DNA from: Lentzea alba
GTDB lineage: Bacteria > Actinomycetota > Actinomycetes > Mycobacteriales > Pseudonocardiaceae
Assembly: GCF_011067745.1 (NCBI RefSeq)
Contig: NZ_JAAMPJ010000001.1
Span: 62,001 to 126,000, forward strand
Length of the DNA: 64,000 bases
Direction of reading: 5' to 3'
This document shows positions 1-64,000 of the stretch, piece after piece (position 1 is the first letter of the stretch; the number at the start of each line of letters is the position of its first letter). The translations under genes were made by a program, and so were the position numbers. Under the pieces are notes generated by a model that was not told where the DNA came from, made no database searches, and saw only the letters and a program-made list of their open reading frames with translations.

Positions 1-516
1 CCTGGTCAGTTCAACCGTGCCCGTACCACCCTCGACGTGCTTGTAGACGTCATCGACGAGTTCGAACGCAGTCAGACTGAACGGATCACCGAGCTCGACG
101 AGCCAATAGTGTGCGATCCCGGCCCTCGCGTACTCCGCCGGTTTCACCACCCGATCCGTTCGCTCCGAACCTGGCGACACGACCTCGACCACGAGCAGAA
201 CGTCTGCAGCATCGAGATGACGGTCTCCGTCGCCGTAGTTCTCGACGGACAGAACCACGACATCCGGCCTGCGCACCGTCGCTCGCATGCCGGACTTGAG
301 CGCGACGTCCACGTCGATCACCGCGGTCAGATGATCCGGCAGTTGCTCATCCAGACAGTAGGCGAGCTTCGTAGCGGCACGTTGATGCCGTGGGAAGGGT
401 GAAGCGATCACTTGCAAGACTCCATCAACGAGTTCATGGCGACGACACATGTCCTCTGGCATTGCGTCCCACTCGTTCAGGCTCATCAGGTGATTTCGCC
501 GCACTTCCGCGGTCAT
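1..516 (-). CDS. Uma2 family endonuclease (DUF820), C-terminus cut by window edge
   Basis: The minus strand reads open from an ATG at 516 to the window edge (172 codons, no stop), so the C-terminus is missing. The product begins MTAEVRRNHLMSLNEWDAMP and carries the Uma2/DUF820 pattern: an early RHELVDGVL strand, then RRPDVVVL and VVEVVSPGSERTDRV followed by a Lys and AGIAHYWLVE, the usual PD-(D/E)XK-like core. Uma2 proteins are predicted nucleases of unknown role, abundant in actinomycetes and cyanobacteria. The ATG at codon 11 is an alternative start. A second Uma2 gene lies at 31657-32226. Family confident, function not known. Confidence 0.8.
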   Translation of the reverse strand, partial: MTAEVRRNHLMSLNEWDAMPEDMCRRHELVDGVLQVIASPFPRHQRAATKLAYCLDEQLPDHLTAVIDVDVALKSGMRATVRRPDVVVLSVENYGDGDRHLDAADVLLVVEVVSPGSERTDRVVKPAEYARAGIAHYWLVELGDPFSLTAFELVDDVYKHVEGGTGTVELTR

Positions 517-653
517 GTGACACCCTTCTTCCGCCTTGGAGTCTCTCGCCACCAGCTCTACCAGCATCGCGCTTGGAGGAACTCCACGCGATCACTCACA
601 AGCGTGGTTCTTCGAACTGGCGTGCTAGGTATTGTCGGATTACGGCTTGAGCA

Positions 654-1580
654 TCATTCCCACCGCATGCGGTCGACCTTCCACACCCCGCTCGGTGGCC
701 GTTCCTGGAGCAGCGGCGTGATGAAGGCGTCAGCCAGGGGCAGGACACCGTCGAGAGTCCGATGTTCGGCGGACAGTTCCGTGGTCTTGCCCGCCGCCGC
801 CCGATAACCGGCGGTCCAGGAAGCATCCGGCACGGCGAACTCCGCGGGGAGGAGCAGATGCGTCCCCGCCGAGGTCCGGCGGCGCACTTCGGCGTGCAGT
901 GCCCGATGAGTGGTCGCACCGTCCAGTGTGGAGTGGCACGCGATCAGCACCAGGTCGACGAGATCCTTGAACCTCGTCGACGGCAGCAGTCGTTCGCGAT
1001 GCCGCTCGTACATCGCCGCGATCTTGTCCGCGACGTGGTCCTCGAGCGGCCACATCCGGATCTCCGGCCACGGGCTCGAGTCGATGGCGAACGGCGCCGT
1101 GAGCTGCTCGACGGTGAGCCGCCCGACGGGGTGCAGTTCAGCCGCCACGACGTCGACGCTGACCGTGGCCAGCTGCCGGAGACCGAACATGACCTTGAAC
1201 CGCACTTTGCGCGAGGGACGGTTGGCCGCCGTTTCGTGCGACGTGTCGTGATGGTCGAACCGGAGGTGATCGTCCAGCTCGATCGACGCCGCCGCGAGCA
1301 GCGCTTCGACCGCGCCGTCCACGGTGGCGTCCTCGCTCACCCGCAGAAGATCGACGTCGGTCGAGTACCTGGCTCTCGGCCAGCGAACCAGCAGCGCCTG
1401 ACCTCCCTTGAGCACCCAGCCGTCGGAGTCGGAGTGGAACACCCGCGCCAGCAGCCGACGGTGGTAGTAGCGCTCGATGAGCTCGCCGGTGGGGACTCCG
1501 GTGAGCCGCGAACTGTTCGCCGCGCGACTCTTGAGCGAACTCATGAAGGCCTGCGGACTGGGAAGTCGTTCTGAGGTCAT
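654..1580 (-). CDS. abiEii: AbiEii/AbiGii-type nucleotidyltransferase toxin
   Basis: 308 aa. The protein has the AbiEii nucleotidyltransferase core: LKGGQALLVRWPRARYSTDVDLL near residues 58-79 (the G-G-x-A-L ... S-T-D-x-D signature), a second acidic strand in TVSVDVVA, and the C-terminal block EDHVADKIAAMYERH ... RFKDLVDLVL that ends the catalytic lobe. In type IV toxin-antitoxin systems such enzymes are GTP-binding nucleotidyltransferases that stop growth, some by modifying tRNA, and can act as abortive phage defence. Its ATG overlaps the stop of the antitoxin gene by 4 bp (ATGA), so the two are translationally coupled. Downstream to 517 I see no further gene. Confidence 0.85.
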   Translation of the reverse strand: MTSERLPSPQAFMSSLKSRAANSSRLTGVPTGELIERYYHRRLLARVFHSDSDGWVLKGGQALLVRWPRARYSTDVDLLRVSEDATVDGAVEALLAAASIELDDHLRFDHHDTSHETAANRPSRKVRFKVMFGLRQLATVSVDVVAAELHPVGRLTVEQLTAPFAIDSSPWPEIRMWPLEDHVADKIAAMYERHRERLLPSTRFKDLVDLVLIACHSTLDGATTHRALHAEVRRRTSAGTHLLLPAEFAVPDASWTAGYRAAAGKTTELSAEHRTLDGVLPLADAFITPLLQERPPSGVWKVDRMRWE

Positions 1581-2410
1581 GTCTTTTCAGTTGGTTCCGC
1601 GTTGTCGGGAACGACCGTCCGCAGCAGGCGTCGCAGGGCCTCGGGAGACATCTCCGCGAGCTGCCCCCACGTGACGTTCATGTTCTTGAGCTGGCCCGGG
1701 GAGAGCCCTTGCAGCTGAGCCCGGGTGACCGCCGGTGCGGGCCGGTTGACCAGGTCCTGGACGGACTGACCGATCTGGGCGAGCAACAGGTCCAGCAGCG
1801 CCGCACCGGTCGCGGGTGCCGCGCCGTAAGCCCGCGCGTGCGGCTGGATCCGCTCTGCCAGCTCGTCGAGCCGAACCTGCCCCGCTTCGACCGCCTGACG
1901 CACGATGGTCGCGACGTGGCCGGCATCCGTGTGTTGCCCGAGCAGGTCGTAGATCGTGCGCGTGGGAGTGGTGACCGGCAGGCCGTTGAGCACCGCCACG
2001 TCGGCTTCGGTCAGCTCTCCTCTGCGCAGCCGCACCCCCGGATCGCGGGTGGTGCGCCTGCGGGGCGTGGTGATCTCCACCCGGTTGTTCACCAGATCGC
2101 CGAGGTTGTGCAGCCGCGCCGCGGATTCGTGGGAGACGACACCACCATCGGGGTCCAGCTTGGACCTCGTCCAACCCGCGACTTCGGGACGTAGCGCGAG
2201 CCAGGCCGCTTGTTCGGCCCGGGCATCGGACACCTCGGCGGATGTCACCGCGTAGACGCCACGACGCACGGACTCCAGGAGGCCCGCGGACTTCAGCCGA
2301 TGCAGCGTGACGTCGTCGACCCCGCTGCGCAGGGCCTGCTGCGTCGTGACCATGCCCCACTGCCCAGCGGTGTACTCGCCGAGCAGCTCAAGAGCACGAA
2401 TCGCCTCCAT
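1577..2410 (-). CDS. abiEi: AbiEi-type antitoxin and autorepressor (type IV TA)
   Basis: 277 aa, first gene of the AbiE pair. The N-terminal 70 residues form a winged-helix (GQWGMVTTQQALRSGVDDVTLHRLKSAGLLESVRRGVYAV), typical of AbiEi where it binds DNA; the middle has the AbiEi C-terminal-domain pattern (SHESAARLHNLGDL, EITTPRR, RTIYDLL). The extra C-terminal third (from about residue 190) is less conserved. AbiEi proteins neutralise AbiEii without stable complex formation and repress their own promoter through inverted repeats. Such a repeat lies directly upstream at 2428-2474. Start chosen at the ATG at 2410, which leaves the operator just outside the gene. Confidence 0.85.
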   Translation of the reverse strand: MEAIRALELLGEYTAGQWGMVTTQQALRSGVDDVTLHRLKSAGLLESVRRGVYAVTSAEVSDARAEQAAWLALRPEVAGWTRSKLDPDGGVVSHESAARLHNLGDLVNNRVEITTPRRRTTRDPGVRLRRGELTEADVAVLNGLPVTTPTRTIYDLLGQHTDAGHVATIVRQAVEAGQVRLDELAERIQPHARAYGAAPATGAALLDLLLAQIGQSVQDLVNRPAPAVTRAQLQGLSPGQLKNMNVTWGQLAEMSPEALRRLLRTVVPDNAEPTEKT

Positions 2411-2474
2411 GCAGCAAATCCTACATCGGTGTGCAGCGTTTCCTACACTCTAGATGCAGGAAACGCTGCACACC
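2411..2474 (-). promoter_or_regulatory. Operator of the AbiE operon: perfect 17-bp inverted repeat plus a third half-site
   Basis: GGTGTGCAGCGTTTCCT (2428-2444) and its exact reverse complement AGGAAACGCTGCACACC (2458-2474) flank a 13-nt centre. A third, weaker half-site GCAGCAAATCCTACA at 2411-2425 matches GCAGCGTTTCCTACA at 2433-2447 in 12 of 15 positions, 22 bp apart, about two helical turns. It sits 1 bp upstream of the abiEi start. AbiEi autoregulation through inverted repeats is established for Streptococcus agalactiae AbiE; assignment here is inference from position and symmetry. Confidence 0.75.
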
Positions 2475-2507
2475 TGACCTCTGCTCTGCTCACCGGCGAC
2501 GCACCGG

Positions 2508-2852
2508 TCACTGCTCGTCCAGGTCGAACGGTTCGTCGTGCCACCGCCACCCGGCCGTGCCGTCTCCGTGGATGTGGAGCCAGAACTCGGCCACCGGTTC
2601 CCCGTCCGGGAACGTCATGGTCAACGACTTCCGGATCTGCTCGTAGCAGGCGTCGGACCGCTCGTGGTCCTCGTCGTCGATCGCCTGCTCTTGCTCGGCG
2701 AACACCGACCGGAACTCCTCGAAGCCGGGCAGGGTCTCGACGTCGGCGTGCATCCACGGGAAGTCCCCGCCGGTCACCGTCAGCCGGGCGATCTCCTGGC
2801 CCGCGTGGTGCAGCCGCCAGACCGCACCGTTCTCCATCTTCGGGTTGCTCAT
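2508..2852 (-). CDS. Hypothetical protein coupled to tesB
   Basis: 114 aa, starting MSNPKMENGAVWRLHH at the ATG at 2850-2852, which overlaps the tesB stop in an ATGA, so it is the second gene of a tesB operon. Composition is acidic with many Trp/His/Asp residues and no signal peptide or membrane segment. I do not recognise the family. A longer in-frame reading to 3173 would run antisense-like through tesB and is rejected. The gene ends 34 bp before the AbiE operator. Confidence 0.7.
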   Translation of the reverse strand: MSNPKMENGAVWRLHHAGQEIARLTVTGGDFPWMHADVETLPGFEEFRSVFAEQEQAIDDEDHERSDACYEQIRKSLTMTFPDGEPVAEFWLHIHGDGTAGWRWHDEPFDLDEQ

Positions 2853-3745
2853 TGGTTGAGGACCCGGATCAGGCCCTCCTGCACGACCGTCGCCACCAGC
2901 TGCCCGTCCCGCGTGAAGAACTGGCCGGTGGCCAGCCCGCGATTCCCCGAGGCCGACGGCGAAGCGGTGTCGTACAACAGCCACTCGTCGGCCCGGAACG
3001 GCCGGTGGAACCACATCGCGTGGTCCAGCGAAGCCCCGAGAACCTTGTCCAGGCCCCAATAAACGCCGTGCTTCGCCAGCACACCGTCCAAAAGGGTCAT
3101 GTCCGAGGCGTAGGTCATGATGCAGATGTGCAGCATCGGGTCGTCCGGCAGCTTGCCGTCCGCCTTCATCCACACCCGTGACGCGGCCTCGCCCGGACCG
3201 TCCTCACGCGACTCCCACGGCGGCTCGGTGACGTAACGCACGTCGATCGGGCGCGGGAACTTCGACGTGTGCAGCCCGTACCCCTCGGCCTGCTCGCTCC
3301 ACGTCGGCAGCGACTCCGGGTCCGGCACGGCGGGCATCCCCGCCGCGTGCTCGACGCCCTGTTCCTCCAGCTGGAACGAAGCGGACAGGGCGAAGATCGC
3401 CTTGCCGTGCTGCACGGCGACGACGCGGCGGGTCGTGAACGAGCGGCCGTCGCGGATGCGGTCCACCTCGTACACGATCGGCACGCGCGGGTCGCCGGGC
3501 CGGATGAAGTACGAGTGCAGCGAGTGCACCCGCCGCTCGACCGGCACGGTCCTGCCGGCGGCGACCAGCGCCTGACCTGCGACCTGCCCACCGAACACGC
3601 GCACCGGCGACTCGGCGGGCGACACGCCTCGGAAGATGTTCTCCTCGATGCGTTCCAGGTCGAGCAACGCGACCAGGTCGTCCACTGCGGATTGTCCGCT
3701 CAAGCCCGACGGGCTCGTCGCAGCGGCACGGGCGGCCTCAGTCAC
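2849..3745 (-). CDS. tesB: Acyl-CoA thioesterase II (TesB)
   Basis: 298 aa, normal length for TesB. It hydrolyses acyl-CoA to free acid and CoA. The double-hotdog fold is visible: first hotdog with RVFGGQVAGQALVAA (about 48-62) and HSYFIRPGDP, second hotdog with ICIMTYASDMTLLD, LDHAMWFHRPFRADEWLLYD and a final QLVATVVQEGLIR. The Asp of the YASD(M) block, the Thr/Ser stretch and the Gln of VVQEG correspond to the Asp-Thr-Gln active site of E. coli TesB. Translationally coupled to the 114-aa gene below and separated from pyk by a terminator. The same pyk-tesB order is known in mycobacteria. Confidence 0.93.
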   Translation of the reverse strand: MTEAARAAATSPSGLSGQSAVDDLVALLDLERIEENIFRGVSPAESPVRVFGGQVAGQALVAAGRTVPVERRVHSLHSYFIRPGDPRVPIVYEVDRIRDGRSFTTRRVVAVQHGKAIFALSASFQLEEQGVEHAAGMPAVPDPESLPTWSEQAEGYGLHTSKFPRPIDVRYVTEPPWESREDGPGEAASRVWMKADGKLPDDPMLHICIMTYASDMTLLDGVLAKHGVYWGLDKVLGASLDHAMWFHRPFRADEWLLYDTASPSASGNRGLATGQFFTRDGQLVATVVQEGLIRVLNQ

Positions 3746-3795
3746 GGCAGAACTCTCCCTAGCGGCACGGTCGTCTTCCAGGTCTCAGCAAGGCA

Positions 3796-3840
3796 GCGGC
3801 CCCGCTCCCCCACACGACCAGTATGAGGGGGCGGGGCCGC
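3796..3840 (-). terminator. Strong hairpin downstream of pyk
   Basis: GCGGCCCCGC-T-CCCCC pairs with GGGGGCGGGGCCGC across a 15-nt loop, a 15-bp GC stem with one bulged T. It lies between the pyk stop (3874) and the tesB start (3745), so it probably ends the pyk transcript. No T-tract, as is usual in actinomycetes. Confidence 0.75.
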
Positions 3841-3873
3841 CACGACGGACCTGCGTGAGAGGCGGAACACGCT

Positions 3874-5298
3874 CTACGCGTGGTCGTCCTCCCCCAGCCG
3901 GTGCACCCGGATGAGGTTCGTCGACCCGATGGTGCCAGGAGGCGAACCGGCGACGACCACCATGAGGTCACCGGCCTGGTAGCGGCCGATCTCGATCATG
4001 GCCACGTCGACCTGGCGCACCATCTCGTCGGTGGACTCCACCTTCGGCACCAGGAACGTCTCGGTGCCCCACGTCAGCGACAGCTGCGAGCGCACGGACG
4101 GCTCCGGCGTGAAGGCCAGCAGCGGCAGGTGCGTGTGCAGACGGGCCAACCGGCGCACGGTGTCACCGGACTGCGTGAAGGCGACCAGGGCCTTGGCGTT
4201 GAGGCGCTCGCCGATGTCGCGGGCCGCGTAGGAGATCACGCCGCGCTTGGTGCGCGGGACGTGGGTCAGCGGTGGCACGACGACCGACTCGGTCTCGACG
4301 GCCTCGATGATGCGGCCCATGGTCTGCACGGACTCGATGGCGTAGCGGCCGACCGAGGTCTCACCGGACAGCATCAGGGCGTCCGCGCCGTCGAGCACCG
4401 CGTTCGCGACGTCGGACGTCTCGGCGCGGGTCGGACGGGAGTTGGTGATCATCGAGTCGAGCATCTGGGTCGCGACGATCACCGGCTTGGCGTTCTCGCG
4501 GGCGATCTGGATCGCGCGCTTCTGCACCAGCGGGACGTGCTCCAGCGGCAGCTCGACGCCCAGGTCACCGCGGGCGACCATGACGCCGTCGAAGGCAAGC
4601 ACGATGGCCTCGAGGTTGTCGACGGCCTCCGGCTTCTCGATCTTCGCGATCACCGGGAGGCGGCGGCTGCCCGAGCGGTCCATGACCTGGTGGACCAGGT
4701 CGATGTCCGCGGGCGAGCGCACGAACGACAGAGCGATGAAGTCCACGCCCAGCGAGAGCGCGAACTCGAGGTCCTCGATGTCCTTCTCGGACAACGCGGG
4801 CACGGAGACGTCCATGCCGGGCAGCGAAAGGCCCTTGTTGTTGCTGACGGGTCCGCCCTCGGTGACCTCGCACACGACGTCGGAACCTTCGACGTCGACG
4901 ACCACGAGGCCGACCTTGCCGTCGTCCACGAGCAGGCGGTCGCCGACCTTGGCGTCCTTCGCGAGCTCCTTGTACGTCGTCGACACGCGGTCGTGCGTGC
5001 CCTCGACGTCCTCGACGGTGACGCGGACCACGTCGCCGGTGTTCCAGTCGACCGGACCCGCGGCGAAACGGCCGAGGCGGATCTTGGGGCCCTGGAGGTC
5101 GGCGAGGATGCCCACGGCGCGGCCGGACTCGTCGGCTGCCGCCCGAACCATGTCGTAGACCTGCTTGTGGTCGGCATGGCTGCCGTGGCTGAAGTTCATC
5201 CTGGCCACGTCCATACCGGCCGCTACCAGGTCGCGGACCTTGTCCGGCGTGCCGGTGGCTGGTCCGAGCGTACAGACGATCTTTGCGCGTCGACTCAC
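3874..5298 (-). CDS. pyk: Pyruvate kinase
   Basis: 474 aa. Converts phosphoenolpyruvate and ADP to pyruvate and ATP in glycolysis. The start is the GTG at 5298 (VSRRAKIVCTLGPATG), matching the family N-terminus; the longer reading to 5463 adds a 55-residue tail with no homology and would remove the divergent promoter. Seen: MNFSHGSH, the ADLQGPKIRLG strand, the K of IAKIEKPE (phosphate transfer), MVARGDLGVE (metal and PEP binding) and the signature ATQMLDSMITNSRPTRAE. The C-terminal allosteric domain is complete. A GGAGG lies 16 nt upstream. Divergent from the VanZ gene. Confidence 0.97.
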   Translation of the reverse strand: MSRRAKIVCTLGPATGTPDKVRDLVAAGMDVARMNFSHGSHADHKQVYDMVRAAADESGRAVGILADLQGPKIRLGRFAAGPVDWNTGDVVRVTVEDVEGTHDRVSTTYKELAKDAKVGDRLLVDDGKVGLVVVDVEGSDVVCEVTEGGPVSNNKGLSLPGMDVSVPALSEKDIEDLEFALSLGVDFIALSFVRSPADIDLVHQVMDRSGSRRLPVIAKIEKPEAVDNLEAIVLAFDGVMVARGDLGVELPLEHVPLVQKRAIQIARENAKPVIVATQMLDSMITNSRPTRAETSDVANAVLDGADALMLSGETSVGRYAIESVQTMGRIIEAVETESVVVPPLTHVPRTKRGVISYAARDIGERLNAKALVAFTQSGDTVRRLARLHTHLPLLAFTPEPSVRSQLSLTWGTETFLVPKVESTDEMVRQVDVAMIEIGRYQAGDLMVVVAGSPPGTIGSTNLIRVHRLGEDDHA

Positions 5299-5362
5299 GT
5301 CAGTAGAGAGTAGTCCTCCTTCCTGGACCGATCCCGAACTACCACTCAGTAATGTTCTGACC

Positions 5363-5707
5363 ATGGGTCGAGTACTCCCTTTTGTGATCGCGGCGTTGCT
5401 CAGCGTCGTCGTGTTGTTCACCCCGGAGTCAGGTGTGCCGACCGCACCACCCGGCACGGACAAGGTGATTCACACGCTGTTGTTCGCGCTGCTCGCGTTC
5501 ACCGGCCTGTACGCGAATATTTCTCGCATTTTGCCGTTGCTCGTCGTCTACGCGGGCGTCTCGGAGGTTCTCCAGCAACTCATCACGCCACTTCACCGCA
5601 GCGGAGACGTGCTCGACGCGCTGGTGGACGTGCTGGGCATCGGCCTCGGCTGGGCTATCGCCTCGGCGATTCGCTCACGCCGACGTGGTCCTCGCACCAC
5701 GCGTTGA
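5363..5707 (+). CDS. VanZ-like membrane protein
   Basis: 114 aa beginning MGRVLPFVIAALLSVVVLFTP at the ATG at 5363. Three to four hydrophobic helices and the VanZ signature are present: DKVIHTLLFALLAFTG, then EVLQQLITPLHRSGDVLDALVDVLGIGLG, where the Glu/Gln and the D-x-x-D loop are conserved. VanZ-family proteins are linked to teicoplanin resistance in enterococci, but most actinomycete members have no known function. Reading upstream to 5165 would enter pyk antisense and is rejected. The 3' end overlaps the convergent DUF2461 gene by 53 bp. Confidence 0.8.
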   Translation: MGRVLPFVIAALLSVVVLFTPESGVPTAPPGTDKVIHTLLFALLAFTGLYANISRILPLLVVYAGVSEVLQQLITPLHRSGDVLDALVDVLGIGLGWAIASAIRSRRRGPRTTR

Positions 5708-6302
5708 AGTCCTTGAGCTGCCGCCACGACTTGCGCACCCGGTCGAGGCACGCCGGCTCGTGCAGCACGTCGTCCGGTTCCCAAACCTTGCGCACCCAGA
5801 TCGACCGGTGCTTGAGCAGGTCGAGGTGCGGGTGGTCGTCGGCGAACCCGCGCGGCTTGGACTTCATCACGTCGCCGTGCAGGTCCCAGCCCTGCTTGAG
5901 CAGCTTGTCGATGATCTTGCGCAGCAGCACGCCGTGCGCGTCGACCGAGGCGCGGTAACGAGCGAGCTGGTCAGGGGCCATGTGGTACGAACCGCCGCCG
6001 GTCGCGAGGCCCTCCGAGCTGATCTGCGTGTAGTACGCACCGCCGCCGCGGCCCTTTTCGATGACGCCACCGCAGTGCGTCTTGTACGGCGTCTTGTCCT
6101 TGGCGAACCGCACGTCCCGGTACGGCCGGAAGACCTTGCCCGGCCCGAACTCCTTCTCCAGGTCGGCGAGCAGCGCCTCCATCGGCGCCTTCACGTCCCG
6201 CAGGTAGGTCTCCTTGTTGTCTTCCCAGTACGCCTTCGAGTTGTCCAGTTCGAGGCCGTCGTAGAAGTCGATGGCGTACTCGCCGAAACCGCTGAACGTC
6301 AC
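5655..6302 (-). CDS. DUF2461 (TIGR02453) family protein
   Basis: 215 aa, full family length. Seen: an N-terminal FYDGLELDNSKAYWEDNKETYL block, then VFRPYRDVRFAKDKTPYKTHCGGVI and GGGAYYTQISSEGLATGGG, all hallmarks of DUF2461. These proteins are widespread and soluble, with no established biochemical role. No signal peptide. Divergent from the helicase-associated gene (75-nt gap) and convergent with VanZ. Confidence 0.85.
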   Translation of the reverse strand: MTFSGFGEYAIDFYDGLELDNSKAYWEDNKETYLRDVKAPMEALLADLEKEFGPGKVFRPYRDVRFAKDKTPYKTHCGGVIEKGRGGGAYYTQISSEGLATGGGSYHMAPDQLARYRASVDAHGVLLRKIIDKLLKQGWDLHGDVMKSKPRGFADDHPHLDLLKHRSIWVRKVWEPDDVLHEPACLDRVRKSWRQLKDFNAWCEDHVGVSESPRR

Positions 6303-6377
6303 CGGGACAGCCTAGGCTGATCGCCCAAGCGCGTGAAATTCGTTTGAGCGCACACAATCAAGGCCATAATCAGATGA

Positions 6378-8297
6378 ATGGCCCGCCGTATCAACGCGCT
6401 CGCGACCTGGCTTCACCAACTCGAGGCGGACGAGGTGGCCGCGATCCTCGTGCACCGCCGCGACGTGGCGGACCGCTTCGTCCGCACGCTGAAGGACCTC
6501 GCGACACAGCTCACCGACTCCGACTCGGTCCACGCCTCCGAGGACACACTGGACCAGGGCGCGCTCGACCTGCTCGGCGCGATCGTGGCGCAGGGCAACG
6601 CGGGCACGATCGACACCGTGTGCAGCGAGCTGCGGTGTTCGATCGGCGACTTCGAACGGGCCTTCGGGCAGCTCAAGGAACGGGCGCTCGCGTGGCCCGC
6701 CGGACCGAAGCTGATCGCGGTGAACTCGGTGCGGACGAACGGCGCGGTGCGCGGCCAGTTGACGCCACGGCCGAAGACGCCGTTACGACGCAAGGCGTCG
6801 GCGATCTCGCCGATCGTCGCCGCAATGTCCACTGTGGACGGCGTGGCCCGGCTGCTGGCGCACTGCGAGCAGGACAGCTTCGACGCCCGTTACACCGGTG
6901 GCGTGGCGACGGTGGAGATCAGGCGGGTCGCGCGGGCTCTGCGGGTCGCGGACGGCGTGCTGCGGTTGTGGCTCGAACTCGCCGCCGAGGCCCAGCTGGT
7001 CGGGGTCGAACGCGCGCGGCTGCTGCCGACCAAGCAGTCCGACGACTGGCTCGACTCGCAGCCGGGGGTCAGGCTCGCGGCGCTGGTCAAGGCGTGGCAG
7101 CGGATGGACTGGCGGCCGGAACCGGACCAGGCGCGGGCGGCTTTGCGCGACTACACCGGCGCGGCCGGTCTCGCGCTCAGGCGCACGACCCTGGAGCGGT
7201 TCTCGGCCGAGCAGGCCTTCATGGACACGGACGATCTGGTCGCCGACCTCGTGTGGTCACGGCCGGCGGTGCACGACGAGCGGGCGACGGCGGCGGTGAT
7301 CAGCGAGATGGAGTCGCTGGGACTGGTGGCGGGCGGCGCGCTCACGCCGTTGGGTGTGGCGGTGCGGGAGGACGGCGACATCGACGGTGCCGCCGCCGAC
7401 CTGATGCCCCCGGCCGCGGAGAAGGCCGCGTTCCAGACGGACATGACCGCGGTAGTGAACGGGCTGCCGTCGCCCGCGCTGAGCTCGACGCTGAACCTGG
7501 TGGCGGACCTGGAGGACAACGACGCCGCACGGGTGTGGCGCTTGTCCGCCGGGTCGGTGCGGCGCGCGTTGGACACGGGGCTCTCCGCCGACGAGGTGCT
7601 CTGGCAGCTCGCCGCCGTGTCGGAGGCGCCGCTGCCGCAGGTCATCGAGTACCAGGTGCAGGACGTGGCACGACGGCACGGGCACCTGACGGTCAGCGAG
7701 GTGACGAGCTGCGTGCGAGCCGAGGATCCGGCGTTGCTGCAGGAGATCGCCAAGTCGAAGCGGCTGGCGTCGTTGCGGCTGCGGTTCCTGGCGCCGACCG
7801 TGCTGGCCTCCGCGCGGCCGATGACGGAGACGCTGGCGGCGTTGCGCCGGGCCGGGTACGCGCCGACCGGGGTGGACGCGGGCGAGAAGTCCATTGTGGA
7901 GCGAGTGGAACGGCAACGGGCGTCGGCACGCGGTGAGCGCCGGCCGGACAGGTGGTGGCGGACCGAACTGGACGACCTGGAGCTGACCCAGCTCGCGATC
8001 AGGCTGGTGGAGCAGGAACGGCCGACCGTCGGCCGGGGCACACCGCGGGCCAGCGCGGCGCGGTTGCTGCGCGACCAGAACGTCTTCCTGCGCGACGAGG
8101 AGGTGATGCTCCTGGCGTCGGCGCTGGTCTCCGGCGATCGCGTCGAGATCGGCTATGCGAGCGGTCCGCGCAAGATCGACACCTACGTGATCCTCCCGAC
8201 CAAGCACCTCGAAGGCGTGCTGACCGCGGAGTGCGAGGACGGCTCGACCCGCGAGTTCGACATCGGGCACGTCCGCAAGGTCGCCATCCCCGCATGA
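6378..8297 (+). CDS. Helicase-associated (XPB/Ssl2 N-terminal-like) protein with WYL-like C-terminus
   Basis: 639 aa. The layout matches actinobacterial helicase-associated proteins (Helicase_C_3 type): helical N-terminal half, a middle region with repeated small helices (FMDTDDLVADLVWSRPAV, LGLVAGGALTPLGVAVRE), a conserved SSTLNLVADLEDNDAARVWRLS stretch and VIEYQVQDVARRHGHL. The last 60 residues (SGDRVEIGYASGPRKIDTYVILPTKHLEGVLTAECEDGSTREFDIGHVRKV, split here only for description) resemble a WYL ligand-sensing beta barrel. No Walker A or DEAD motif exists, so it is not itself a helicase. In mycobacteria the homologue neighbours the XPB helicase gene, which is not seen here. Its role is unknown. 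Confidence 0.7.
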   Translation: MARRINALATWLHQLEADEVAAILVHRRDVADRFVRTLKDLATQLTDSDSVHASEDTLDQGALDLLGAIVAQGNAGTIDTVCSELRCSIGDFERAFGQLKERALAWPAGPKLIAVNSVRTNGAVRGQLTPRPKTPLRRKASAISPIVAAMSTVDGVARLLAHCEQDSFDARYTGGVATVEIRRVARALRVADGVLRLWLELAAEAQLVGVERARLLPTKQSDDWLDSQPGVRLAALVKAWQRMDWRPEPDQARAALRDYTGAAGLALRRTTLERFSAEQAFMDTDDLVADLVWSRPAVHDERATAAVISEMESLGLVAGGALTPLGVAVREDGDIDGAAADLMPPAAEKAAFQTDMTAVVNGLPSPALSSTLNLVADLEDNDAARVWRLSAGSVRRALDTGLSADEVLWQLAAVSEAPLPQVIEYQVQDVARRHGHLTVSEVTSCVRAEDPALLQEIAKSKRLASLRLRFLAPTVLASARPMTETLAALRRAGYAPTGVDAGEKSIVERVERQRASARGERRPDRWWRTELDDLELTQLAIRLVEQERPTVGRGTPRASAARLLRDQNVFLRDEEVMLLASALVSGDRVEIGYASGPRKIDTYVILPTKHLEGVLTAECEDGSTREFDIGHVRKVAIPA

Positions 8298-8349
8298 ACA
8301 GCCGGTGAAGTCCGGCCGACTCCGGTGATCACGTGCTGATACTGGAAGT

Positions 8350-11214
8350 GTGGCCGACCCGTTTTCCGCCGGACTGCTGATGGTGCTGGAGACCGTGCTG
8401 GAGCGCGTGCTGCTCGGTCTCTTCGACGTGGTGCACAAAGGTGCCCGGAACAAGAAGCGCCGGCGCGAGCTGACCAGACCGGGACCGCTGGTCGAACGGG
8501 TCAGCGCCGAGCTGGCCCGCGGTGAGCTGAGCACGGTCGAGCAGCACGAGTGGCAGGCCGCCGTGGACGCCGTGCGCGAGTCCATCGAGGCGTCGCTGCC
8601 GTTGCGCGACGACGAGGCACTGCGGGTGATGCTGACGCCCGAGTCGTTGCGGGCGTACGTGGTGTCCAGGTCGGAGAGGATCCGGCGGGCGGCGGGGTTG
8701 TCCGACCACGCGTCGGCGGTCTACGACGCGTTGCTGATGCGGGTGTGCGTCGCCGTCGTGGAACTGGTGTGGTCGCAACCGGAGTACGCGCGCAGGCTCG
8801 CCGTGGAGATGTTCCGGATCGGCCGGGCGACCGCGGACGCCGTGGCACGCCTCGCCGACCAGCAGCAACTGGCGCTGACCACGGCACACCGGGACTTCGA
8901 GGACCGGTACGCCGATCAGGTCGCGCATTCGCTGGGCGGACTGGAGCTGTTCGGTGTCTCACGCGGACGAGCACCGCGCAGACATTCGTTCGACACCTCG
9001 TACGTATCGCTGGCGGTGGCGAAGGTCGGTGACACGGACGAGCTGACCGGTGCCGGTCTGCCGGTGGCGGCTGCGCTGGCGGACACACCGCGGGTGTTGA
9101 TCAGGGGTGGCGCGGGGGCGGGCAAGACCACGTTCCTGCGCTGGCTCGCGATGAACGCGCTGGGCGAGACGCGAACCTCGGGCAACGAGTGGCTAGGGCT
9201 GGTGCCGTTCTTCGTGCCGCTGCGGCAGTACCCGACGCTGCCGAAGCCGGAGGAGCTCATCTCCTCGACCGCCGCGATGATCGAGGAGGAGAAACCCGCC
9301 GGGTGGGTCACCGCGCGGCTCAAGGAGGGTCGCGCGCTCGTTCTGATCGACGGCGTGGACGAACTGGTGTGGGAGCGGCGGGAGGAAGCGCGCCAGTGGC
9401 TCTGCCGGCTGGTGAACGCCTACCCGGAGGCGCGGTACGCGATCACGACCCGCCCGGCGGCCGTGCCGGAGAACTGGCTGGAGGAGTGCGGCTTCGCGGC
9501 GTTCGACCTGTTGCCGTTGAGCGACAAGGGTGTGCGCGACTTCGTGGAGGCCTGGCACACCGCCGCCCGTGACGAACCGGGGCTGACGCGGGACGCGCGG
9601 GTGTGGCTGACCGAGTGCGAGGCACGGCTGGTGGGAACGCTGGCGAAACGTCCCGACCTGCGGCGGCTGGCGTCGAGTCCGTTGCTGGCCGGGTTGTTGT
9701 GCGCGTTGCACCAGGACCGGAACATGCACCTGCCGCGCGATCGGAGGTCGCTGTACGAGGCGGCGCTGGACCTGTTGCTGGTGCGGTGGGACGAGGACCG
9801 CGGCCTCGCGCTGCCGTCGTTCTCGAAGGAGGAGCAGCTCGTTCTGCTGCAGCGGTTCGCGTACTCGTTGGTGCGCAACCGGGAGCTGATGGTGCCGCGC
9901 TCCGAAGCGGTGCACCGGCTCGGCAACGCGATGCGCGGGTTGCGGTCGCACGACATCGACGCGGATGACGCGATGCAGCGGTTGCTCGAACGGGCGGGGC
10001 TGCTGCGGGAGGTGTCGTCCGAACGCGTGCAGTTCGTGCATCGGACGTTCCGGGACTACCTGGCAGCCAAGGAGGTCGTCGACGCCGGTGACCTGAACCT
10101 GCTGGTGGACAGGGCACATCTGGACGAGTGGCACGACGTCGTGGTGATGGCCGTCGCGCACGCCCGGCCCCGCGAACGCGCTCGCGTGTTGATGGAACTG
10201 CTGGCGGGCAACGATGACACGCGCAAGGACGAACGCGGGCGGGACAAGCTGCGGTTGCTCGCGCTGGCCTGCCTCGACCAGGCCGACGTGATCGAACCGG
10301 AGACGGCACGGGCGCAGGTCACCCAGGCCGCCGCCGCGCTGATCCCGCCGAAGAGCTTCGCGCACGCGGATGCCTTGTCCGAGGCCGGTTCGTTCGTGGT
10401 CGACCTGCTGCCGGGTCCGGAAGCCGCCGACGAGGCCGCGTACGTCGTGCGGACGCTGGCCAACATCGGCGGGGAGGCCGCCTGGGAACGGATCGCGGAG
10501 TTCGTGGCGGTGGATCACGCGATGGTCATCGACGAGCTGCTGCGGGCGTGGCGGAACACTCCCGACGCGGAGAAGTACGCCAAGACCGTGCTGTCCAAGG
10601 TGGATTTCGGCGACCGGCGGGTCGACGTGCGGGGCTGGCACCGGATCCAGTTCATCATGCACCTGGAGAAGCTGCGGTACGTGCGGTGCATCGGCAACAT
10701 CAACCCGCTCGACCCGCTGGGCGTCATGCCGTCGCTGCACCGGCTGGAGCTGTGGCAGAACGAGGTCCTGCGCGACCTCGCACCGCTGGCCGGTTCGAGG
10801 TCGTTGCGGGAGCTGCACCTGAGCCGGTGCCGTCCGCTCGGGCGGATCGACCTCACGCCGGTGAAGGACCTCGACGAGCTGCACCTGCACTTCAGCCGGG
10901 TCGACCTGGCGTCACTGGCCGGCGGTCTGGTGCGGCGGCTGCAGATTCGCGACTCCGCGCTCGACGACGGGCTGGCCGCGTTGCCGCAGCTGCCCGCGTT
11001 GCGCGAGCTGGCGATCGACCACCGCCCGCCCCACTCGCTTGCGGGGCTCGAGCGGTGGCCGACCATCGTCGCTCTGGAGGTGTTCGGTGTGCCGGTCGCG
11101 GACGACCTGCGGGCGTTGCCGAAGCTGGAGCACCTCGTCGTGCACCAGCCGGAATCACTTGCCCGGCTGGAGGAACTGCGTCAGGAACTCCCTGCGATCC
11201 GCGTCACCACCTGA
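8350..11214 (+). CDS. NACHT-domain STAND NTPase with leucine-rich repeats (bacterial NLR-like)
   Basis: 954 aa from a GTG start. Residues 1-210 are a helical N-terminal domain of the kind found before bacterial NACHT modules; residues 249-267 hold Walker A (LIRGGAGAGKTTFLRWL), about 329-340 Walker B (ALVLIDGVDEL), followed by the NACHT sensor strand YAITTRPAA and winged-helix segments. From about residue 780 to the end at least six leucine-rich repeats can be read (LHRLELWQN, LRELHLSRC, LDELHLHFS, LRELAIDHR, IVALEVFGV, LEHLVVHQP). Bacterial NACHT proteins include antiphage sensors that oligomerise on ligand binding. No obvious effector domain is fused; the N-terminal helices may signal. Ends overlapping the convergent nuclease gene by 11 bp. 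Confidence 0.85.
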   Translation: MADPFSAGLLMVLETVLERVLLGLFDVVHKGARNKKRRRELTRPGPLVERVSAELARGELSTVEQHEWQAAVDAVRESIEASLPLRDDEALRVMLTPESLRAYVVSRSERIRRAAGLSDHASAVYDALLMRVCVAVVELVWSQPEYARRLAVEMFRIGRATADAVARLADQQQLALTTAHRDFEDRYADQVAHSLGGLELFGVSRGRAPRRHSFDTSYVSLAVAKVGDTDELTGAGLPVAAALADTPRVLIRGGAGAGKTTFLRWLAMNALGETRTSGNEWLGLVPFFVPLRQYPTLPKPEELISSTAAMIEEEKPAGWVTARLKEGRALVLIDGVDELVWERREEARQWLCRLVNAYPEARYAITTRPAAVPENWLEECGFAAFDLLPLSDKGVRDFVEAWHTAARDEPGLTRDARVWLTECEARLVGTLAKRPDLRRLASSPLLAGLLCALHQDRNMHLPRDRRSLYEAALDLLLVRWDEDRGLALPSFSKEEQLVLLQRFAYSLVRNRELMVPRSEAVHRLGNAMRGLRSHDIDADDAMQRLLERAGLLREVSSERVQFVHRTFRDYLAAKEVVDAGDLNLLVDRAHLDEWHDVVVMAVAHARPRERARVLMELLAGNDDTRKDERGRDKLRLLALACLDQADVIEPETARAQVTQAAAALIPPKSFAHADALSEAGSFVVDLLPGPEAADEAAYVVRTLANIGGEAAWERIAEFVAVDHAMVIDELLRAWRNTPDAEKYAKTVLSKVDFGDRRVDVRGWHRIQFIMHLEKLRYVRCIGNINPLDPLGVMPSLHRLELWQNEVLRDLAPLAGSRSLRELHLSRCRPLGRIDLTPVKDLDELHLHFSRVDLASLAGGLVRRLQIRDSALDDGLAALPQLPALRELAIDHRPPHSLAGLERWPTIVALEVFGVPVADDLRALPKLEHLVVHQPESLARLEELRQELPAIRVTT

Positions 11215-12016
11215 TGTCGGACAGGCTGCCCAACGGCTTGCGCTCGGACTCGTCGAGCAGCTGGACGGCAGCCGTGTCGGCGGCGTGCAGCTCGGCCGGG
11301 AAGGTGAAGTTCACCCGCTTCTCCAGCTCGGCCACCGACACCTGGAACACGCGGAACTCGTCCAGGTCGAGCGCCTCGGCCAGGACGAGGTTCTGCGTGA
11401 GCAGGAACGCGCTGCAGCGCAGCTCGCCGTTCACCACGAACGCGATCGCCTTGTAGAACTCGCGCGGGATCGCGACGCTGCGGAACACCCGGTCGTCGGC
11501 GTTGAAGACGGGCCCGCCGTAGACGCTGACCTTGAGGTTGTCGACGTCGACGTCCGCGAGCACCGCGTCCTCGAGCCGCCCCCAGAGCCCTTCCTTCGTG
11601 CTCTGGTTGAAGTCGTCCATCTGCGGCGTGATGTTCGTGAAGAAGAACGAGTCCCTGTTCGCCTTCTGCGCCTCGGCCTTCGGGCCCCAGCACAGGTCGG
11701 CGCGGCGCGCGAGGTGGCCGCGGTCGAGCCTGTTGTCGCGGTAGAGCTCGTCACCGGTCTGGAACTGCGCCGGGAGCCGAGGGTCCTTGATGAACGGGAT
11801 GTTGCTGCGGCTCAAGGCCTTCATCTCGCCACCGTCGATGTTCCACGCCACCCAGATCGCGAACTTGCGCGACTTGCTCAACGCGAGCGAGAAGTGCGTG
11901 TAGTCGATCGTCGTCGAGCCGTCGAGCTCGACCGCGTCGTCGGCTCCCGACTCGGTCAGCACCGGGATCCCAGCGGTGGTGCCGAGGAACTTCGCGTCAA
12001 AACCTGCGCTGGTCAT
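11204..12016 (-). CDS. DNA/RNA non-specific endonuclease (NUC1/EndoG family), cytoplasmic
   Basis: 270 aa. It has the beta-beta-alpha-metal nuclease signature: DRGHLARRAD with His101 as general base and the metal-binding Asn128 in FFFTNITPQMDDFNQ; downstream VSVYGGPVF and IPREFYKAI are family strands. Such enzymes cut single- and double-stranded DNA and RNA. There is no signal peptide (start MTSAGFDAKF), so unlike most secreted bacterial NUC1 nucleases it probably stays in the cytosol, where it would be toxic unless controlled. It is convergent with, and overlaps, the NACHT gene; a functional link is only inference. Confidence 0.88.
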   Translation of the reverse strand: MTSAGFDAKFLGTTAGIPVLTESGADDAVELDGSTTIDYTHFSLALSKSRKFAIWVAWNIDGGEMKALSRSNIPFIKDPRLPAQFQTGDELYRDNRLDRGHLARRADLCWGPKAEAQKANRDSFFFTNITPQMDDFNQSTKEGLWGRLEDAVLADVDVDNLKVSVYGGPVFNADDRVFRSVAIPREFYKAIAFVVNGELRCSAFLLTQNLVLAEALDLDEFRVFQVSVAELEKRVNFTFPAELHAADTAAVQLLDESERKPLGSLSDIRW

Positions 12017-12100
12017 GTGTCTCCCCCTACTGGTTCACCTGCAGGGTCGACACATCCCACAGAGCCGTTAGCCGGATACACCCGAACGGCCCAGTGTTCA

Positions 12101-12550
12101 TCAGTTCTTCTTGACCAGTTTGCCGTCCGGGGCGATCGCGAACCACTCGTCGTCGACGCCCTGACCGTTCAGGTCGCCGGCCACCTGGTCTCCCACGTAG
12201 TAGTACAGCGGCCACTTTCCGTACACGGCCTGTGAGCTCTCGTCGATCTGCGAGACCAGGTTCGTGTCGGCGCCGTCCTTCGCCTCCACTGTGGACTGTG
12301 CGGTGAGTGCGGGCCAGACGGCGATGCAGTCGGCGTCACACGCGCTGGACTTGTTCTCGTCCTTGGTGAACGCGTAGAGCGTCCGTCCCGTTTGGTCTAC
12401 CAGGATCGGGCCGAGGTCGGACTGCGCGATCTTCACTTCGGCCTTCGCCGGCACCTCCTGTTGCGGAGTTGCTTGCGGCGCCCCGTTTCCGCAGGCAGCG
12501 AGGCCCGCCAGCAGTGTCGGCAGCAGGAGAATTCCCATACGTGCGCGCAT
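12101..12550 (-). CDS. Lipoprotein with secreted-repeat (Lipoprotein_15, COG4315) domain
   Basis: 149 aa from the ATG at 12550. A lipobox (LAGLAAC, Cys20) follows a short hydrophobic leader, so the mature protein is membrane anchored. The body carries the COG4315 repeats: GPILVDQTGRTLYAFTKD with CDADCIAVWPAL, and a second unit around VYGKWPLYYYVGD ... DEWFAIAPDGK. Function of the family is unknown; members bind or respond to redox and envelope conditions in some bacteria. Divergent from the CHRD gene and preceded by an ECF-type promoter identical in its elements to that gene's. Longer readings to 13081 run antisense to the CHRD gene. Confidence 0.85.
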   Translation of the reverse strand: MRARMGILLLPTLLAGLAACGNGAPQATPQQEVPAKAEVKIAQSDLGPILVDQTGRTLYAFTKDENKSSACDADCIAVWPALTAQSTVEAKDGADTNLVSQIDESSQAVYGKWPLYYYVGDQVAGDLNGQGVDDEWFAIAPDGKLVKKN

Positions 12551-12586
12551 CTTCGTCTCCAAAGTGGTCGTTCCTGTTCCGCCACC

Positions 12587-12614
12587 AACACGTATTGAGA
12601 CGTCGTTCGGTTCA
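12587..12614 (-). promoter_or_regulatory. ECF-sigma-type promoter of the lipoprotein gene
   Basis: On the minus strand TGAACC (complement of 12609-12614), a 16-nt spacer and CGTGTT (complement of 12587-12592), continuing GGTGGCG. It lies 37 nt before the lipoprotein start. TGAACC-N16-CGTgt is the class of promoter read by SigL-type ECF sigma factors in mycobacteria. No ECF gene of that group is in this window. Confidence 0.65.
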
Positions 12615-12628
12615 CTAACGAACTTCTT

Positions 12629-12656
12629 TGAACCGGATCTGGGCCGCGTCCGTGTT
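12629..12656 (+). promoter_or_regulatory. ECF-sigma-type promoter of the CHRD gene
   Basis: TGAACC at 12629-12634, 16-nt spacer, CGTGTT at 12651-12656, continuing GGTGGCG. Both hexamers, the spacing and the 7 bases after the -10 are the same as in the divergent promoter at 12587-12614, with the two -35 elements 14 bp apart. It lies 59 nt before the CHRD start. Confidence 0.65.
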
Positions 12657-12715
12657 GGTGGCGTCGGGTCCGCCAGACCCCCCGACTCCCACCGCGGAGC
12701 CTTGGAGTAAACCCC

Positions 12716-13930
12716 ATGTATGTCAACAAAACTGTCGCTGCCGCATGCCTTCTGGGCACCACGGCGGCACTGGGTGTCGTGACACCCGCGTCCGCTGCCC
12801 AGGACGCCGTCACGGTGAAGATCACGAACCAGGCCGGTTACGAGGCCACCTTCTGCGCCGCCGACGTTCTCGAGGGCCGTTGTCTGGACGGCGCCAAGAA
12901 GGGCGAGTCGCGCACCTTCACCGTGAAGCCGGGCAGCGGCCCGATCGAGGTCCGGGTCGTCGTCAAGAACGGCGGCTCGGTCTTCCAGAACTTCACCGCG
13001 GACGGCCCCGCGCTGAACATCGACGCCGGCGGCTCGGCGCAGAACCCGACCGCGACCAAAGCCGGCGGTCACGGTGAGCACGGCGGTCAGGCCCCGGCGC
13101 CGACCACCCCGGCACCTGCCCCGGTCAAGGGCAAGCCGATGTTCTTCTCCGCCGACCTGGACGGCGAGCAGGAGGTTCCCACCCCTGGTGGCCCGGCCGT
13201 GGGCGACGCGGACGGGTCAGCGAAGGCGCTGGTCGAGGTCCGCGGCGACCGCGTGACGTTCGCGGTCGAGTGGAAGAAGACGGCCCAGCTCACCCTCGGC
13301 CACATCCACCAGGGCGTGGCCGGCCAGAACGGCCCGGTGAAGGTCAACCTCTTCACCACCCCGATGCCGGAGACGCTGTCCGCGGCCGCGGGCCAGACCG
13401 TGATCGCCCCGTTGCTCGCCGACGACATCCGGAAGAACCCGGCGGGCTTCTACGTGAACCTGCACAGCACCGACCGGCCAGGCGGCGCCGTCCGCGCCCA
13501 GCTCAAGCCGCTCGGCAAGCAGGTCAACCCGCTCGACATCATCAAGGGCGGCAAGCTCCGCGCGTTCTCCAACGGCGCGCAGGAGGTGCCCGTCGCGGGC
13601 GGTCCGAAGGTCGGCGACCCGGACGGCCAGGCCGTCACCTTCGTGCAGCCCAACGGCACCGGCGTCGACTTCTCGCTGGCCTGGGTGAACATCGACGCGC
13701 CGACCCTCGGCCACGTGCACCAGGGCGCCAAGGGCACCAACGGCCCGGTGAAGATCACGTTCTTCGGCACGGCCGTCCCGAACGGCGTCTTCGCGGTGTC
13801 CGGCACGGCCGGCGCTGACAAGACGACCCTGGACGCGCTGAAGAAGTCGCCGAAGGACTTCTACTCGAACCTCCACACGGGACCGTTCCCCGGCGGCGCG
13901 GTGCGCGGCCAGTTCACCACCCACCAGTGA
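12716..13930 (+). CDS. Secreted protein with two CHRD domains
   Basis: 404 aa. A signal peptide (MYVNKTVAAACLLGTTAALG ... ASAA, about 27 residues) is followed by an 80-residue beta-rich domain with two Cys, a His/Gly/Pro/Ala-rich linker (about 113-137), and two tandem CHRD domains: LDGEQEVPTPGGPAVGDADG ... LGHIHQGVAGQNGPV ... FYVNLHSTDRPGGAVRAQ, then the same series from GAQEVPVAGGPKVGD to FYSNLHTGPFPGGAVRGQ. CHRD repeats were named after chordin; in bacteria they are extracellular and of unknown role. Likely co-expressed with the divergent lipoprotein through matching ECF promoters. A strong terminator follows. Confidence 0.85.
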   Translation: MYVNKTVAAACLLGTTAALGVVTPASAAQDAVTVKITNQAGYEATFCAADVLEGRCLDGAKKGESRTFTVKPGSGPIEVRVVVKNGGSVFQNFTADGPALNIDAGGSAQNPTATKAGGHGEHGGQAPAPTTPAPAPVKGKPMFFSADLDGEQEVPTPGGPAVGDADGSAKALVEVRGDRVTFAVEWKKTAQLTLGHIHQGVAGQNGPVKVNLFTTPMPETLSAAAGQTVIAPLLADDIRKNPAGFYVNLHSTDRPGGAVRAQLKPLGKQVNPLDIIKGGKLRAFSNGAQEVPVAGGPKVGDPDGQAVTFVQPNGTGVDFSLAWVNIDAPTLGHVHQGAKGTNGPVKITFFGTAVPNGVFAVSGTAGADKTTLDALKKSPKDFYSNLHTGPFPGGAVRGQFTTHQ

Positions 13931-13943
13931 CCACCTGAATAGA

Positions 13944-13978
13944 GGCGCCGCGGCCGCGACCCCCACGGCCGCGGCGCC
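13944..13978 (+). terminator. Hairpin terminator after the CHRD gene
   Basis: Perfect 13-bp stem GGCGCCGCGGCCG / CGGCCGCGGCGCC with a 9-nt loop, 14 nt past the CHRD stop. Confidence 0.8.
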
Positions 13979-14006
13979 GTCCCGCACGAGGAGTAGGTTG
14001 CTCCGA

Positions 14007-14516
14007 ATGGACGCTGCGGACGAGGCCCGTCTCCTCGAAGAGGAGCTCGAGGAGAACCCGAACGACCGGGAGGCCCTGCTGCTGGGGGTCGCGAAGGCGT
14101 GGCGCGAGGCCGGAGACCACGGCCGGGCGATCGAGCTGCTGACCGAGGCGGTCGAGCTCGACGTCGAGGACGGCGACTGCCCGAGGGTCCTGCTGGCCGA
14201 GGTGCTGTTCGACGCCGGCCGGGACGACGAGGCACGGGCCCAGCTGCACGCCCTGAGGCTGAGCCGGCCGGACTCCCCGGAGCCGTACCACCAGGCCGCC
14301 GACCTGATGCGCAAACGCGGCGAGTTCGCCGAAGCGCTGACCTGGTTCGACCTCGCGGTCGCCCGGCTGGACCCCGACGAACGGGCTCGCAGCTACCTCA
14401 CCGTGGGCCGGCTCCAGGTGCGCCGGAGGCTCGGCCTGCCTCCGGACGACCTGGACACGTCGGTCGAACATCTGGACCGGCACCTGGACGAGGTCGTGCG
14501 GAAGCTGCGCTCGTAG
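14007..14516 (+). CDS. Tetratricopeptide-repeat protein
   Basis: 169 aa from the ATG at 14007, preceded by GAGGAG (13988-13993); a TTG at 13998 is an alternative start. The first two thirds are TPR-like helix pairs (LEEELEENPNDREALLLGVAKAWREAGDHGRAIELLTEAVEL, split at each 34-residue unit; next unit RVLLAEVLFDAGRDDEARAQLHALRL; then EPYHQAADLMRKRGEFAEALTWFDLAV). TPR solenoids mediate protein contacts. No partner gene is obvious; it is convergent with the SulP gene. Confidence 0.75.
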   Translation: MDAADEARLLEEELEENPNDREALLLGVAKAWREAGDHGRAIELLTEAVELDVEDGDCPRVLLAEVLFDAGRDDEARAQLHALRLSRPDSPEPYHQAADLMRKRGEFAEALTWFDLAVARLDPDERARSYLTVGRLQVRRRLGLPPDDLDTSVEHLDRHLDEVVRKLRS

Positions 14517-14537
14517 CCGGCCGCCCCGGTGACGTTC

Positions 14538-15866
14538 CTATCTCCCGACCAGTTCGACGGTCCTGCCTGCCCGGCGCGACTCGTCCACCCACTGGTCGAT
14601 GGCCTGCCCGCAGGCCTGGTCGAGGTGCCGGACCCCGCTCAGATCCATCCGGACGTGCTCCCGGTCGACCCGGTCCAGCGCGTCCAGCAACCGGGGCAGC
14701 CGCAGGAAGGTCGCGTTGCCCTTGAGCGCGACTCCCTCCGGCGTCTCGACCACCGACAACCTGGACACGTCCCAGGCGGTCTTGATCACGGCGGCCAGCA
14801 GGCCGACCACCGTGCCGGTCAGCAGGTCGGTGGCGACGATCAGCCCGGCGGTCAGGACGAGGACGAAACCCTCCGCCTTGTCGGTGCGCCACAACCTGGC
14901 CACCTCGCGCAGGCCGAGCAGCTTCCACCCCGCGTGCACCAGCACGGCGGCCAGCACCGCGACCGGGATCAACGTCAGCAACCCCGGCAGCAGCACCACG
15001 AACAACAGCAACCAGACACCGTGCAACACCCGTGAAGCCCGAGTGCGCGCGCCGGCTGACACGTTGGCCGCGCTGCGCACGATCACCGCCGTCATCGGCA
15101 GAGCGCCGAGCAGACCGCAGATCGTGTTGCCCACGCCCTGCGCGACCAGTTCGCGGTTGTAGCGCGTGCGCGGGCCGTCGTGCATGCGGTCGACGGCGGC
15201 GGCGCTGAACATGCTCTCCGCGGACGCGACCAGTGCGAACACGATCGCCGTGCCGACGACTCCGGTGTCCAGCAACGAGAAGTCCGGCAGGTGGACGTCG
15301 GTGGACAGCGTGCCGACGGAGATCCGGTCGACCGGTGAGGCGAACACCGCGGCCAGCGCGGTGCACACGACCACGCCGACCAGCACGCCCGGCACGACGC
15401 GCAGCGGAGTTCGTTGCCACAACAGCATGATCACGACGGTGAGCAGGCCGAGCGCCAACGCGACCGGTGCCACGACCAGATGCTTGAGCTGCCCGAACAC
15501 CAGCACCAGCCCGATGCCGGCCAGCATGCCCTGCACCACGGACGGCGAGATCGCCCGGAACCACCGCCCGCACCTCGTTAAGCCCAGCAGGACCTGCAAC
15601 AACCCGGCGCCCAGGACGATCACGCCGAGTGCCTCGATCCCGTGCTTGCCAACGGCATCCGCCACCAGCACCGTCAGCCCGGCGGCCGGCCCGCTCACCT
15701 GCATCGTGCTGCCCGGCAGGAGGCCGACGACGATGCCGCCGACCACACCGGTCACGATCCCGAGCTCGGCCGGCACCCCGGACGCCACCGCCACACCCAC
15801 GCACAGCGGCAGCGCCACGAGGAAGACCACGACCGATGCGCCGAGATCGGCCCAATACCTCTTCAT
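14538..15866 (-). CDS. SulP-family anion (probable bicarbonate) transporter
   Basis: 442 aa from the ATG at 15866 (MKRYWADLGASVVVFLVALP), with AAGGG 10 nt upstream. About eleven hydrophobic helices with SulP features: ALPLCVGVAVASGVP in helix 1, TMQVSGPAAGLTVLVAD (helix 3), and ALPMTAVIVRSAANVSAGARTR. The C-terminus holds a short STAS-like segment (VRMDLSGVRHLDQACGQAIDQW). SulP members carry sulfate, bicarbonate or dicarboxylates. The carbonic anhydrase gene ends 13 nt upstream, so the two form an operon, favouring bicarbonate as substrate; this is inference. Reading in the next frame over the same region is a shadow. Confidence 0.88.
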   Translation of the reverse strand: MKRYWADLGASVVVFLVALPLCVGVAVASGVPAELGIVTGVVGGIVVGLLPGSTMQVSGPAAGLTVLVADAVGKHGIEALGVIVLGAGLLQVLLGLTRCGRWFRAISPSVVQGMLAGIGLVLVFGQLKHLVVAPVALALGLLTVVIMLLWQRTPLRVVPGVLVGVVVCTALAAVFASPVDRISVGTLSTDVHLPDFSLLDTGVVGTAIVFALVASAESMFSAAAVDRMHDGPRTRYNRELVAQGVGNTICGLLGALPMTAVIVRSAANVSAGARTRASRVLHGVWLLLFVVLLPGLLTLIPVAVLAAVLVHAGWKLLGLREVARLWRTDKAEGFVLVLTAGLIVATDLLTGTVVGLLAAVIKTAWDVSRLSVVETPEGVALKGNATFLRLPRLLDALDRVDREHVRMDLSGVRHLDQACGQAIDQWVDESRRAGRTVELVGR

Positions 15867-15879
15867 CACGTCGAAACCC

Positions 15880-16452
15880 TTACAGCGGAAGGAAAGCGTG
15901 CTCGGCACACGCGGAGACCTCGCCGGTCTCGATGTCGTAGAACCAGCCGTGCACGCGCAAGCTGCCCTCCGCCACGCGCTGGGCGATGAACGGGTAGTCC
16001 AGCAGGACCTGCAGCTGCGCCCGGACGTGCTCCTGCCCCTCCGCGCGCATCGCCGGATCGGACAGCTCGCCTGGTGGCTTGGGCCGCAGCCAGCCGCGCA
16101 TCGCGGGCAGGTGGTCGATGCCGCCGCCGTTCAGTGCGCCCACCGCACCGCAATGGGAATGGCCGCAGACGACGATCTCGCTGACCCCGAGGTGCAGCAC
16201 CGCGAACTCGATGGTGGCCATCTCGCTGGACGGTGCGGTCAGCGAGTAGGGCGGGATGACGTTTCCGGCCGTGCGGAGTTCGAACAACGAACCCGGCTCG
16301 GCACCGGTGATCTGCGCCGTCACGATCCGCGAATCAGCGCACGTGATGAACATCGTGCTGGGCTGCTGACCTTGGGCCAGCTTCTTGCCGATGGCTCGGG
16401 AACGCGACTTGGCGTGTGCGCGGGCATGCTGAACAAAGCGATGGAAGTCCAT
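15880..16452 (-). CDS. Beta-class carbonic anhydrase
   Basis: 190 aa. Interconverts CO2 and bicarbonate using Zn. The zinc ligands and catalytic dyad are seen: ITCADSR (Cys38, Asp40, Arg42) and VVCGHSHCGA (His98, Cys101). Length fits the beta class. No signal peptide, so cytoplasmic. First gene of an operon with the SulP transporter 13 nt downstream, an arrangement that suggests coupled bicarbonate uptake or hydration. Confidence 0.94.
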   Translation of the reverse strand: MDFHRFVQHARAHAKSRSRAIGKKLAQGQQPSTMFITCADSRIVTAQITGAEPGSLFELRTAGNVIPPYSLTAPSSEMATIEFAVLHLGVSEIVVCGHSHCGAVGALNGGGIDHLPAMRGWLRPKPPGELSDPAMRAEGQEHVRAQLQVLLDYPFIAQRVAEGSLRVHGWFYDIETGEVSACAEHAFLPL

Positions 16453-16511
16453 GGGAATCCCTCACTGCTAAGGAAAAAGTGTTCGATTTGATCGGGTAGT
16501 GGGGACCGCGA

Positions 16512-16826
16512 TCAGTTCCGGAACACCTGCAGCGCAGGGGGTGTGCGCCAAACCACTATCGGTTCGGCGGAAGACACGAGCACCAGGTTCGGCGCGGCAT
16601 GTGGTTCGAACACCGTCACGAACGACGGCCTGACCACAGTGGACACTCGCTCGACGGACGTCACGAGCCCGCGCAGCCGGCTCGTCTCGCGCTCCTCGCG
16701 GGGCGCTTCCTCCTTGGGCACCGAAGTCTTGGACTTCGGCGGTGGCGCGCCGATCGACACGGGCGTGACGGCCGGTGCCAGCACAGCGCACAGGGCGACC
16801 ACGACAGCCAGCAGAACGCTGCGCAT
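16512..16826 (-). CDS. Small secreted hypothetical protein
   Basis: 104 aa. A clear signal peptide (MRSVLLAVVVALCAVLAPAV, cleavage near residue 20-27) precedes a charged linker rich in Lys/Glu/Arg and a C-terminal beta-like segment (VVRPSFVTVFEPHAAPNLVLVSS). I recognise no domain. It stands 59 bp upstream of the carbonic anhydrase gene on the same strand and 248 bp from the divergent TIR-STAND gene; that intergenic stretch (16827-17074) shows nothing beyond a ribosome binding site. Confidence 0.6.
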   Translation of the reverse strand: MRSVLLAVVVALCAVLAPAVTPVSIGAPPPKSKTSVPKEEAPREERETSRLRGLVTSVERVSTVVRPSFVTVFEPHAAPNLVLVSSAEPIVVWRTPPALQVFRN

Positions 16827-17074
16827 GCTCCACCCCCCAACCGAGTTGATCTACGACTATCAGTTTCGCCCGAACAGGACAACCCGCGCGATGTGCGGAA
16901 CTCGCTTCGCCCGTATCCAGTGTGAGATTCACCCGAAAGAGTTTCTGTTTTTACGGAGACGTATGTATGCAGCGAGTGACCTTCGTGCGTTGGAGATGTG
17001 CCAAAAGAGGACAACCGGGACCCGTCCCCTGCGTGCTTTGCACAATCGGTGACCGACTGTCGAAGGAGGCCGTC

Positions 17075-19105
17075 GTGGCGAGGGTTTTCATCAGCCACGC
17101 GACGCCGGATGTGGCGATCGCGACACTGATCCGTGACTGGCTCGGCACCGACCACGAAACTTTCCTGGAAGTTCATCCCGAGGACGGAATCCAGGTCGGC
17201 GAGGCCTGGCGGGAGCGCCTGCACGACGAGCTGCGCAAGGCGGACGCGGTGGTCTGCGTCGTCAGCGAGGCGTCGATCGCGTCGAGCTGGTGCACGGCCG
17301 AGGTCGCCATCGCGGACGCGTTGGGCTGCCTGCTGCTCCCCGTGCAGCTCGAAGGCGTCATCCACCCGTTGATCAGGCACCTGAACCACATCCCGCACAC
17401 CACCGCGCGCGAGCACCTGGAGAAGGCGCTGCGGCAGTTCGACGCCGGTGGCCGCAAGCTCGCGAAGGACCAGGAACCGTTCCCCGGCCTGGACGCGTTC
17501 ACCACGTCCCTGAGCGCCGTGTTCTTCGGCCGTGACCAGGAAACCCGCGCGCTGGCCCGCAAGGTGCGCCGCGGCCCCGGCCTGCTCACCGTCGTCGGAC
17601 CGTCGGGCTGTGGCAAGTCGTCGCTGGTCAAGGCCGGTCTGCTGGCCCAGCTGGCGGACGACCCGCGCTGGCTCGTCATGCCGCCGTGGCTGCCCGGCAA
17701 CGACCCGCTGGACGCGCTGTCCCGTGCGGTGCGCAAGACCGCCGAACGCGTCGGTCACGACTGGTCGCTGCAGGAGGCGCGGGACCGGCTCGTGCTCGAC
17801 GGGCTGCACGGCGTCGCGCAGGAGCTCGTCGACGAGGACCGCAGGCTGCTGATCACCATCGACCAGGCCGAGGAGCTCTTCACGCGCGCCGACGAGAAGG
17901 ACCGCCAGGTGCTGGCGAACCTGCTCCGGGAGGGCCTCGGTGACCGAGTGCGCGTGATCGCGACGCTGCGGTCGGAGTTCCTCGACGACCTGCGGACGTT
18001 GCCCGAACTGGCCGGTGTGCACATCGGCAGCTACGTGCTGGCGCCGCTCGCGCGCGAGGTGCTGAACATCGTGATCACCGGTCCCGCGAAGGTGGCCGGC
18101 CTCAAAGTCCACCCGGAGCTGGTCGCGCAGCTCGTCGAGGACACCGCGAGCGGCGAAGCGTTGCCGTTGCTGGCGTTCACGTTGCAGCACCTGGCGATGA
18201 ACGTGCCTCGCGGCGGCACGTTGTCCAGCGAACGGTACGAGCACCTCGGCGGCGTGCACGGCGCACTCGCCCAGCACGCCGACGACGTGCTCGACGGCGC
18301 GGTCTCGGAAACCGGTCTGGGCAAGGAGGAACTCCTCTCCCGGCTCGCGATGCTGGCCGCGCTCGACCACACCGGCCTCCCGACCCGCAAACGCGTCAAC
18401 CTGGCCCAGCTGGACGAAACCGCGCAGAAGGCGTTGGAGGTGTTCGTCCGGCACCGCCTGCTCACCGCGAACGGCGACAAGCAGGGCCGCTGGATCGGCG
18501 TGGCGCACGAGGCGTTGTTCACCGAGTGGCGGCCGCTGCGCAACGCGATCGACGAGCGCCAGATCGGCCTGCGCGCGGCCCAGTCGGTCGAGCTGGACGC
18601 CTCGCAGTGGATCGAGGGTGCACGGGCGGACCACCTGCTGCTCAACGAGGACACGTTCGCCGCGATCGAACCGCTGGTGTCCGACGACGACCTCAGCCCG
18701 GACGCCCGCCGCTACCTCGCCACCAGCCGCGTGCGAATCCATGCCCTGCAACGACAACGTCGTCATGAACGCCGCCGCACGACGAGCTGGCTGGCGGTGT
18801 TCCTCGTCGCCGCTGTTGGCGCGGCAGGACTCGCTGCCTTCCAGTGGCACACGGCCAGCGCCCAACGTGACGCGGCGACGGCGCGTGCGCTAGTCGCGCA
18901 GGCACAGGTGGTGCGCAACTCCGCGCCACAGCTCGCCTTACGCCTCCGCATAGCCGCACACGCACTGGCGCCGAGCCCGGACACCGAACTGGCCGACGCG
19001 GCACGCGCCTGTGCTGTCGCCAGCGGCGGCCTCAGTCGGCACGAGTGGCAGCAACACCTCCCGGGCCTGGCCTACCGCGACACCTGCGCCCGTCAGGAGA
19101 ACTAG
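17075..19105 (+). CDS. TIR-domain nSTAND1 NTPase with transmembrane segment, lacking WD40 repeats
   Basis: 676 aa from the GTG at 17075, with AAGGAGG 5 nt upstream; upstream in-frame codons lack homology. Residues 1-100 are a TIR domain (VFISHATPD, then ASSWCTAEVAIADA, where Glu76 is at the position of the catalytic Glu of NADase TIRs). Residues about 150-560 are an nSTAND1 P-loop module: FFGRDQE, Walker A VVGPSGCGKSSLVKAGL (about 172-188), Walker B RRLLITIDQAEELF (about 258-270), GEALPLLAFTLQHL. A membrane helix lies at about 568-590, then the coiled segment that normally leads into WD40 repeats. Instead of a propeller the protein ends after 86 residues with the terminal motif SRHEWQQHLPGLAYRDTC. 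Such proteins are candidate NAD-depleting defence sensors. Confidence 0.88.
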   Translation: MARVFISHATPDVAIATLIRDWLGTDHETFLEVHPEDGIQVGEAWRERLHDELRKADAVVCVVSEASIASSWCTAEVAIADALGCLLLPVQLEGVIHPLIRHLNHIPHTTAREHLEKALRQFDAGGRKLAKDQEPFPGLDAFTTSLSAVFFGRDQETRALARKVRRGPGLLTVVGPSGCGKSSLVKAGLLAQLADDPRWLVMPPWLPGNDPLDALSRAVRKTAERVGHDWSLQEARDRLVLDGLHGVAQELVDEDRRLLITIDQAEELFTRADEKDRQVLANLLREGLGDRVRVIATLRSEFLDDLRTLPELAGVHIGSYVLAPLAREVLNIVITGPAKVAGLKVHPELVAQLVEDTASGEALPLLAFTLQHLAMNVPRGGTLSSERYEHLGGVHGALAQHADDVLDGAVSETGLGKEELLSRLAMLAALDHTGLPTRKRVNLAQLDETAQKALEVFVRHRLLTANGDKQGRWIGVAHEALFTEWRPLRNAIDERQIGLRAAQSVELDASQWIEGARADHLLLNEDTFAAIEPLVSDDDLSPDARRYLATSRVRIHALQRQRRHERRRTTSWLAVFLVAAVGAAGLAAFQWHTASAQRDAATARALVAQAQVVRNSAPQLALRLRIAAHALAPSPDTELADAARACAVASGGLSRHEWQQHLPGLAYRDTCARQEN

Positions 19106-19524
19106 CGCTTGATGCCGAACTTCTCCTCGACCATCCGCCAGAACGCGGGCACGGCCTCGGTGACCGGGTGCTGCTGGATCTCCCGCCGTCCCTGCCGGCG
19201 CTTCTTGCGGCCCAGAAAGGTCAACGCGAAACAGCCGTCGTCGACCGGCGCCCCCGTCGACGGTGAGATCACCTTGATCGTCTCGTAGTGCCCGTTCGCC
19301 GGGGCCAGCGACACCACGACGAGATCGTGCATCGAGGTGGTCACCCCCAAGCGGTCCGCCACGCCGCTGTCCAGCACGCTCGCGACGATGTCCCGCAGGT
19401 ATTGGTGCGACTCGAAGCCCTGGTGGTCCCGACGCAGTTCGTCGAACCACTCGGCCACGTCCTCCCACGTCCGGCCTCTGAACTCACCGCGGATCGACGC
19501 GAACGCGAGCTGGAAGGGCTCCAT
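19102..19524 (-). CDS. Hypothetical protein
   Basis: 140 aa, start MEPFQLAFASIRGEFRGRTW. Soluble, mixed alpha/beta prediction by eye, with a basic patch GRKKRRQGRREIQQHP near residue 105-120. I do not recognise the family. It ends overlapping the convergent TIR-STAND gene by 4 bp. A strong hairpin at 19549-19582 separates it from gltD upstream, so it needs its own promoter, which would have to lie in the 24 nt between hairpin and start. Confidence 0.6.
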   Translation of the reverse strand: MEPFQLAFASIRGEFRGRTWEDVAEWFDELRRDHQGFESHQYLRDIVASVLDSGVADRLGVTTSMHDLVVVSLAPANGHYETIKVISPSTGAPVDDGCFALTFLGRKKRRQGRREIQQHPVTEAVPAFWRMVEEKFGIKR

Positions 19525-19548
19525 GACCGCGACACTAGAGAAAGGCGA

Positions 19549-19582
19549 ACGCCCCGCGCGACTTCATTGTCGCGCGGGGCGT
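19549..19582 (-). terminator. Terminator of the gltBD operon
   Basis: Perfect 14-bp stem ACGCCCCGCGCGAC / GTCGCGCGGGGCGT with a 6-nt loop (TTCATT), 31 nt past the gltD stop. Confidence 0.85.
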
Positions 19583-19613
19583 CATGCTGCTCTCCGCTGA
19601 TCAGACGCCGTTG

Positions 19614-21119
19614 TCAGACCACAGCGAGCGGAAGCTGGTTCGGAATCACCGGCGACGGCAGGTTCGAGGAACCCGTGAGGAAGTTGTCCACGGCGTTGGC
19701 CACGGACCGCCCCTCCGCGATCGCCCACACCACGAGCGAAGCACCGCGGTGTGCGTCGCCGCAGACGAAGACGCCGGGCGCCGAAGTCTGCCAGTCGGAG
19801 CCGCACGAGATGGTGCCGCGGGTCGTCAGCGAAATCCCGAGGTCGTCCAGGAGCCGCATGTGCTCGACGCCCTCGAACCCGATCGCCAGCAGCACCATGT
19901 CCGCGGGCAGCAGCTCGACCTCGTCGGACAGCGGCACCACGGAACGGCGGCCGGACGAGTCCTTCTCGACACGCACCTGCTGCAGTTCGATGAAGCGCAC
20001 GTGGCCGTCGTCGTCACCCACGAAGCGACGCACGGCGACGGTGAAGCGGCGCTCGCCGGCTTCCTCGTGTGCCGGGTAGGTGCGCAGGATGTGCGGCCAC
20101 ACCGGCCACGGCGAGCGGTCGTCGTCGCGCACGGTGGGGGGCATCGGGTACTGGTCGAGCTGCGTCACGGACAGCGCGCCCTGGCGGGTCGCGGTGCCGT
20201 AGCAGTCGGCACCGGTGTCGCCGCCACCGATCACGATGACGTGCTTGCCCTCAGCCGAGATCGGGGACGGGCCGTCGCCCTCGACGGCGCGGTTCGCGGG
20301 GACCAGGTGGTCCATCGCCAGGTGGATGCCCGTCAGCTCACGGCCGGGAGTCGACTTGTCGTCGCGGCCGCGCAGTGCGCCCACGGCCAGCACGACCGCG
20401 TCGAACTCGGCCCGCAGCTGCTCGACCGTGACGTCGACACCGACCTCGCAGCCGGTGACGAACTTGGTGCCCTCCCGGCGAAGCTGAGCGAGCCGGCGGT
20501 CGAGGACCTTCTTCTCCATCTTGAACTCGGGGATGCCGTACCGCAGCAACCCACCGAGCCGGTCGTCCCGTTCGTACACGACGACTTCGTGGCCCGCACG
20601 GGTCAGCTGCTGTGCGGCGGCCAGGCCGGCGGGGCCGGAACCCACGACCGCGACGCGCTTGCCCGAGGACACGGCCGCCTGGGACGGCTGGACGTAGCCG
20701 TTCTCCCACGACATGTCCGCGATGGTCTCCTCGACCCGCTTGATCGCGACGGCACCGCCGGCGTCGTGCGAGATCGCCAGCACGCAGGCGGCCTCACACG
20801 GTGCCGGGCACAGACGACCCGTGAACTCCGGGAAGTTGTTGGTGGCGTGCAGGCGGTCCGAGGCGAGCTCCCAGTCGCCGCGGCGCACCAGGTCGTTCCA
20901 CTCGGGGATCAGGTTCCCGAGCGGGCAACCCGCGGTTCCGCTGTGGCAGAAGGGAATGCCGCAGTCCATGCACCGCGTCGCCTGCGTGCGGACGGCCTTG
21001 TTCCGCTCGGCGGGATCCTCGGCGAGGTAGACCTCGTTCCAGTCCTGCAAGCGTTCCGGCTTCGGACGCTTCGGCGCGTCGGACCGGGTGTACTTCATGA
21101 AACCCTGTGGATCAGCCAC
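19614..21119 (-). CDS. gltD: Glutamate synthase (NADPH) small subunit
   Basis: 501 aa from the GTG at 21119 ([12 protein letters not shown], the family N-terminus); it overlaps the end of gltB by 8 bp. GltD passes electrons from NADPH through FAD and 4Fe-4S clusters to GltB. Seen: cluster Cys in [23 protein letters not shown] and [17 protein letters not shown]-binding [17 protein letters not shown], and NADPH-binding [17 protein letters not shown], ending with [24 protein letters not shown] longer reading to 21266 would intrude further into gltB and is rejected. Confidence 0.97.
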
Positions 21120-24100
21120 GAGACGCCTCCATGACAGCCGCGTCAACGTCCCGGCCCTCGGCGCGGGCGAGGCGCATGGCCTCGAGAACGCGCTGGTAGT
21201 CGCCGGGCATGACCTTCGTGAACGCACCGGCTCGCCGAGTCCAGTCACCGAGCAGCGAAGCAGCAACGGCAGAGCCGGTGTGCTCGTGGTGCTTGGTGAC
21301 GGCGTCCTTGAGCCAACGCAGGTCCTCGGCGCTGAGGCGCTGCAGTTGCACCATCTCCTGGTTCACCGACAACGGGTCCAGGTCGAGCACGTACGCGATG
21401 CCGCCGGACATGCCGGCCGCGACGTTGCGACCGGTCGGCCCGAGCACCACGGCCCGGCCACCGGTCATGTATTCGAACGCGTGGTCGCCCACGCCTTCCG
21501 CCACCAGCAGGGCACCGGAGTTGCGCACGCAGAACCGCTCACCCACGCGGCCGCGCAGGAACACCTCGCCGGACGTGGCGCCGTAGCCGATCACGTTGCC
21601 CGCGATCACCTGGTCCTCGGCGCGGAACGGCGCGTCGTCGTGCGGCCGGACGATGATCCGCCCGCCGGACAGGCCCTTGCCGACGTAGTCGTTCGCGTCG
21701 CCGACCATCTCCAGCGTGATGCCGCGCGGCAGGAACGCGCCGAGCGACTGGCCGGCGGACCCGGTGAGCTTCACCCGGATCGTGTCGTCCTCCAGGCCCT
21801 CGCCGCCGTAGCGACGGGTGACCTCGGCGCCGAGCAGCGTGCCGACCGTGCGGTTGACGTTGCGGACCGGCAGCTCCAGGTTGACCTGGTGCGCGTCCTC
21901 CAGCGCCGCCTCGGCGAGCTGGATCAGCGTGCGGTCCAGGGCCTTGTCCAGGCCGTGGTCCTGGTCGCGGACCTTGCGCTTCGCCGTCGGGTACGGGGTT
22001 TCCGGCACCTCGAACACCGGGGAGAGGTTCAGGCCCTCGGTCTTCCAGTGCTCGATCGCGTCGTCCTTGTCGAGCAGCTCCGCGTGCCCGACGGCCTCGT
22101 CGATCGTGCGGAAACCGAGCTCCGCCAGCAGTTCCCTGGCCTCCTGCGCGATGAACTCGAAGAAGTTCACGACGTGGTCGGCCTGGCCGGTGTAGCGGGC
22201 GCGCAGGTCGGGGTTCTGCGTGGCGACGCCGACCGGGCACGTGTCCAGGTGGCAGACGCGCATCATCACGCAGCCCGCGACGATCAGCGGTGCCGTGGCG
22301 AAGCCGAACTCCTCCGCGCCCAGCAAGGCGGCGACGACGACGTCCCGGCCGGTGCGCATCGCGCCGTCCACCTGGACGGTGATGCGGTCGCGCAAACCGT
22401 TGAGCAGCAACGTCTGCTGGGTCTCGGCGAGGCCGATCTCCCACGGCGTTCCCGCGTGCTTCAGCGAGTTCATCGGCGAGGCACCGGTGCCGCCGTCGTA
22501 GCCGGAGATCAGCACGACGTCCGCGTGGGCCTTGGCGACACCCGCCGCGACCGTGCCGACGCCGATCGACGAGACCAGCTTCACGTGAACGCGCGCCTGC
22601 TCGTTCGCGTTCTTCAGATCGTGGATGAGCTGCGCCAGGTCCTCGATCGAGTAGATGTCGTGGTGCGGCGGCGGCGAGATGAGACCGACGCCCGGCGTGG
22701 AGTGCCGGGTGCGCGCGACCCACGGGTAGACCTTGAAGCCGGGCAGCTGGCCGCCCTCGCCGGGCTTCGCGCCCTGCGCCATCTTGATCTGGATGTCCGT
22801 GGAGTTCACCAGGTACTCGCTGGTGACGCCGAACCGTCCACTCGCGACCTGCTTGACCGCGGAGCGCCGCTCCGGGTCGTACAGACGCTCGCGGTCCTCG
22901 CCGCCCTCACCGCTGTTCGACCGGCCGCCGAGGCGGTTCATCGCGATGGCGAGGGTTTCGTGCGCCTCGGCCGAGATCGAGCCGTACGACATGGCGCCGG
23001 TGTTGAAGCGCTTGACGATCGAGCTGACCGGCTCGACCTCGTCGATCGGGATCGGCGTGCGGCCCTCGGTGCGGAACTTGAACAGGCCGCGCAACGTGCC
23101 GCCCTGCCGCGAGATGCGCTCGACCTCCGCCGTGTACTGGCGGAAGACGTCCTCCTTGCGCGTCTTCGTGGCGTGCTGCAACAGGAACACCGTCTCCGGC
23201 GTGAACAGGTGCAGCTCGCCCTCGCGGCGGTACTGGTACTCGCCACCGACCTCGAGCCGGCGGTGCACGCGGTCCGTCGGGTTGTCCGGGTGCGCACGGC
23301 GGTGGCGCAGGGCCACCTCCTCGGCCAGCACGTCCAGGTGAACGCCGCCGAGCTTGGACTGCGTACCGGTGAAGTACTCGTCGAGCAGGTCGTTCGACAG
23401 GCCGACCGCCTCGAAGACCTGCGCCGCGGTGTAGGCGCCGACCGTCGAGATGCCCATCTTCGACATGATCTTCAGGACGCCCTTGACGAGCGCCTTGACG
23501 TAGTTGCGGATCGCCTTGTGCGCCGGGACACCGGTGATGGCGCCCTGGCTGATCAGGTCCTCGATCGTCTCGAACGCGAGGTACGGGTTCACCGCGGCGG
23601 CGCCGTAGCTCAGCAGCGCGGCGACGTGGTGGACCTCGCGGCAGTCACCGGACTCGACGACGAGAGCGACGCGCAGACGTTCCTTGGTGCGCACCAAATG
23701 GTGGTGCACCGCGGAAACCAGCAGCAGCGACGGGATCGGCGCCATGCGGTGGTCGGAGTCGCGGTCGCTCAGCACCAGCGTCCGGGCACCGTTCGCGATG
23801 GCCTCCGACGCCTCGCGACGCACGCGCTCGATCGCGGCGGCCAGTGCCGCGCCGCCACCGTCCACTTCGTACAGTCCGGACAGGACGGTGCAGGCGAAGC
23901 CCGGCAGGTCGCCGTCGTCGTTGATGTGGATGAGCTTGGCGAGCTCGTCGTTGTCGATCACCGGGTAGTCGAGCGTCACGTGGCGGCACGAGACGGGGCC
24001 GGGGTCGAGCAGGTTCTGCTCGGGGCCCATCACGCGCTTGACGGACGTGACGATCTCCTCGCGGATCGCGTCCAGCGGCGGGTTCGTGACCTGAGCGAAG

Positions 24101-25635
24101 TTCTGCACGAAGTAGTCGTAGAGCAGCCGGGAACGCTGGCTGAGCGCGGCGACCGGGGTGTCCGTGCCCATGGACGCCAGCGGCTCGGCACCCATGATCG
24201 ACATGGGCGTGAGCAGGATCCGCAGCTCCTCCTCCGTGTAACCGAAGGTCAGCTGGCGGCGCACGACCGACTCGTGGCTCTGCACCACGTGCTCGCGGTC
24301 CTGCAGGTCGGCGAGGTCGAGCAGACCGGCGTGCAGCCACTCGTCGTAGGGCTGCTCGGTGGCGAGCCCCGACTTGAACTCCTCGTCGTCGACGATGCGG
24401 CCCTGCTTGGTGTCCACCAGGAACAGACGGCCCGGCTGCAGACGACCCTTCGCGACCACCTGGTCGGACGGCACGTCGAGCACACCCGTCTCGGACGCCA
24501 GCACGACGCGGCCGTCGGCGGTCTGCCACCAGCGGGCGGGACGCAGGCCGTTGCGGTCGAGCACCGCGCCGACGAGCTCGCCGTCGGTGAACGTGACACA
24601 GGCCGGGCCGTCCCACGGCTCCATCAGCGAGGCGTGGAACTGGTAGAACGCGCGGCGCTTCGGGTCCATCGTGGCGTGGTTCTCCCACGCCTCGGGGATC
24701 ATCATCAGCACCGCGTGCGGCAGGCTGCGGCCGCCGAGGTGCAGCAGCTCCAGCACCTCGTCGAACGACGCCGAGTCCGACCCGTCGGGGTCGCAGATCG
24801 GGAACAGCCGGGCGAGGTCACCGGGAATGAGATCGCTGTCCAGCAACGCCTCGCGGGCGCGCATGCGGTTGCGGTTGCCGCGAACGGTGTTGATCTCACC
24901 GTTGTGCGCGACGAACCGGAACGGGTGCGCGAGCGGCCACGAGGGGAAGGTGTTCGTGGAGAAACGGCTGTGCACCAACGCGATCGCCGTGTAGAGGCGC
25001 TCGTCGTGCAGGTCCGGGAAGAACGCCGGCAGCTGCTCGGTCGTCAGCATTCCCTTGTAGACGATCGTGCGCGCGGACAGCGACGGGAAGTACACGCTGC
25101 CTTCGTGTTCGACCCGCTTGCGCAGGCAGAAGGCCAGCCGGTCCAGCGCGATGCCGGACTCGTCGCGCGTGCCCTTCACGAACAGCTGCGCGAAGTGCGG
25201 TGCCACGGAAAGCGCCGTCGGTCCGACGTTCGCCTTCTCCGGGTCGACCGGAACGTCGCGCCAGCCGAGAACGACGAGGTTCTCCTCTTCGGCGATGCAT
25301 TCGATCTGCTGCATTGCCGCGACGCGTTCTTCGGATTCAAACGGAAGGAAAGCGATTCCCGCCGCGTACTGCCCGCGTTCCGGGAGCTCGAACTCGGCGA
25401 CCGCGCGCAGGAACTCGTCCGGCAGCTGCAGGAGGATGCCAGCACCGTCGCCCGAGGTGGGCTCGGCGCCGGCGGCGCCGCGGTGCTCCAGGTTGGCCAG
25501 CGCTGTCAACGCATCGACGACGATGCCGTGAGAACGCCTGCCCTGGATGTCGGCCACCATGGCGACACCACAGGCGTCGCGCTCATCAGCGGGGTCGTAA
25601 AGACCCTGGGGGCCGGGGATGGCGGAGAAGATCAC
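21112..25635 (-). CDS. gltB: Glutamate synthase large subunit
   Basis: 1507 aa from the GTG at 25635, with AAGGAGG 8 nt upstream. Converts glutamine plus 2-oxoglutarate to two glutamates. The class II amidotransferase Cys is Cys22 (ERDACGVAM), so a 21-residue propeptide must be removed. Then the central domain, the FMN-binding synthase domain ([31 protein letters not shown]) with the 3Fe-4S Cys of [15 protein letters not shown], and the C-terminal GXGXG beta-helix ([16 protein letters not shown]). Leads the gltBD operon. On the opposite strand an open frame runs nearly the full length, a product of codon bias. Confidence 0.97.
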
Positions 25636-26021
25636 TGCGCAGACCTCCTTCGTCGTCCTCGCGTAAAGAACTAAAGTCCTCGTGCTCAGACCTCGTACCA
25701 ACAGGTGGGAGCACGGGACGACGATGGCCCGCGTGTTGACGCGACTTTAACAGCCGCGAAACCCAGGGACACCCGCCAATGGGTGATCTAGGTCATGGAA
25801 GCGTAACGATTTCCCAGCGCTGAGCGACATTGCAGCGAACGTCGAGCTTCGTTACGGCCGCGTAAGCGTAACCGAGAGTTCAACGTCATCCAGGTTGATG
25901 AGAGCTGCGCGACAATCACGGTTTAACACTGGATCCAGCGGGTAACTGAGCGTTTTGCCTGCTCCGCGCTGTGTCATCTCAGTTAGCGGACGCTCACCGG
26001 CTTTCGTTCACGTGCAAAAGA
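25636..26021. other. Upstream region of gltB without genes
   Basis: No coding frame of merit. This stretch is more A+T-rich than its surroundings and must hold the gltB promoter. The only structure found is the inverted repeat listed at 25851-25872 and several scattered CGTAAC/GTTAC half-sites (25802-25807, 25851-25856, 25867-25872). Confidence 0.5.
25851..25872. promoter_or_regulatory. GTTACG-N10-CGTAAC inverted repeat upstream of gltB
   Basis: GTTACG (25851-25856) and CGTAAC (25867-25872) form a 6-bp inverted repeat with a 10-nt centre, 216 bp upstream of gltB; a further CGTAAC is at 25802-25807. GTnAC elements are half of the GlnR box of actinomycetes, but the GaAAC partner is not present at the proper spacing, so a nitrogen regulator site is only a suggestion. 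Confidence 0.3.
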
Positions 26022-26070
26022 CCGAGGTCCCGTTCACCCCGCGCCGCATGCGGGGAGAGCGGGACCTCGG
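26022..26070. terminator. Compound hairpin between dctA and gltB
   Basis: CCGAGGTCCCG (26022-26032) pairs exactly with CGGGACCTCGG (26060-26070); inside it CCCCGC and GCGGGG add an inner stem. It lies downstream of dctA after its first terminator and upstream of gltB; it may act as a second dctA terminator. Confidence 0.6.
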
Positions 26071-26095
26071 CATTCAGGAGGCCTTGCCTGGTCAC

Positions 26096-26129
26096 GTGAC
26101 CGGAGGCGGGAAGAGACGCCTCCGGTCAC
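26096..26129 (-). terminator. Terminator of dctA
   Basis: Perfect 13-bp stem GTGACCGGAGGCG / CGCCTCCGGTCAC with an 8-nt loop, starting 9 nt past the dctA stop. Confidence 0.8.
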
Positions 26130-26137
26130 GGACGTCC

Positions 26138-27487
26138 TCAGTGGGCAGCCGCCACCTTGTCCGACTCGGCGTGCTGCTTCTCCAGCAGGTCGTCCACGTC
26201 GACCAGGTTCGGGTTGTCCAGCACCTCGTTCAGGCGCTCCTTGTCGAGGCCCTTCTGCCACGCGGCGACGACCAGGGAGCCGACGCCGTTGCCGATCACG
26301 TTCGTGATGGCGCGGGCCTCCGACATGAAGCGGTCGATGCCGACGATCAGCGCGATGCCGACCGCGGGGATGGCCGAGTGGGCCTCGAAGGCCTGCAGCG
26401 AGGCGGCCAGGGTGACGAGACCGGCGCCGGTGACGCCCGCCGCGCCCTTCGACGCGATCAGCATGAACAGCAGCAGGCCGATCTGGACGCCGATCGAGAC
26501 GTCGTGACCCGTGGCCTGGGCGATGAAGATCGCGCCCATGGTCAGGTAGATGCAGGTGCCGTCGAGGTTGAACGAGTAGCCGGTCGGGATGGTGAGGCCG
26601 ACGACCGACTTCTGCGCGCCTGCCGCCTCCAGCTTGACCATCATGCGCGGCAGCACCGACTCGCTGGACGACGTGCCGAGCACGATCAGGATCTCGTCCT
26701 TGATGTAGCGCAGGAACTTCAGCAGGCTGAAGCCCGCGATCCGCGCCACGATGCCGAGCACGACGACGATGAACAGCAAACAGGTGGCGTAGAAGGAACC
26801 CATCAGCCACAGCAGCTTGCCGAGGATGCCGCCACCGAACTTGCCGACCGTGTAAGCGATACCGCCAAAGGCACCGATCGGCGCCGCGTACATGACGATC
26901 TTGATGATGCCGAACATGACCTTGGACAGCGTCTCCATCGCGGAGACGACCTTGGCACCGCGCTCGCCCATGCCCGCCACGGCGACGGCCACGAGGATCG
27001 CGATGACAAGGACCTGGATCAGCTGCCCGTCGGTGAACGCGCTGACGAACGACTTCGGGATCAGGCTCAGGATGAAGCCGGTGACGCCGGTCTCCGCGCT
27101 CGACGCCGACTTCAGCGTGGCGTCGGCCGCGCTCGCGTTGAGCGCGATCTCACCGCCGTGGTGACCCGGCTGCACGATGTTCACGACGATGAGACCGATG
27201 GCGAGCGCCACCGTGGTCATCGCGGTGAAGTAGAGGATCGTCCGCAGTGCGAGACCGCCCGCCTTGGCGAGGTTGCCGAGGCCCGCGATGCCGACGATGA
27301 TCGTCGCGAAGATGGTCGGCGCGATGACGACCTTGACGAGGTTGACGAACAGATCCGCGAGCCACTTCATCTCGGACGCCTGTTTCGGGAACAGGAAGCC
27401 GACGGCCGCGCCCAGCACGATGGAGACGAGCACCCAGAAGTAGAGGTGCTTGTAGATCGGTTTGCGGCCTGCGGTGGTGGTCGCCAC
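26138..27487 (-). CDS. dctA: C4-dicarboxylate/proton or sodium symporter (DctA type)
   Basis: 449 aa, typical DAACS family length with eight membrane helices and two re-entrant loops. Motifs: the serine-rich loop GTSSSESVLPRMM, the NLDGTCIYLT segment of helix 7, SKGAAGVTGAGLVTLAASL in the second hairpin, and IVGIDRFMSEARAITNVIGN, whose Asp/Arg/Asn bind the carboxylate. The SSSESVLP form favours DctA (succinate, fumarate, malate) over the glutamate transporter GltP. The TAXI binding protein and two-component system start 111 bp away and could respond to the same substrates. Ends with a terminator. Confidence 0.88.
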   Translation of the reverse strand: MATTTAGRKPIYKHLYFWVLVSIVLGAAVGFLFPKQASEMKWLADLFVNLVKVVIAPTIFATIIVGIAGLGNLAKAGGLALRTILYFTAMTTVALAIGLIVVNIVQPGHHGGEIALNASAADATLKSASSAETGVTGFILSLIPKSFVSAFTDGQLIQVLVIAILVAVAVAGMGERGAKVVSAMETLSKVMFGIIKIVMYAAPIGAFGGIAYTVGKFGGGILGKLLWLMGSFYATCLLFIVVVLGIVARIAGFSLLKFLRYIKDEILIVLGTSSSESVLPRMMVKLEAAGAQKSVVGLTIPTGYSFNLDGTCIYLTMGAIFIAQATGHDVSIGVQIGLLLFMLIASKGAAGVTGAGLVTLAASLQAFEAHSAIPAVGIALIVGIDRFMSEARAITNVIGNGVGSLVVAAWQKGLDKERLNEVLDNPNLVDVDDLLEKQHAESDKVAAAH

Positions 27488-27598
27488 GGTTCCTCCTTGA
27501 ACTTCGCGTTGGGTAGGAGAGTGAGCCGCGCCACCGACGGCAACAAGCCGACAGAAGGAAACTTCAGACAGCCCTGACGTAACAGCTAGGCTTCGTCC

Positions 27599-28498
27599 GT
27601 GTCACTCAGCCGTCGCACACTCCTGCTGGGTGCAGGTCTGGCTCTCGCCGGGTGTACCTCGCGCAGGGTCGACGCACCCGCCGAGCTGGTGCTCGCCACC
27701 GGTCCGGAAGGCGCGGTCTTCCGCGAGGTCGGCGGAGCGCTCGCGGCCGCGCTGGCCGAGCAGCTGCCCGGCACGAAGGTGACCGCCATCCCGACCGCGG
27801 CGTCGGTGGAGAACCTGGCCCTGCTGCGCTCCGGTGAGGCACAGCTCGCGCTGTCCTCTTTGGACCCCATCGACGACCCGCAGAGCGTCCGCGCGGTCGG
27901 CCGGCTCTACGACAGCTTCATGCAGATCGCGGTGCCCACCGCGTCCCCGATCCGCACCTTCTCAGACCTCGCGGGCAAGCGCATCTCGCTGGGCCCCAAG
28001 GGTTCTGGCACGGAGTTCACGTCGATGCGGATGCTGAGCACGTTCAACGTGTCCGCACTGGGCGAACGCATGGCCCACTCGGACGCCTCCCGCCGGGTCG
28101 CGGACGGATCGCTGGACGCGATGCTGGCGCTGACCGGAATACCGACGCCCGCGATCACCGACCTGAAGGGGAAGGTGCGGATGATCGACATCGCGGTGGA
28201 GGCCGTCGAGCTCGCCGACGCGTACAAGGGGCCGTACATCCCGGCGACCATTCCCAGCACCACCTACGAGGGCGTGGCGGCGAACCACACGTTCGCCGTG
28301 CCGAACCTGCTGCTCGCGCGCGACACGCTGAGCGCGGACGTGGTGGAGGTCGTCACGCGCACGGTGTTCACCGAGACGGCGCGGATCGTGGAAGGGCACC
28401 CGGAGGCATCGCGGATAAACGTCCGCACCGGCATCGCGACCGGTCTCGTGCCGCTGCACGACGGCGCTATGCGCTGGTTCCGTTCCGTGAAGCGCTGA
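27599..28498 (+). CDS. TAXI-family TRAP solute-binding lipoprotein (orphan)
   Basis: 299 aa from a GTG. The N-terminus combines a twin-arginine motif (LSRRTLLLG) with a lipobox (ALAGC, Cys19), so it is probably a Tat-exported lipoprotein. The body is TAXI type: ATGPEGAVFREVGGALAAAL, SVENLALLRSGEAQLALSS, LAGKRISLGPKGSGTEFTSMRML, and the later PNLLLARDTLSADVVEVVTRTVF. TAXI proteins normally feed fused DctQM-type TRAP permeases; no such permease is in the window. It is convergent with the sensor kinase gene (32-bp overlap), suggesting it may present a ligand to the kinase, or pair with a distant permease. Confidence 0.87.
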   Translation: MSLSRRTLLLGAGLALAGCTSRRVDAPAELVLATGPEGAVFREVGGALAAALAEQLPGTKVTAIPTAASVENLALLRSGEAQLALSSLDPIDDPQSVRAVGRLYDSFMQIAVPTASPIRTFSDLAGKRISLGPKGSGTEFTSMRMLSTFNVSALGERMAHSDASRRVADGSLDAMLALTGIPTPAITDLKGKVRMIDIAVEAVELADAYKGPYIPATIPSTTYEGVAANHTFAVPNLLLARDTLSADVVEVVTRTVFTETARIVEGHPEASRINVRTGIATGLVPLHDGAMRWFRSVKR

Positions 28499-29840
28499 GG
28501 GAGATCCGGACGTCCAGTCCTGGGTCGGCGTCGTGCAGGGTGAGCGTGCCGCCGGCCGACTCGATCAGCTCGGCGCAGATCGCGAGGCCCATTCCGGTGC
28601 CCGCGATGTTCTGGTGCTTGGTGGCACGCCAGAACCGCTGCAGCGCGTGCTCGCGTTCCTCGTCGTTCAGGCCGTCGCCGTTGTCGATGACGTGCAGCTC
28701 ACCCTGTTCGCCGGTGACCCGCACCTCGGTGGCGTTGGCGAGCCGCAGGGCGTTGCTGACCAGCTCGTCCAGCACGCTGCCGAGCCCGCCGGGCGGCTCC
28801 TGCATGGTGAGGCCGGCCGGTACGTCGATCTTGAGGTCGACCCCGGACTTCGCCGCGAGCGCCTGCCAGGCCGGTCGGTGGGTGACGAGCAGCTGGTCGA
28901 TCTCGACGGGTTCGGTCGTGCGGGCGCTGTCGAGGCGGGTGGCGGCGAGCAGCGTGTCGAGCACCCGTCCCATCTCCTCGGCCTCCTCGACCGCGATCTG
29001 GTGCGCCTCCCGGCCGTACTCGCCCTGCACGTGCGGTTCGAGGTTGTCGACGGCGAGCCGGAGGCTGGCCAACGGGTTGCGCAACTGGTGCGACGCGTCA
29101 GCGACGAACGCCTTTTGCCTGTTCAGAGCTCTGCCGACGACGTCGACCATGGTGTTGAAGCTCTTCGCGAGCCTTCTGAGTTCTGGCGGGCCGCCGACCT
29201 CGTCCGCCCGCACGTCGAGGTTGCCCGCCGCCACCGCCGCGGTGGCCTCGTCGAGCCTGCTCACGGGCCTGAGCACCCACCGCGACATCGGCCACGCGGC
29301 GGCGACCACGGCGAGCATCGGCGCGAGACCGGCCAGCGCCATCAGGCCCCACTGGCGCAGGACCTCGGTCCGGAGGCTCGTCGTCTGCGAGATGGTGACG
29401 ACCGCGGCCACGACCTCGCTGTCCCGCCCGACCGGTTCGACGACGACCATCGACCCGGTGCGCCACGGCCAGCCCGTGTAGTCGGGTTCGGGGCGGATGC
29501 CGCCGTTCAACGCCGTGTTCAGGGCCTTGGTGACCTCGGGATCGTCGGTGGGGTTGAACCCCAGCCGGGAGGCCAGCAGGATCCGCTGGTCCGCGCTGAC
29601 GAGGGCGACCGGGACGTCGTAGAGGGCGTCGTAGCGCTGGATCTCCTGGCTGAGCGCCTCCAGCCGGTCCGACTGCAACGCGCTCTCGGCCAGTGAGGCG
29701 AACCGGCTCGCGTCACCGAGGCGGTCGAGATAGGTGGTCTGCGTTTCGCGCTGCACCACCGCGGACGCGAGCGGGATGCCGAGCGCCGCGACCAGGGCGA
29801 CGAGCAGCGGGACGGTGATGGCGAGCAGTCGGCGGAGCAT
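28467..29840 (-). CDS. Sensor histidine kinase
   Basis: 457 aa. Two membrane helices (about 4-28 and 164-184) frame an extracytoplasmic domain of about 135 residues; then HAMP (about 185-240), the H-box VADASHQLRNPLASL with His251, and the ATPase boxes DELVSNALRLA, VIDNGDGL and GTGMGLAIC. The gene follows the response regulator by 48 nt. The neighbour is a TAXI binding protein, an arrangement similar to tricarboxylate-sensing TctDE systems; citrate or dicarboxylate sensing is a guess. Confidence 0.92.
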   Translation of the reverse strand: MLRRLLAITVPLLVALVAALGIPLASAVVQRETQTTYLDRLGDASRFASLAESALQSDRLEALSQEIQRYDALYDVPVALVSADQRILLASRLGFNPTDDPEVTKALNTALNGGIRPEPDYTGWPWRTGSMVVVEPVGRDSEVVAAVVTISQTTSLRTEVLRQWGLMALAGLAPMLAVVAAAWPMSRWVLRPVSRLDEATAAVAAGNLDVRADEVGGPPELRRLAKSFNTMVDVVGRALNRQKAFVADASHQLRNPLASLRLAVDNLEPHVQGEYGREAHQIAVEEAEEMGRVLDTLLAATRLDSARTTEPVEIDQLLVTHRPAWQALAAKSGVDLKIDVPAGLTMQEPPGGLGSVLDELVSNALRLANATEVRVTGEQGELHVIDNGDGLNDEEREHALQRFWRATKHQNIAGTGMGLAICAELIESAGGTLTLHDADPGLDVRISLSASRNGTSA

Positions 29841-29888
29841 CAGTTGAGATTGTTCCGCAACTGTTTGCCGCTGTCTCTCGGAGACTCG

Positions 29889-30551
29889 TCACGTGGCGAG
29901 GCGGTAGCCCACGCCTCGGACCGTCTCGATCTTGACGTGCCCGCCGAGCTTTCCGCGCAGGGCCGCGATGTGCGTGTCCAGCGTCCGCGACGGCGCCTCC
30001 CAGTGCGCCTGCCACACCTGGTCCACGATGAAGTCCCGGCTCACCACCTCGCCCTTGCGGGTGGCGAGGAGGGCCAGCAGGTCGAACTCCTTGCGGGTCA
30101 ACGTCAGCGGCTCGCCGTCCAGCGTGACCTCGCGCGTCGACGTGGAGAGCTGCAGCGCGCCGACCTGGACCGGCAGGTCGCTCTCCGGCCCGGCGCGGTG
30201 CGTGCGGGTTCGTCGCAGGACCGCCTCGATCCGGGCGAGGAGCTCCGACGTGCCGAACGGTTTCACCACGTAGTCGTCGGCACCCGCACGCAGCCCGAGC
30301 ACGCGTTCGCGTTCCTCACCGCGTGCGGTGACCGTGATGACGGCGGTGCCCGGACGGTGCCGCAACTCGCGCAGCACGTCCAGGCCGTCGCCGTCGGGCA
30401 GGCCGAGGTCGAGCAGCACCACGTCGGCGGGAGCGGCACGCAGCGCGTCGGCGGCCGTGGCCACCCGATGCACCTCGTAGCCGGCGTGCCGCAGCGCGGT
30501 CAGCAGGCCTCGTGCCACCCGGTCGTCATCCTCGACGACGAGCACGCGCAC
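29889..30551 (-). CDS. OmpR-family response regulator
   Basis: 220 aa. Receiver domain with acidic pair Glu7-Asp8-Asp9, phospho-acceptor Asp48 (VVLLDLGLPDGDG), Thr/Ser and Lys (VVKPFGTSEL); C-terminal winged helix (LTLTRKEFDLLALLATRKGEVVSRDFIVDQVW ... LDTHIAALRGKLG ... VRGVGYRL, in three blocks). It starts 3 nt after the lgt stop, so it is probably read from the lgt transcript, and is followed by its histidine kinase. Confidence 0.93.
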   Translation of the reverse strand: MRVLVVEDDDRVARGLLTALRHAGYEVHRVATAADALRAAPADVVLLDLGLPDGDGLDVLRELRHRPGTAVITVTARGEERERVLGLRAGADDYVVKPFGTSELLARIEAVLRRTRTHRAGPESDLPVQVGALQLSTSTREVTLDGEPLTLTRKEFDLLALLATRKGEVVSRDFIVDQVWQAHWEAPSRTLDTHIAALRGKLGGHVKIETVRGVGYRLAT

Positions 30552-30554
30552 AGA

Positions 30555-31574
30555 TCACTCCGGTTTGACGGACTCCGGGGAGTTGACGGACTCCGCGGAG
30601 TTCTTCTTGTCCTTCGCGGCGTCGTCGTCCTGCTCCTCGACGACTTCGACCTCATCGGCTGCTGCGGGTTCTGCGTCCGCCACGGGTCCGGTGCCACGCA
30701 ACGCGGCGACGTCCTCACGGTCGCCGCGAGACCTGGCGATGATGAAGTAGGCGACCGCACCGAGGAACACGAGCACCGACACGAACACGTTGACGCGCGT
30801 GCCGAAGATCAGCGTCGCCTCGTCGGTGCGCATCAGCTCGATCCAGAACCGCCCGGCCGTGTAGCCCGCGACGTACAGCGCGAACACCCGCCCGTGACCC
30901 AGCCGGAACTTGCGGTCGGCCCACACGATCAGCAGCGCGACACCGAGGTTCCACAACAGCTCGTAGAGGAACGTCGGGTGCACGACCTGGATCGGCGTGT
31001 GATCGATCGCCACACCGGCCAGCGCGTCCTCACGCCCCTCCGGCGTGACGCGGCGGTAGATCTCCAGGCCCCACGGCAACGTCGTGTCGCCGCCGTAGAG
31101 CTCCTGGTTGAAGTAGTTGCCGAGCCGCCCGATGGCCTGCGCCACCACGATGCCGGGCGCCAGCGCGTCCGCCATCGCCGGCAGCGGGATGCCCTTGCGC
31201 CGGCACCCGATCCAGGCACCGACCGCGCCGAGCGCGATGGCACCCCAGATGCCGAGGCCGCCGTTCCAGATCTCCAGCGCCGCGAGCGGGTTCTTGCCCG
31301 GCCCGAAGTACTTCTGGTTGTCGGTGATGACGTGGTAGAGCCGGCCGCCGACGAGGCCGAACGGCACCGCCCACACGGCGATGTCGGTCACCTCGCCCTT
31401 GATGCCACCGCGTTCGACCCAACGGCGCTCACCCCACCAGATGGCGACGATGATGCCGGCGATGATGCACAGCGCGTAGGCCCTAAGGGGGATCGGACCG
31501 AGGTACCAGACACCGCGGTCTGGGCTCGGGATCGTGGCCAGGACGGCGCTCAACCCGTTCAACACGTCGCCCAC
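30555..31574 (-). CDS. lgt: Prolipoprotein diacylglyceryl transferase
   Basis: 339 aa. Transfers diacylglycerol from phosphatidylglycerol to the lipobox Cys of prolipoproteins. Seven membrane helices and the Lgt signature GRLGNYFNQELYGGDTTLPWGL are seen, with HPTFLYELLWNL and GRFWIELMRTDEA near the end. A 55-residue acidic C-terminal tail (rich in Glu/Asp/Ala, ending NSPESVKPE) extends past the last helix; such tails are common in actinomycete Lgt. Downstream of the trp genes as in mycobacteria, but here with a Uma2 gene in between. Confidence 0.95.
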   Translation of the reverse strand: MGDVLNGLSAVLATIPSPDRGVWYLGPIPLRAYALCIIAGIIVAIWWGERRWVERGGIKGEVTDIAVWAVPFGLVGGRLYHVITDNQKYFGPGKNPLAALEIWNGGLGIWGAIALGAVGAWIGCRRKGIPLPAMADALAPGIVVAQAIGRLGNYFNQELYGGDTTLPWGLEIYRRVTPEGREDALAGVAIDHTPIQVVHPTFLYELLWNLGVALLIVWADRKFRLGHGRVFALYVAGYTAGRFWIELMRTDEATLIFGTRVNVFVSVLVFLGAVAYFIIARSRGDREDVAALRGTGPVADAEPAAADEVEVVEEQDDDAAKDKKNSAESVNSPESVKPE

Positions 31575-31656
31575 CGTACCGGTGGGCTTGTGAACCTCTC
31601 GTGCGCGTCTCGTTCGGAGGCTCGATCGTTACCGAGCCAGTGCGCGACACGTGCCG

Positions 31657-32226
31657 CTAGGAGGGCAGTTCGATCGTGACCGGGAACGGCCGCTCGAAGG
31701 TCAGCACCCCGTCGGCGCTGCGCGCGATCTCGACGTACTTCCCGTCTTCTGCCAGCTCGAACAACGTGGCCACGGGAACGTCCTTGGCCGGATCGATGAT
31801 CAAGTAGTAGGACACACCGGCTTCGGCGTACACCTGGCGCTTGACGACCAGGTCCTTCAGCTTGGTGCTCCGGGAGATCACCTCGCCGATGAGGAGCACG
31901 TCCTCGACCGGCACGGTCAGCCCCTTCGCGCCCCTCTTCTTGAGCACGGTGAAGTCGGGGATGAACAGCCGGCGATCGTCGAACTCGACGTTCAACTCGA
32001 TCGTGGCCTCGAACTCCTTCGGACACGCTCCACGCAACGCGTACGACGCCTCGAACACCAGTCGTTGGTGCGCGGCGGTCCCCAGCGGGCTCACGTAAAG
32101 CATCCCGTCAACGAGTTCGATGCGCTGACTGTTGTCCTCGGGCAAGGCGAGGACGTCCTCGATCGTCCAGGGGCCCTCGTGGTTGGGCAGGAGGAAATCG
32201 ACCTTGGCTTCGGCTGGCGCCGCCAC
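31657..32226 (-). CDS. Uma2 family endonuclease (DUF820)
   Basis: 189 aa, full family length. The PD-(D/E)XK-like core is visible: QRIELVDGMLYVSP, RLFIPDFTVLKK (Asp), LLIGEVISRSTKLKDLVVKRQVYAEAGVSYYLIID (Glu and Lys, in one run of secondary structure). Function unknown. It is the second Uma2 gene in the window, divergent in sequence from the one at 1-516, and is inserted in the trpA-lgt interval. No partner gene. Confidence 0.85.
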   Translation of the reverse strand: MAAPAEAKVDFLLPNHEGPWTIEDVLALPEDNSQRIELVDGMLYVSPLGTAAHQRLVFEASYALRGACPKEFEATIELNVEFDDRRLFIPDFTVLKKRGAKGLTVPVEDVLLIGEVISRSTKLKDLVVKRQVYAEAGVSYYLIIDPAKDVPVATLFELAEDGKYVEIARSADGVLTFERPFPVTIELPS

Positions 32227-32528
32227 TGGGCATCACCTCCGTTGACCGCCTGCGCACCACCAGTGTGGCACGCGGTGCGGATGGCCGGCTTGTGCATAGC
32301 GCCACGATCGCAGGTCAGACCGACAGGAAAACGGGGTTTTGACTCCAATCGACCCAGATTCACTCGATCAGGTGTTCGAATCCGTGTCATGCTCTTGGAG
32401 GAACATCAAGGGCTCCGAAAGGAGGCAAGACCACCACAACTGAATACCCGCCATCCCGACAACCACTCGATGGCGAGCACAGTGTTCAACCGTTCGAAGC
32501 TGTACACCGCGCCACCCGAACAACCTCA
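32227..32528. other. Non-coding or unassigned interval between trpA and Uma2 gene
   Basis: No convincing gene. A plus-strand frame beginning MASTVFNRSKLYTAPPEQPQ at 32470 has no proper stop before running into trpA antisense, and a 79-codon minus-strand frame (32368-32607) crosses both terminators; both are unlikely. AAAGGAGG at 32419-32425 is not followed by a start at usable distance. The Uma2 promoter should lie here. Confidence 0.4.
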
Positions 32529-32560
32529 GGTGAAGCCGCCGCTGCAGAGTCGGCTTCACC
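32529..32560 (-). terminator. Second terminator downstream of trpA
   Basis: Perfect 10-bp stem GGTGAAGCCG / CGGCTTCACC with a 12-nt loop, in tandem with the hairpin at 32575-32604. Confidence 0.65.
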
Positions 32561-32574
32561 AGCGGGCAAAGGAA

Positions 32575-32604
32575 AACCGCCCAGCCCTGTGGGGCCGAGC
32601 GGTT
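32575..32604 (-). terminator. First terminator downstream of trpA
   Basis: AACCGCCCAGCCC pairs with GGGCCGAGCGGTT (11 of 13 positions) across TGTG; on the minus strand the stem is followed by TTTCC. It starts 15 nt after the trpA stop. Confidence 0.75.
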
Positions 32605-32619
32605 CATCCGAGGACAACG

Positions 32620-33408
32620 TCAGACGGTCGCGGCAGCCGATCGCACGCCCTTGGCCAGGTCGGCGGTCAGCGCGCGCACCGCACCGTCGCCCTCGGCCAC
32701 AGCGGACACGAACGCCGAACCCACGATCACGCCGTCCGCGAACCCGGCGATCTCGGCGGCCTGCGAGCCGGAGCGCACGCCGAGACCGACGCCGACCGGG
32801 ATCGAGGTGTGCTCGCGGACCCGCCCGACCAGCTCAGGAGCAGCAGACGACACCACATCACGCGCACCCGTGACGCCCATGACCGCGGTGGCGTAGAGGA
32901 AACCGGAGGACGCACGCGCGGTCATCGCGATGCGCTCCTCGGTGGACGACGGCGCCACCAGGAAGATGCGGTCCAGCCCGTGGGCCTCGGAAGCCGCCAT
33001 CCAGTCGTCGGCCTCGTCCGGCACGAGGTCCGGTGTGATCATCCCGAGTCCGCCCGCGGCCGCGAGGTCGCGTGAGAACGCGTCCACGCCGTACCGCAGA
33101 ACGGGGTTCCAGTACGTCATCACGACCGCGCGCCCACCGGCATCCGCGACGGCGGCCACCACGTCGAACAGGTCGCGCACCCGGAAGCCGGCGGCCAGCG
33201 CCTGCTCGGCGGCGGCCTGGATCGTCGGGCCGTCCATGACGGGGTCGGAGAACGGCAGGCCGACCTCGACCAGATCGCAGCCCGACTCGACCATCGAACG
33301 GAGGTAGTCCTTGGAGCCCTCGACCGTCGGGAAACCCGCGGGCAGGTAGCCGATCAGCGCGGCGCGCGACTCGGCTCGCGCGGCGGCGAACACGTCAGAC
33401 AACGACAT
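32620..33408 (-). CDS. trpA: Tryptophan synthase alpha chain
   Basis: 262 aa. Cleaves indole-3-glycerol phosphate to indole and glyceraldehyde 3-phosphate. The catalytic Glu and Asp are in the blocks CDLVEVGLPFSDPVMDGPTIQ (about 48-68), and phosphate-binding GVGLGVRSG and GVIVGSAFV are present. Its ATG shares one base with the trpB stop (TGATG), so the two subunits are coupled. Last gene of the trp run, followed by two hairpins. Confidence 0.96.
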   Translation of the reverse strand: MSLSDVFAAARAESRAALIGYLPAGFPTVEGSKDYLRSMVESGCDLVEVGLPFSDPVMDGPTIQAAAEQALAAGFRVRDLFDVVAAVADAGGRAVVMTYWNPVLRYGVDAFSRDLAAAGGLGMITPDLVPDEADDWMAASEAHGLDRIFLVAPSSTEERIAMTARASSGFLYATAVMGVTGARDVVSSAAPELVGRVREHTSIPVGVGLGVRSGSQAAEIAGFADGVIVGSAFVSAVAEGDGAVRALTADLAKGVRSAAATV

Positions 33409-34628
33409 CAGGCCTGTCCCCCGTCAGCGAGGCCGAAGTACTCCACGGCCGTGTCCATGTCCTTGTCCCCGCGACCAGAGAGGTTGACGACCAGCAGACC
33501 GTCCGGCCCGAACGACGGCCCGATCTTCAGTGCGCCCGCGAGCGCGTGCGAGGACTCGATCGCCGGGATGATGCCCTCGGTGCGGGACAGCAGCGCGAAC
33601 GCCTCCATCGCCTCGGCGTCGGTCACCGCGAAGTACTCGGCGCGGCCGATGTCCTTGAGGTGCGAGTGCTCGGGGCCCACGCCGGGGTAGTCGAGTCCGG
33701 CGGAGATCGAGTGCGCCTCGGTGATCTGGCCGTCCTCGTCCTGCATCACGTACGACATCGCGCCGTGCAGCGAACCGGGCGTGCCGACGGTCAGCGTCGC
33801 GCCGTGGCGGCCGCTGTCCAGACCGGAGCCGCCGGGCTCGACGCCGACCAGCCGCACGTCGGCGTCGTCGATGAAGCCGTGGAAGATGCCGATCGCGTTC
33901 GAGCCGCCACCCACGCAGGCGACGACCGCGTCAGGCAGCCGGCCCGCCTTCTCCAGGATCTGCTCGCGCGCCTCGATGCCGATGACCCGGTGGAAGTCGC
34001 GGACCAGCAGCGGGAACGGGTGCGGGCCCGCCGCCGTGCCGAGCAGGTAGTGCGTCTCGTCGACGTTGGTGACCCAGTCGCGCAACGCCTCGTTGATCGC
34101 GTCCTTGAGCGTGCGCGAACCGGACTTCACCGGGATGACCTCGGCGCCCAGCAACCGCATGCGGGCGACGTTCAGCGCCTGGCGTTCGGTGTCGACCTCG
34201 CCCATGTAGACGACGCAGTCCAGGCCGAGCAGCGCGCACGCGGTGGCGGTCGCGACGCCATGCTGGCCCGCGCCCGTCTCGGCGATCACGCGCTTCTTGC
34301 CCATGCGCTTGGTCAGCAGCGCCTGGCCGAGCACGTTGTTGATCTTGTGCGAGCCCGTGTGGTTGAGGTCCTCGCGCTTGAGGAACACGCGCGTGCCGGC
34401 GTGCTCGGAGAACTTCGGGGCCTCGGTCAGCAGCGACGGACGGCCCGCGAAGTCCTTCAGGAGTCGCTTGAACTCGTTCACGAAGTCCGGGTCGATGCGG
34501 GCCTTGTCGTACTCGGCGGCCAGCTCGTCCACCGCCGCGATCAGGGCCTCCGGGACGAACCGGCCACCCCACGGGCCGAAGTGGCCACGTGCGTCGGGAT
34601 CGTGCGGCGTGGGCGTGAACTGGCCCAT
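33408..34628 (-). CDS. trpB: Tryptophan synthase beta chain
   Basis: 406 aa from the ATG at 34628 ([20 protein letters not shown]), with GAGGAG 6 nt upstream; a TTG two codons earlier is less likely. Joins indole and serine with PLP. Seen: [16 protein letters not shown] with the Schiff-base Lys, [27 protein letters not shown] binding the PLP phosphate, and C-terminal NLSGRGDKD. Starts 24 nt after trpC. Confidence 0.97.
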
Positions 34629-34652
34629 CGGCAACTCCTCAAACAGGCATGA

Positions 34653-35462
34653 CTAACGGCTGGGCCTCGGGCACGCCGGGTGTGAACCGGCGGTCACGAG
34701 CTTGTTCACGGCGGCCTTGGGGTCGCCGCTGGTCACCAGGCTTTCGCCGACGAGCACCGCGTCGGCGCCCGCACCGGCGTACGACATCAGGTCGCCGGGC
34801 CCGGTCACGCCCGACTCGGCGATCTTGATCGTCTCGAAGGGTAGTCCCGGAGCGATCCTGCCGAAAACGTCTTTATCGACCTCCAGCGTGTGGAGGTTGC
34901 GCGCGTTCACCCCGATGACCGACGAACCCGCCTCGAGCGCACGGTCGGCCTCCTCGGCCGTGTGCACCTCGACGAGCGCCGTCATGCCGAGCGACTCGAC
35001 CCGGTCGAGCAGCGACACCAGCGCGTTCTGCTCCAGCGCCGCCACGATCAGCAGCACCAGGTCCGCGCCGTGCATGCGCGCCTCGTGCACCTGGTACGGC
35101 GACACGATGAAGTCCTTGCGCAGCAGTGGGATCTTCACCGTCCGGCGCACCGCGTCGAAGTCCGCCAGCGACCCGCCGAAGCGGCGCTGCTCGGTCAGCA
35201 CGCTGATCACCGACGCGCCGCCCGCCTCGTACGCGGACGCGAGCTCGGCAGGCTCCGGGATCTCCGCCAGCGCGCCCTTCGAAGGGCTGCGGCGCTTGAC
35301 CTCGGCGATGACACCCACGTTCGGCCCGCGCAGCACAGACATGACGTCGAGCGGCGGGGCTGCCTTGGCCGCGCGCTCCTTGACGACGTCGAAGGACAAC
35401 TGAGCCTCGCGAGCGGCGAGATCCTCACGCACACCTTCGAGGATCGACTCGAGAACCGTCAC
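34653..35462 (-). CDS. trpC: Indole-3-glycerol phosphate synthase
   Basis: 269 aa from the GTG at 35462. TIM barrel with [12 protein letters not shown] (Glu, Lys), [32 protein letters not shown] and [11 protein letters not shown]. Forms the indole ring from carboxyphenylamino-deoxyribulose phosphate. A 130-nt gap separates it from trpM and contains a small open frame whose stop overlaps this start by 4 bp (see 35459-35569). The third-last residues are Pro/Arg/Ser-rich, a little longer than usual. Confidence 0.96.
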
Positions 35463-35569
35463 AGTCTTGCTCCCCTTCCCGCTATGGGGATGCTAACCCC
35501 GGCGGAGTAATGCCCCAGCCACCGGGGGTTCAGTGTCCACGCAGCTAGCCGTGGTTGTGCGCGTGTCAC
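35459..35569 (-). promoter_or_regulatory. Possible trpC leader: 36-codon frame with two Trp codons and competing hairpins
   Basis: From a GTG at 35569 a 36-codon frame contains Trp at codons 11 and 17 (AAWTLNPRWLGHYSAG) and ends in GTGA, overlapping the trpC start. On the minus strand AACCCCCGG can pair with CCGGGGTT, while the same GGGG can instead pair with CCCC further on (plus-strand GGGG at 35486-35489 and CCCC at 35497-35500), giving mutually exclusive stems. No run of adjacent Trp codons as in known trpL leaders, so this is a weak attenuator candidate. Confidence 0.3.
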
Positions 35570-35594
35570 ATGCGCGAACGCGGATGAATGATCT

Positions 35595-36011
35595 TCACTC
35601 GTTCGAGGAAGGCCCGCCGGGGGTCTTATCGTCGGTTGGATCATCTCCACGCTCCAGCGCGCGCCACATGTCCGCCTCGGGGTCGTGCGAGCGGGCCTTC
35701 TGCCCACCCACCCCGATCTTCGGCATCCGGGCCCCGAGCGCTACCTGAAGGGCGCCGGAGCCTGCCACGAGCACGCCTCCGGCGATCGCCAGCCAGTGGC
35801 CGGAGAACGCGGCGGCGATGCCCACGACGATCAGCAACGCGCCCAGGATCCGGCGCGCCGTCCCGCTCAGCGCGACGACCGCCGCGACGGCCGCGAGGCT
35901 CAGCAGCGCGATCGGCACCGAGCCCGCGCCCCAGAAGGCACCCGCCGCACCCACGAGCAGGAGTGCGGCGATCCACAGTGGACGGCGTCCCACCGAGCGG
36001 CTAGCGGTCAA
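35595..36011 (-). CDS. Trp-biosynthesis-associated membrane protein
   Basis: 138 aa with four hydrophobic helices in the first 95 residues ([73 protein letters not shown]), then a hydrophilic tail with [17 protein letters not shown]. The TIGR02234-type protein always lies between trpE and trpC in actinomycetes; its role, perhaps tryptophan transport or sensing, is unproven. Start overlaps the trpE end by 11 bp. Confidence 0.85.
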
Positions 36012-37539
36012 CAGCCGGCGCCATCGTCTGTGCGGTGGCGATCGCGGCCAGCACCGCGCCCGCCTTGTTCAGGCACTCGTTGTCCTCGGCCAGCGGGTCC
36101 GAGTCGGCCACGATGCCGCCACCGGCCTGCACGTACGCCACCCCTTCGCGCACCAGGGCGGTCCGGATGGCGATGGCGGTGTCCGCATCCCCGGCGAAGT
36201 CGAAGTAGCCCACAACGCCGCCGTAGAGGCCACGACGGGTGGGTTCCAGCTCCTCGATGAGCTCCATCGCGCGCGGCTTGGGCGCACCGGACAGCGTGCC
36301 GGCCGGGAAACACGCGGCGACCGCGTCGTAGGCCGTCTTCCCGTCGGCGAGCTCACCGGTCACGGTCGACACGATGTGCATGACGTGGCTGTACCGCTCG
36401 ACCTTGAAGAAGTCGACGACGTGCACGGAACCCGGCTTGCAGACGCGGCCCAGGTCGTTGCGGCCGAGGTCGACGAGCATCAGGTGCTCGGCGCGTTCCT
36501 TGTGGTCGGCGAGCAGGTCCTTCTCGAGCAGCGCGTCCTCTTCGGGGTCCTCCGCACGCCACCGGGTGCCCGCGATGGGGTGGGTGGTGGCCTTGCCGTC
36601 GCGCACGGTCACGAGCGACTCGGGGCTGGAGCCCACGATGTCGAACCCCTCGAGGCGCAGCAGGTACATGTACGGGCTGGGGTTCGTCGCGCGCAGCACC
36701 CGGTAGATGTCGAGCGCGTCGGCGTCCGTGTCGATCTCGAACCGCTGCGACACCACGATCTGGAACGCCTCACCCGCCCGGATGGCCTCCTTGGCCTTCT
36801 CGACGGCCGCGAAGTGCTCGGCCTGCGAGCGCCGGCGCCGGAACTCGGGCTTCGGCCGCGCGAACACGGCGGCGGTCGGCGGCGCGGGCGTGTGCAGCTG
36901 CGTCGTCATCTCGTCGAGCCGCCGCACCGCGTCGTCGTACGCCGCGTCGACGCGCTCGGCCGAGTCGTCCCAGTTGATCGCGTTCGCGATGAGGGTGACC
37001 GTGCCCTCGTGGTGGTCGAGCGCCGCGAGGTCGGTCGCGAGCAGCATGACCAGCTCGGGGATCTTCAGGTCGTCCTCGGCGATGTTCGGCAGCCGCTCCA
37101 GCCGCCGCACCGCGTCGTAGCCGATGTAGCCGACCATGCCGCCGGTCAGCGGGGGCATGCCGGGCAACGGGTCCGTGCGCAGCACCTCGACGGTCTCGCG
37201 CAGCGCCTGCAGCGGGTCGCCGCCGTCCGGCAGCCCCACGGGCCGCGTGCCCGTCCAGAACGCCTCACCGCCGGTGGCCGTCAGCGCCGCCGAGGACTGC
37301 ACGCCGATGAACGACCACCGCGACCAGGAGCGCCCGTTCTCCGCCGACTCGAAGAGGAACGTGCCGGGCCGATCGGCCCCGAGCTTGCGGTACAGCCCGA
37401 CAGGGGTCTCCGCGTCGGCCAGCAGCCTGCGCACCACCGGGATGACCCGGCGGTTGACCGCCAGCTCCCGGAACTCCTCGCGCGTTGGGCTCACGGCCCC
37501 CAGACCAGCGGCGGCCACAGCCCCGATGACGCTCACCAT
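36001..37539 (-). CDS. trpE: Anthranilate synthase component I
   Basis: 512 aa. Makes anthranilate from chorismate with ammonia or with a TrpG partner not seen here. N-terminal feedback region ([19 protein letters not shown], the LLES-type tryptophan-binding element), C-terminal chorismate-binding domain with [48 protein letters not shown] and [12 protein letters not shown]. Start at the ATG at 37539 gives a 14-residue extra N-terminus; GTG codons at the next position or at codon 15 (VSPTREEF) are alternatives. Only 38 bp separate it from a divergent TetR gene with an operator-like repeat. Confidence 0.95.
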
Positions 37540-37549
37540 GCCGGTAATT

Positions 37550-37575
37550 GTTGCATAAATTCAACATCTGTTGAA
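37550..37575. promoter_or_regulatory. Repeat of GTTG/CAAC half-sites between trpE and tetR
   Basis: TTCAAC-ATCT-GTTGAA (37560-37575) is a perfect 6-bp inverted repeat; a further GTTG at 37550-37553 pairs with CAAC at 37562-37565 (N8). It fills the 38-bp space between the divergent starts, where a TetR protein would shut off both genes. Assignment is inference. Confidence 0.5.
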
Positions 37576-37577
37576 CT

Positions 37578-38189
37578 ATGGCCCATGTGGAGCAAGTGAA
37601 CCAGAAACGCCGAGGCCGCCGCGCCGCGGGCGAGGACACGCGGGCCGCCCTGATCGCCGCGGCCCGCGAGGTGTTCGTCGAAAAGGGCTACGACGGCGCG
37701 ACGGTCCGCGCGATCGCCGCCAAAGCGGGCGTGGACGCCGCCATGGTCAACCACTGGTTCGGCGGCAAGGAGGGCCTGTTCGCCCAGTCCGTGCTGCAAC
37801 TCCCGTTCGACCCGGCCGAGATCCTCAAACGCCTGCTGGACGGCCCCGTCGAGCAGGCGGGCGAACGCATCATCCGCACCTTCGTCACGGTCTGGGACGC
37901 GACCGGCGGCGGCACCTTCGCCGCGCTGATCCGCAGCGTCACGAGCCACCAGGAGGTGGCGAACGCGCTGCGGTCGTTCTTCATCAACGCGATCTTCAAG
38001 AACCTCCTGGCGGAGATCGAGGTGGAACAACGCGACCTGCGCGCCACCCTGTGCGCGACGCAGATGGTCGGGCTCGGCATGGTCCGGTACGTCGTGCACT
38101 TCGAACCACTGGCATCGGCGGACCTGGACACGGTGGTCAAGGCCATCGCCCCGAACATGCAGCGCTACCTGACCGGCGACCTGGACTAG
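37578..38189 (+). CDS. TetR-family transcriptional regulator
   Basis: 203 aa. N-terminal TetR helix-turn-helix: [48 protein letters not shown] (about 21-68, in HTH blocks), then an all-helical ligand domain of the TetR_C_33-like kind ([25 protein letters not shown]). Ligand unknown. Sits alone between hisI and trpE, an interval that in mycobacteria holds other genes. It overlaps the hisI stop by 4 bp convergently, and may control trpE through the shared operator. Confidence 0.88.
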
Positions 38190-38539
38190 GCCTCGGGGGC
38201 GAGCAGCACCGTGGCGTCGAAGCAGGTGCGGTCGCCCGTGTGGCAGGCGGCGCCGACCTGGTCGACGAGCAGCAGCAGGGTGTCGCCGTCGCAGTCGAGC
38301 CGCACCTCGTGCACGTACTGGGTGTGGCCGGAGGTCTCGCCCTTCACCCACAGCTGCTGGCGGCTGCGCGAGTAGTAGGTCGCGCGGCGGGTGGCGAGGG
38401 TGCGGCGCAGTGCCTCGTCGTCCATCCACGCCACCATGAGCACCTCACGGGTGTCGCGCTGCTGGGCCACCGCGCAGATCAGGCCGTCGGGGGTGCGCTT
38501 GAGCCGCGCGGAGATTGCGGGATCGAGCGGGCTGCTCAA
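38186..38539 (-). CDS. hisI: Phosphoribosyl-AMP cyclohydrolase
   Basis: 117 aa from a TTG at 38539 within TTGA, overlapping the upstream gene's stop, with GGAGG 6-7 nt upstream. Third step of histidine synthesis. Conserved: [46 protein letters not shown] (Zn/Mg-binding Cys and Asp), and [10 protein letters not shown] with the two further Cys ligands. The usual HisE domain is not fused. Confidence 0.93.
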
Positions 38540-38895
38540 CGGGGTCCTCCCAGGTGTTCACGAGCGGGTCCGGTGTTGAGCAGGACCACGCCGTAGATGT
38601 GCACAGCGGACAGCACGCCGGACGCGACGCGGGTCCACACCGGACCGTCGGCCAGCACGATCACGAGATGCAGCAAGGCGACGAGGACGAACACCACCAT
38701 CGCCGGGTAGTGCATGAACCGCAGCCGCAACAACAGCGACGCCGCGACGAGCAGTTCGAAGAGCGCCACGAACGACGGCAGCTTCAGCACGTCGGCGTCG
38801 CCGGTCGACCTCCACAGGACCAGGCCGACCACGAAGAACACCAGCGCGCCGCCGAACGCGACCGCCGAAGCCACCCGCACCTCGACCGGCTTCAT
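38536..38895 (-). CDS. Small integral membrane protein between hisF and hisI
   Basis: 119 aa with four predicted helices ([71 protein letters not shown]). No motif recognised. It starts 10 nt after hisF and ends overlapping hisI, so it is part of the his transcript. M. tuberculosis does not have this gene at this site as far as I recall. Function unknown. Confidence 0.75.
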
Positions 38896-38905
38896 CGCAC
38901 TACCG

Positions 38906-39664
38906 TCATCGCACTACGACGCCCGCCTGGCGCAGGCCGTCCTTGACCTCGCCGATGCGGAGCTGTCCGAAGTGGAACACGCTCGCGGCCAGCACGGCGT
39001 CCGCGCCTGCGGCGACCGCCGGCGGGAAGTGGTCGATCGCGCCCGCGCCGCCGCTGGCGATCAGCGGGACGTCGACCTCGCGGCGGACCAGTTCGATCAG
39101 TTCGAGGTCGAACCCGGCCTTGGTGCCGTCGGCGTCCATCGAGTTCAGCAGGATCTCGCCGACGCCCAGCTCCTGACCCTGCGCGGCCCACCGCACGGCG
39201 TCGATGCCGGTGCCGTTGCGGCCGCCGTGCGTGGTGACCTCGAAGCCGGTGCCGCCGGGCACGCGCCGCGCGTCGACCGACAGCACGATGCACTGCGCCC
39301 CGTACCGCTCCGAGCACTCCTTGAGCAGCTCGGGCCGCGCGATCGCCGCGGTGTTGAGGCTGACCTTGTCCGCGCCCGCGCGCAGCAGCTTGTTCACGTC
39401 TTCGGGGCTGCGCACGCCACCGCCGACCGTGAGCGGGATGAACACCTGCTCGGCCGTGCGGCGGACCACGTCGAACGTCGTCTCGCGGTCTCCGCTGCTG
39501 GCCGTCACGTCGAGGAACGTCAGCTCGTCGGCGCCTTCGGCGTCGTACGCCCTGGCGAGCTCCACGGGATCGCCCGCGTCGACGAGGTTGGTGAAGTTGA
39601 CTCCCTTCACCACCCGGCCCCGGTCGACGTCGAGACAGGGGATGACACGGACCGCGACTGACAT
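38906..39664 (-). CDS. hisF: Imidazole glycerol phosphate synthase, cyclase subunit
   Basis: 252 aa from the ATG at 39664 ([16 protein letters not shown]); an extension to 39697 lacks homology. TIM barrel with the catalytic Asp in IPCLDVD and the second Asp in [10 protein letters not shown]; phosphate loops GGGVRS and LIASGGAG are present. Partner HisH is 3.4 kb upstream rather than next door. Divergent from the PPOX gene. Confidence 0.96.
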
Positions 39665-39720
39665 GCGCAGAAGCCTACAAGGGGCCGCTGGGCCCACCTT
39701 GGGGACTAGGCTGCGGCGCC

Positions 39721-40101
39721 ATGATCACCGAGTTGGGCGAGGGCCAGTACCTGCTGCTGACGACCTTCCGCAAGGACGGCACCGCGGTGCCCACACCGGT
39801 CTGGGTCGCTCCCGGCCCGTCCGACGGCGTGATCTACGCCTGGAGCGCCAAGGAAACCGGCAAGGTCAAGCGGATCCGGCGCAGCGGGGACGTCGAGATC
39901 GGGCCGTGCGACCTGCGCGGCAACCCCAAGGGCGACTCGATCAAGGCACGCGCCCGGCTGCTGGACGACGACGCCAGCGACGACGTCCGCGCCCGCATCG
40001 TGAAGAAGTACGGCTTCATGGGGTGGCTGACGATGACCGGCAGCAAGCTGCGCCGAGGGCGGACGGGCACGGTCGGCATCGAGATCACGCTGCCGAGCTG
40101 A
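39721..40101 (+). CDS. PPOX-class F420-dependent oxidoreductase-like protein
   Basis: 126 aa split-barrel flavin/F420-binding fold: [64 protein letters not shown]. Members of this short group bind F420 or FMN and reduce varied substrates; the physiological substrate is not predictable. Monocistronic; its stop is followed at once by the repeat array at 40106. Confidence 0.82.
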
Positions 40102-40105
40102 ACTC

Positions 40106-40414
40106 TCAACGTTGACGAGCGCAGTCAACATTGACGAGTGCAGTCAACGTTGATTCGGCCGATCAATGTTGACTGCGCCGATGCACATTGAGGCCGATCA
40201 ACATTGACGCGATGTTGACACATTGACGCGGACATTGACTCAACATTGATCGAGTGGCCATGACAACGTTGTCACCATCCATGTTGATCAAGCGCGTCAA
40301 TGTTGATTGCGAGCGTCAATGTTGAGTCAACGTGGACTGGACGCCTCAATGTTGAGTCGACGTTGAGCGTCAACCCGAGGTTGACCGAGCGCTTGGCGTC
40401 AACCTAGAGTTGAC
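40106..40414. repeat. Array of TCAAC-RTTGA decamers, partly in 19-bp periodicity, upstream of the HTH-Clp_N gene
   Basis: Nine exact decamers: TCAACGTTGA at 40106 and 40144; TCAACATTGA at 40125, 40198 and 40240; its complement TCAATGTTGA at 40163, 40297, 40316 and 40346. Near copies are at 40182, 40263, 40278, 40327 and 40357. The first four start exactly 19 bp apart (units such as TCAACGTTGACGAGCGCAG), and 19-bp steps recur at 40278-40297-40316 and 40327-40346. The array ends in two 17-bp palindromes GTCAAC-N5-GTTGAC at 40369-40385 and 40398-40414. Within these a promoter can be read: TTGACC (40381-40386), 18 nt, TAGAGT (40405-40410), placing the RNA start at or near the ATG at 40417. Confidence 0.85.
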
Positions 40415-40416
40415 GC

Positions 40417-41118
40417 ATGATCCAGTTGACCGACCTCATCGTCACGGTCGCCCAGGAGACTGACGACGCCCTCGTGCGCCTCGCGAAGGCCGTCGAGATG
40501 AGCGGTCAGCTCAACGAGCTCGGCGACCACCTGATCGGCCACTTCGTCGACGAGGCCCGGCGCGGCGGCGCAAGCTGGGCCGAGATCGGCGAGAGCCTCG
40601 GCGTCACCAAACAGGCCGCGCAGAAGCGGTTCGTGCCCAAGGAGTCACCGGAGCTCACCAAGCCGTCGACGGAGCGCTACACCCAGCGCTCCCGCAGGGT
40701 CATCGCGCTGGCCAGGCACCACGCGCGGTTCAGCGAACGGATCGGCACCGAGCACCTGCTGCTGGGGCTGCTCGACGACTCCGGCGGGCTCGCGGCCAAG
40801 ACCATCGCGAAGCTGGAGTCCGGCGACGGCAGCACCCGCATCGCCGTGCTGCACCGGCTGGAGAAGGAACCCGCGCGGCGGCCCGAGAAGCAGCCGTACT
40901 CGACGCACTGCAAGAAGGCGCTCGAACTGGCTGTCCGCGAGGCGCTGCGGATGGGTCACATGTTCATCGGCACCGAGCACATCCTGCTCGGGGTGCTGCT
41001 CGAAGAAGGAGGGACCGCGGCCGACGTGCTGCACACCACCGGTGTCACGCACGCGGCCGCGGCCGCTCACATCGAAAAGGTCGTCAACGGACCGCAGCAA
41101 GTGCTTCCGGGAGCGTGA
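40417..41118 (+). CDS. HTH-Clp_N domain regulator (ClpC2-like)
   Basis: 233 aa. Residues about 50-72 form a helix-turn-helix ([22 protein letters not shown]), and two Clp N-terminal repeats follow: about 86-150 ([26 protein letters not shown]) and about 160-225 ([28 protein letters not shown]). No AAA+ module. The domain order matches mycobacterial ClpC2, which binds its own promoter and sequesters ligands that would poison ClpC1. The gene lies directly behind a dense array of GTTGAC-type palindromes and its ATG is 3 nt from the last, so autoregulation is likely and the mRNA may be leaderless. The 3' end overlaps priA by 35 bp. Confidence 0.85.
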
Positions 41119-41815
41119 AGGCACCGGCGTACAAGGCCTTGCCGATGATGGAGCCCTCCACGCCGTCGCGCGACAGCTTCGACAGCGCGACCAGGTCGTC
41201 CACAGTGGACACGCCGCCGGACGCGATGACCGGGGCGTCGGTGCGGGCGCAGACCTCGCTGAGCAGGTCCAGGTTCGGGCCCGTCAGCGTGCCGTCCTTC
41301 GACACGTCCGTCACGACGTAACGCGCGCAGCCGTCGCGGTCGAGCCGGTCGAGGACCTCCCAGAGGTCGCCGCCGTCCGACGTCCAGCCGCGGCCCTTGA
41401 CCCGGTGGCCCTGCTCGGTGATGCGGACGTCCAGGCCCACCGCGATCTTCTCGCCGTACGCCGCGATCGCCTTCGCGCACCACTCCGGGTCTTCCAGCGC
41501 CGCGGTGCCCAGGTTGACCCGCGCACAGCCGGTGGCCAGCGCGGCCTCCAGCGACGCGTCGTCGCGGATGCCGCCGGACAGCTCCACCTTCACGTCGAGC
41601 TCGCCGACCACGCGGGCGATCAGCTCGCGGTTCGAGCCACGCCCGAACGCCGCGTCGAGGTCGACGAGATGGATCCACTCCGCTCCGTCGCGCTGCCACT
41701 GCAGAGCCGCGTCGAGCGGCTCGCCGTAGTTCGTCTCGGTACCGGCTTCGCCCTGCACGAGGCGAACGGCACGACCGTCGGCCACGTCAACAGCGGGGAG
41801 GAGTGTGAACGTCAC
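41084..41815 (-). CDS. priA: Bifunctional HisA/TrpF isomerase PriA
   Basis: 243 aa. Isomerises ProFAR (histidine pathway) and phosphoribosyl anthranilate (tryptophan pathway), which explains the lack of a separate trpF. Barrel with catalytic Asp in [19 protein letters not shown] and Asp in [16 protein letters not shown]; the Arg of GSNREL and the loop GRGWTSDGG are PriA features. Its ATG overlaps the upstream secreted gene by 4 bp. Confidence 0.95.
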
Positions 41816-43041
41816 CCGCTCAGCCTAGCGTCCCCCAGCACCAGCGCGGCCACGCGCTCCTGGGCGTCCGCGGTGCGCGCGAACGTCGCCGGCACCGGCG
41901 TGACCAGGAACCCGACGAAGCTCGGGTACTGCTGGGCCAGCGCGAGGTGCAGGTACTGCGTGCTCTCAAGATCGGCATCCGTGCGGTCCGCGCACGGTGC
42001 CTGCGGCGACCCCTCCGGCATGAGGAACAGCTCCTTGCCGGGTGCGCGTTCCTCGAGCTTGGCCATCCGCGCCTCGAGGTCCGCGTAGCCGGCGCAGTAG
42101 TCGTGGAAGCCGACCGCGTCGACCTCCGCCGGCACCTGGAACGCGTCGTCGATCTGCGAGCCGGCCACCACGAACACGACCTTCTTGCCGGGGAAGTGCT
42201 TCTTGATCAGGCGCGCGGTGTCGCCGTCCCGGACGACGAAGCCGTCCACCTGGTGCGCGGCCGCCGCTTCTGAGCCCACCTCGACGAGGTTGAGATTGCT
42301 GTGACCGCGCACCTCGTGGCCGCGCGCCCCGAGGTAGCCGTAGTAGCGCAGCGCCGAGCCGGGCCGCTTGCGCAGGGCGTCGGAGTTCAGCGCCTCGATC
42401 TTCAGGTCGTCGACGAGGCCCGCCGTCGTCGGGCTGCCCGCACCGAGGTACACCCACAGCCTGGCGGTCGGGACCTCGGTGCCGAGCGCGATCTTCCGGC
42501 GCTCGCCGTTGACGGTGAGGTCGAGCGCGGCACCGGAGAGCTTCAGCGTCACGTCGTACGAGCCGCGAGCCTTGACCGACGACGCGACCGGCGGTTTGCC
42601 GGGCTGCGAGATCTCCAGGCTCCCGTTGGCGCGCAACACGAGCCCGAGATCGATGTCCTGATTGGACGCGTGGCCGGTGCTGTTCGCCGAACGAGCGAGC
42701 ACGATCGACGACCACCCGTCCGCCGCCGGCGTGAGCTTCGCCGAGATCGTCGAACCAGTGGAAGGCGCGTCGAGACGTACCGCCGTCGTGTCACCGCGCA
42801 GCGACAGCGTTCCGGGTCGCCGCGGGTCGTTGACGTGCACGGACCCGCCCGCGACCCGGCTGTACGTGACGGCGCCGGTGCCTTGGCGGTGTTTGAGGTT
42901 GTCGTTCAGTCCCGACGTCAGCGACGTGTGCACGGCACCGTCGAAGTTGTCGTGGAACGGTGCCGGTGCGGCGAGTGCGCCCCCAGGCACAGCAACGGAG
43001 GCAGCCGCGAGCGCGGCTACCGTCAGCAGTCGTGTGATCAC
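41812..43041 (-). CDS. Secreted two-domain protein of unknown function inside the his operon
   Basis: 409 aa. Signal peptide (about 25 residues, ending GGALA). Residues about 30-215 resemble a concanavalin-like lectin fold ([42 protein letters not shown]); residues about 225-405 look like a TIM-barrel hydrolase ([65 protein letters not shown]). A glycoside hydrolase role is only a guess; no family is recognised with confidence. It overlaps hisH upstream and priA downstream by 4 bp each, so it is locked into the histidine operon. Confidence 0.75.
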
Positions 43042-43673
43042 GACAAGGTAGTCAACCAGTTCCGCAACAGCTGTGCGCCGGCATCACCGGACTTCTCCGG
43101 GTGGAACTGCGTCGCCCACAGCGGCCCGTTCTCGACGGCGGCGACGAACTCGTCCCCCGAGTGGTCCGCCCACGTCACCAACGGCGGCCTGATGTGCTCG
43201 GCCGGCTCCAGCTCCCACCTGCGCACGCCGTAGGAGTGCACGAAGTAGAAGCGGGTGTCCTTGTCGAGACCCGCGAACAGCTGCGAACCCTCGGGCGCGC
43301 GAACCGTGTTCCAGCCCATGTGCGGCACGATCGGCGCTTCGAGCCGCTCGACCGTGCCGGGCCACTCGCCGCAGCCCTCGGTCAGCACGCCGTGCTCGAT
43401 GCCGCGCTCGAACAGGATCTGCATGCCCACGCAGATGCCGAGCACCGGACGGCCACCCGCGAGGCGCTCGCCGATGATCCGGGCGCCGCGCACCGAGTTC
43501 AGGCCCTCCATGCACGCCGCGTACGCCCCGACGCCGGGCACGACCAGACCGTCGGCGTCGCGCGCGGCCTTGGGGTCCGAGGTCACCTCGACATGGGCGC
43601 CGACCCGCTGAAGCGCGCGCTCGGCCGAGCGCAGGTTGCCTGAGCCATAGTCAAGTACGACGACACGTGCCAC
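43038..43673 (-). CDS. hisH: Imidazole glycerol phosphate synthase, glutaminase subunit
   Basis: 211 aa from the GTG at 43673 ([16 protein letters not shown]). Class I amidotransferase that supplies ammonia to HisF. Nucleophile Cys in LGICVGMQ, then HMGWNTV, and the His-Glu pair in TQFHPEKSG. Ten nucleotides downstream of the gene at 43684-44508. A start ten codons earlier is possible but lacks homology. Confidence 0.96.
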
Positions 43674-43683
43674 GCCCACCAGG

Positions 43684-44508
43684 TTAGTCGGTCGGCGCGG
43701 CACCCTGTGTCACCGGTATGACCGGCAACACGGCGTTGATCGGTTTCCGGCGCACGAGCCGACGCCTGAGCGTGACCATGATCGCGGCCATCCCCACGAG
43801 CAAGAGCGCGCCGATGAGGTAGTAGACGAGCATCGGGATCTGGAACAGCATCGTCACCAACGCCGTCAGCACGATCAACGGCAAGACGAGCGCCAACGGC
43901 CACATCTGCGCGCGCGGCGCTTCCAACGTCTGCAGCATGACGTCCGCACGGCCTTGTTCGGTGAGCTCGGCGACCTGTGCGACCTCACGCAGGCCCGCCG
44001 CGCGGAAGAAGTCGGGGATCGCGCCGACGCCGTTCTCGAAGTCGCGGATGCGTTCGAGCGGGCCCTTGCGGCTGGCCGGCGGGTACAGCGCGGTGAGCTT
44101 GTCGATGGCGTCGAGTTGCCACTTCTCCTTCTCGCGCAGGTTCACGAGGCCCGCGGTCGACCGGTCGAAGAGCAGCCCGACCGGACCGGACTGCTTCGCC
44201 TGCGCCGACAACCGCAGGACGGCTTCGCGCGAGCCCCACATGGACGCGCGGCCGATCGTGGTGGTGAAGAGGTAGAGCAGGGCGGCGTCGTCGTTCCAGA
44301 CGGCGAGAGCGGCGCCGCTGCCGATCTTGCGCACCCTGTTCGCCATGTAGGCGGCCTCGTTGAGCTTGGTCGCCGGCGGAGGCAGCAACACCGTGCCGGA
44401 CTGCACCGGGACGAGCGCCGCGGGTCCCACGTTGCCGCTGTGCATGGCCTTCTGCAGCTCGGCGGCGCCCAACGGGGTCCAGATCAGCATTCTCACGCAC
44501 AACATCAT
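43684..44508 (-). CDS. Hypothetical protein with two C-terminal membrane helices
   Basis: About 274 aa if started at the ATG at 44508 ([16 protein letters not shown]); ATGs at 44505 and 44490 are equally usable, and the reading to 44619 seems too long. A soluble 190-residue N-terminal region ([54 protein letters not shown]) is followed by two helices ([40 protein letters not shown]) and a basic tail. I do not recognise it. It precedes hisH by 10 nt and may share its transcript. Confidence 0.65.
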
Positions 44509-44630
44509 TCCGTACCGGGGTGTGGTCCCGTCCACACCAGACCGGCGTGTACGGATCCGGGCCGGGCACGAACGTGCCGTCCGTGCCGACTCCGGATCCG
44601 ACGTGGTCCTGACGACCACTTCCCCCTAAA

Positions 44631-44650
44631 CGGCGCGTGAAGGCGCGCCG
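44631..44650 (-). terminator. Hairpin downstream of the transketolase genes
   Basis: CGGCGCG / CGCGCCG, 7-bp stem, 6-nt loop, 35 nt past the stop of the C-terminal transketolase subunit. The rest of 44509-44685 shows nothing else. Confidence 0.5.
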
Positions 44651-44685
44651 GTCCAGTCATCCCCCATGACTGCGAACATGCTTCT

Positions 44686-45579
44686 TCACCCCCTGAAGAA
44701 ACTGCGCACAGCGCTCCCCAGCCCCACCACGTCGAGGTCGTGCGCGGCGTCATGGTCCTCAGCCGTGCCGTAGTTGCGGAGCTCTGCGTGTCGTTTGACG
44801 CCTATACAACGCACGCGGTGCGGAATCAGTTGCAGTGAATCCGAAATTAGATGAGAAGAAGTTCCCTCGAGGTACGGCTCCACCACCATGACGTCGGCGT
44901 GGTCCGTGTCCTGCACCGCCTTGCGCAGTCCGTCCGAGTCGAACGGTCGCACCGTCGCGGCGTACAGCACGGTGACATCGGCGTTCTCGGAGTCGACCGC
45001 CTTCAGCACGCGGTCGAGCATCGGTCCGACAGCGAGCACGACACCGCGTTTTCCGTGACGCAGCGCGGTGAATCCCTCACCGACCGGATACGCCTGCGTG
45101 TTCTCGTGCAGCGAAAGCCTGACGTAGACCCGGTTGTCGTCCTTCAACGCCTGCCGCAGCAGTGGCGTGACCTCGTCCGCGTGCCCAGGCACGTGAACGG
45201 TCCAGCCGGGCAGCGTGTCGAACAACGCGACGTCACCAGGTGACTGATGCGTGCGGCCCCACACCGGGTCGTCGTAGGAAGCGCCGATGCTCACGAACAC
45301 CGCACCCACGTCCTGATGGCCGATGTCCAGCTTGATCTGCTCGTACGGCCGTTCGACGAGAAACGGCGCGTAGCTGTGCACGACCGGCCGCAGCCCCGCC
45401 AACGCCAGACCGCCGGCCACGCCCACCATGGTCTGCTCGCGGATCCCGACGTCCACGACGCGCTCGTTCTCCTGCGGGAACTCGTTGCTGGAGATCACCG
45501 CGGTCACCACGGCGATCCGCGGGTCGTTGTCGATCTGCTCGTTGACGGCCCGGACGAAGGCCTGGCGCATCGTGGTCAT
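44686..45579 (-). CDS. Transketolase, C-terminal subunit
   Basis: 297 aa, the Pyr plus C-terminal part of a split transketolase. Pyrimidine-binding region with [21 protein letters not shown] (the Glu that activates thiamine diphosphate), then the transketolase C domain (VVLAVGPMLDRVLKAVDSENADVTVLYAATVRPFD, in two strands). Coupled to the N-terminal subunit by a one-base TGATG overlap. Split transketolases occur in archaea and in secondary-metabolite clusters; substrate not predictable. Confidence 0.9.
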   Translation of the reverse strand: MTTMRQAFVRAVNEQIDNDPRIAVVTAVISSNEFPQENERVVDVGIREQTMVGVAGGLALAGLRPVVHSYAPFLVERPYEQIKLDIGHQDVGAVFVSIGASYDDPVWGRTHQSPGDVALFDTLPGWTVHVPGHADEVTPLLRQALKDDNRVYVRLSLHENTQAYPVGEGFTALRHGKRGVVLAVGPMLDRVLKAVDSENADVTVLYAATVRPFDSDGLRKAVQDTDHADVMVVEPYLEGTSSHLISDSLQLIPHRVRCIGVKRHAELRNYGTAEDHDAAHDLDVVGLGSAVRSFFRG

Positions 45580-46241
45580 CAGTAGCCCTTCTCGATCTTG
45601 GCGACCACCGCGTACGGGCGGTCGTGCGGCGCGGTCAGTGCGGTGAAGAGGGCTCCGTGGTCGCGGCCGTCGACCTCGGTGGTCTGCCAGCCCTCGACGG
45701 CGAACCGCCGGGCGATGCCGCCGGGCCAGCCGTGCATGGCGGACTGGTTGTCGATCACGATCGCGGTGAGGTTCGCGACGCCCAGCCTCGCCGCCACGGC
45801 GATCGCCTCGTGGTTGCTGCCCTCGTCCAGCTCACCGTCGCCGACCAGCACGAACGTGCGCCCGCGGCTCTTGCCGATCCGCTGCCCGATGGCGGTCCCC
45901 ACCGCGATCGGCAGGCCGTGGCCGAGCGAGCCGCTGCTGATCTCGACGCCGGGGACGAGCATCCGGTCGGGGTGCTGGCCGAGCGGGCTGTCCCAGGACG
46001 TCCAGCTGTCCAAAATGGACTCTTCGATGAACCCCTTCTCGGCCAGCACGGCGTAGTACGCCATCGGCCCGTGCCCCTTGGAGAGCAGGAACCGGTCGCG
46101 ATCGGGATCGTCGACGGTGGCGGGCGTGACGTTGAGCACCTGGTCGTAGAGGACCCAGAGCACGTCGATCGTGGAAGCCGCAGCCCACTCGTGCTTCTCG
46201 TCCCCGGTCATCCTCGCGAAGAGCTCCGGTATCCGTTGCAT
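45579..46241 (-). CDS. Transketolase, N-terminal (thiamine diphosphate-binding) subunit
   Basis: 220 aa. Contains the PP domain with SKGHGPMAYYAVL, SSGSLGHGLPIAVGTA, and the thiamine diphosphate motif VGDGELDEGSNHEA ... VIDNQSAMHG (GDG-x(n)-N). It is short at the N-terminus relative to full transketolase (lacks about 30 residues). It lies divergent from soxR across a 55-bp gap holding a SoxR-type operator, implying redox control of the pair. Confidence 0.9.
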   Translation of the reverse strand: MQRIPELFARMTGDEKHEWAAASTIDVLWVLYDQVLNVTPATVDDPDRDRFLLSKGHGPMAYYAVLAEKGFIEESILDSWTSWDSPLGQHPDRMLVPGVEISSGSLGHGLPIAVGTAIGQRIGKSRGRTFVLVGDGELDEGSNHEAIAVAARLGVANLTAIVIDNQSAMHGWPGGIARRFAVEGWQTTEVDGRDHGALFTALTAPHDRPYAVVAKIEKGY

Positions 46242-46252
46242 GGCACCAACTG

Positions 46253-46279
46253 TTCAACCTCGACCATGCTGGAGGTCAA
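46253..46279 (-). promoter_or_regulatory. Probable SoxR operator between transketolase genes and soxR
   Basis: On the minus strand TTGACCTC, 10 nt, GAGGTTGAA: ACCTC and GAGGT form an inverted repeat. TTGACC could be a -35 with AACAGT as -10 at the 19-bp spacing that MerR-family activators correct. The arms match the SoxR box type of streptomycetes (TTGACCTCAA-type arms) except in the inner bases. Confidence 0.55.
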
Positions 46280-46296
46280 GCGGTTACCATGATCGG

Positions 46297-46761
46297 GTGA
46301 GCAAGTTGCCGGAAATGCTGACCATCGGCCAGGTCGCCGAGCGCAGCGGCGTCCCCCACACCGCCCTGCGCTTCTACGAGGACCGCGGCCTGATCGCCTC
46401 CGTCCGCACCGCGGGTAACCAGCGGCGCTACCAACGTTCGGTGCTGCGGCGCCTGGCCTTCATCCGCACCGCCCAACGCGTGGGCCTCACCCTGGAGGAC
46501 GTCCACGGCGCCCTCGCCCAGTTGCCGGACAACCGGACGCCCACGAAGTCGGACTGGGAACGCCTCTCCCGCTCGTGGAAGACCGAACTCGACGCCCGGA
46601 TCGACGCGCTGTACCGGCTGCGCGACCGGCTCACCGGCTGCATCGGGTGCGGCTGCCTGTCGTTGCGCAGCTGCGCGCTGCAGAACATCGACGACGAGCA
46701 GGCGTCACACGGGCCGGGCGCGCCCAAGCTCAAGCCCGTCATGGAGGGCGGCACCGCCTAG
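46297..46761 (+). CDS. soxR: Redox-sensitive transcriptional activator SoxR
   Basis: 154 aa from the GTG at 46297; the upstream extension to 46171 overlaps the transketolase gene and is rejected. MerR-type N-terminal helix-turn-helix (LTIGQVAERSGVPHTALRFYEDRGLIASVRTAGNQRRY, in HTH and wing), dimerisation helix, and the [2Fe-2S] ligands Cys115, Cys118, Cys120 and Cys126 (CIGCGCLSLRSC, the CX2CXCX5C of SoxR). In actinomycetes SoxR answers redox-cycling metabolites rather than superoxide itself. Divergent target here is the split transketolase. Confidence 0.93.
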   Translation: MSKLPEMLTIGQVAERSGVPHTALRFYEDRGLIASVRTAGNQRRYQRSVLRRLAFIRTAQRVGLTLEDVHGALAQLPDNRTPTKSDWERLSRSWKTELDARIDALYRLRDRLTGCIGCGCLSLRSCALQNIDDEQASHGPGAPKLKPVMEGGTA

Positions 46762-47583
46762 GAACTCGCGCAGGGCGCGGAGGTAGCCCTCCGGGTCGTC
46801 GACGTGCAGCATGTGGCCCGCCTCCAGCACGACGGCACGCGCCCGCGGGATCAGGTCGAGCGTCGGCTCGACCAGGTCGACGGGGAACGTCATGTCGTAG
46901 CGGCCGTGCAACAGGAGCACCGGGAGGTCCAGCTCCGCGATTCGTTGCGCGGCATCGGGAAGCCGCGGCGTGACGAGGGTTCCCGCCTGCAGCTGCCGCA
47001 CCCACTCGACGCCGAACCGGACGTCCTCCAGCCGCCGCAGGTAACCGGGCATCGCCTCGGCGCGCCAGATGTTGACGGGTGCCGCCGCGACCGCCTCGGC
47101 CTGCACGTCCGCCGGCGTCAGACCTCCGCGCTGCCACGGGTCCTCCCGGCCGGCGAGCAGCGCGTCCCGCTCCGTCCAGCCCTCGAAGGCGTCCGGCGGC
47201 ACCGGCAGCACGCTGGAACCCGACACGACCAGGCTGCGCACGCGGGACGGGTGGGTGATCGCGAACCGCTGCGCGACCATGCCGCCGAACGAGTGCCCCA
47301 GCACGTCCGCGCGCTCGACGCCGAACGCGTCCAGCACGCGCACGAGGTCGTCCATCACGCCGTCCGGGTGGTACTCGGGCGCCCGGCCCGAACGGCCACA
47401 ACCGCGCAGGTCAGGCAGGAGGAGCCGGCAGTCGAGGCGTTCCAGCGGGTCGCGCAGGTAGCTGTGGTCCCAGTCGGGGCCGCCGTGGATCGCGAGCAGC
47501 GTCCGGTCGCCGGTTCCCTCCTGCCACGCCACGAAGATGTCGGTCTCGCCAGGAACCCGCCGCTCATGCCACACCCGGCCCAT
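46705..47583 (-). CDS. Alpha/beta hydrolase (proline iminopeptidase-like, S33)
   Basis: 292 aa from the ATG at 47583. Motifs: AIHGGPDWDHSYLRDPL (HGGP oxyanion loop), LPDLRGCGRSGRAPEY, nucleophile Ser in LGHSFGGMVAQRFA, Asp in LLHGRYDMTFP and His in LEAGHMLHVDDP. The HGGP form resembles prolyl aminopeptidases but substrates vary. No signal peptide. Its end overlaps soxR by 57 bp convergently; divergent from the 2'-phosphotransferase gene. Confidence 0.85.
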   Translation of the reverse strand: MGRVWHERRVPGETDIFVAWQEGTGDRTLLAIHGGPDWDHSYLRDPLERLDCRLLLPDLRGCGRSGRAPEYHPDGVMDDLVRVLDAFGVERADVLGHSFGGMVAQRFAITHPSRVRSLVVSGSSVLPVPPDAFEGWTERDALLAGREDPWQRGGLTPADVQAEAVAAAPVNIWRAEAMPGYLRRLEDVRFGVEWVRQLQAGTLVTPRLPDAAQRIAELDLPVLLLHGRYDMTFPVDLVEPTLDLIPRARAVVLEAGHMLHVDDPEGYLRALREFLGGAALHDGLELGRARPV

Positions 47584-47628
47584 GAAACCGCAAAACGACT
47601 GGACGTGCTGTGGTTTCCTGAGTGCGAA

Positions 47629-48162
47629 ATGGAAGAACAACGAATGATCCGCCTCTCGAAGCGGATGTCCAAGGCGCTGCGGCACCAGCCCGAGCGCGTC
47701 GGCCTCACCCTCGACCCGGCCGGCTGGGTCCCGGTGGCCGACCTGTTGAACGCGCTCGGCATCTCCGCCGCCGAGCTGCACGAGGTCGTGGCGCAGAACG
47801 ACAAGAAGCGCTTCACGATCGACGGCGACCGCATCCGCGCGAACCAGGGTCACAGCGTCGAGGTCGCCCTCGGCCTGCCCACCGCGGTCCCGCCGGACCA
47901 GCTGTTCCACGGCACGGTCGCGCAGTACCTCGACGACATCATGCGCGACGGACTGCGCCCGATGTCACGGCACGACGTGCACCTGTCCCCCGACGTCGAG
48001 ACCGCGCGCAGGGTCGGTGCGCGCCGCGGCAGGCCGTTGATCCTCACCGTCGACGCCAAGGCGATGCACGAGAACGGGCACGAGTTCCAGCTCAGTGCCA
48101 ACGGCGTGTGGCTCACCCAACACGTCCCGGCCCGCTACTTGTACCCGTACACGCCGTCCTGA
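47629..48162 (+). CDS. kptA: RNA 2'-phosphotransferase (KptA/Tpt1 family)
   Basis: 177 aa from the ATG at 47629; the ATG at 47644, with GGAAGA 7 nt upstream, is a strong alternative. Features: SKRMSKALRHQPERVGL with the catalytic Arg-His, NDKKRFTIDGDRIRANQGHS, LFHGTVAQYLDDIMRDGL, HVHLSPD-type block (HDVHLSPDVETARRVGARRG) and ENGVWLT. Tpt1 moves a 2'-phosphate from RNA to NAD; bacteria lack the tRNA-splicing step that makes this substrate, so its bacterial role is open. Overlaps the anti-sigma gene by 28 bp. Confidence 0.92.
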   Translation: MEEQRMIRLSKRMSKALRHQPERVGLTLDPAGWVPVADLLNALGISAAELHEVVAQNDKKRFTIDGDRIRANQGHSVEVALGLPTAVPPDQLFHGTVAQYLDDIMRDGLRPMSRHDVHLSPDVETARRVGARRGRPLILTVDAKAMHENGHEFQLSANGVWLTQHVPARYLYPYTPS

Positions 48163-48797
48163 GTTCCCATGTAGGGCGCGGTCGACCGCTCCATCCGGTC
48201 CAGCCACCCGAGCAGGTCGCCGTCGCGGAGCAGTTCGTCGCGCTGGATCGGCACGTTGCACTTGGACGTCATGGCCTTCACGAACGGAGGCTGGTCCGGG
48301 TACTCGAACACCCACTGGTACTCCCCGCCTGAGGTGTAGCACAGCCCAGGCGCCGGCATGGCGTTCACCTTCCGCTCGATCGAGCCGTCGCCCGCCTGCT
48401 GCCGCGCCCCGACCAACTGCCAGTTGTTGACCAGTTCGGGGTCGCGACCGTCCGGTCCCTGATCGGTGCTGGGACGGCTCGTCCCGAGGTACAGGTAGAC
48501 GCACAGGGTCACCTTCGAGGCGCCGACGGGAACGTCCCCGCGGGACCTGTCCAGCCGGATGTAAGGCCGTCCGTCCCTCTGCTGACACGCATCGGTCGCG
48601 GCAGCCGCGGGCGCGGGCTCCGGCGGTGCCGGTCGTGACACCGCCACCGCCGCACCGGCCGCGACCACCAGCACGGCCGCGGCGGCACCTGTCACCAGCC
48701 GCCGGTCCCGCCGCGCGCGCATCTTCGCGCGCACCCGGTCCAACCTGTCCGGCACCGGCTCGAACTCGGGCATCGACCGCTCCAACAGTTCCTTCAC
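48135..48797 (-). CDS. Membrane-anchored partner (putative anti-sigma) of the SigE-family factor
   Basis: 220 aa. Short cytoplasmic N-terminus (MKELLERSMPEFEPVPDRLD), one membrane helix at about 34-53 (LVTGAAAAVLVVAAGAAVAV) and an extracytoplasmic domain with three Cys pairs in region (DACQQRDG, TLCVYLYLG, GLCYTSGGEYQW, SKCNVPI). Start overlaps the sigma gene in ATGA. The topology and coupling suggest regulation of the sigma factor, but no zinc anti-sigma motif is present. Confidence 0.7.
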   Translation of the reverse strand: MKELLERSMPEFEPVPDRLDRVRAKMRARRDRRLVTGAAAAVLVVAAGAAVAVSRPAPPEPAPAAAATDACQQRDGRPYIRLDRSRGDVPVGASKVTLCVYLYLGTSRPSTDQGPDGRDPELVNNWQLVGARQQAGDGSIERKVNAMPAPGLCYTSGGEYQWVFEYPDQPPFVKAMTSKCNVPIQRDELLRDGDLLGWLDRMERSTAPYMGTQDGVYGYK

Positions 48798-49267
48798 AGT
48801 CCCGCCTCCAGGCGTAGCAACTCATCGGCGCGCAGTACCGCCAGGGCACGTGCGGTGTGGGTCTTCACGGAACCGGCCGAGCAGCCGAGCACGGTCGCCG
48901 TGTCCTCGACGGACAGGTCCTCCCAGTAGCGCAACGCGAGCACGGCGCGCTGCATCCGGCTCAACGACGCGAGCCGCCCGAGCAAGGTGAGCCGCAGCTC
49001 CACGTCCGGCCCGGCCGACGACGCGTCCGGCAACTCCGAGGTGGGCACCTCGTGCCGCCAGCGACGCCGCCACCAGGTGAGATACGTCGAATAGAGCATC
49101 TTGCGCGCGTACGGCCACGGATCGCTGACTCTGGCCCAGCGCTGCCAGAGCCGCGCCAGCACGGTCTGCAGCAGGTCCTCCGCCTTGTGCGGATCGCCGG
49201 TCAGCAGCCAGGCCTGGCGCAACAGGGAGTCGGACGCCGTCTCGGCGAAACTCTCGAAGTCACCCAC
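48794..49267 (-). CDS. SigE-family RNA polymerase sigma factor (ECF type)
   Basis: 157 aa. Region 2 with SDSLLRQAWLLTGDPHKAEDLLQTVLARLWQRW (about 12-44, two helices) and PYARKMLYSTYLTWWRRR; region 4 with MQRAVLALRYWEDLSVEDTATVLGCSAGSVKTHTARAL (HTH), as in the actinobacterial SigE (TIGR02983) family. Target promoters unknown. Cotranscribed with the membrane partner. It is the only sigma factor in the window; whether it reads the TGAACC-type promoters at 12.6 kb cannot be told. Confidence 0.9.
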   Translation of the reverse strand: MGDFESFAETASDSLLRQAWLLTGDPHKAEDLLQTVLARLWQRWARVSDPWPYARKMLYSTYLTWWRRRWRHEVPTSELPDASSAGPDVELRLTLLGRLASLSRMQRAVLALRYWEDLSVEDTATVLGCSAGSVKTHTARALAVLRADELLRLEAGL

Positions 49268-49321
49268 ACCCAGTTAGACAATCCGGCGCGGCAACCGGGT
49301 TGACGTGGTTTGCTCGATCTC

Positions 49322-49927
49322 GTGAAAAAGATCGTGGAGACCGGCTACGACGCCATCGCGGAGCACTACCTCACGTGGTCGGCGCAGATCACGGACGACC
49401 CGCGCGCCCACTACCTGAACGAGCTCGACCACCGGCTCGACGACAACGCGAAGGTCCTCGAACTCGGCTGCGGCGCGGGCGTGCCGAGCACCCGCAAGCT
49501 CGCCGAACGCCACGACGTGCTCGGCGTCGACCTGTCACAGCAGCAACTCGACCTCGCCCGCACCAACGTGCCGGGCGCGCGGTTCGAGAAGGCCGACATG
49601 ACCGCGCTCGACTTCCCGGACGGCCAGTTCGACGCCGTTGCGGCGTTCTACTCGATCCTGCACGTGCCGCGCGCCGAACAGCCCGCGCTCATCGCCAACA
49701 TCGCGCGGTGGCTCAAGCCCGGCGGCCTGTTCCTGGCCTCGCTCGGCGTCGGCACCCCGGACGCCACGGAGGACTGGCTCGGCGTCGAGATGTTCTTCGG
49801 CAGCAACACGCCCGCGAGGAACCGTGAGCTGCTCGCCCAGCACTTGGAGATCGTCATCGACGATCTGGTGACCATGCACGAGCCGGACCCGGCGACGTTC
49901 CACTGGGTCCTCGCCCGTAAGCACTAA
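49322..49927 (+). CDS. Class I SAM-dependent methyltransferase
   Basis: About 201 aa from the GTG at 49322 (a TTG at 49310 is the alternative). Motif I VLELGCGAGVPSTRKLAER, then VLGVDLSQQQLDLARTNV, FEKADMTALDFPDGQFDAV and LKPGGLFLASLG: the Methyltransf_11/25 fold. No substrate can be named. Divergent from the sigma factor; its last bases overlap the small membrane gene of the his operon. Confidence 0.88.
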   Translation: MKKIVETGYDAIAEHYLTWSAQITDDPRAHYLNELDHRLDDNAKVLELGCGAGVPSTRKLAERHDVLGVDLSQQQLDLARTNVPGARFEKADMTALDFPDGQFDAVAAFYSILHVPRAEQPALIANIARWLKPGGLFLASLGVGTPDATEDWLGVEMFFGSNTPARNRELLAQHLEIVIDDLVTMHEPDPATFHWVLARKH

Positions 49928-50079
49928 AGCAGCCAGAGCACCGCGCCGCTGACCGCGATCACGGTCAGCACCAGCAGGATGACCGCCAGGAACTTGGCGG
50001 TCTTCCACGTCGCGTAGACGCCACCGCCCAGGAAGCCCGCGAGGGCCAGCAGGCCGATGACGACGACTTCCTTCGGCAT
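49924..50079 (-). CDS. 51-aa membrane protein at the end of the hisDCB operon
   Basis: MPKEVVVIGLLALAGFLGGG continues into a second hydrophobic stretch (KFLAVILLVLTVIAVSGAVLWLL), so two membrane helices with a short loop. It starts one base after the hisB stop with no gap, and the frame is intact from ATG to TAG. No family recognised. Its position inside a tight operon is the main reason to believe it. Confidence 0.7.
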   Translation of the reverse strand: MPKEVVVIGLLALAGFLGGGVYATWKTAKFLAVILLVLTVIAVSGAVLWLL

Positions 50080-53095
<3,016 letters not shown>

Positions 53096-53227
53096 GCCTT
53101 ACAGGGTAGTTCCTGCCGAATTCTGTCAACGGTCAGCCCGCTATCGGCGCTATCTCACCCTGTGACCCCCCGCCACGCTCGGTTGGGCACCACTCCGTCG
53201 CAAACCCCTGCTGATGATGGAGGACCG

Positions 53228-54523
53228 ATGTTCAGCAAGAGCCGCGGCAAGATCGCCGCAGTGCTCGCAATATGCCTGCCCGTACTGGTCGCGGGCATGG
53301 CGACGCCCAGTACCGCCGACTCCGGCCGTTATCTGCTGGAAGTCACCGCGAACACCTCCGCCGAACGCACGCAGATCGCCGAGATCGGCGTGGACGTGCT
53401 CGGCGCGACCAAACTCACCACGGTCTCGGTGGTCGCGGACAAGTCCCAGTACCAGGCCCTGCGGGCGACCGGTCTGCCGATCAAGTACGTCGGCGACTTC
53501 GAGCAGGAGCTCAAGAGCCTGGGCAAGGTCCAGTTCGCCGACCCGCAGCCAGGCCAGATCGGCACCCAGGACTTCCCGTCCGGCTACACCGGCTACCACA
53601 ACTTCGCGGAGATGACCGCCGAGCTGCAGCAGACGGTCCGCGACCACCCGACCCTCACGAGCATGCGCAGCATCGGCAAGAGCTTCCAGAACCGGGACAT
53701 CTGGGCGCTCAAGCTCAGTGACAACGTGGCCTCCGACGAGAGCGAGCCGGAGGTGCTGTTCGTCTGCGGCCAGCACGCCCGCGAGCACCTGACCGTCGAG
53801 CAGTGTCTGCAGATCATCAAGCGCTACACCGACAACTACGCGACCCCGGCGATCAAGAACCTGGTCGACAGCCGCGAGGTCTGGATCGTCCCGATGATGA
53901 ACCCGGACGGCGCCGAGTACGACATCGCCACCGGTTCGTTCCGCGGCTGGCGCAAGAACCGCCAGGGCAACGGCACCGACCTCAACCGCAACTGGGGTTA
54001 CAAGTGGGGCTGCTGCGGCGGTTCCAGCGGCACCTCGACGTCGGACACCTACCGCGGCACCGCGGCGTTCTCCGCGCCGGAGACCGCGCGCATCCGCGAC
54101 TTCGTGAACTCGCGCGTGGTCGGTGGCGCCCAGCAGATCAAGACGTTCATCGACTTCCACTCGTTCTCGGAGCTCGTGCTGTGGCCGTACGGCTACACCA
54201 AGGCGGACACCGACACCGGTCTCAACGCGGACGAGGCGCGCGCGTTCCAGACGCTCGGCCGGCAGATGGCCGCCACCAACGGCTACACGCCGGAACAGGC
54301 GAGCGACCTGTACATCACCGACGGCACCAGCGACGACTGGATGTGGGGCCAGCACAAGATCTGGGCCTACACCTTCGAGCTGTACCCGAGCAGCGGCGGC
54401 CTCAACGGCTTCTACCCGCGCGACACGGTGATCGCGGCGCAGACCGCTCGCAACGACCGCGCCGTCGACATGTTCCTCGGCTACTCGGACTGCGTGAAGC
54501 GGGTCATCGGACAGACCTGCTGA
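53228..54523 (+). CDS. Secreted zinc carboxypeptidase (peptidase M14A)
   Basis: 431 aa from the ATG at 53228, preceded by GGAGG. Signal peptide (about 32 residues to STADS), an 85-residue propeptide-like region (YLLEVTANTSAERTQIAEIG), then the M14 domain: GQHAREHLTVEQ (Zn-binding His-x-x-Glu), TDLNRNWGYKWG (Asn-Arg), FIDFHSFSELVLWPYGY (Zn His) and the catalytic Glu in TFELYP. A CCGG loop and C-terminal Cys pair are seen. Exported and perhaps processed. The long reading upstream to 51698 runs antisense to hisD. Confidence 0.93.
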   Translation: MFSKSRGKIAAVLAICLPVLVAGMATPSTADSGRYLLEVTANTSAERTQIAEIGVDVLGATKLTTVSVVADKSQYQALRATGLPIKYVGDFEQELKSLGKVQFADPQPGQIGTQDFPSGYTGYHNFAEMTAELQQTVRDHPTLTSMRSIGKSFQNRDIWALKLSDNVASDESEPEVLFVCGQHAREHLTVEQCLQIIKRYTDNYATPAIKNLVDSREVWIVPMMNPDGAEYDIATGSFRGWRKNRQGNGTDLNRNWGYKWGCCGGSSGTSTSDTYRGTAAFSAPETARIRDFVNSRVVGGAQQIKTFIDFHSFSELVLWPYGYTKADTDTGLNADEARAFQTLGRQMAATNGYTPEQASDLYITDGTSDDWMWGQHKIWAYTFELYPSSGGLNGFYPRDTVIAAQTARNDRAVDMFLGYSDCVKRVIGQTC

Positions 54524-55628
54524 CCCGTTCCAGCGCCTGATCGATCTCTTCCGGAGTGACGAAGTAGTGCGGGGACGCCCGCACTACTTCGTCCAGGCCC
54601 CGCCTGGTCATGTCGATCAACGTCGACCCGCTCTGCGACACCGTCACCGCGACCTCCAGGTCCCAGAGCCGGTCCTTCAGCTCCATCGCCGGCACGTCCC
54701 GCGAGGTGAACGTGACGATGCCGGACTGCCGTTCGCCGAGATCCCGCACGGTGATGCCGGGGATGCTGGCGAGACCCTCGCGCAAACGCTTGGCCCGGTC
54801 CGCGACCTCCGCCTCGATCACGTCGAGCCCCCTGTCCAGCGCGTAGCGAGCGGCCGCGATCATGCCGAGCCGGTCGGCGACGTTGCACTCCCACAGCTCG
54901 AACACCCGCGCGTCGTCGCGCAGCCGGTACTCGTTCAGCCCGGTCCACACGCCGCTGTGCAGGTCCACCAGACGTGGGTGGAGCCTTTCCCGCACCTCGT
55001 CGCGCACGACCAGCGCACCGGTGCCGCGCGGTCCGCGCAGCCACTTACGACCTGTACACGCCAACATGTCGTAGTCGAGGCCACGCAGATCGAGCTGCCC
55101 GGTCGACTGGCAGGCGTCGAGCAACACCAGCGCGCCGACCTCACGAGCCGCAGCCGTGACGTCGTTGACCGGGTTGACCAAACCGCCGTTCGTCGGCACG
55201 TGCACGAGCGAGATCAGCTTGACTCTGTTGTCAAGGTTCAGAGCGTCGAGATCGACCTGTCCGCGGATGTCGGAAGGGATGACCTCGACGACCGCCCCGG
55301 TCTCCGCCGCACGACGCAGAACCGGGATCGCATTGCCACCGTATTCGACCTCTGTGACAAGAATTCGGTCCCCGGCTTCCAGGGGTACCGCGTCGAAGGC
55401 CGCCAACCATGATCGAGTTGCACTGTCCGTGAAAGCGACCTCGGTCGGGCGACACCCGAAGAGGTCAGCGAGGACGCTGTAGCCCGCCTCCAGGTCATCC
55501 CGGCGTTCGGCGGCGGCGCGATAGCCGCCGATCTCGGTTTCCCGCTTCAGATGACCGATCACCTCGTCGACGACGGGAGCGGGAGGGATCGAGGAACCAG
55601 CGCTGTCCAAGAAGATCAGGTCACTCAC
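54504..55628 (-). CDS. Class V PLP aminotransferase (cysteine desulfurase/isopenicillin-N epimerase-like)
   Basis: 374 aa from a GTG at 55628 (VSDLIFLDSAGSSIPP); a GTG three codons earlier is possible. Motifs: FTDSATRSWLAAFDAVPL, VLLDACQSTGQLDL, and the PLP Lys in LACTGRKWLRGPRGTGALVV. No active-site Cys loop typical of true desulfurases is apparent, so the reaction is unknown. Overlaps the peptidase end by 20 bp; divergent from the PH-like membrane gene. Confidence 0.87.
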   Translation of the reverse strand: MSDLIFLDSAGSSIPPAPVVDEVIGHLKRETEIGGYRAAAERRDDLEAGYSVLADLFGCRPTEVAFTDSATRSWLAAFDAVPLEAGDRILVTEVEYGGNAIPVLRRAAETGAVVEVIPSDIRGQVDLDALNLDNRVKLISLVHVPTNGGLVNPVNDVTAAAREVGALVLLDACQSTGQLDLRGLDYDMLACTGRKWLRGPRGTGALVVRDEVRERLHPRLVDLHSGVWTGLNEYRLRDDARVFELWECNVADRLGMIAAARYALDRGLDVIEAEVADRAKRLREGLASIPGITVRDLGERQSGIVTFTSRDVPAMELKDRLWDLEVAVTVSQSGSTLIDMTRRGLDEVVRASPHYFVTPEEIDQALERVSRSVR

Positions 55629-55655
55629 CAGCTCAACTGTGCCACCATCGAGTAC

Positions 55656-56144
55656 ATGGGGGGTCGCTCGTTCGGGTACAGCGCTCAGATCAAGCCGTTC
55701 TTGTGGGTGTTCCTCGTGCTGACACCCGTGGAGGTCCTGCTCGTCGACCTGCTCGTGCCGTGGTTCTGGTTGCGGGCCGTGCTGCTCGCGTTCGGGTTGC
55801 TGAGCGCGCTGCTGCTGGGGTGGCTGCTGTGGATGCTGCACAAGTTCAAACACGAGATCGACGACGAGTACCTGTGGCTGCGGTACGCGCGCGAGTTCGA
55901 GTACCGGATTCCGCTGTCGGCCATCGAGACCGTGACGCACGGCATGACCAGCCGGTCGCTGAACAAGACGCGGTCCGTTGTGGACGGAACGCTCGTGCTG
56001 GAAGTCGCCAACTCCACCAACGTCCTCGTGCTGCTCAACGAACCGCAGGAGGTCGACCTCGGGCGCCGCGGAGCGCACGAGGTGACGAAGATCGAGTTCT
56101 GGGCCGACAACCCCGACGAGATGGTGCGCGCTCTGCGGAAATAG
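55656..56144 (+). CDS. Membrane protein with PH-like C-terminal domain, paralogue 1
   Basis: 162 aa from the ATG at 55656. Two membrane helices (PFLWVFLVLTPVEVLLVDLL, LLAFGLLSALLLGWLLWML) precede a soluble beta domain (IDDEYLWLRYAREFEYRIPLSAIETV ... LVLLNEPQEVDLGRRGAHEVTKIEFWADNPDEM, in strands). It is clearly related to the next gene (EPQ-V-LG and EFWADNP/EFWADDP). Function unknown; PH-like membrane proteins of this size occur widely in actinomycetes. Confidence 0.75.
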   Translation: MGGRSFGYSAQIKPFLWVFLVLTPVEVLLVDLLVPWFWLRAVLLAFGLLSALLLGWLLWMLHKFKHEIDDEYLWLRYAREFEYRIPLSAIETVTHGMTSRSLNKTRSVVDGTLVLEVANSTNVLVLLNEPQEVDLGRRGAHEVTKIEFWADNPDEMVRALRK

Positions 56145-56154
56145 GCTCGGCCAC

Positions 56155-56646
56155 ATGGTGGAGATCCCCTACGGCAAGCGCATGCGACCGAGGTACCTGC
56201 GGTTCCTGATCATCACGGCCGTCGGGGTCGCGCTGGTCGCGCTCGGCCTGGACATCCCGTGGCTGCTGATCACGTTGATCGTCCTGGGCGCGCTGAACAC
56301 CGTCGTGTGCGTGGGCGCTCTCTACGTGCTGTACCGCCAGCCGCACACCGTCTCCGCGGACGAACTGCGGTTGCGCCAGCTCGGGTTCTTCGACTGGCGC
56401 ATCCCGGCCGGGGACCTGGGCGCGGCGAAGGTCGCCGAGCGCGCCCACAAGGGGCAGCGCAGCGTCGAGGTGATCGGGGACGCGCTCGTCATCCAGTCGT
56501 TGACCAGGACGAACGTCTCGGTGCCGTTCCACGAGCCGCAGCTCGTCAACCTCGGCAAGACCGGCGTGCAACGGGTCGAGCGCGTCGAGTTCTGGGCGGA
56601 CGACCCCGAACGTGCCGTCCGCGAGATCAACCGCGTGACTACTTAG
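56155..56646 (+). CDS. Membrane protein with PH-like C-terminal domain, paralogue 2
   Basis: 163 aa, 10 nt after its paralogue. Two membrane helices (FLIITAVGVALVALGLDIPW, LITLIVLGALNTVVCVGALY), then the same soluble domain (LRQLGFFDWRIPAGDL ... VPFHEPQLVNLGKTGVQRVERVEFWADDPERAV). Tandem duplication with strong divergence except in the last 40 residues. Overlaps the convergent binding-protein gene by 8 bp. Confidence 0.75.
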   Translation: MVEIPYGKRMRPRYLRFLIITAVGVALVALGLDIPWLLITLIVLGALNTVVCVGALYVLYRQPHTVSADELRLRQLGFFDWRIPAGDLGAAKVAERAHKGQRSVEVIGDALVIQSLTRTNVSVPFHEPQLVNLGKTGVQRVERVEFWADDPERAVREINRVTT

Positions 56647-58138
56647 GCTCCCACTTGTCGAGGTTCCACCACGGACCCCAGGCCAGCGCGCCGTAGGAGT
56701 TCGGGTCGACCACGGGCTGGTAGCCGTTCCACGAGTCGCGCATCACATACGCGTGCTCGGGGAAGACCAGCACCGCCATCGACGGCGCCGCGACGTACGC
56801 CTGCTGGAACAGCTTGTACGCCACCGCACGTTGCGCCGGGTCGATGAGCTTGCGGCCGTTCTCCAGCGCCGCGTCGGCGGCCGGGCTGCCCTGACCGCGC
56901 AGGTCGTAGAGCATCAGGTCGGGGTCGAACGGCGAACCCTCGCCGTAGAGCAGCGCGTCCTGGGCCATCCGCGGGCGGATCGCCTCCCAGGACAGGCCGG
57001 CGAGCTGCACGTCCACGCCGACGGCCTTGGCGTCGGCCGCGAACGCCGTGGCGAGGTCGGCCCGCAGGTCGTCGCCGAGCGGGTACATCAGCGTGAACCG
57101 GGCGGGCACGCCCTCGCGGACCCGGATGCCGTCCGCGCCGGGCACCCAGCCGCCCGCGTCGAGCTGACGGATGGCCTCGGTCTTGTCGAAGCGGAACTTC
57201 GCGGTCGGGTCGAACTCCTCGGCCAACGCGTCCGGCACCGGCGTGTAGGCGATGGTGCCCTTGCCCTCCAGCAGGGTGTCGATCATGCCCTGGCGGTTCG
57301 CGGCGAAGTTCAGCGCGAGCCGGATCGCGGGGTTGCCGGTGACCGGGTGCGCCGCGGGCAGCCGCACGGCCCGGTAGTCGGCGCTGCGGTGGTACTGGAC
57401 GGTCAGGCCGGACTTGCCGGCGAACTGCGTCGCGATCTTGGGCGGCAGCACCGTGCCGTCGAACTCGCCGGCCTGCATGCGGCTGGCGCGCTGGTTGTCG
57501 TCGGTGACGAACACGACGGTGAGCTTCTTGACCTTGGGCGCGCCGTCGAAGTAGCCGTCGTTGGCGTCCAGCAGCAGCCGGTCGCCCTTCTTCCACTCGG
57601 TGACCTTGTACGGACCGGTGCCGATCGGCTGGCCGTTCGGGTTCGCCTGCTCGCTGGGCAGGATGCCGAGCACGAGCAGGTGCGGGAACGCCGCCTGCGT
57701 CTGCGTGAGGGTGAAGCGGACCGTGGACGGGTCGACCTGCTCGACGCCCTTGAGCGTGCCGAACCGCTCCTTGACCGGGTTCTGCAGCGCCGCGGTGTAG
57801 GTCGCGACGACGTCCTCCGCACCGAACGTGCTGCCGTCGGTGAACTTCACGTCGCCGCGCAGCTTCACCGTCCAGCTCAGCCCGTCCGCGGCCGGTTCCG
57901 GCAGGTCGGCGGCGAGCTGCGGCTTGAGCGAGCCGTCCTGGCGGTGCTCGACCAGCCCGTCGTAGATCTTCGACACGCCCTGTGCGCCGTAGCCGAGCAG
58001 CGGGTTCAGCGTGGTCGGTTCGTCGCGGTCGGCGAGCACGATCGACGTGCCGTTCGAGCCACCGTCCGGGCGGGGTGCGGCGGTCTCAGTACAGCCCGCG
58101 ACGGCCAGCAACACGACTAGGAACAGTGGGGAACGCAC
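56639..58138 (-). CDS. ABC transporter solute-binding lipoprotein (SBP_bac_5, peptide/nickel type)
   Basis: 499 aa from a GTG at 58138 (VRSPLFLVVLLAVAGC, lipobox Cys16). Family 5 layout: DEPTTLNPLLGYGAQGVSKIYDGLV, LSWTVKLRGDVKFTDGSTFGAEDVVATY, IGTGPYKVTEW, RLALNFAANRQGMIDTLLEG, and C-terminal ALAWGPWWNLDKW. Ligands of such proteins are peptides, nickel or opines. No permease or ATPase genes accompany it here. Divergent from the nitrilase gene by 25 bp. Confidence 0.9.
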   Translation of the reverse strand: MRSPLFLVVLLAVAGCTETAAPRPDGGSNGTSIVLADRDEPTTLNPLLGYGAQGVSKIYDGLVEHRQDGSLKPQLAADLPEPAADGLSWTVKLRGDVKFTDGSTFGAEDVVATYTAALQNPVKERFGTLKGVEQVDPSTVRFTLTQTQAAFPHLLVLGILPSEQANPNGQPIGTGPYKVTEWKKGDRLLLDANDGYFDGAPKVKKLTVVFVTDDNQRASRMQAGEFDGTVLPPKIATQFAGKSGLTVQYHRSADYRAVRLPAAHPVTGNPAIRLALNFAANRQGMIDTLLEGKGTIAYTPVPDALAEEFDPTAKFRFDKTEAIRQLDAGGWVPGADGIRVREGVPARFTLMYPLGDDLRADLATAFAADAKAVGVDVQLAGLSWEAIRPRMAQDALLYGEGSPFDPDLMLYDLRGQGSPAADAALENGRKLIDPAQRAVAYKLFQQAYVAAPSMAVLVFPEHAYVMRDSWNGYQPVVDPNSYGALAWGPWWNLDKWEPK

Positions 58139-58163
58139 AATGCCGGACCCTACAGTGATCCCC

Positions 58164-58937
58164 ATGCGCATCGCTGTGAGTCAGATCAGCTCCACGACAG
58201 ACCCCAGGTCGAACCTGGAGCTCGTCCGCGACGCGGTGCGCAGAGCAGACGGCGCGCGGGTCGTGCTGCTGCCCGAGGCGACGATGTGCCGCTTCGGCGT
58301 GCCGCTCGGGCCGGTCGCGGAGCCGTTGGACGGGCCGTGGGCGTCCGCGGTGCACGAGATCGCCGCCCAGCACGACGTCGTGGTGGTGGCGGGCATGTTC
58401 ACGCCTTCCGGTGACCGCGTGACGAACACGCTGCTGGTGACCGGGCCGGACATCCACCTCGGCTACGACAAGATCCACCTGTTCGACGCGTTCGGGTTCC
58501 AGGAGTCGCGCACGGTCGCGCCCGGCTCGGAGATCGTGACCTTCGAGGTCGACGGCGTCACGCTGGGCGTGGCCACCTGTTACGACATCCGCTTCCCCGA
58601 GCTGTTCCGCGCGCTGGCGGACAAGGGTGCGTCGGCGGTGCTGGTCGGGGCGTCGTGGGGCGCCGGTCCGGGCAAGAAGGAGCAGTGGGAGCTGCTGGTG
58701 CGGGCGCGGGCGTTGGACTGCACGTCGTTCGTCGTGGCGTGCGGGCAGGCGTACCCCGGTGAGCTGGGTTCTTCCGCGCCGACCGGCATCGGTTGCTCGA
58801 CGGTCGCGGACCCGTTCGGCAACGTGGCCCTGCAGCTCTCCGACCAGCCGGAGGTCTCGGTCGTCGACATCGACCTCGCCGCGGTGGAACAAGCTCGACA
58901 GGTCCTGCCCGTGCTGGCGAACCGACGGCTACGTTGA
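58164..58937 (+). CDS. Carbon-nitrogen hydrolase (nitrilase superfamily, Nit2-like)
   Basis: 257 aa from the ATG at 58164. The catalytic triad is visible: Glu in LLPEATMCRFG, Lys in GYDKIHLFDAFGF and Cys in VATCYDIRFPELFRALAD. Nit-family omega-amidases deaminate keto-acid amides such as deaminated glutathione. Runs into the cupin gene 5 nt later. Confidence 0.93.
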   Translation: MRIAVSQISSTTDPRSNLELVRDAVRRADGARVVLLPEATMCRFGVPLGPVAEPLDGPWASAVHEIAAQHDVVVVAGMFTPSGDRVTNTLLVTGPDIHLGYDKIHLFDAFGFQESRTVAPGSEIVTFEVDGVTLGVATCYDIRFPELFRALADKGASAVLVGASWGAGPGKKEQWELLVRARALDCTSFVVACGQAYPGELGSSAPTGIGCSTVADPFGNVALQLSDQPEVSVVDIDLAAVEQARQVLPVLANRRLR

Positions 58938-58942
58938 CCTTC

Positions 58943-59350
58943 ATGCGCATCGTTTCGGCCGTGGTGGCCGCTTTGCTGTTGTTCTCCGGGGTTGCCTCGG
59001 CAACGCCTTCGCGCGGGGTGACGGGCAAGATCCTCGCCCAGTGGACCGTCGGCGACCGCGACTACGTCGTCCGCGAGATCACCATCAACCCCGGCGGCAG
59101 CACCGGCTGGCACCACCACGACGGCACCCTGTACGCGCTCGTCAAGAAGGGCGTGCTGACGCGAACCGAGTCCGACTGCACCACGACGTTCGTGAACCGC
59201 CGCGGTGACACGCTGATCGAGCAGCCGCACCAGGTGCACATCGGGCGCAACCTCGGCACTTCGCCGATGGTGCTCGAAGTGCTGTACGTGAACCCCGCCG
59301 GTGCGCCGTTGTCGCGGGACGAGCCGAACCCCGGTTGTTCCTTCGACTGA
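58943..59350 (+). CDS. Secreted cupin-domain protein
   Basis: 135 aa from the ATG at 58943. Signal peptide (MRIVSAVVAALLLFSGVASA). A single cupin with metal-type His in GGSTGWHHHDGTLYALV and a second motif EQPHQVHIGRNLG. Two Cys near the ends (SDCTTTF, NPGCSF) may form a disulfide. Exported role unknown. Probably cotranscribed with the nitrilase gene. Confidence 0.82.
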   Translation: MRIVSAVVAALLLFSGVASATPSRGVTGKILAQWTVGDRDYVVREITINPGGSTGWHHHDGTLYALVKKGVLTRTESDCTTTFVNRRGDTLIEQPHQVHIGRNLGTSPMVLEVLYVNPAGAPLSRDEPNPGCSFD

Positions 59351-59390
59351 GGCTTGACCTCCAGATAGGTCGAGCTCACAGGATCGAGGC

Positions 59391-59816
59391 ATGACTCTTC
59401 CCGCACTGCCCTCGTTCTTCCGCGGTCGCACCGACCTCGACGGCTTCAAGCTCTACCGGGCGAGCAACCCGCGCGGTGACCGCGACGTCGGCTGCGTCGT
59501 GCTGGTGACGGTCGACACCGACAGCGAGGCCACCGCACGGGCGTGGGTCGACTCGGTGTTCGTCGCGCTGGCGAGCGAGCCGAACCCGCACCCCGGTGGC
59601 CTTTCCGCGGCGTTCCACATCCGCGACGACGGCAAGCGCGTCGTCAACGTCGCGGAGTGGGTCAGCGCCGCGGACCACGTCGACGCGGTGTCCGGCGGCA
59701 ACGGCGTCGGCTCACGCACCGCGGACTGGCGCCGGGTGCAGAACTTCCCCGGCGTCCAGCACGTCAGCGTGGAGCGGTACGAACCGCTAGCGAAGGTCCA
59801 GGCCGAGGTCGAGTGA
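59391..59816 (+). CDS. Antibiotic-biosynthesis-monooxygenase-like (ABM) protein
   Basis: 141 aa, ferredoxin-like fold with GCVVLVTVDTDSEATARAWVDSVF, PGGLSAAFHIRDDGKRVVNVAEW and NFPGVQHVSVERYEPL. Small ABM proteins act as monooxygenases or simply as dimeric folds; no flavin or cofactor residues are required. A similar protein sits next to nadC in mycobacteria as far as I recall. Its end overlaps nadC by 30 bp convergently. Confidence 0.75.
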   Translation: MTLPALPSFFRGRTDLDGFKLYRASNPRGDRDVGCVVLVTVDTDSEATARAWVDSVFVALASEPNPHPGGLSAAFHIRDDGKRVVNVAEWVSAADHVDAVSGGNGVGSRTADWRRVQNFPGVQHVSVERYEPLAKVQAEVE

Positions 59817-60623
59817 CGGACTGGAGTGCGTGAGACCGCCGACCGCGAGGTAGTCCACGCCCGTTTCGGCGTACCGGCGGGCCACGTCCAGCGTGAGCCC
59901 GCCGGACGCCTCCAGCTTCACGTTCGCCGGCCTCCTGGCCACCGCCCGCGCGCACTGCTCGGGCGTGAAGTTGTCCAGCAGCACCAGTTCCGCGCCCTCG
60001 GAGATCGCCTCGTCGAGCTGTTCCAGGCTGTCGACCTCGACCTCCATCAGCAAGTCCGGCGCGTGTGCGCGAGCCGCGCGGATCGCCGCGCCCACCGAAC
60101 CGGCCGCGGCGACGTGGTTGTCCTTGATCAGGATCGCGTCGCCGAGCCCCATCCGGTGGTTCACGCCGCCACCGCAGCGGACCGCGTACTTCTGCAGCAA
60201 ACGCAAGCCCGGCAACGTCTTCCGCGAGTCACGGACAGAAGCACCGGTGCCTTCGATCGCGCTCACCCAGCGGGCGGTCTGCGTGGCGATTCCGGACAGG
60301 TGGCAGACCAGGTTCAACGCCGTGCGCTCGACCGTGAGCAGGCCGCGGGTCGGACCGGTCAGCACCAGCGCGGGCTCACCGGGCACGGCCTTGTCACCGT
60401 CGGCGGCTTCGGACACGACCTCGATCTCGGGCAGGTAGCGCTCAAAAGCCGCTCGTGCAACGGAAACACCGCACAGCACACCGGCCGACCGCGGCGTGAT
60501 CTCCGCAGTGGCGACGGCCTTCTCCGGCACGGTCGCCAGCGTCGTCGCGTCCAGGCCGTAGCGGAGGTCCTCCTCCAGAGCGAGCTGGATGACCCGGTTC
60601 GCGTCATCCCAGTCGATGGTCAT
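59787..60623 (-). CDS. nadC: Nicotinate-nucleotide diphosphorylase (quinolinate phosphoribosyltransferase)
   Basis: 278 aa from the ATG at 60623 (MTIDWDDANRVIQLALEEDL), overlapping the nadB stop by 4 bp. Joins quinolinate and PRPP to give nicotinate mononucleotide and CO2. Motifs: LNLVCHLSGIATQTA, DSRKTLPGLRLLQKYAVRCGGGVNHR (Arg/Lys/His of the quinolinate site, in two blocks), LIKDNH, EVEVDSLEQ and LEASGGLTLD. Last gene of nadABC. Confidence 0.97.
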   Translation of the reverse strand: MTIDWDDANRVIQLALEEDLRYGLDATTLATVPEKAVATAEITPRSAGVLCGVSVARAAFERYLPEIEVVSEAADGDKAVPGEPALVLTGPTRGLLTVERTALNLVCHLSGIATQTARWVSAIEGTGASVRDSRKTLPGLRLLQKYAVRCGGGVNHRMGLGDAILIKDNHVAAAGSVGAAIRAARAHAPDLLMEVEVDSLEQLDEAISEGAELVLLDNFTPEQCARAVARRPANVKLEASGGLTLDVARRYAETGVDYLAVGGLTHSSPSLDLGLDLR

Positions 60624-62233
60624 GCGACACCCTCCACCAGAACGGGATCGGCCAGCACGGGCTGACCGGTCGGGGTGAGCCGGACGAGCTGACTGCGTTG
60701 CCACGCCTCGGAACGCTCGGTGAAGTCGGTGCGGACGTGACAACCGCGCGACTCGGTGCGTTCCTGAGCCGCCGCGATCAGGGCGCGGGCGGCCATGGTC
60801 AGGGCCGCGTCCTCGACCAGTTCGCGCGACTCCAGCTGCTTGTCCACAGTGGACACGTCCAGCACCGAACCGACGACGGCGAGGCCTTCCGCGTCCCGGC
60901 CGATCGCGGCGTAGCGGGACATCACGCGCTGGAGCAGGTCCCGGTCCGCGACCGGGGCCGTGGGCAGCACGGGGTCGACGACGCGGGCGGGTGCGATGAA
61001 CCCGACCGCCAGATCGGCGGCCACGGCCTCGGCTGCGCGCGTGCCGCAGACCAGGCCTTCGAGCAAGCTGTTGGAGGCCAGGCGGTTCGCGCCGTGCAGG
61101 CCGGTGCGCGCGACCTCGCCGACCGCGTACAGGCCGGTCACGCCGGTGCGTCCGTCGACCGTGGAAACCACGCCACCGCAGGCGAAATGTGCCGCCGGAG
61201 CAACGGGAATCGGGTCCACGGCCGGATCGACGCCGACCGAGACGCAGGCCGCGTACACGGTCGGGAAGCGGCTCGCCATGTCGTGCAACGAGGTCGCGTC
61301 CAGGAACACGTGGTCGTCGACACCACCGGGCTCAAGAGCCATGTGCCGGGTGATCGCCGCCGCCACGACGTCGCGCGGAGCGAGGTCCTCCAGCGGGTGC
61401 ACGCCCTTCATCACGCGGGCGCCGGTCGCGTCGACCAGCACGGCACCCTCGCCGCGCACGGCTTCCGTGACGAGCGGGCAACGGCCTCGCGCACCTCGAC
61501 CCGTGTACAGCACGGTCGGGTGGAACTGGATGAACTCGACGTCCGCGGCCAGTGCACCGGCCCGCAACGCCAGCGCCAGCCCGTCCCCCGTCGCGACGGA
61601 CGGGTTCGAGGTCGCCTGGTACATCTGGCCGAGGCCACCGGTCGCGAGCAGCACGGCGGGCGCGGTCAGCACGCCGGGGACGCCGAAGCTGTCGAGCACC
61701 AGCAGTCCGGCGACGGCGCCGAGCGGCGTCTTCACCGCGTCGACCGCGACGTGGTTCTCCAGCAGGGGAACCCGTCCGTCCACAGTGGCCTTGAGCAACG
61801 CGCGTTCGACCTCGGCACCGGTCGCGTCACCGCCGGCGTGCACGACGCGGAACGCGCTGTGGCCGCCTTCGCGGGTCCGTTCCAGCAGCCCGTCGGGCCG
61901 GGCGTCGAACGTCGCGCCGCGCTCGCGCAGCCGTGCGACGGCCTGAGGCCCGTCGGTGATGATCGCCGTGACCGCCGCGTCGTCACAGAGGCCCGCGCCC
62001 GCCGTCAGCGTGTCCTCGATGTGCTTCTGCACGGTGTCGCCGGGGTCGTGCTGGTCCTCCATGACCACCGCGACACCGCCCTGGGCCCAGCGCGTGTTGC
62101 CGTCGTCGCCCGCCGCCTTGGTGACGACGAGGACGCGCAGCCCCAGCTCACGGGCCCGGAGCGCGGCGGTCAGACCCGCCACGCCCGTGCCGACCACGAT
62201 CAGGTCGGCCCGCGCCTCCCAGCGCGCGGCCAT
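60620..62233 (-). CDS. nadB: L-aspartate oxidase
   Basis: 537 aa from the ATG at 62233 (a GTG codon precedes it). FAD enzyme making iminoaspartate. Rossmann motif LIVVGTGVAGLTAALRAREL, NTRWAQGGVAVV, the Arg/His substrate residues of GHSAFRVVHAGGDATG, EFIQFHPTVLY, HFACGGVVST and RLASNSLLEGLV. The start shares one base with the nadA stop (TGATG). Confidence 0.96.
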   Translation of the reverse strand: MAARWEARADLIVVGTGVAGLTAALRARELGLRVLVVTKAAGDDGNTRWAQGGVAVVMEDQHDPGDTVQKHIEDTLTAGAGLCDDAAVTAIITDGPQAVARLRERGATFDARPDGLLERTREGGHSAFRVVHAGGDATGAEVERALLKATVDGRVPLLENHVAVDAVKTPLGAVAGLLVLDSFGVPGVLTAPAVLLATGGLGQMYQATSNPSVATGDGLALALRAGALAADVEFIQFHPTVLYTGRGARGRCPLVTEAVRGEGAVLVDATGARVMKGVHPLEDLAPRDVVAAAITRHMALEPGGVDDHVFLDATSLHDMASRFPTVYAACVSVGVDPAVDPIPVAPAAHFACGGVVSTVDGRTGVTGLYAVGEVARTGLHGANRLASNSLLEGLVCGTRAAEAVAADLAVGFIAPARVVDPVLPTAPVADRDLLQRVMSRYAAIGRDAEGLAVVGSVLDVSTVDKQLESRELVEDAALTMAARALIAAAQERTESRGCHVRTDFTERSEAWQRSQLVRLTPTGQPVLADPVLVEGVA

Positions 62234-63252
62234 CACTCACCGCCGCCGGGCTGACCGATCTCGATCATGCGCTGCACGGCTCCCTGGGCGCGCCTGGCGG
62301 TCTCCAGGTCCACGTGCACCTCGTCCAGGCCGTCGCGCACGCACCGCAGCAGCGCGGCCGGCGTGATCATCTTCATGTAGGTGCAGGACGCGCGGTCGTT
62401 GACGGCGCGGAAGTCGATCTCCGGGGCGGCCTTGCGCAGCTGGTGCAGCATGCCGACCTCGGTCGCGACGAGCACCTTGCGGGCGTTCGTCGAGCGCGCG
62501 GCGGTGATCATGTCGCCGGTCGAGAGGATCTTGACCTTCTCCGCCGGGACGATGCCCTCGCCGCTCAGGTACAGCGCGCTGGTCGCGCACCCGCACTCCG
62601 GGTGGATGAACAGGTCGGCGTCCGGGTTCGCGGCGGCGCGTTCGGCCAGCTCGGGACCGTTGATGCCGGCGTGGACGTGGCACTCGCCGGCCCAGATGTG
62701 CAGGTTCTCGCGGCCGGTCTCGCGCTTGACGTGCGCGCCCAGGAACTGGTCCGGGCAGAACAGCACCTCGCGGTCGGCCGGGATCGAGCGCACCACGTCG
62801 ACGGCGTTGGACGACGTGCAGCAGATGTCCGTCTCGGCCTTCACCTCGGCCGTGGTGTTCACATAGGACACGACGACCGCGCCGGGGTGCTGCGCCTTCC
62901 ACTCGCGCAGCTGGGCGCCGGTGATCGAGTCGGCGAGCGAGCAGCCCGCGCGCTCGTCCGGGATGAGCACGGTCTTCTCCGGCGCGAGGATCTTCGCGGT
63001 CTCGGCCATGAAGTGCACGCCGCAGAAGATGATGGTCTGCGCGTCGGACTGCGCGGCGATCCGGCTCAGCGCGAGCGAGTCGCCGGTGTGGTGGGCTATG
63101 TCCTGGATCTCGGGCAGCTGGTAGTTGTGCGCCAGGATGACGGCGTCCCGCTCCTTCGCGAGCCGCAACACCTCGTCCCGCCACGCCGCGTCCGGCTCGA
63201 CTCCGCCGAACACACCTGACGCGGTTCGCTCCACGGTTGCGGTAGCGACCAT
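62233..63252 (-). CDS. nadA: Quinolinate synthase
   Basis: 339 aa from the ATG at 63252, with GAGGAGG 6 nt upstream. Condenses iminoaspartate with dihydroxyacetone phosphate on a 4Fe-4S cluster. Cluster Cys are in [20 protein letters not shown] and [11 protein letters not shown]; also [21 protein letters not shown] and [20 protein letters not shown] (in two blocks). First gene of nadABC, reading away from NrtR with an operator in the 64-bp gap. Confidence 0.97.
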
Positions 63253-63272
63253 CGCTGCCTCCTCGGTTCCAG

Positions 63273-63295
63273 GTTTTCGCCTACTGGTCGAAAAC
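63273..63295. promoter_or_regulatory. Probable NrtR operator between nadA and nrtR
   Basis: GTTTTCG (63273-63279) and CGAAAAC (63289-63295) form a perfect 7-bp inverted repeat with a 9-nt centre, in the 64-bp divergent gap. A TAGTAT (63304-63309) lies between it and the regulator start. NrtR repressors are known to control nadABC; ADP-ribose relieves binding. Confidence 0.65.
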
Positions 63296-63316
63296 GTGGC
63301 CGATAGTATCAGCCGA

Positions 63317-64000
63317 GTGGCGGGCGTGGGACACGAAGTTCTGGCAGCTGTGCTGCGGGTGAGAGGTGCGTCACTCCAGGTCATGCTGTGGGAGCGCGCA
63401 CGGGAGCCACACGCTCACCGCTGGTCGTTGCCGGGTGGCGGCCTGCGGGTGGACGAGGACGTGGAGAGTTCCATCCGCCGTCAGCTGGCGGAAAAAGTCG
63501 ATGTGCGACAACTGTCACACGTCGAGCAGCTGGCCGTTTTCAGCGCCCCCGACCGCGTCCCCGGACCCCGCGTCGTCGCGACGGCGTTTCTCGGGCTGGT
63601 CCCCTCGGACGTCGATCCCGAGGTGCCGGCGGACACGTCGTGGCACTGCGTCGACAAGCTCCCGTCGATGGCGTTCGACCATTCCTCGATCGTGCATCGA
63701 GCGCGGCACAGGCTGGGCTCGAAGCTGTCGTACACGAACCTCGGCTTCGCGCTGGCGCCACCGGAGTTCACGATCTCCCTGCTGCGCGACCACTATTCCG
63801 CGGCGCTGGGCTACCGCGTCTCCGCCACGAACCTGCAACGTGTGCTCTCCCGCCGGTTGCTGCTGGAACCGACCGGTGGTACCGCTCCCCCCGGCCCGTC
63901 CGGCGGCCGTCCCGCCGCGTTGTTCCGGTTCAGCGCCAAGGGAATCAAGGTGACCGATCCGTTCGCCGTGCTGAGGCCCCCGGGATCCGGCCGTCCGGCG
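63317..64000 (+). CDS. nrtR: NrtR-type Nudix/winged-helix regulator of NAD synthesis, 3' end cut by window edge
   Basis: Open from a GTG at 63317 to the window edge (228 codons, no stop), so a few residues may be missing. N-terminal Nudix-like domain with [46 protein letters not shown]: the Nudix box is degenerate (expected R-E-x-x-E-E replaced by R-Q-L-A-E-K), as in NrtR proteins that sense ADP-ribose rather than hydrolyse it. The C-terminal part ([38 protein letters not shown], in two helices and wing) is the winged helix. Divergent from nadA with a palindrome between. GTG start chosen; alternatives exist. Confidence 0.85.

Follow-up and report, generated by a model that had tools for sequence, protein, structure and literature searches.

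The clpC2-like gene of Lentzea alba is preceded by a dense array of short palindromes, and the question that this locus raises is which protein reads the array: ClpC2 itself, whose candidate operators adjoin it, or another regulator. We analyzed the array within a 64,000-nucleotide stretch of the L. alba genome (contig NZ_JAAMPJ010000001.1, positions 62,001 to 126,000; hereafter the window) and compared it across 24 genomes of the window's genus (referred to below as Lentzea; one of them is recorded as Nocardia sp.) and with loci from outside the genus. The features of the locus are the following.

39721..40101, plus strand: PPOX-class F420-dependent oxidoreductase gene, 126 aa (from the ORF list; NCBIfam TIGR03666, 135.9 bits with a cutoff of 84.9)
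40102..40368, no strand: decamer array (derived), 267 bp, with nine exact TCAAYRTTGA and 12 TCVAYRTBGA sites
40106..40172, no strand: four exact decamers at 19-bp steps (starts 40106, 40125, 40144, and 40163)
40261..40274, no strand: core palindrome TGACAACGTTGTCA, inside the array and absent from the original prediction
40316..40336, no strand: decamer pair 11 bp apart, TCAATGTTGA-G-TCAACGTGGA
40369..40385, no strand: putative ClpC2 operator 1, GTCAACCCGAGGTTGAC, in the form of the published operator; overlaps the -35-like TTGACC (40381-40386)
40398..40414, no strand: putative ClpC2 operator 2, GTCAACCTAGAGTTGAC, in the form of the published operator; overlaps the -10-like TAGAGT (40405-40410)
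40417..41118, plus strand: clpC2-like gene, 233 aa, with an N-terminal HTH/dimer domain, two Clp_N stretches, and no AAA domain

The array begins directly after the PPOX stop codon, which ends at 40101 and leaves 4 bp before the first decamer, and has a GC content of 51%, compared to 69% for the window. The nine exact decamers and near copies noted originally were confirmed: beyond the four stepped decamers, exact TCAAYRTTGA sites start at 40198, 40240, 40297, 40316, and 40346, and three further sites fitting TCVAYRTBGA start at 40278, 40327, and 40357. When the 267-bp array was dinucleotide-shuffled 2000 times, the exact motif occurred 0.012 times on average and once at most. A scan of the window with at most one mismatch gave 25 matches on the two strands together, whereas shuffles averaged 2.65 and none of 100 reached 25. 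The exact 19-bp stepping of four decamers, also claimed before, holds as well; TRF reports a period of 19 with 2.5 copies at 40106-40153, and further 19-bp steps link 40278-40297-40316 and 40327-40346. The pair at 40316..40336 has similar pairs at the aligned place in an alignment of 12 arrays, the exception being L054, which lacks that side of the array. A plain tandem repeat was rejected as a description of the array, for which TRF gives short overlapping arrays only (periods 19, 16, 35, 12, and 30), and so was an RNA element, with no Rfam match in 39700-41200 and the array lying upstream of the predicted leaderless start.

The two 17-bp palindromes were likewise found where they had been placed, over TTGACC and TAGAGT. 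Both have the form GTCAAC-N5-GTTGAC and are set 29 bp apart, and the second ends 2 nt before the clpC2 ATG, for which a leaderless start is predicted. In the available text of the published work, the ClpC2 operator is CGTCAAC-n5-GTTGACG, located 1-2 nt upstream of the ORF of a leaderless transcript and often doubled to cover the -35 and -10 elements (PMC10030653). The 17-mer has two matches in the window genome, both at clpC2; it occurs twice at clpC2 in all 24 Lentzea genomes and upstream of clpC2 in all 23 loci read outside the genus, which were drawn from a search returning 30 loci in all. Eight other Lentzea genomes contain 1 to 4 extra copies beyond clpC2, compared with 0 to 2 matches per Lentzea genome for a control with the pattern read backwards. 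The two 17-mers match the published operator, and we take them as a conserved autorepression layer, putative in Lentzea.

The original assignment of the downstream gene as ClpC2-like, with an HTH and a Clp_N part, is supported by a Pfam Clp_N match in two stretches (8.3e-20) and by matches to PDB entries 8ada over residues 2-63 (1.6e-13) and 8ad9 over residues 86-218 (1.4e-18), with ClpC1 entries outscoring 8ad9 in the Clp_N part. The product has the ClpC2 architecture, namely an HTH/dimer domain followed by a ClpC1-like double Clp_N domain without the AAA module, and its closest named ClpC2 is that of Lentzea kentuckyensis (99% identity). Both this architecture and the 17-mer form are shared with the mycobacterial ClpC2 autorepression circuit as far as it is described in the available text (PMC10030653), from which the window locus differs by its upstream array of 12 decamers with half-sites at zero spacing and by two residues of the protein. 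By alignment to ClpC1, the cyclomarin A-binding Phe pair is absent from the window ClpC2: T85 aligns with the cyclomarin-binding F2 of ClpC1 (F96 of M. tuberculosis ClpC2), and Y161 with the partner of F172, the latter equivalence coming from a manual reading of the alignment. Among the 23 rows of the genus, the first position is T, M, or once F, and the second is Y except for F in two; among 18 rows of other genera, 16 have F at the first position (exceptions L018 and L026). The ligand sensed by Lentzea ClpC2 may therefore differ from that of the published ClpC2; the substitution is relevant to the ligand rather than to the fold or the operator.

The original prediction regarded the decamers, too, as ClpC2 sites. 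ClpC2 would then bind them through the GTCAAC half-site, and the array would either extend the autoregulatory operator or act as a sink for ClpC2. The 17-mer and many decamers share this half-site, the array directly adjoins the two ClpC2 operators, and M. smegmatis ClpC2 is able to occupy two sites simultaneously, according to the accessible part of the report (PMC10030653). However, 5 bp separate the half-sites of the 17-mer, those of the decamer abut (0 bp), and the exact decamer was found in none of the 23 clpC2 upstream regions read outside Lentzea, whereas the 17-mer was found in all 23 (looser forms of the decamer there: TCAANNTTGA, 1; TCVAYRTBGA, 2). Moreover, the 17-mer is missing from other loci of the window genome at which decamer pairs and a second array occur. 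An array unconnected with clpC2 had been named at the outset as evidence against ClpC2 binding, and these pairs and the second array supply it in part. The decamer is a different motif from the ClpC2 17-mer and stands at different places in the genome, mainly at the HTH-citrate synthase promoter described below. The assignment to ClpC2 is thus kept for the 17-mers, which match the published operator, and is probably wrong for the decamers; as an explanation of the array, we consider ClpC2 binding unlikely.

In the whole 10.2-Mb window genome, we found 23 exact decamers, of which 9 belong to the array, compared with 2 matches for the backward pattern. The 14 decamers outside the array form four pairs and six singles. 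One pair precedes a gene for a citrate synthase fused to an HTH domain (HTH-citrate synthase), with the predicted ATG inside the second decamer, and another spans the start of an NmrA-like gene; both occupy core-promoter positions. The third pair belongs to the second array, between inositol-monophosphatase and LytR_C genes, and the fourth lies inside a pyridine-nucleotide oxidoreductase gene (Pyr_redox_2) with no evident promoter role. Among the matches listed, exact decamers form at least one close pair outside the clpC2 locus in each of the 24 Lentzea genomes, the arrayless ones included. Outside Lentzea, a close pair was found in 5 of 143 genomes of the family, in all five beside the HTH-citrate synthase gene.

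Several of these places were observed in other Lentzea genomes as well. The inositol-monophosphatase/LytR_C intergenic region is a second variable decamer region (L089, L097-L101; Pfam on L089), in which one species (L097) has as many as 15 degenerate sites. The Pyr_redox_2 coding sequence contains two or three decamers spaced by 19 and 15 bp (L038:2009-2052; G000 C34), near IclR and aldehyde-dehydrogenase-like genes; these are kept across Lentzea species, and their codons (TCA, TTG, ATT) look unusual for a G+C-rich genome. Decamer groups also occur inside large minus-strand genes (L094 of G155, L095, and L093, the last two by eye); the L094 gene encodes a modular polyketide synthase, with decamers at 5539-5588 directly after the acyltransferase domain.

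The HTH-citrate synthase has Citrate_synt and HTH_17 domains with weaker MerR matches, and its gene is divergent from a second citrate synthase gene (Pfam on L105; other loci by eye). TCAAYRTTGA is a widely conserved element between the two genes, seen at L036:2020-2044 (G000 C22) and among the loci L115-L144 and L161-L189. Among the matches listed, TCAAYRTTGA is present in this promoter at 23 of 30 family loci (7/7 in Lentzea and 16/23 outside it) and at 19 of 29 other loci of the class. Outside Lentzea, 35 of 52 HTH-citrate synthase promoters among the matches listed contain the exact decamer, compared to 0 of 717 other 260-bp tiles, a contrast that is overstated because the 52 loci are mutually related and the background tiles mostly coding. 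Four more family loci outside Lentzea have TCAATCTTGA only at the HTH-citrate synthase, and TCAANNTTGA is missing, among the matches listed, at 10 of 29 loci outside the family and at 3 of 23 in the family outside Lentzea. Most of these promoters have either one exact decamer together with a second TCAA half, often after n5, or two decamers 15 bp apart. As a class-wide search query, the exact 15-bp pair was too strict and was replaced by a protein-led search: it occurs in 2 of 394 class genomes, the window genome and one from another family. In the latter genome, a decamer triplet precedes a MarR gene, and another protein family may therefore use the decamer. Given its frequency at these promoters, as opposed to the 717 tiles and the 23 clpC2 regions, we infer that the HTH-citrate synthase promoter has long contained the decamer.

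Comparison of the regions upstream of clpC2 orthologues, as proposed with the original prediction, located the array in only part of Lentzea. It is present in 14 of 24 genomes (G000, G083, G105, G123, G150, G151, G152, G156, G157, G158, G160, G163, G165, and G166), absent from nine (G007, G051, G140, G153, G154, G155, G159, G161, and G164), and reduced to a remnant in one (G162); in G156, where clpC2 is split over two contigs, the array was judged from genome-wide motif matches, and this genome was left out of the tables. The array is dispensable, since nine genomes lack it and one keeps a remnant. In the arrayless G007, G051, G153, G154, G159, and G164, the PPOX gene runs into operator 1, as it does at 8 of 23 clpC2 loci outside Lentzea, where a recognisable PPOX tail was found at nine loci, the ninth ending 4 bp earlier. 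This pattern points to an ancestral arrayless state. In the arrayless G140, which is near the window species, the PPOX stop lies 2 bp before operator 1; the clpC2 promoter of Lentzea terrae (L006/L191) is arrayless too. A PPOX stop inside operator 1, i.e., an overlap of coding sequence and operator, was often seen where the array is absent (L007, L009, L047, L052, and L053) and also outside the genus (L012, L013, and L016-L021). A tree of one region forces at least four changes of array presence; seven of its forks are weakly supported, and hence the number of gains and losses is unsure. An origin of the array within Lentzea, starting from clpC2 promoters without it, is probable, with several gains or losses since.

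Where the array is present, its sites are better kept than its spacers. Mean identity to the window (10 other species, reference L001, L054 left out) is 0.785 (about 0.79) in the decamer columns right of the core compared to 0.52 in the spacers, exceeding all 94 circular shifts of the mask, and 0.62 compared to 0.46 left of the core. The commonest site spacings in 12 arrays (L057, without a PPOX stop, was left out of the alignment and counts) are 19 bp (32), 11 bp (21), and 20 bp (11), and 15 bp is absent among the 20 commonest spacings of the clpC2 arrays. The letters between the sites drift, whereas the sites and their distances persist, which is what protein binding would lead one to expect. 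The decamer arms, at positions 3 and 8, vary almost independently: 53 of 111 pairs are symmetric (49.5 expected), with G-C alone in excess (9 versus 3.75 expected) and C-G in deficit (1 versus 4.4). A maintained hairpin was dropped as an explanation because the arms of the degenerate decamers hardly change together.

Alternatively, nothing might read the array at this locus, which would then be a hypermutable block of palindromic repeats that grows and contracts through slippage. Its length, which ranges from 138 to 424 bp in the 12 arrays measured, the forced gains or losses, and the weak covariation between decamer arms are all consistent with such a block, and comparable arrays, in part built from different motifs, occupy further intergenic regions in Lentzea. 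In contrast, the better conservation of decamer columns than spacers, an almost fixed core, and the same decamer at one promoter across much of the class argue for a reader, and we regard slippage without one as improbable.

The core palindrome is the best conserved block of the array, with a mean identity of 0.95 over 13 columns; of the 13 readable arrays, 11 keep its first 13 bases, L054 keeps 12, and L051 has none of it. The core TGACAACGTTGTCA resembles what we take to be a LacI-type operator. The core also recurs between glycosyltransferase and TPR/NB-ARC-type genes (L148, L154, L155, and L160; Pfam on L148), near other palindromic repeats such as GATATATCGGATAT or GTCGACATCGAC. Single decamers at genome places C4 and C6 resemble extended LacI-type operators by eye and were excluded from the regulon members. 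LacI-type sites are not known to tolerate CA and TG centres. That the array was built round the TGACAACGTTGTC core as a LacI-type operator, with a sugar-responsive LacI-family repressor as its main reader, is very doubtful: the conservation of the core, the 14-mer in related species, close to a GH92 gene start (L152) and within an alpha-galactosidase gene at its start (L156), and its recurrence with other palindrome arrays favor it, but each clpC2 array has a single core and one (L051) has none, the decamers accept CA and TG centres, several other 14-mer copies lie within regulator or other genes with no sugar link, and no LacI gene was noted at the window locus.

In our best explanation, to which we give an even chance, the array just upstream of the ClpC2 sites is a homotypic set of operators for a second DNA-binding protein, of which the HTH-citrate synthase is the probable identity. 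The fused HTH (HTH_17) is the likely reader of the decamer, and an unlinked regulator could be the reader instead. Autoregulation of the HTH-citrate synthase through the decamer is predicted as the simplest reading because the fusion with HTH_17 is encoded beside the operator, divergently from the second citrate synthase. TCAAYRTTGA is common to the promoter of this actinomycete gene pair and to the clpC2 array, which differs by having 12 sites, mainly 19-20 or 11 bp apart, before an unrelated gene. The HTH-citrate synthase and its decamers also resemble BldC-type proteins in combining a MerR-like HTH with multi-site arrays. BldC-type proteins are MerR-like, coat DNA repeats, and use short direct repeats, whereas the decamer is a palindrome.

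According to the proposed mechanism, dimers of the second regulator would occupy decamers spaced 19-20 or 11 bp, which would place them mostly on one helical face, and would cooperatively coat 140-420 bp adjoining the clpC2 core promoter. The complexes would differ from those at the HTH-citrate synthase promoter, where pairs are 15 bp apart. The result would be a metabolic input on clpC2, either by repression or by occlusion of activators and of read-through from PPOX, stacked on ClpC2 autorepression by the 17-mers, so that clpC2 expression would be tuned to carbon metabolism. Cross-binding by ClpC2 is conceivable given the common half-site GTCAAC. Silencing of the PPOX gene by the array, which had been suggested originally, is unlikely because the array lies at the 3' end of PPOX and PPOX is co-oriented with clpC2. 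On a wider and more tentative view, which we think possible though rather doubtful, the fusion of citrate synthase with a MerR-like HTH is both a central-metabolism enzyme and a transcription factor across actinomycetes, and the Lentzea array, a multiplication of its operator into 140-420 bp of docking sites, wires carbon status into a ClpC2 protease-drug decoy and into intragenic polyketide synthase sites.

In a literature search with thin coverage of subscription journals, we found no paper on the clpC2 array or on an HTH-citrate synthase operator, and the decamer strings gave no actinomycete operator by title among the matches listed; a related HTH antitoxin, RelI, was described in 2026 (PMC13284704, accessible part). 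Two layers can be distinguished in the clpC2 promoter of Lentzea: ClpC2 autorepression, which is published and conserved, and a young layer that evolves rapidly and seems to serve a different regulator. The decamer is a widespread candidate operator for an enzyme-regulator fusion and is directly testable, and the 24 related genomes, with none to 13 sites, form a natural series for operator number at one promoter.
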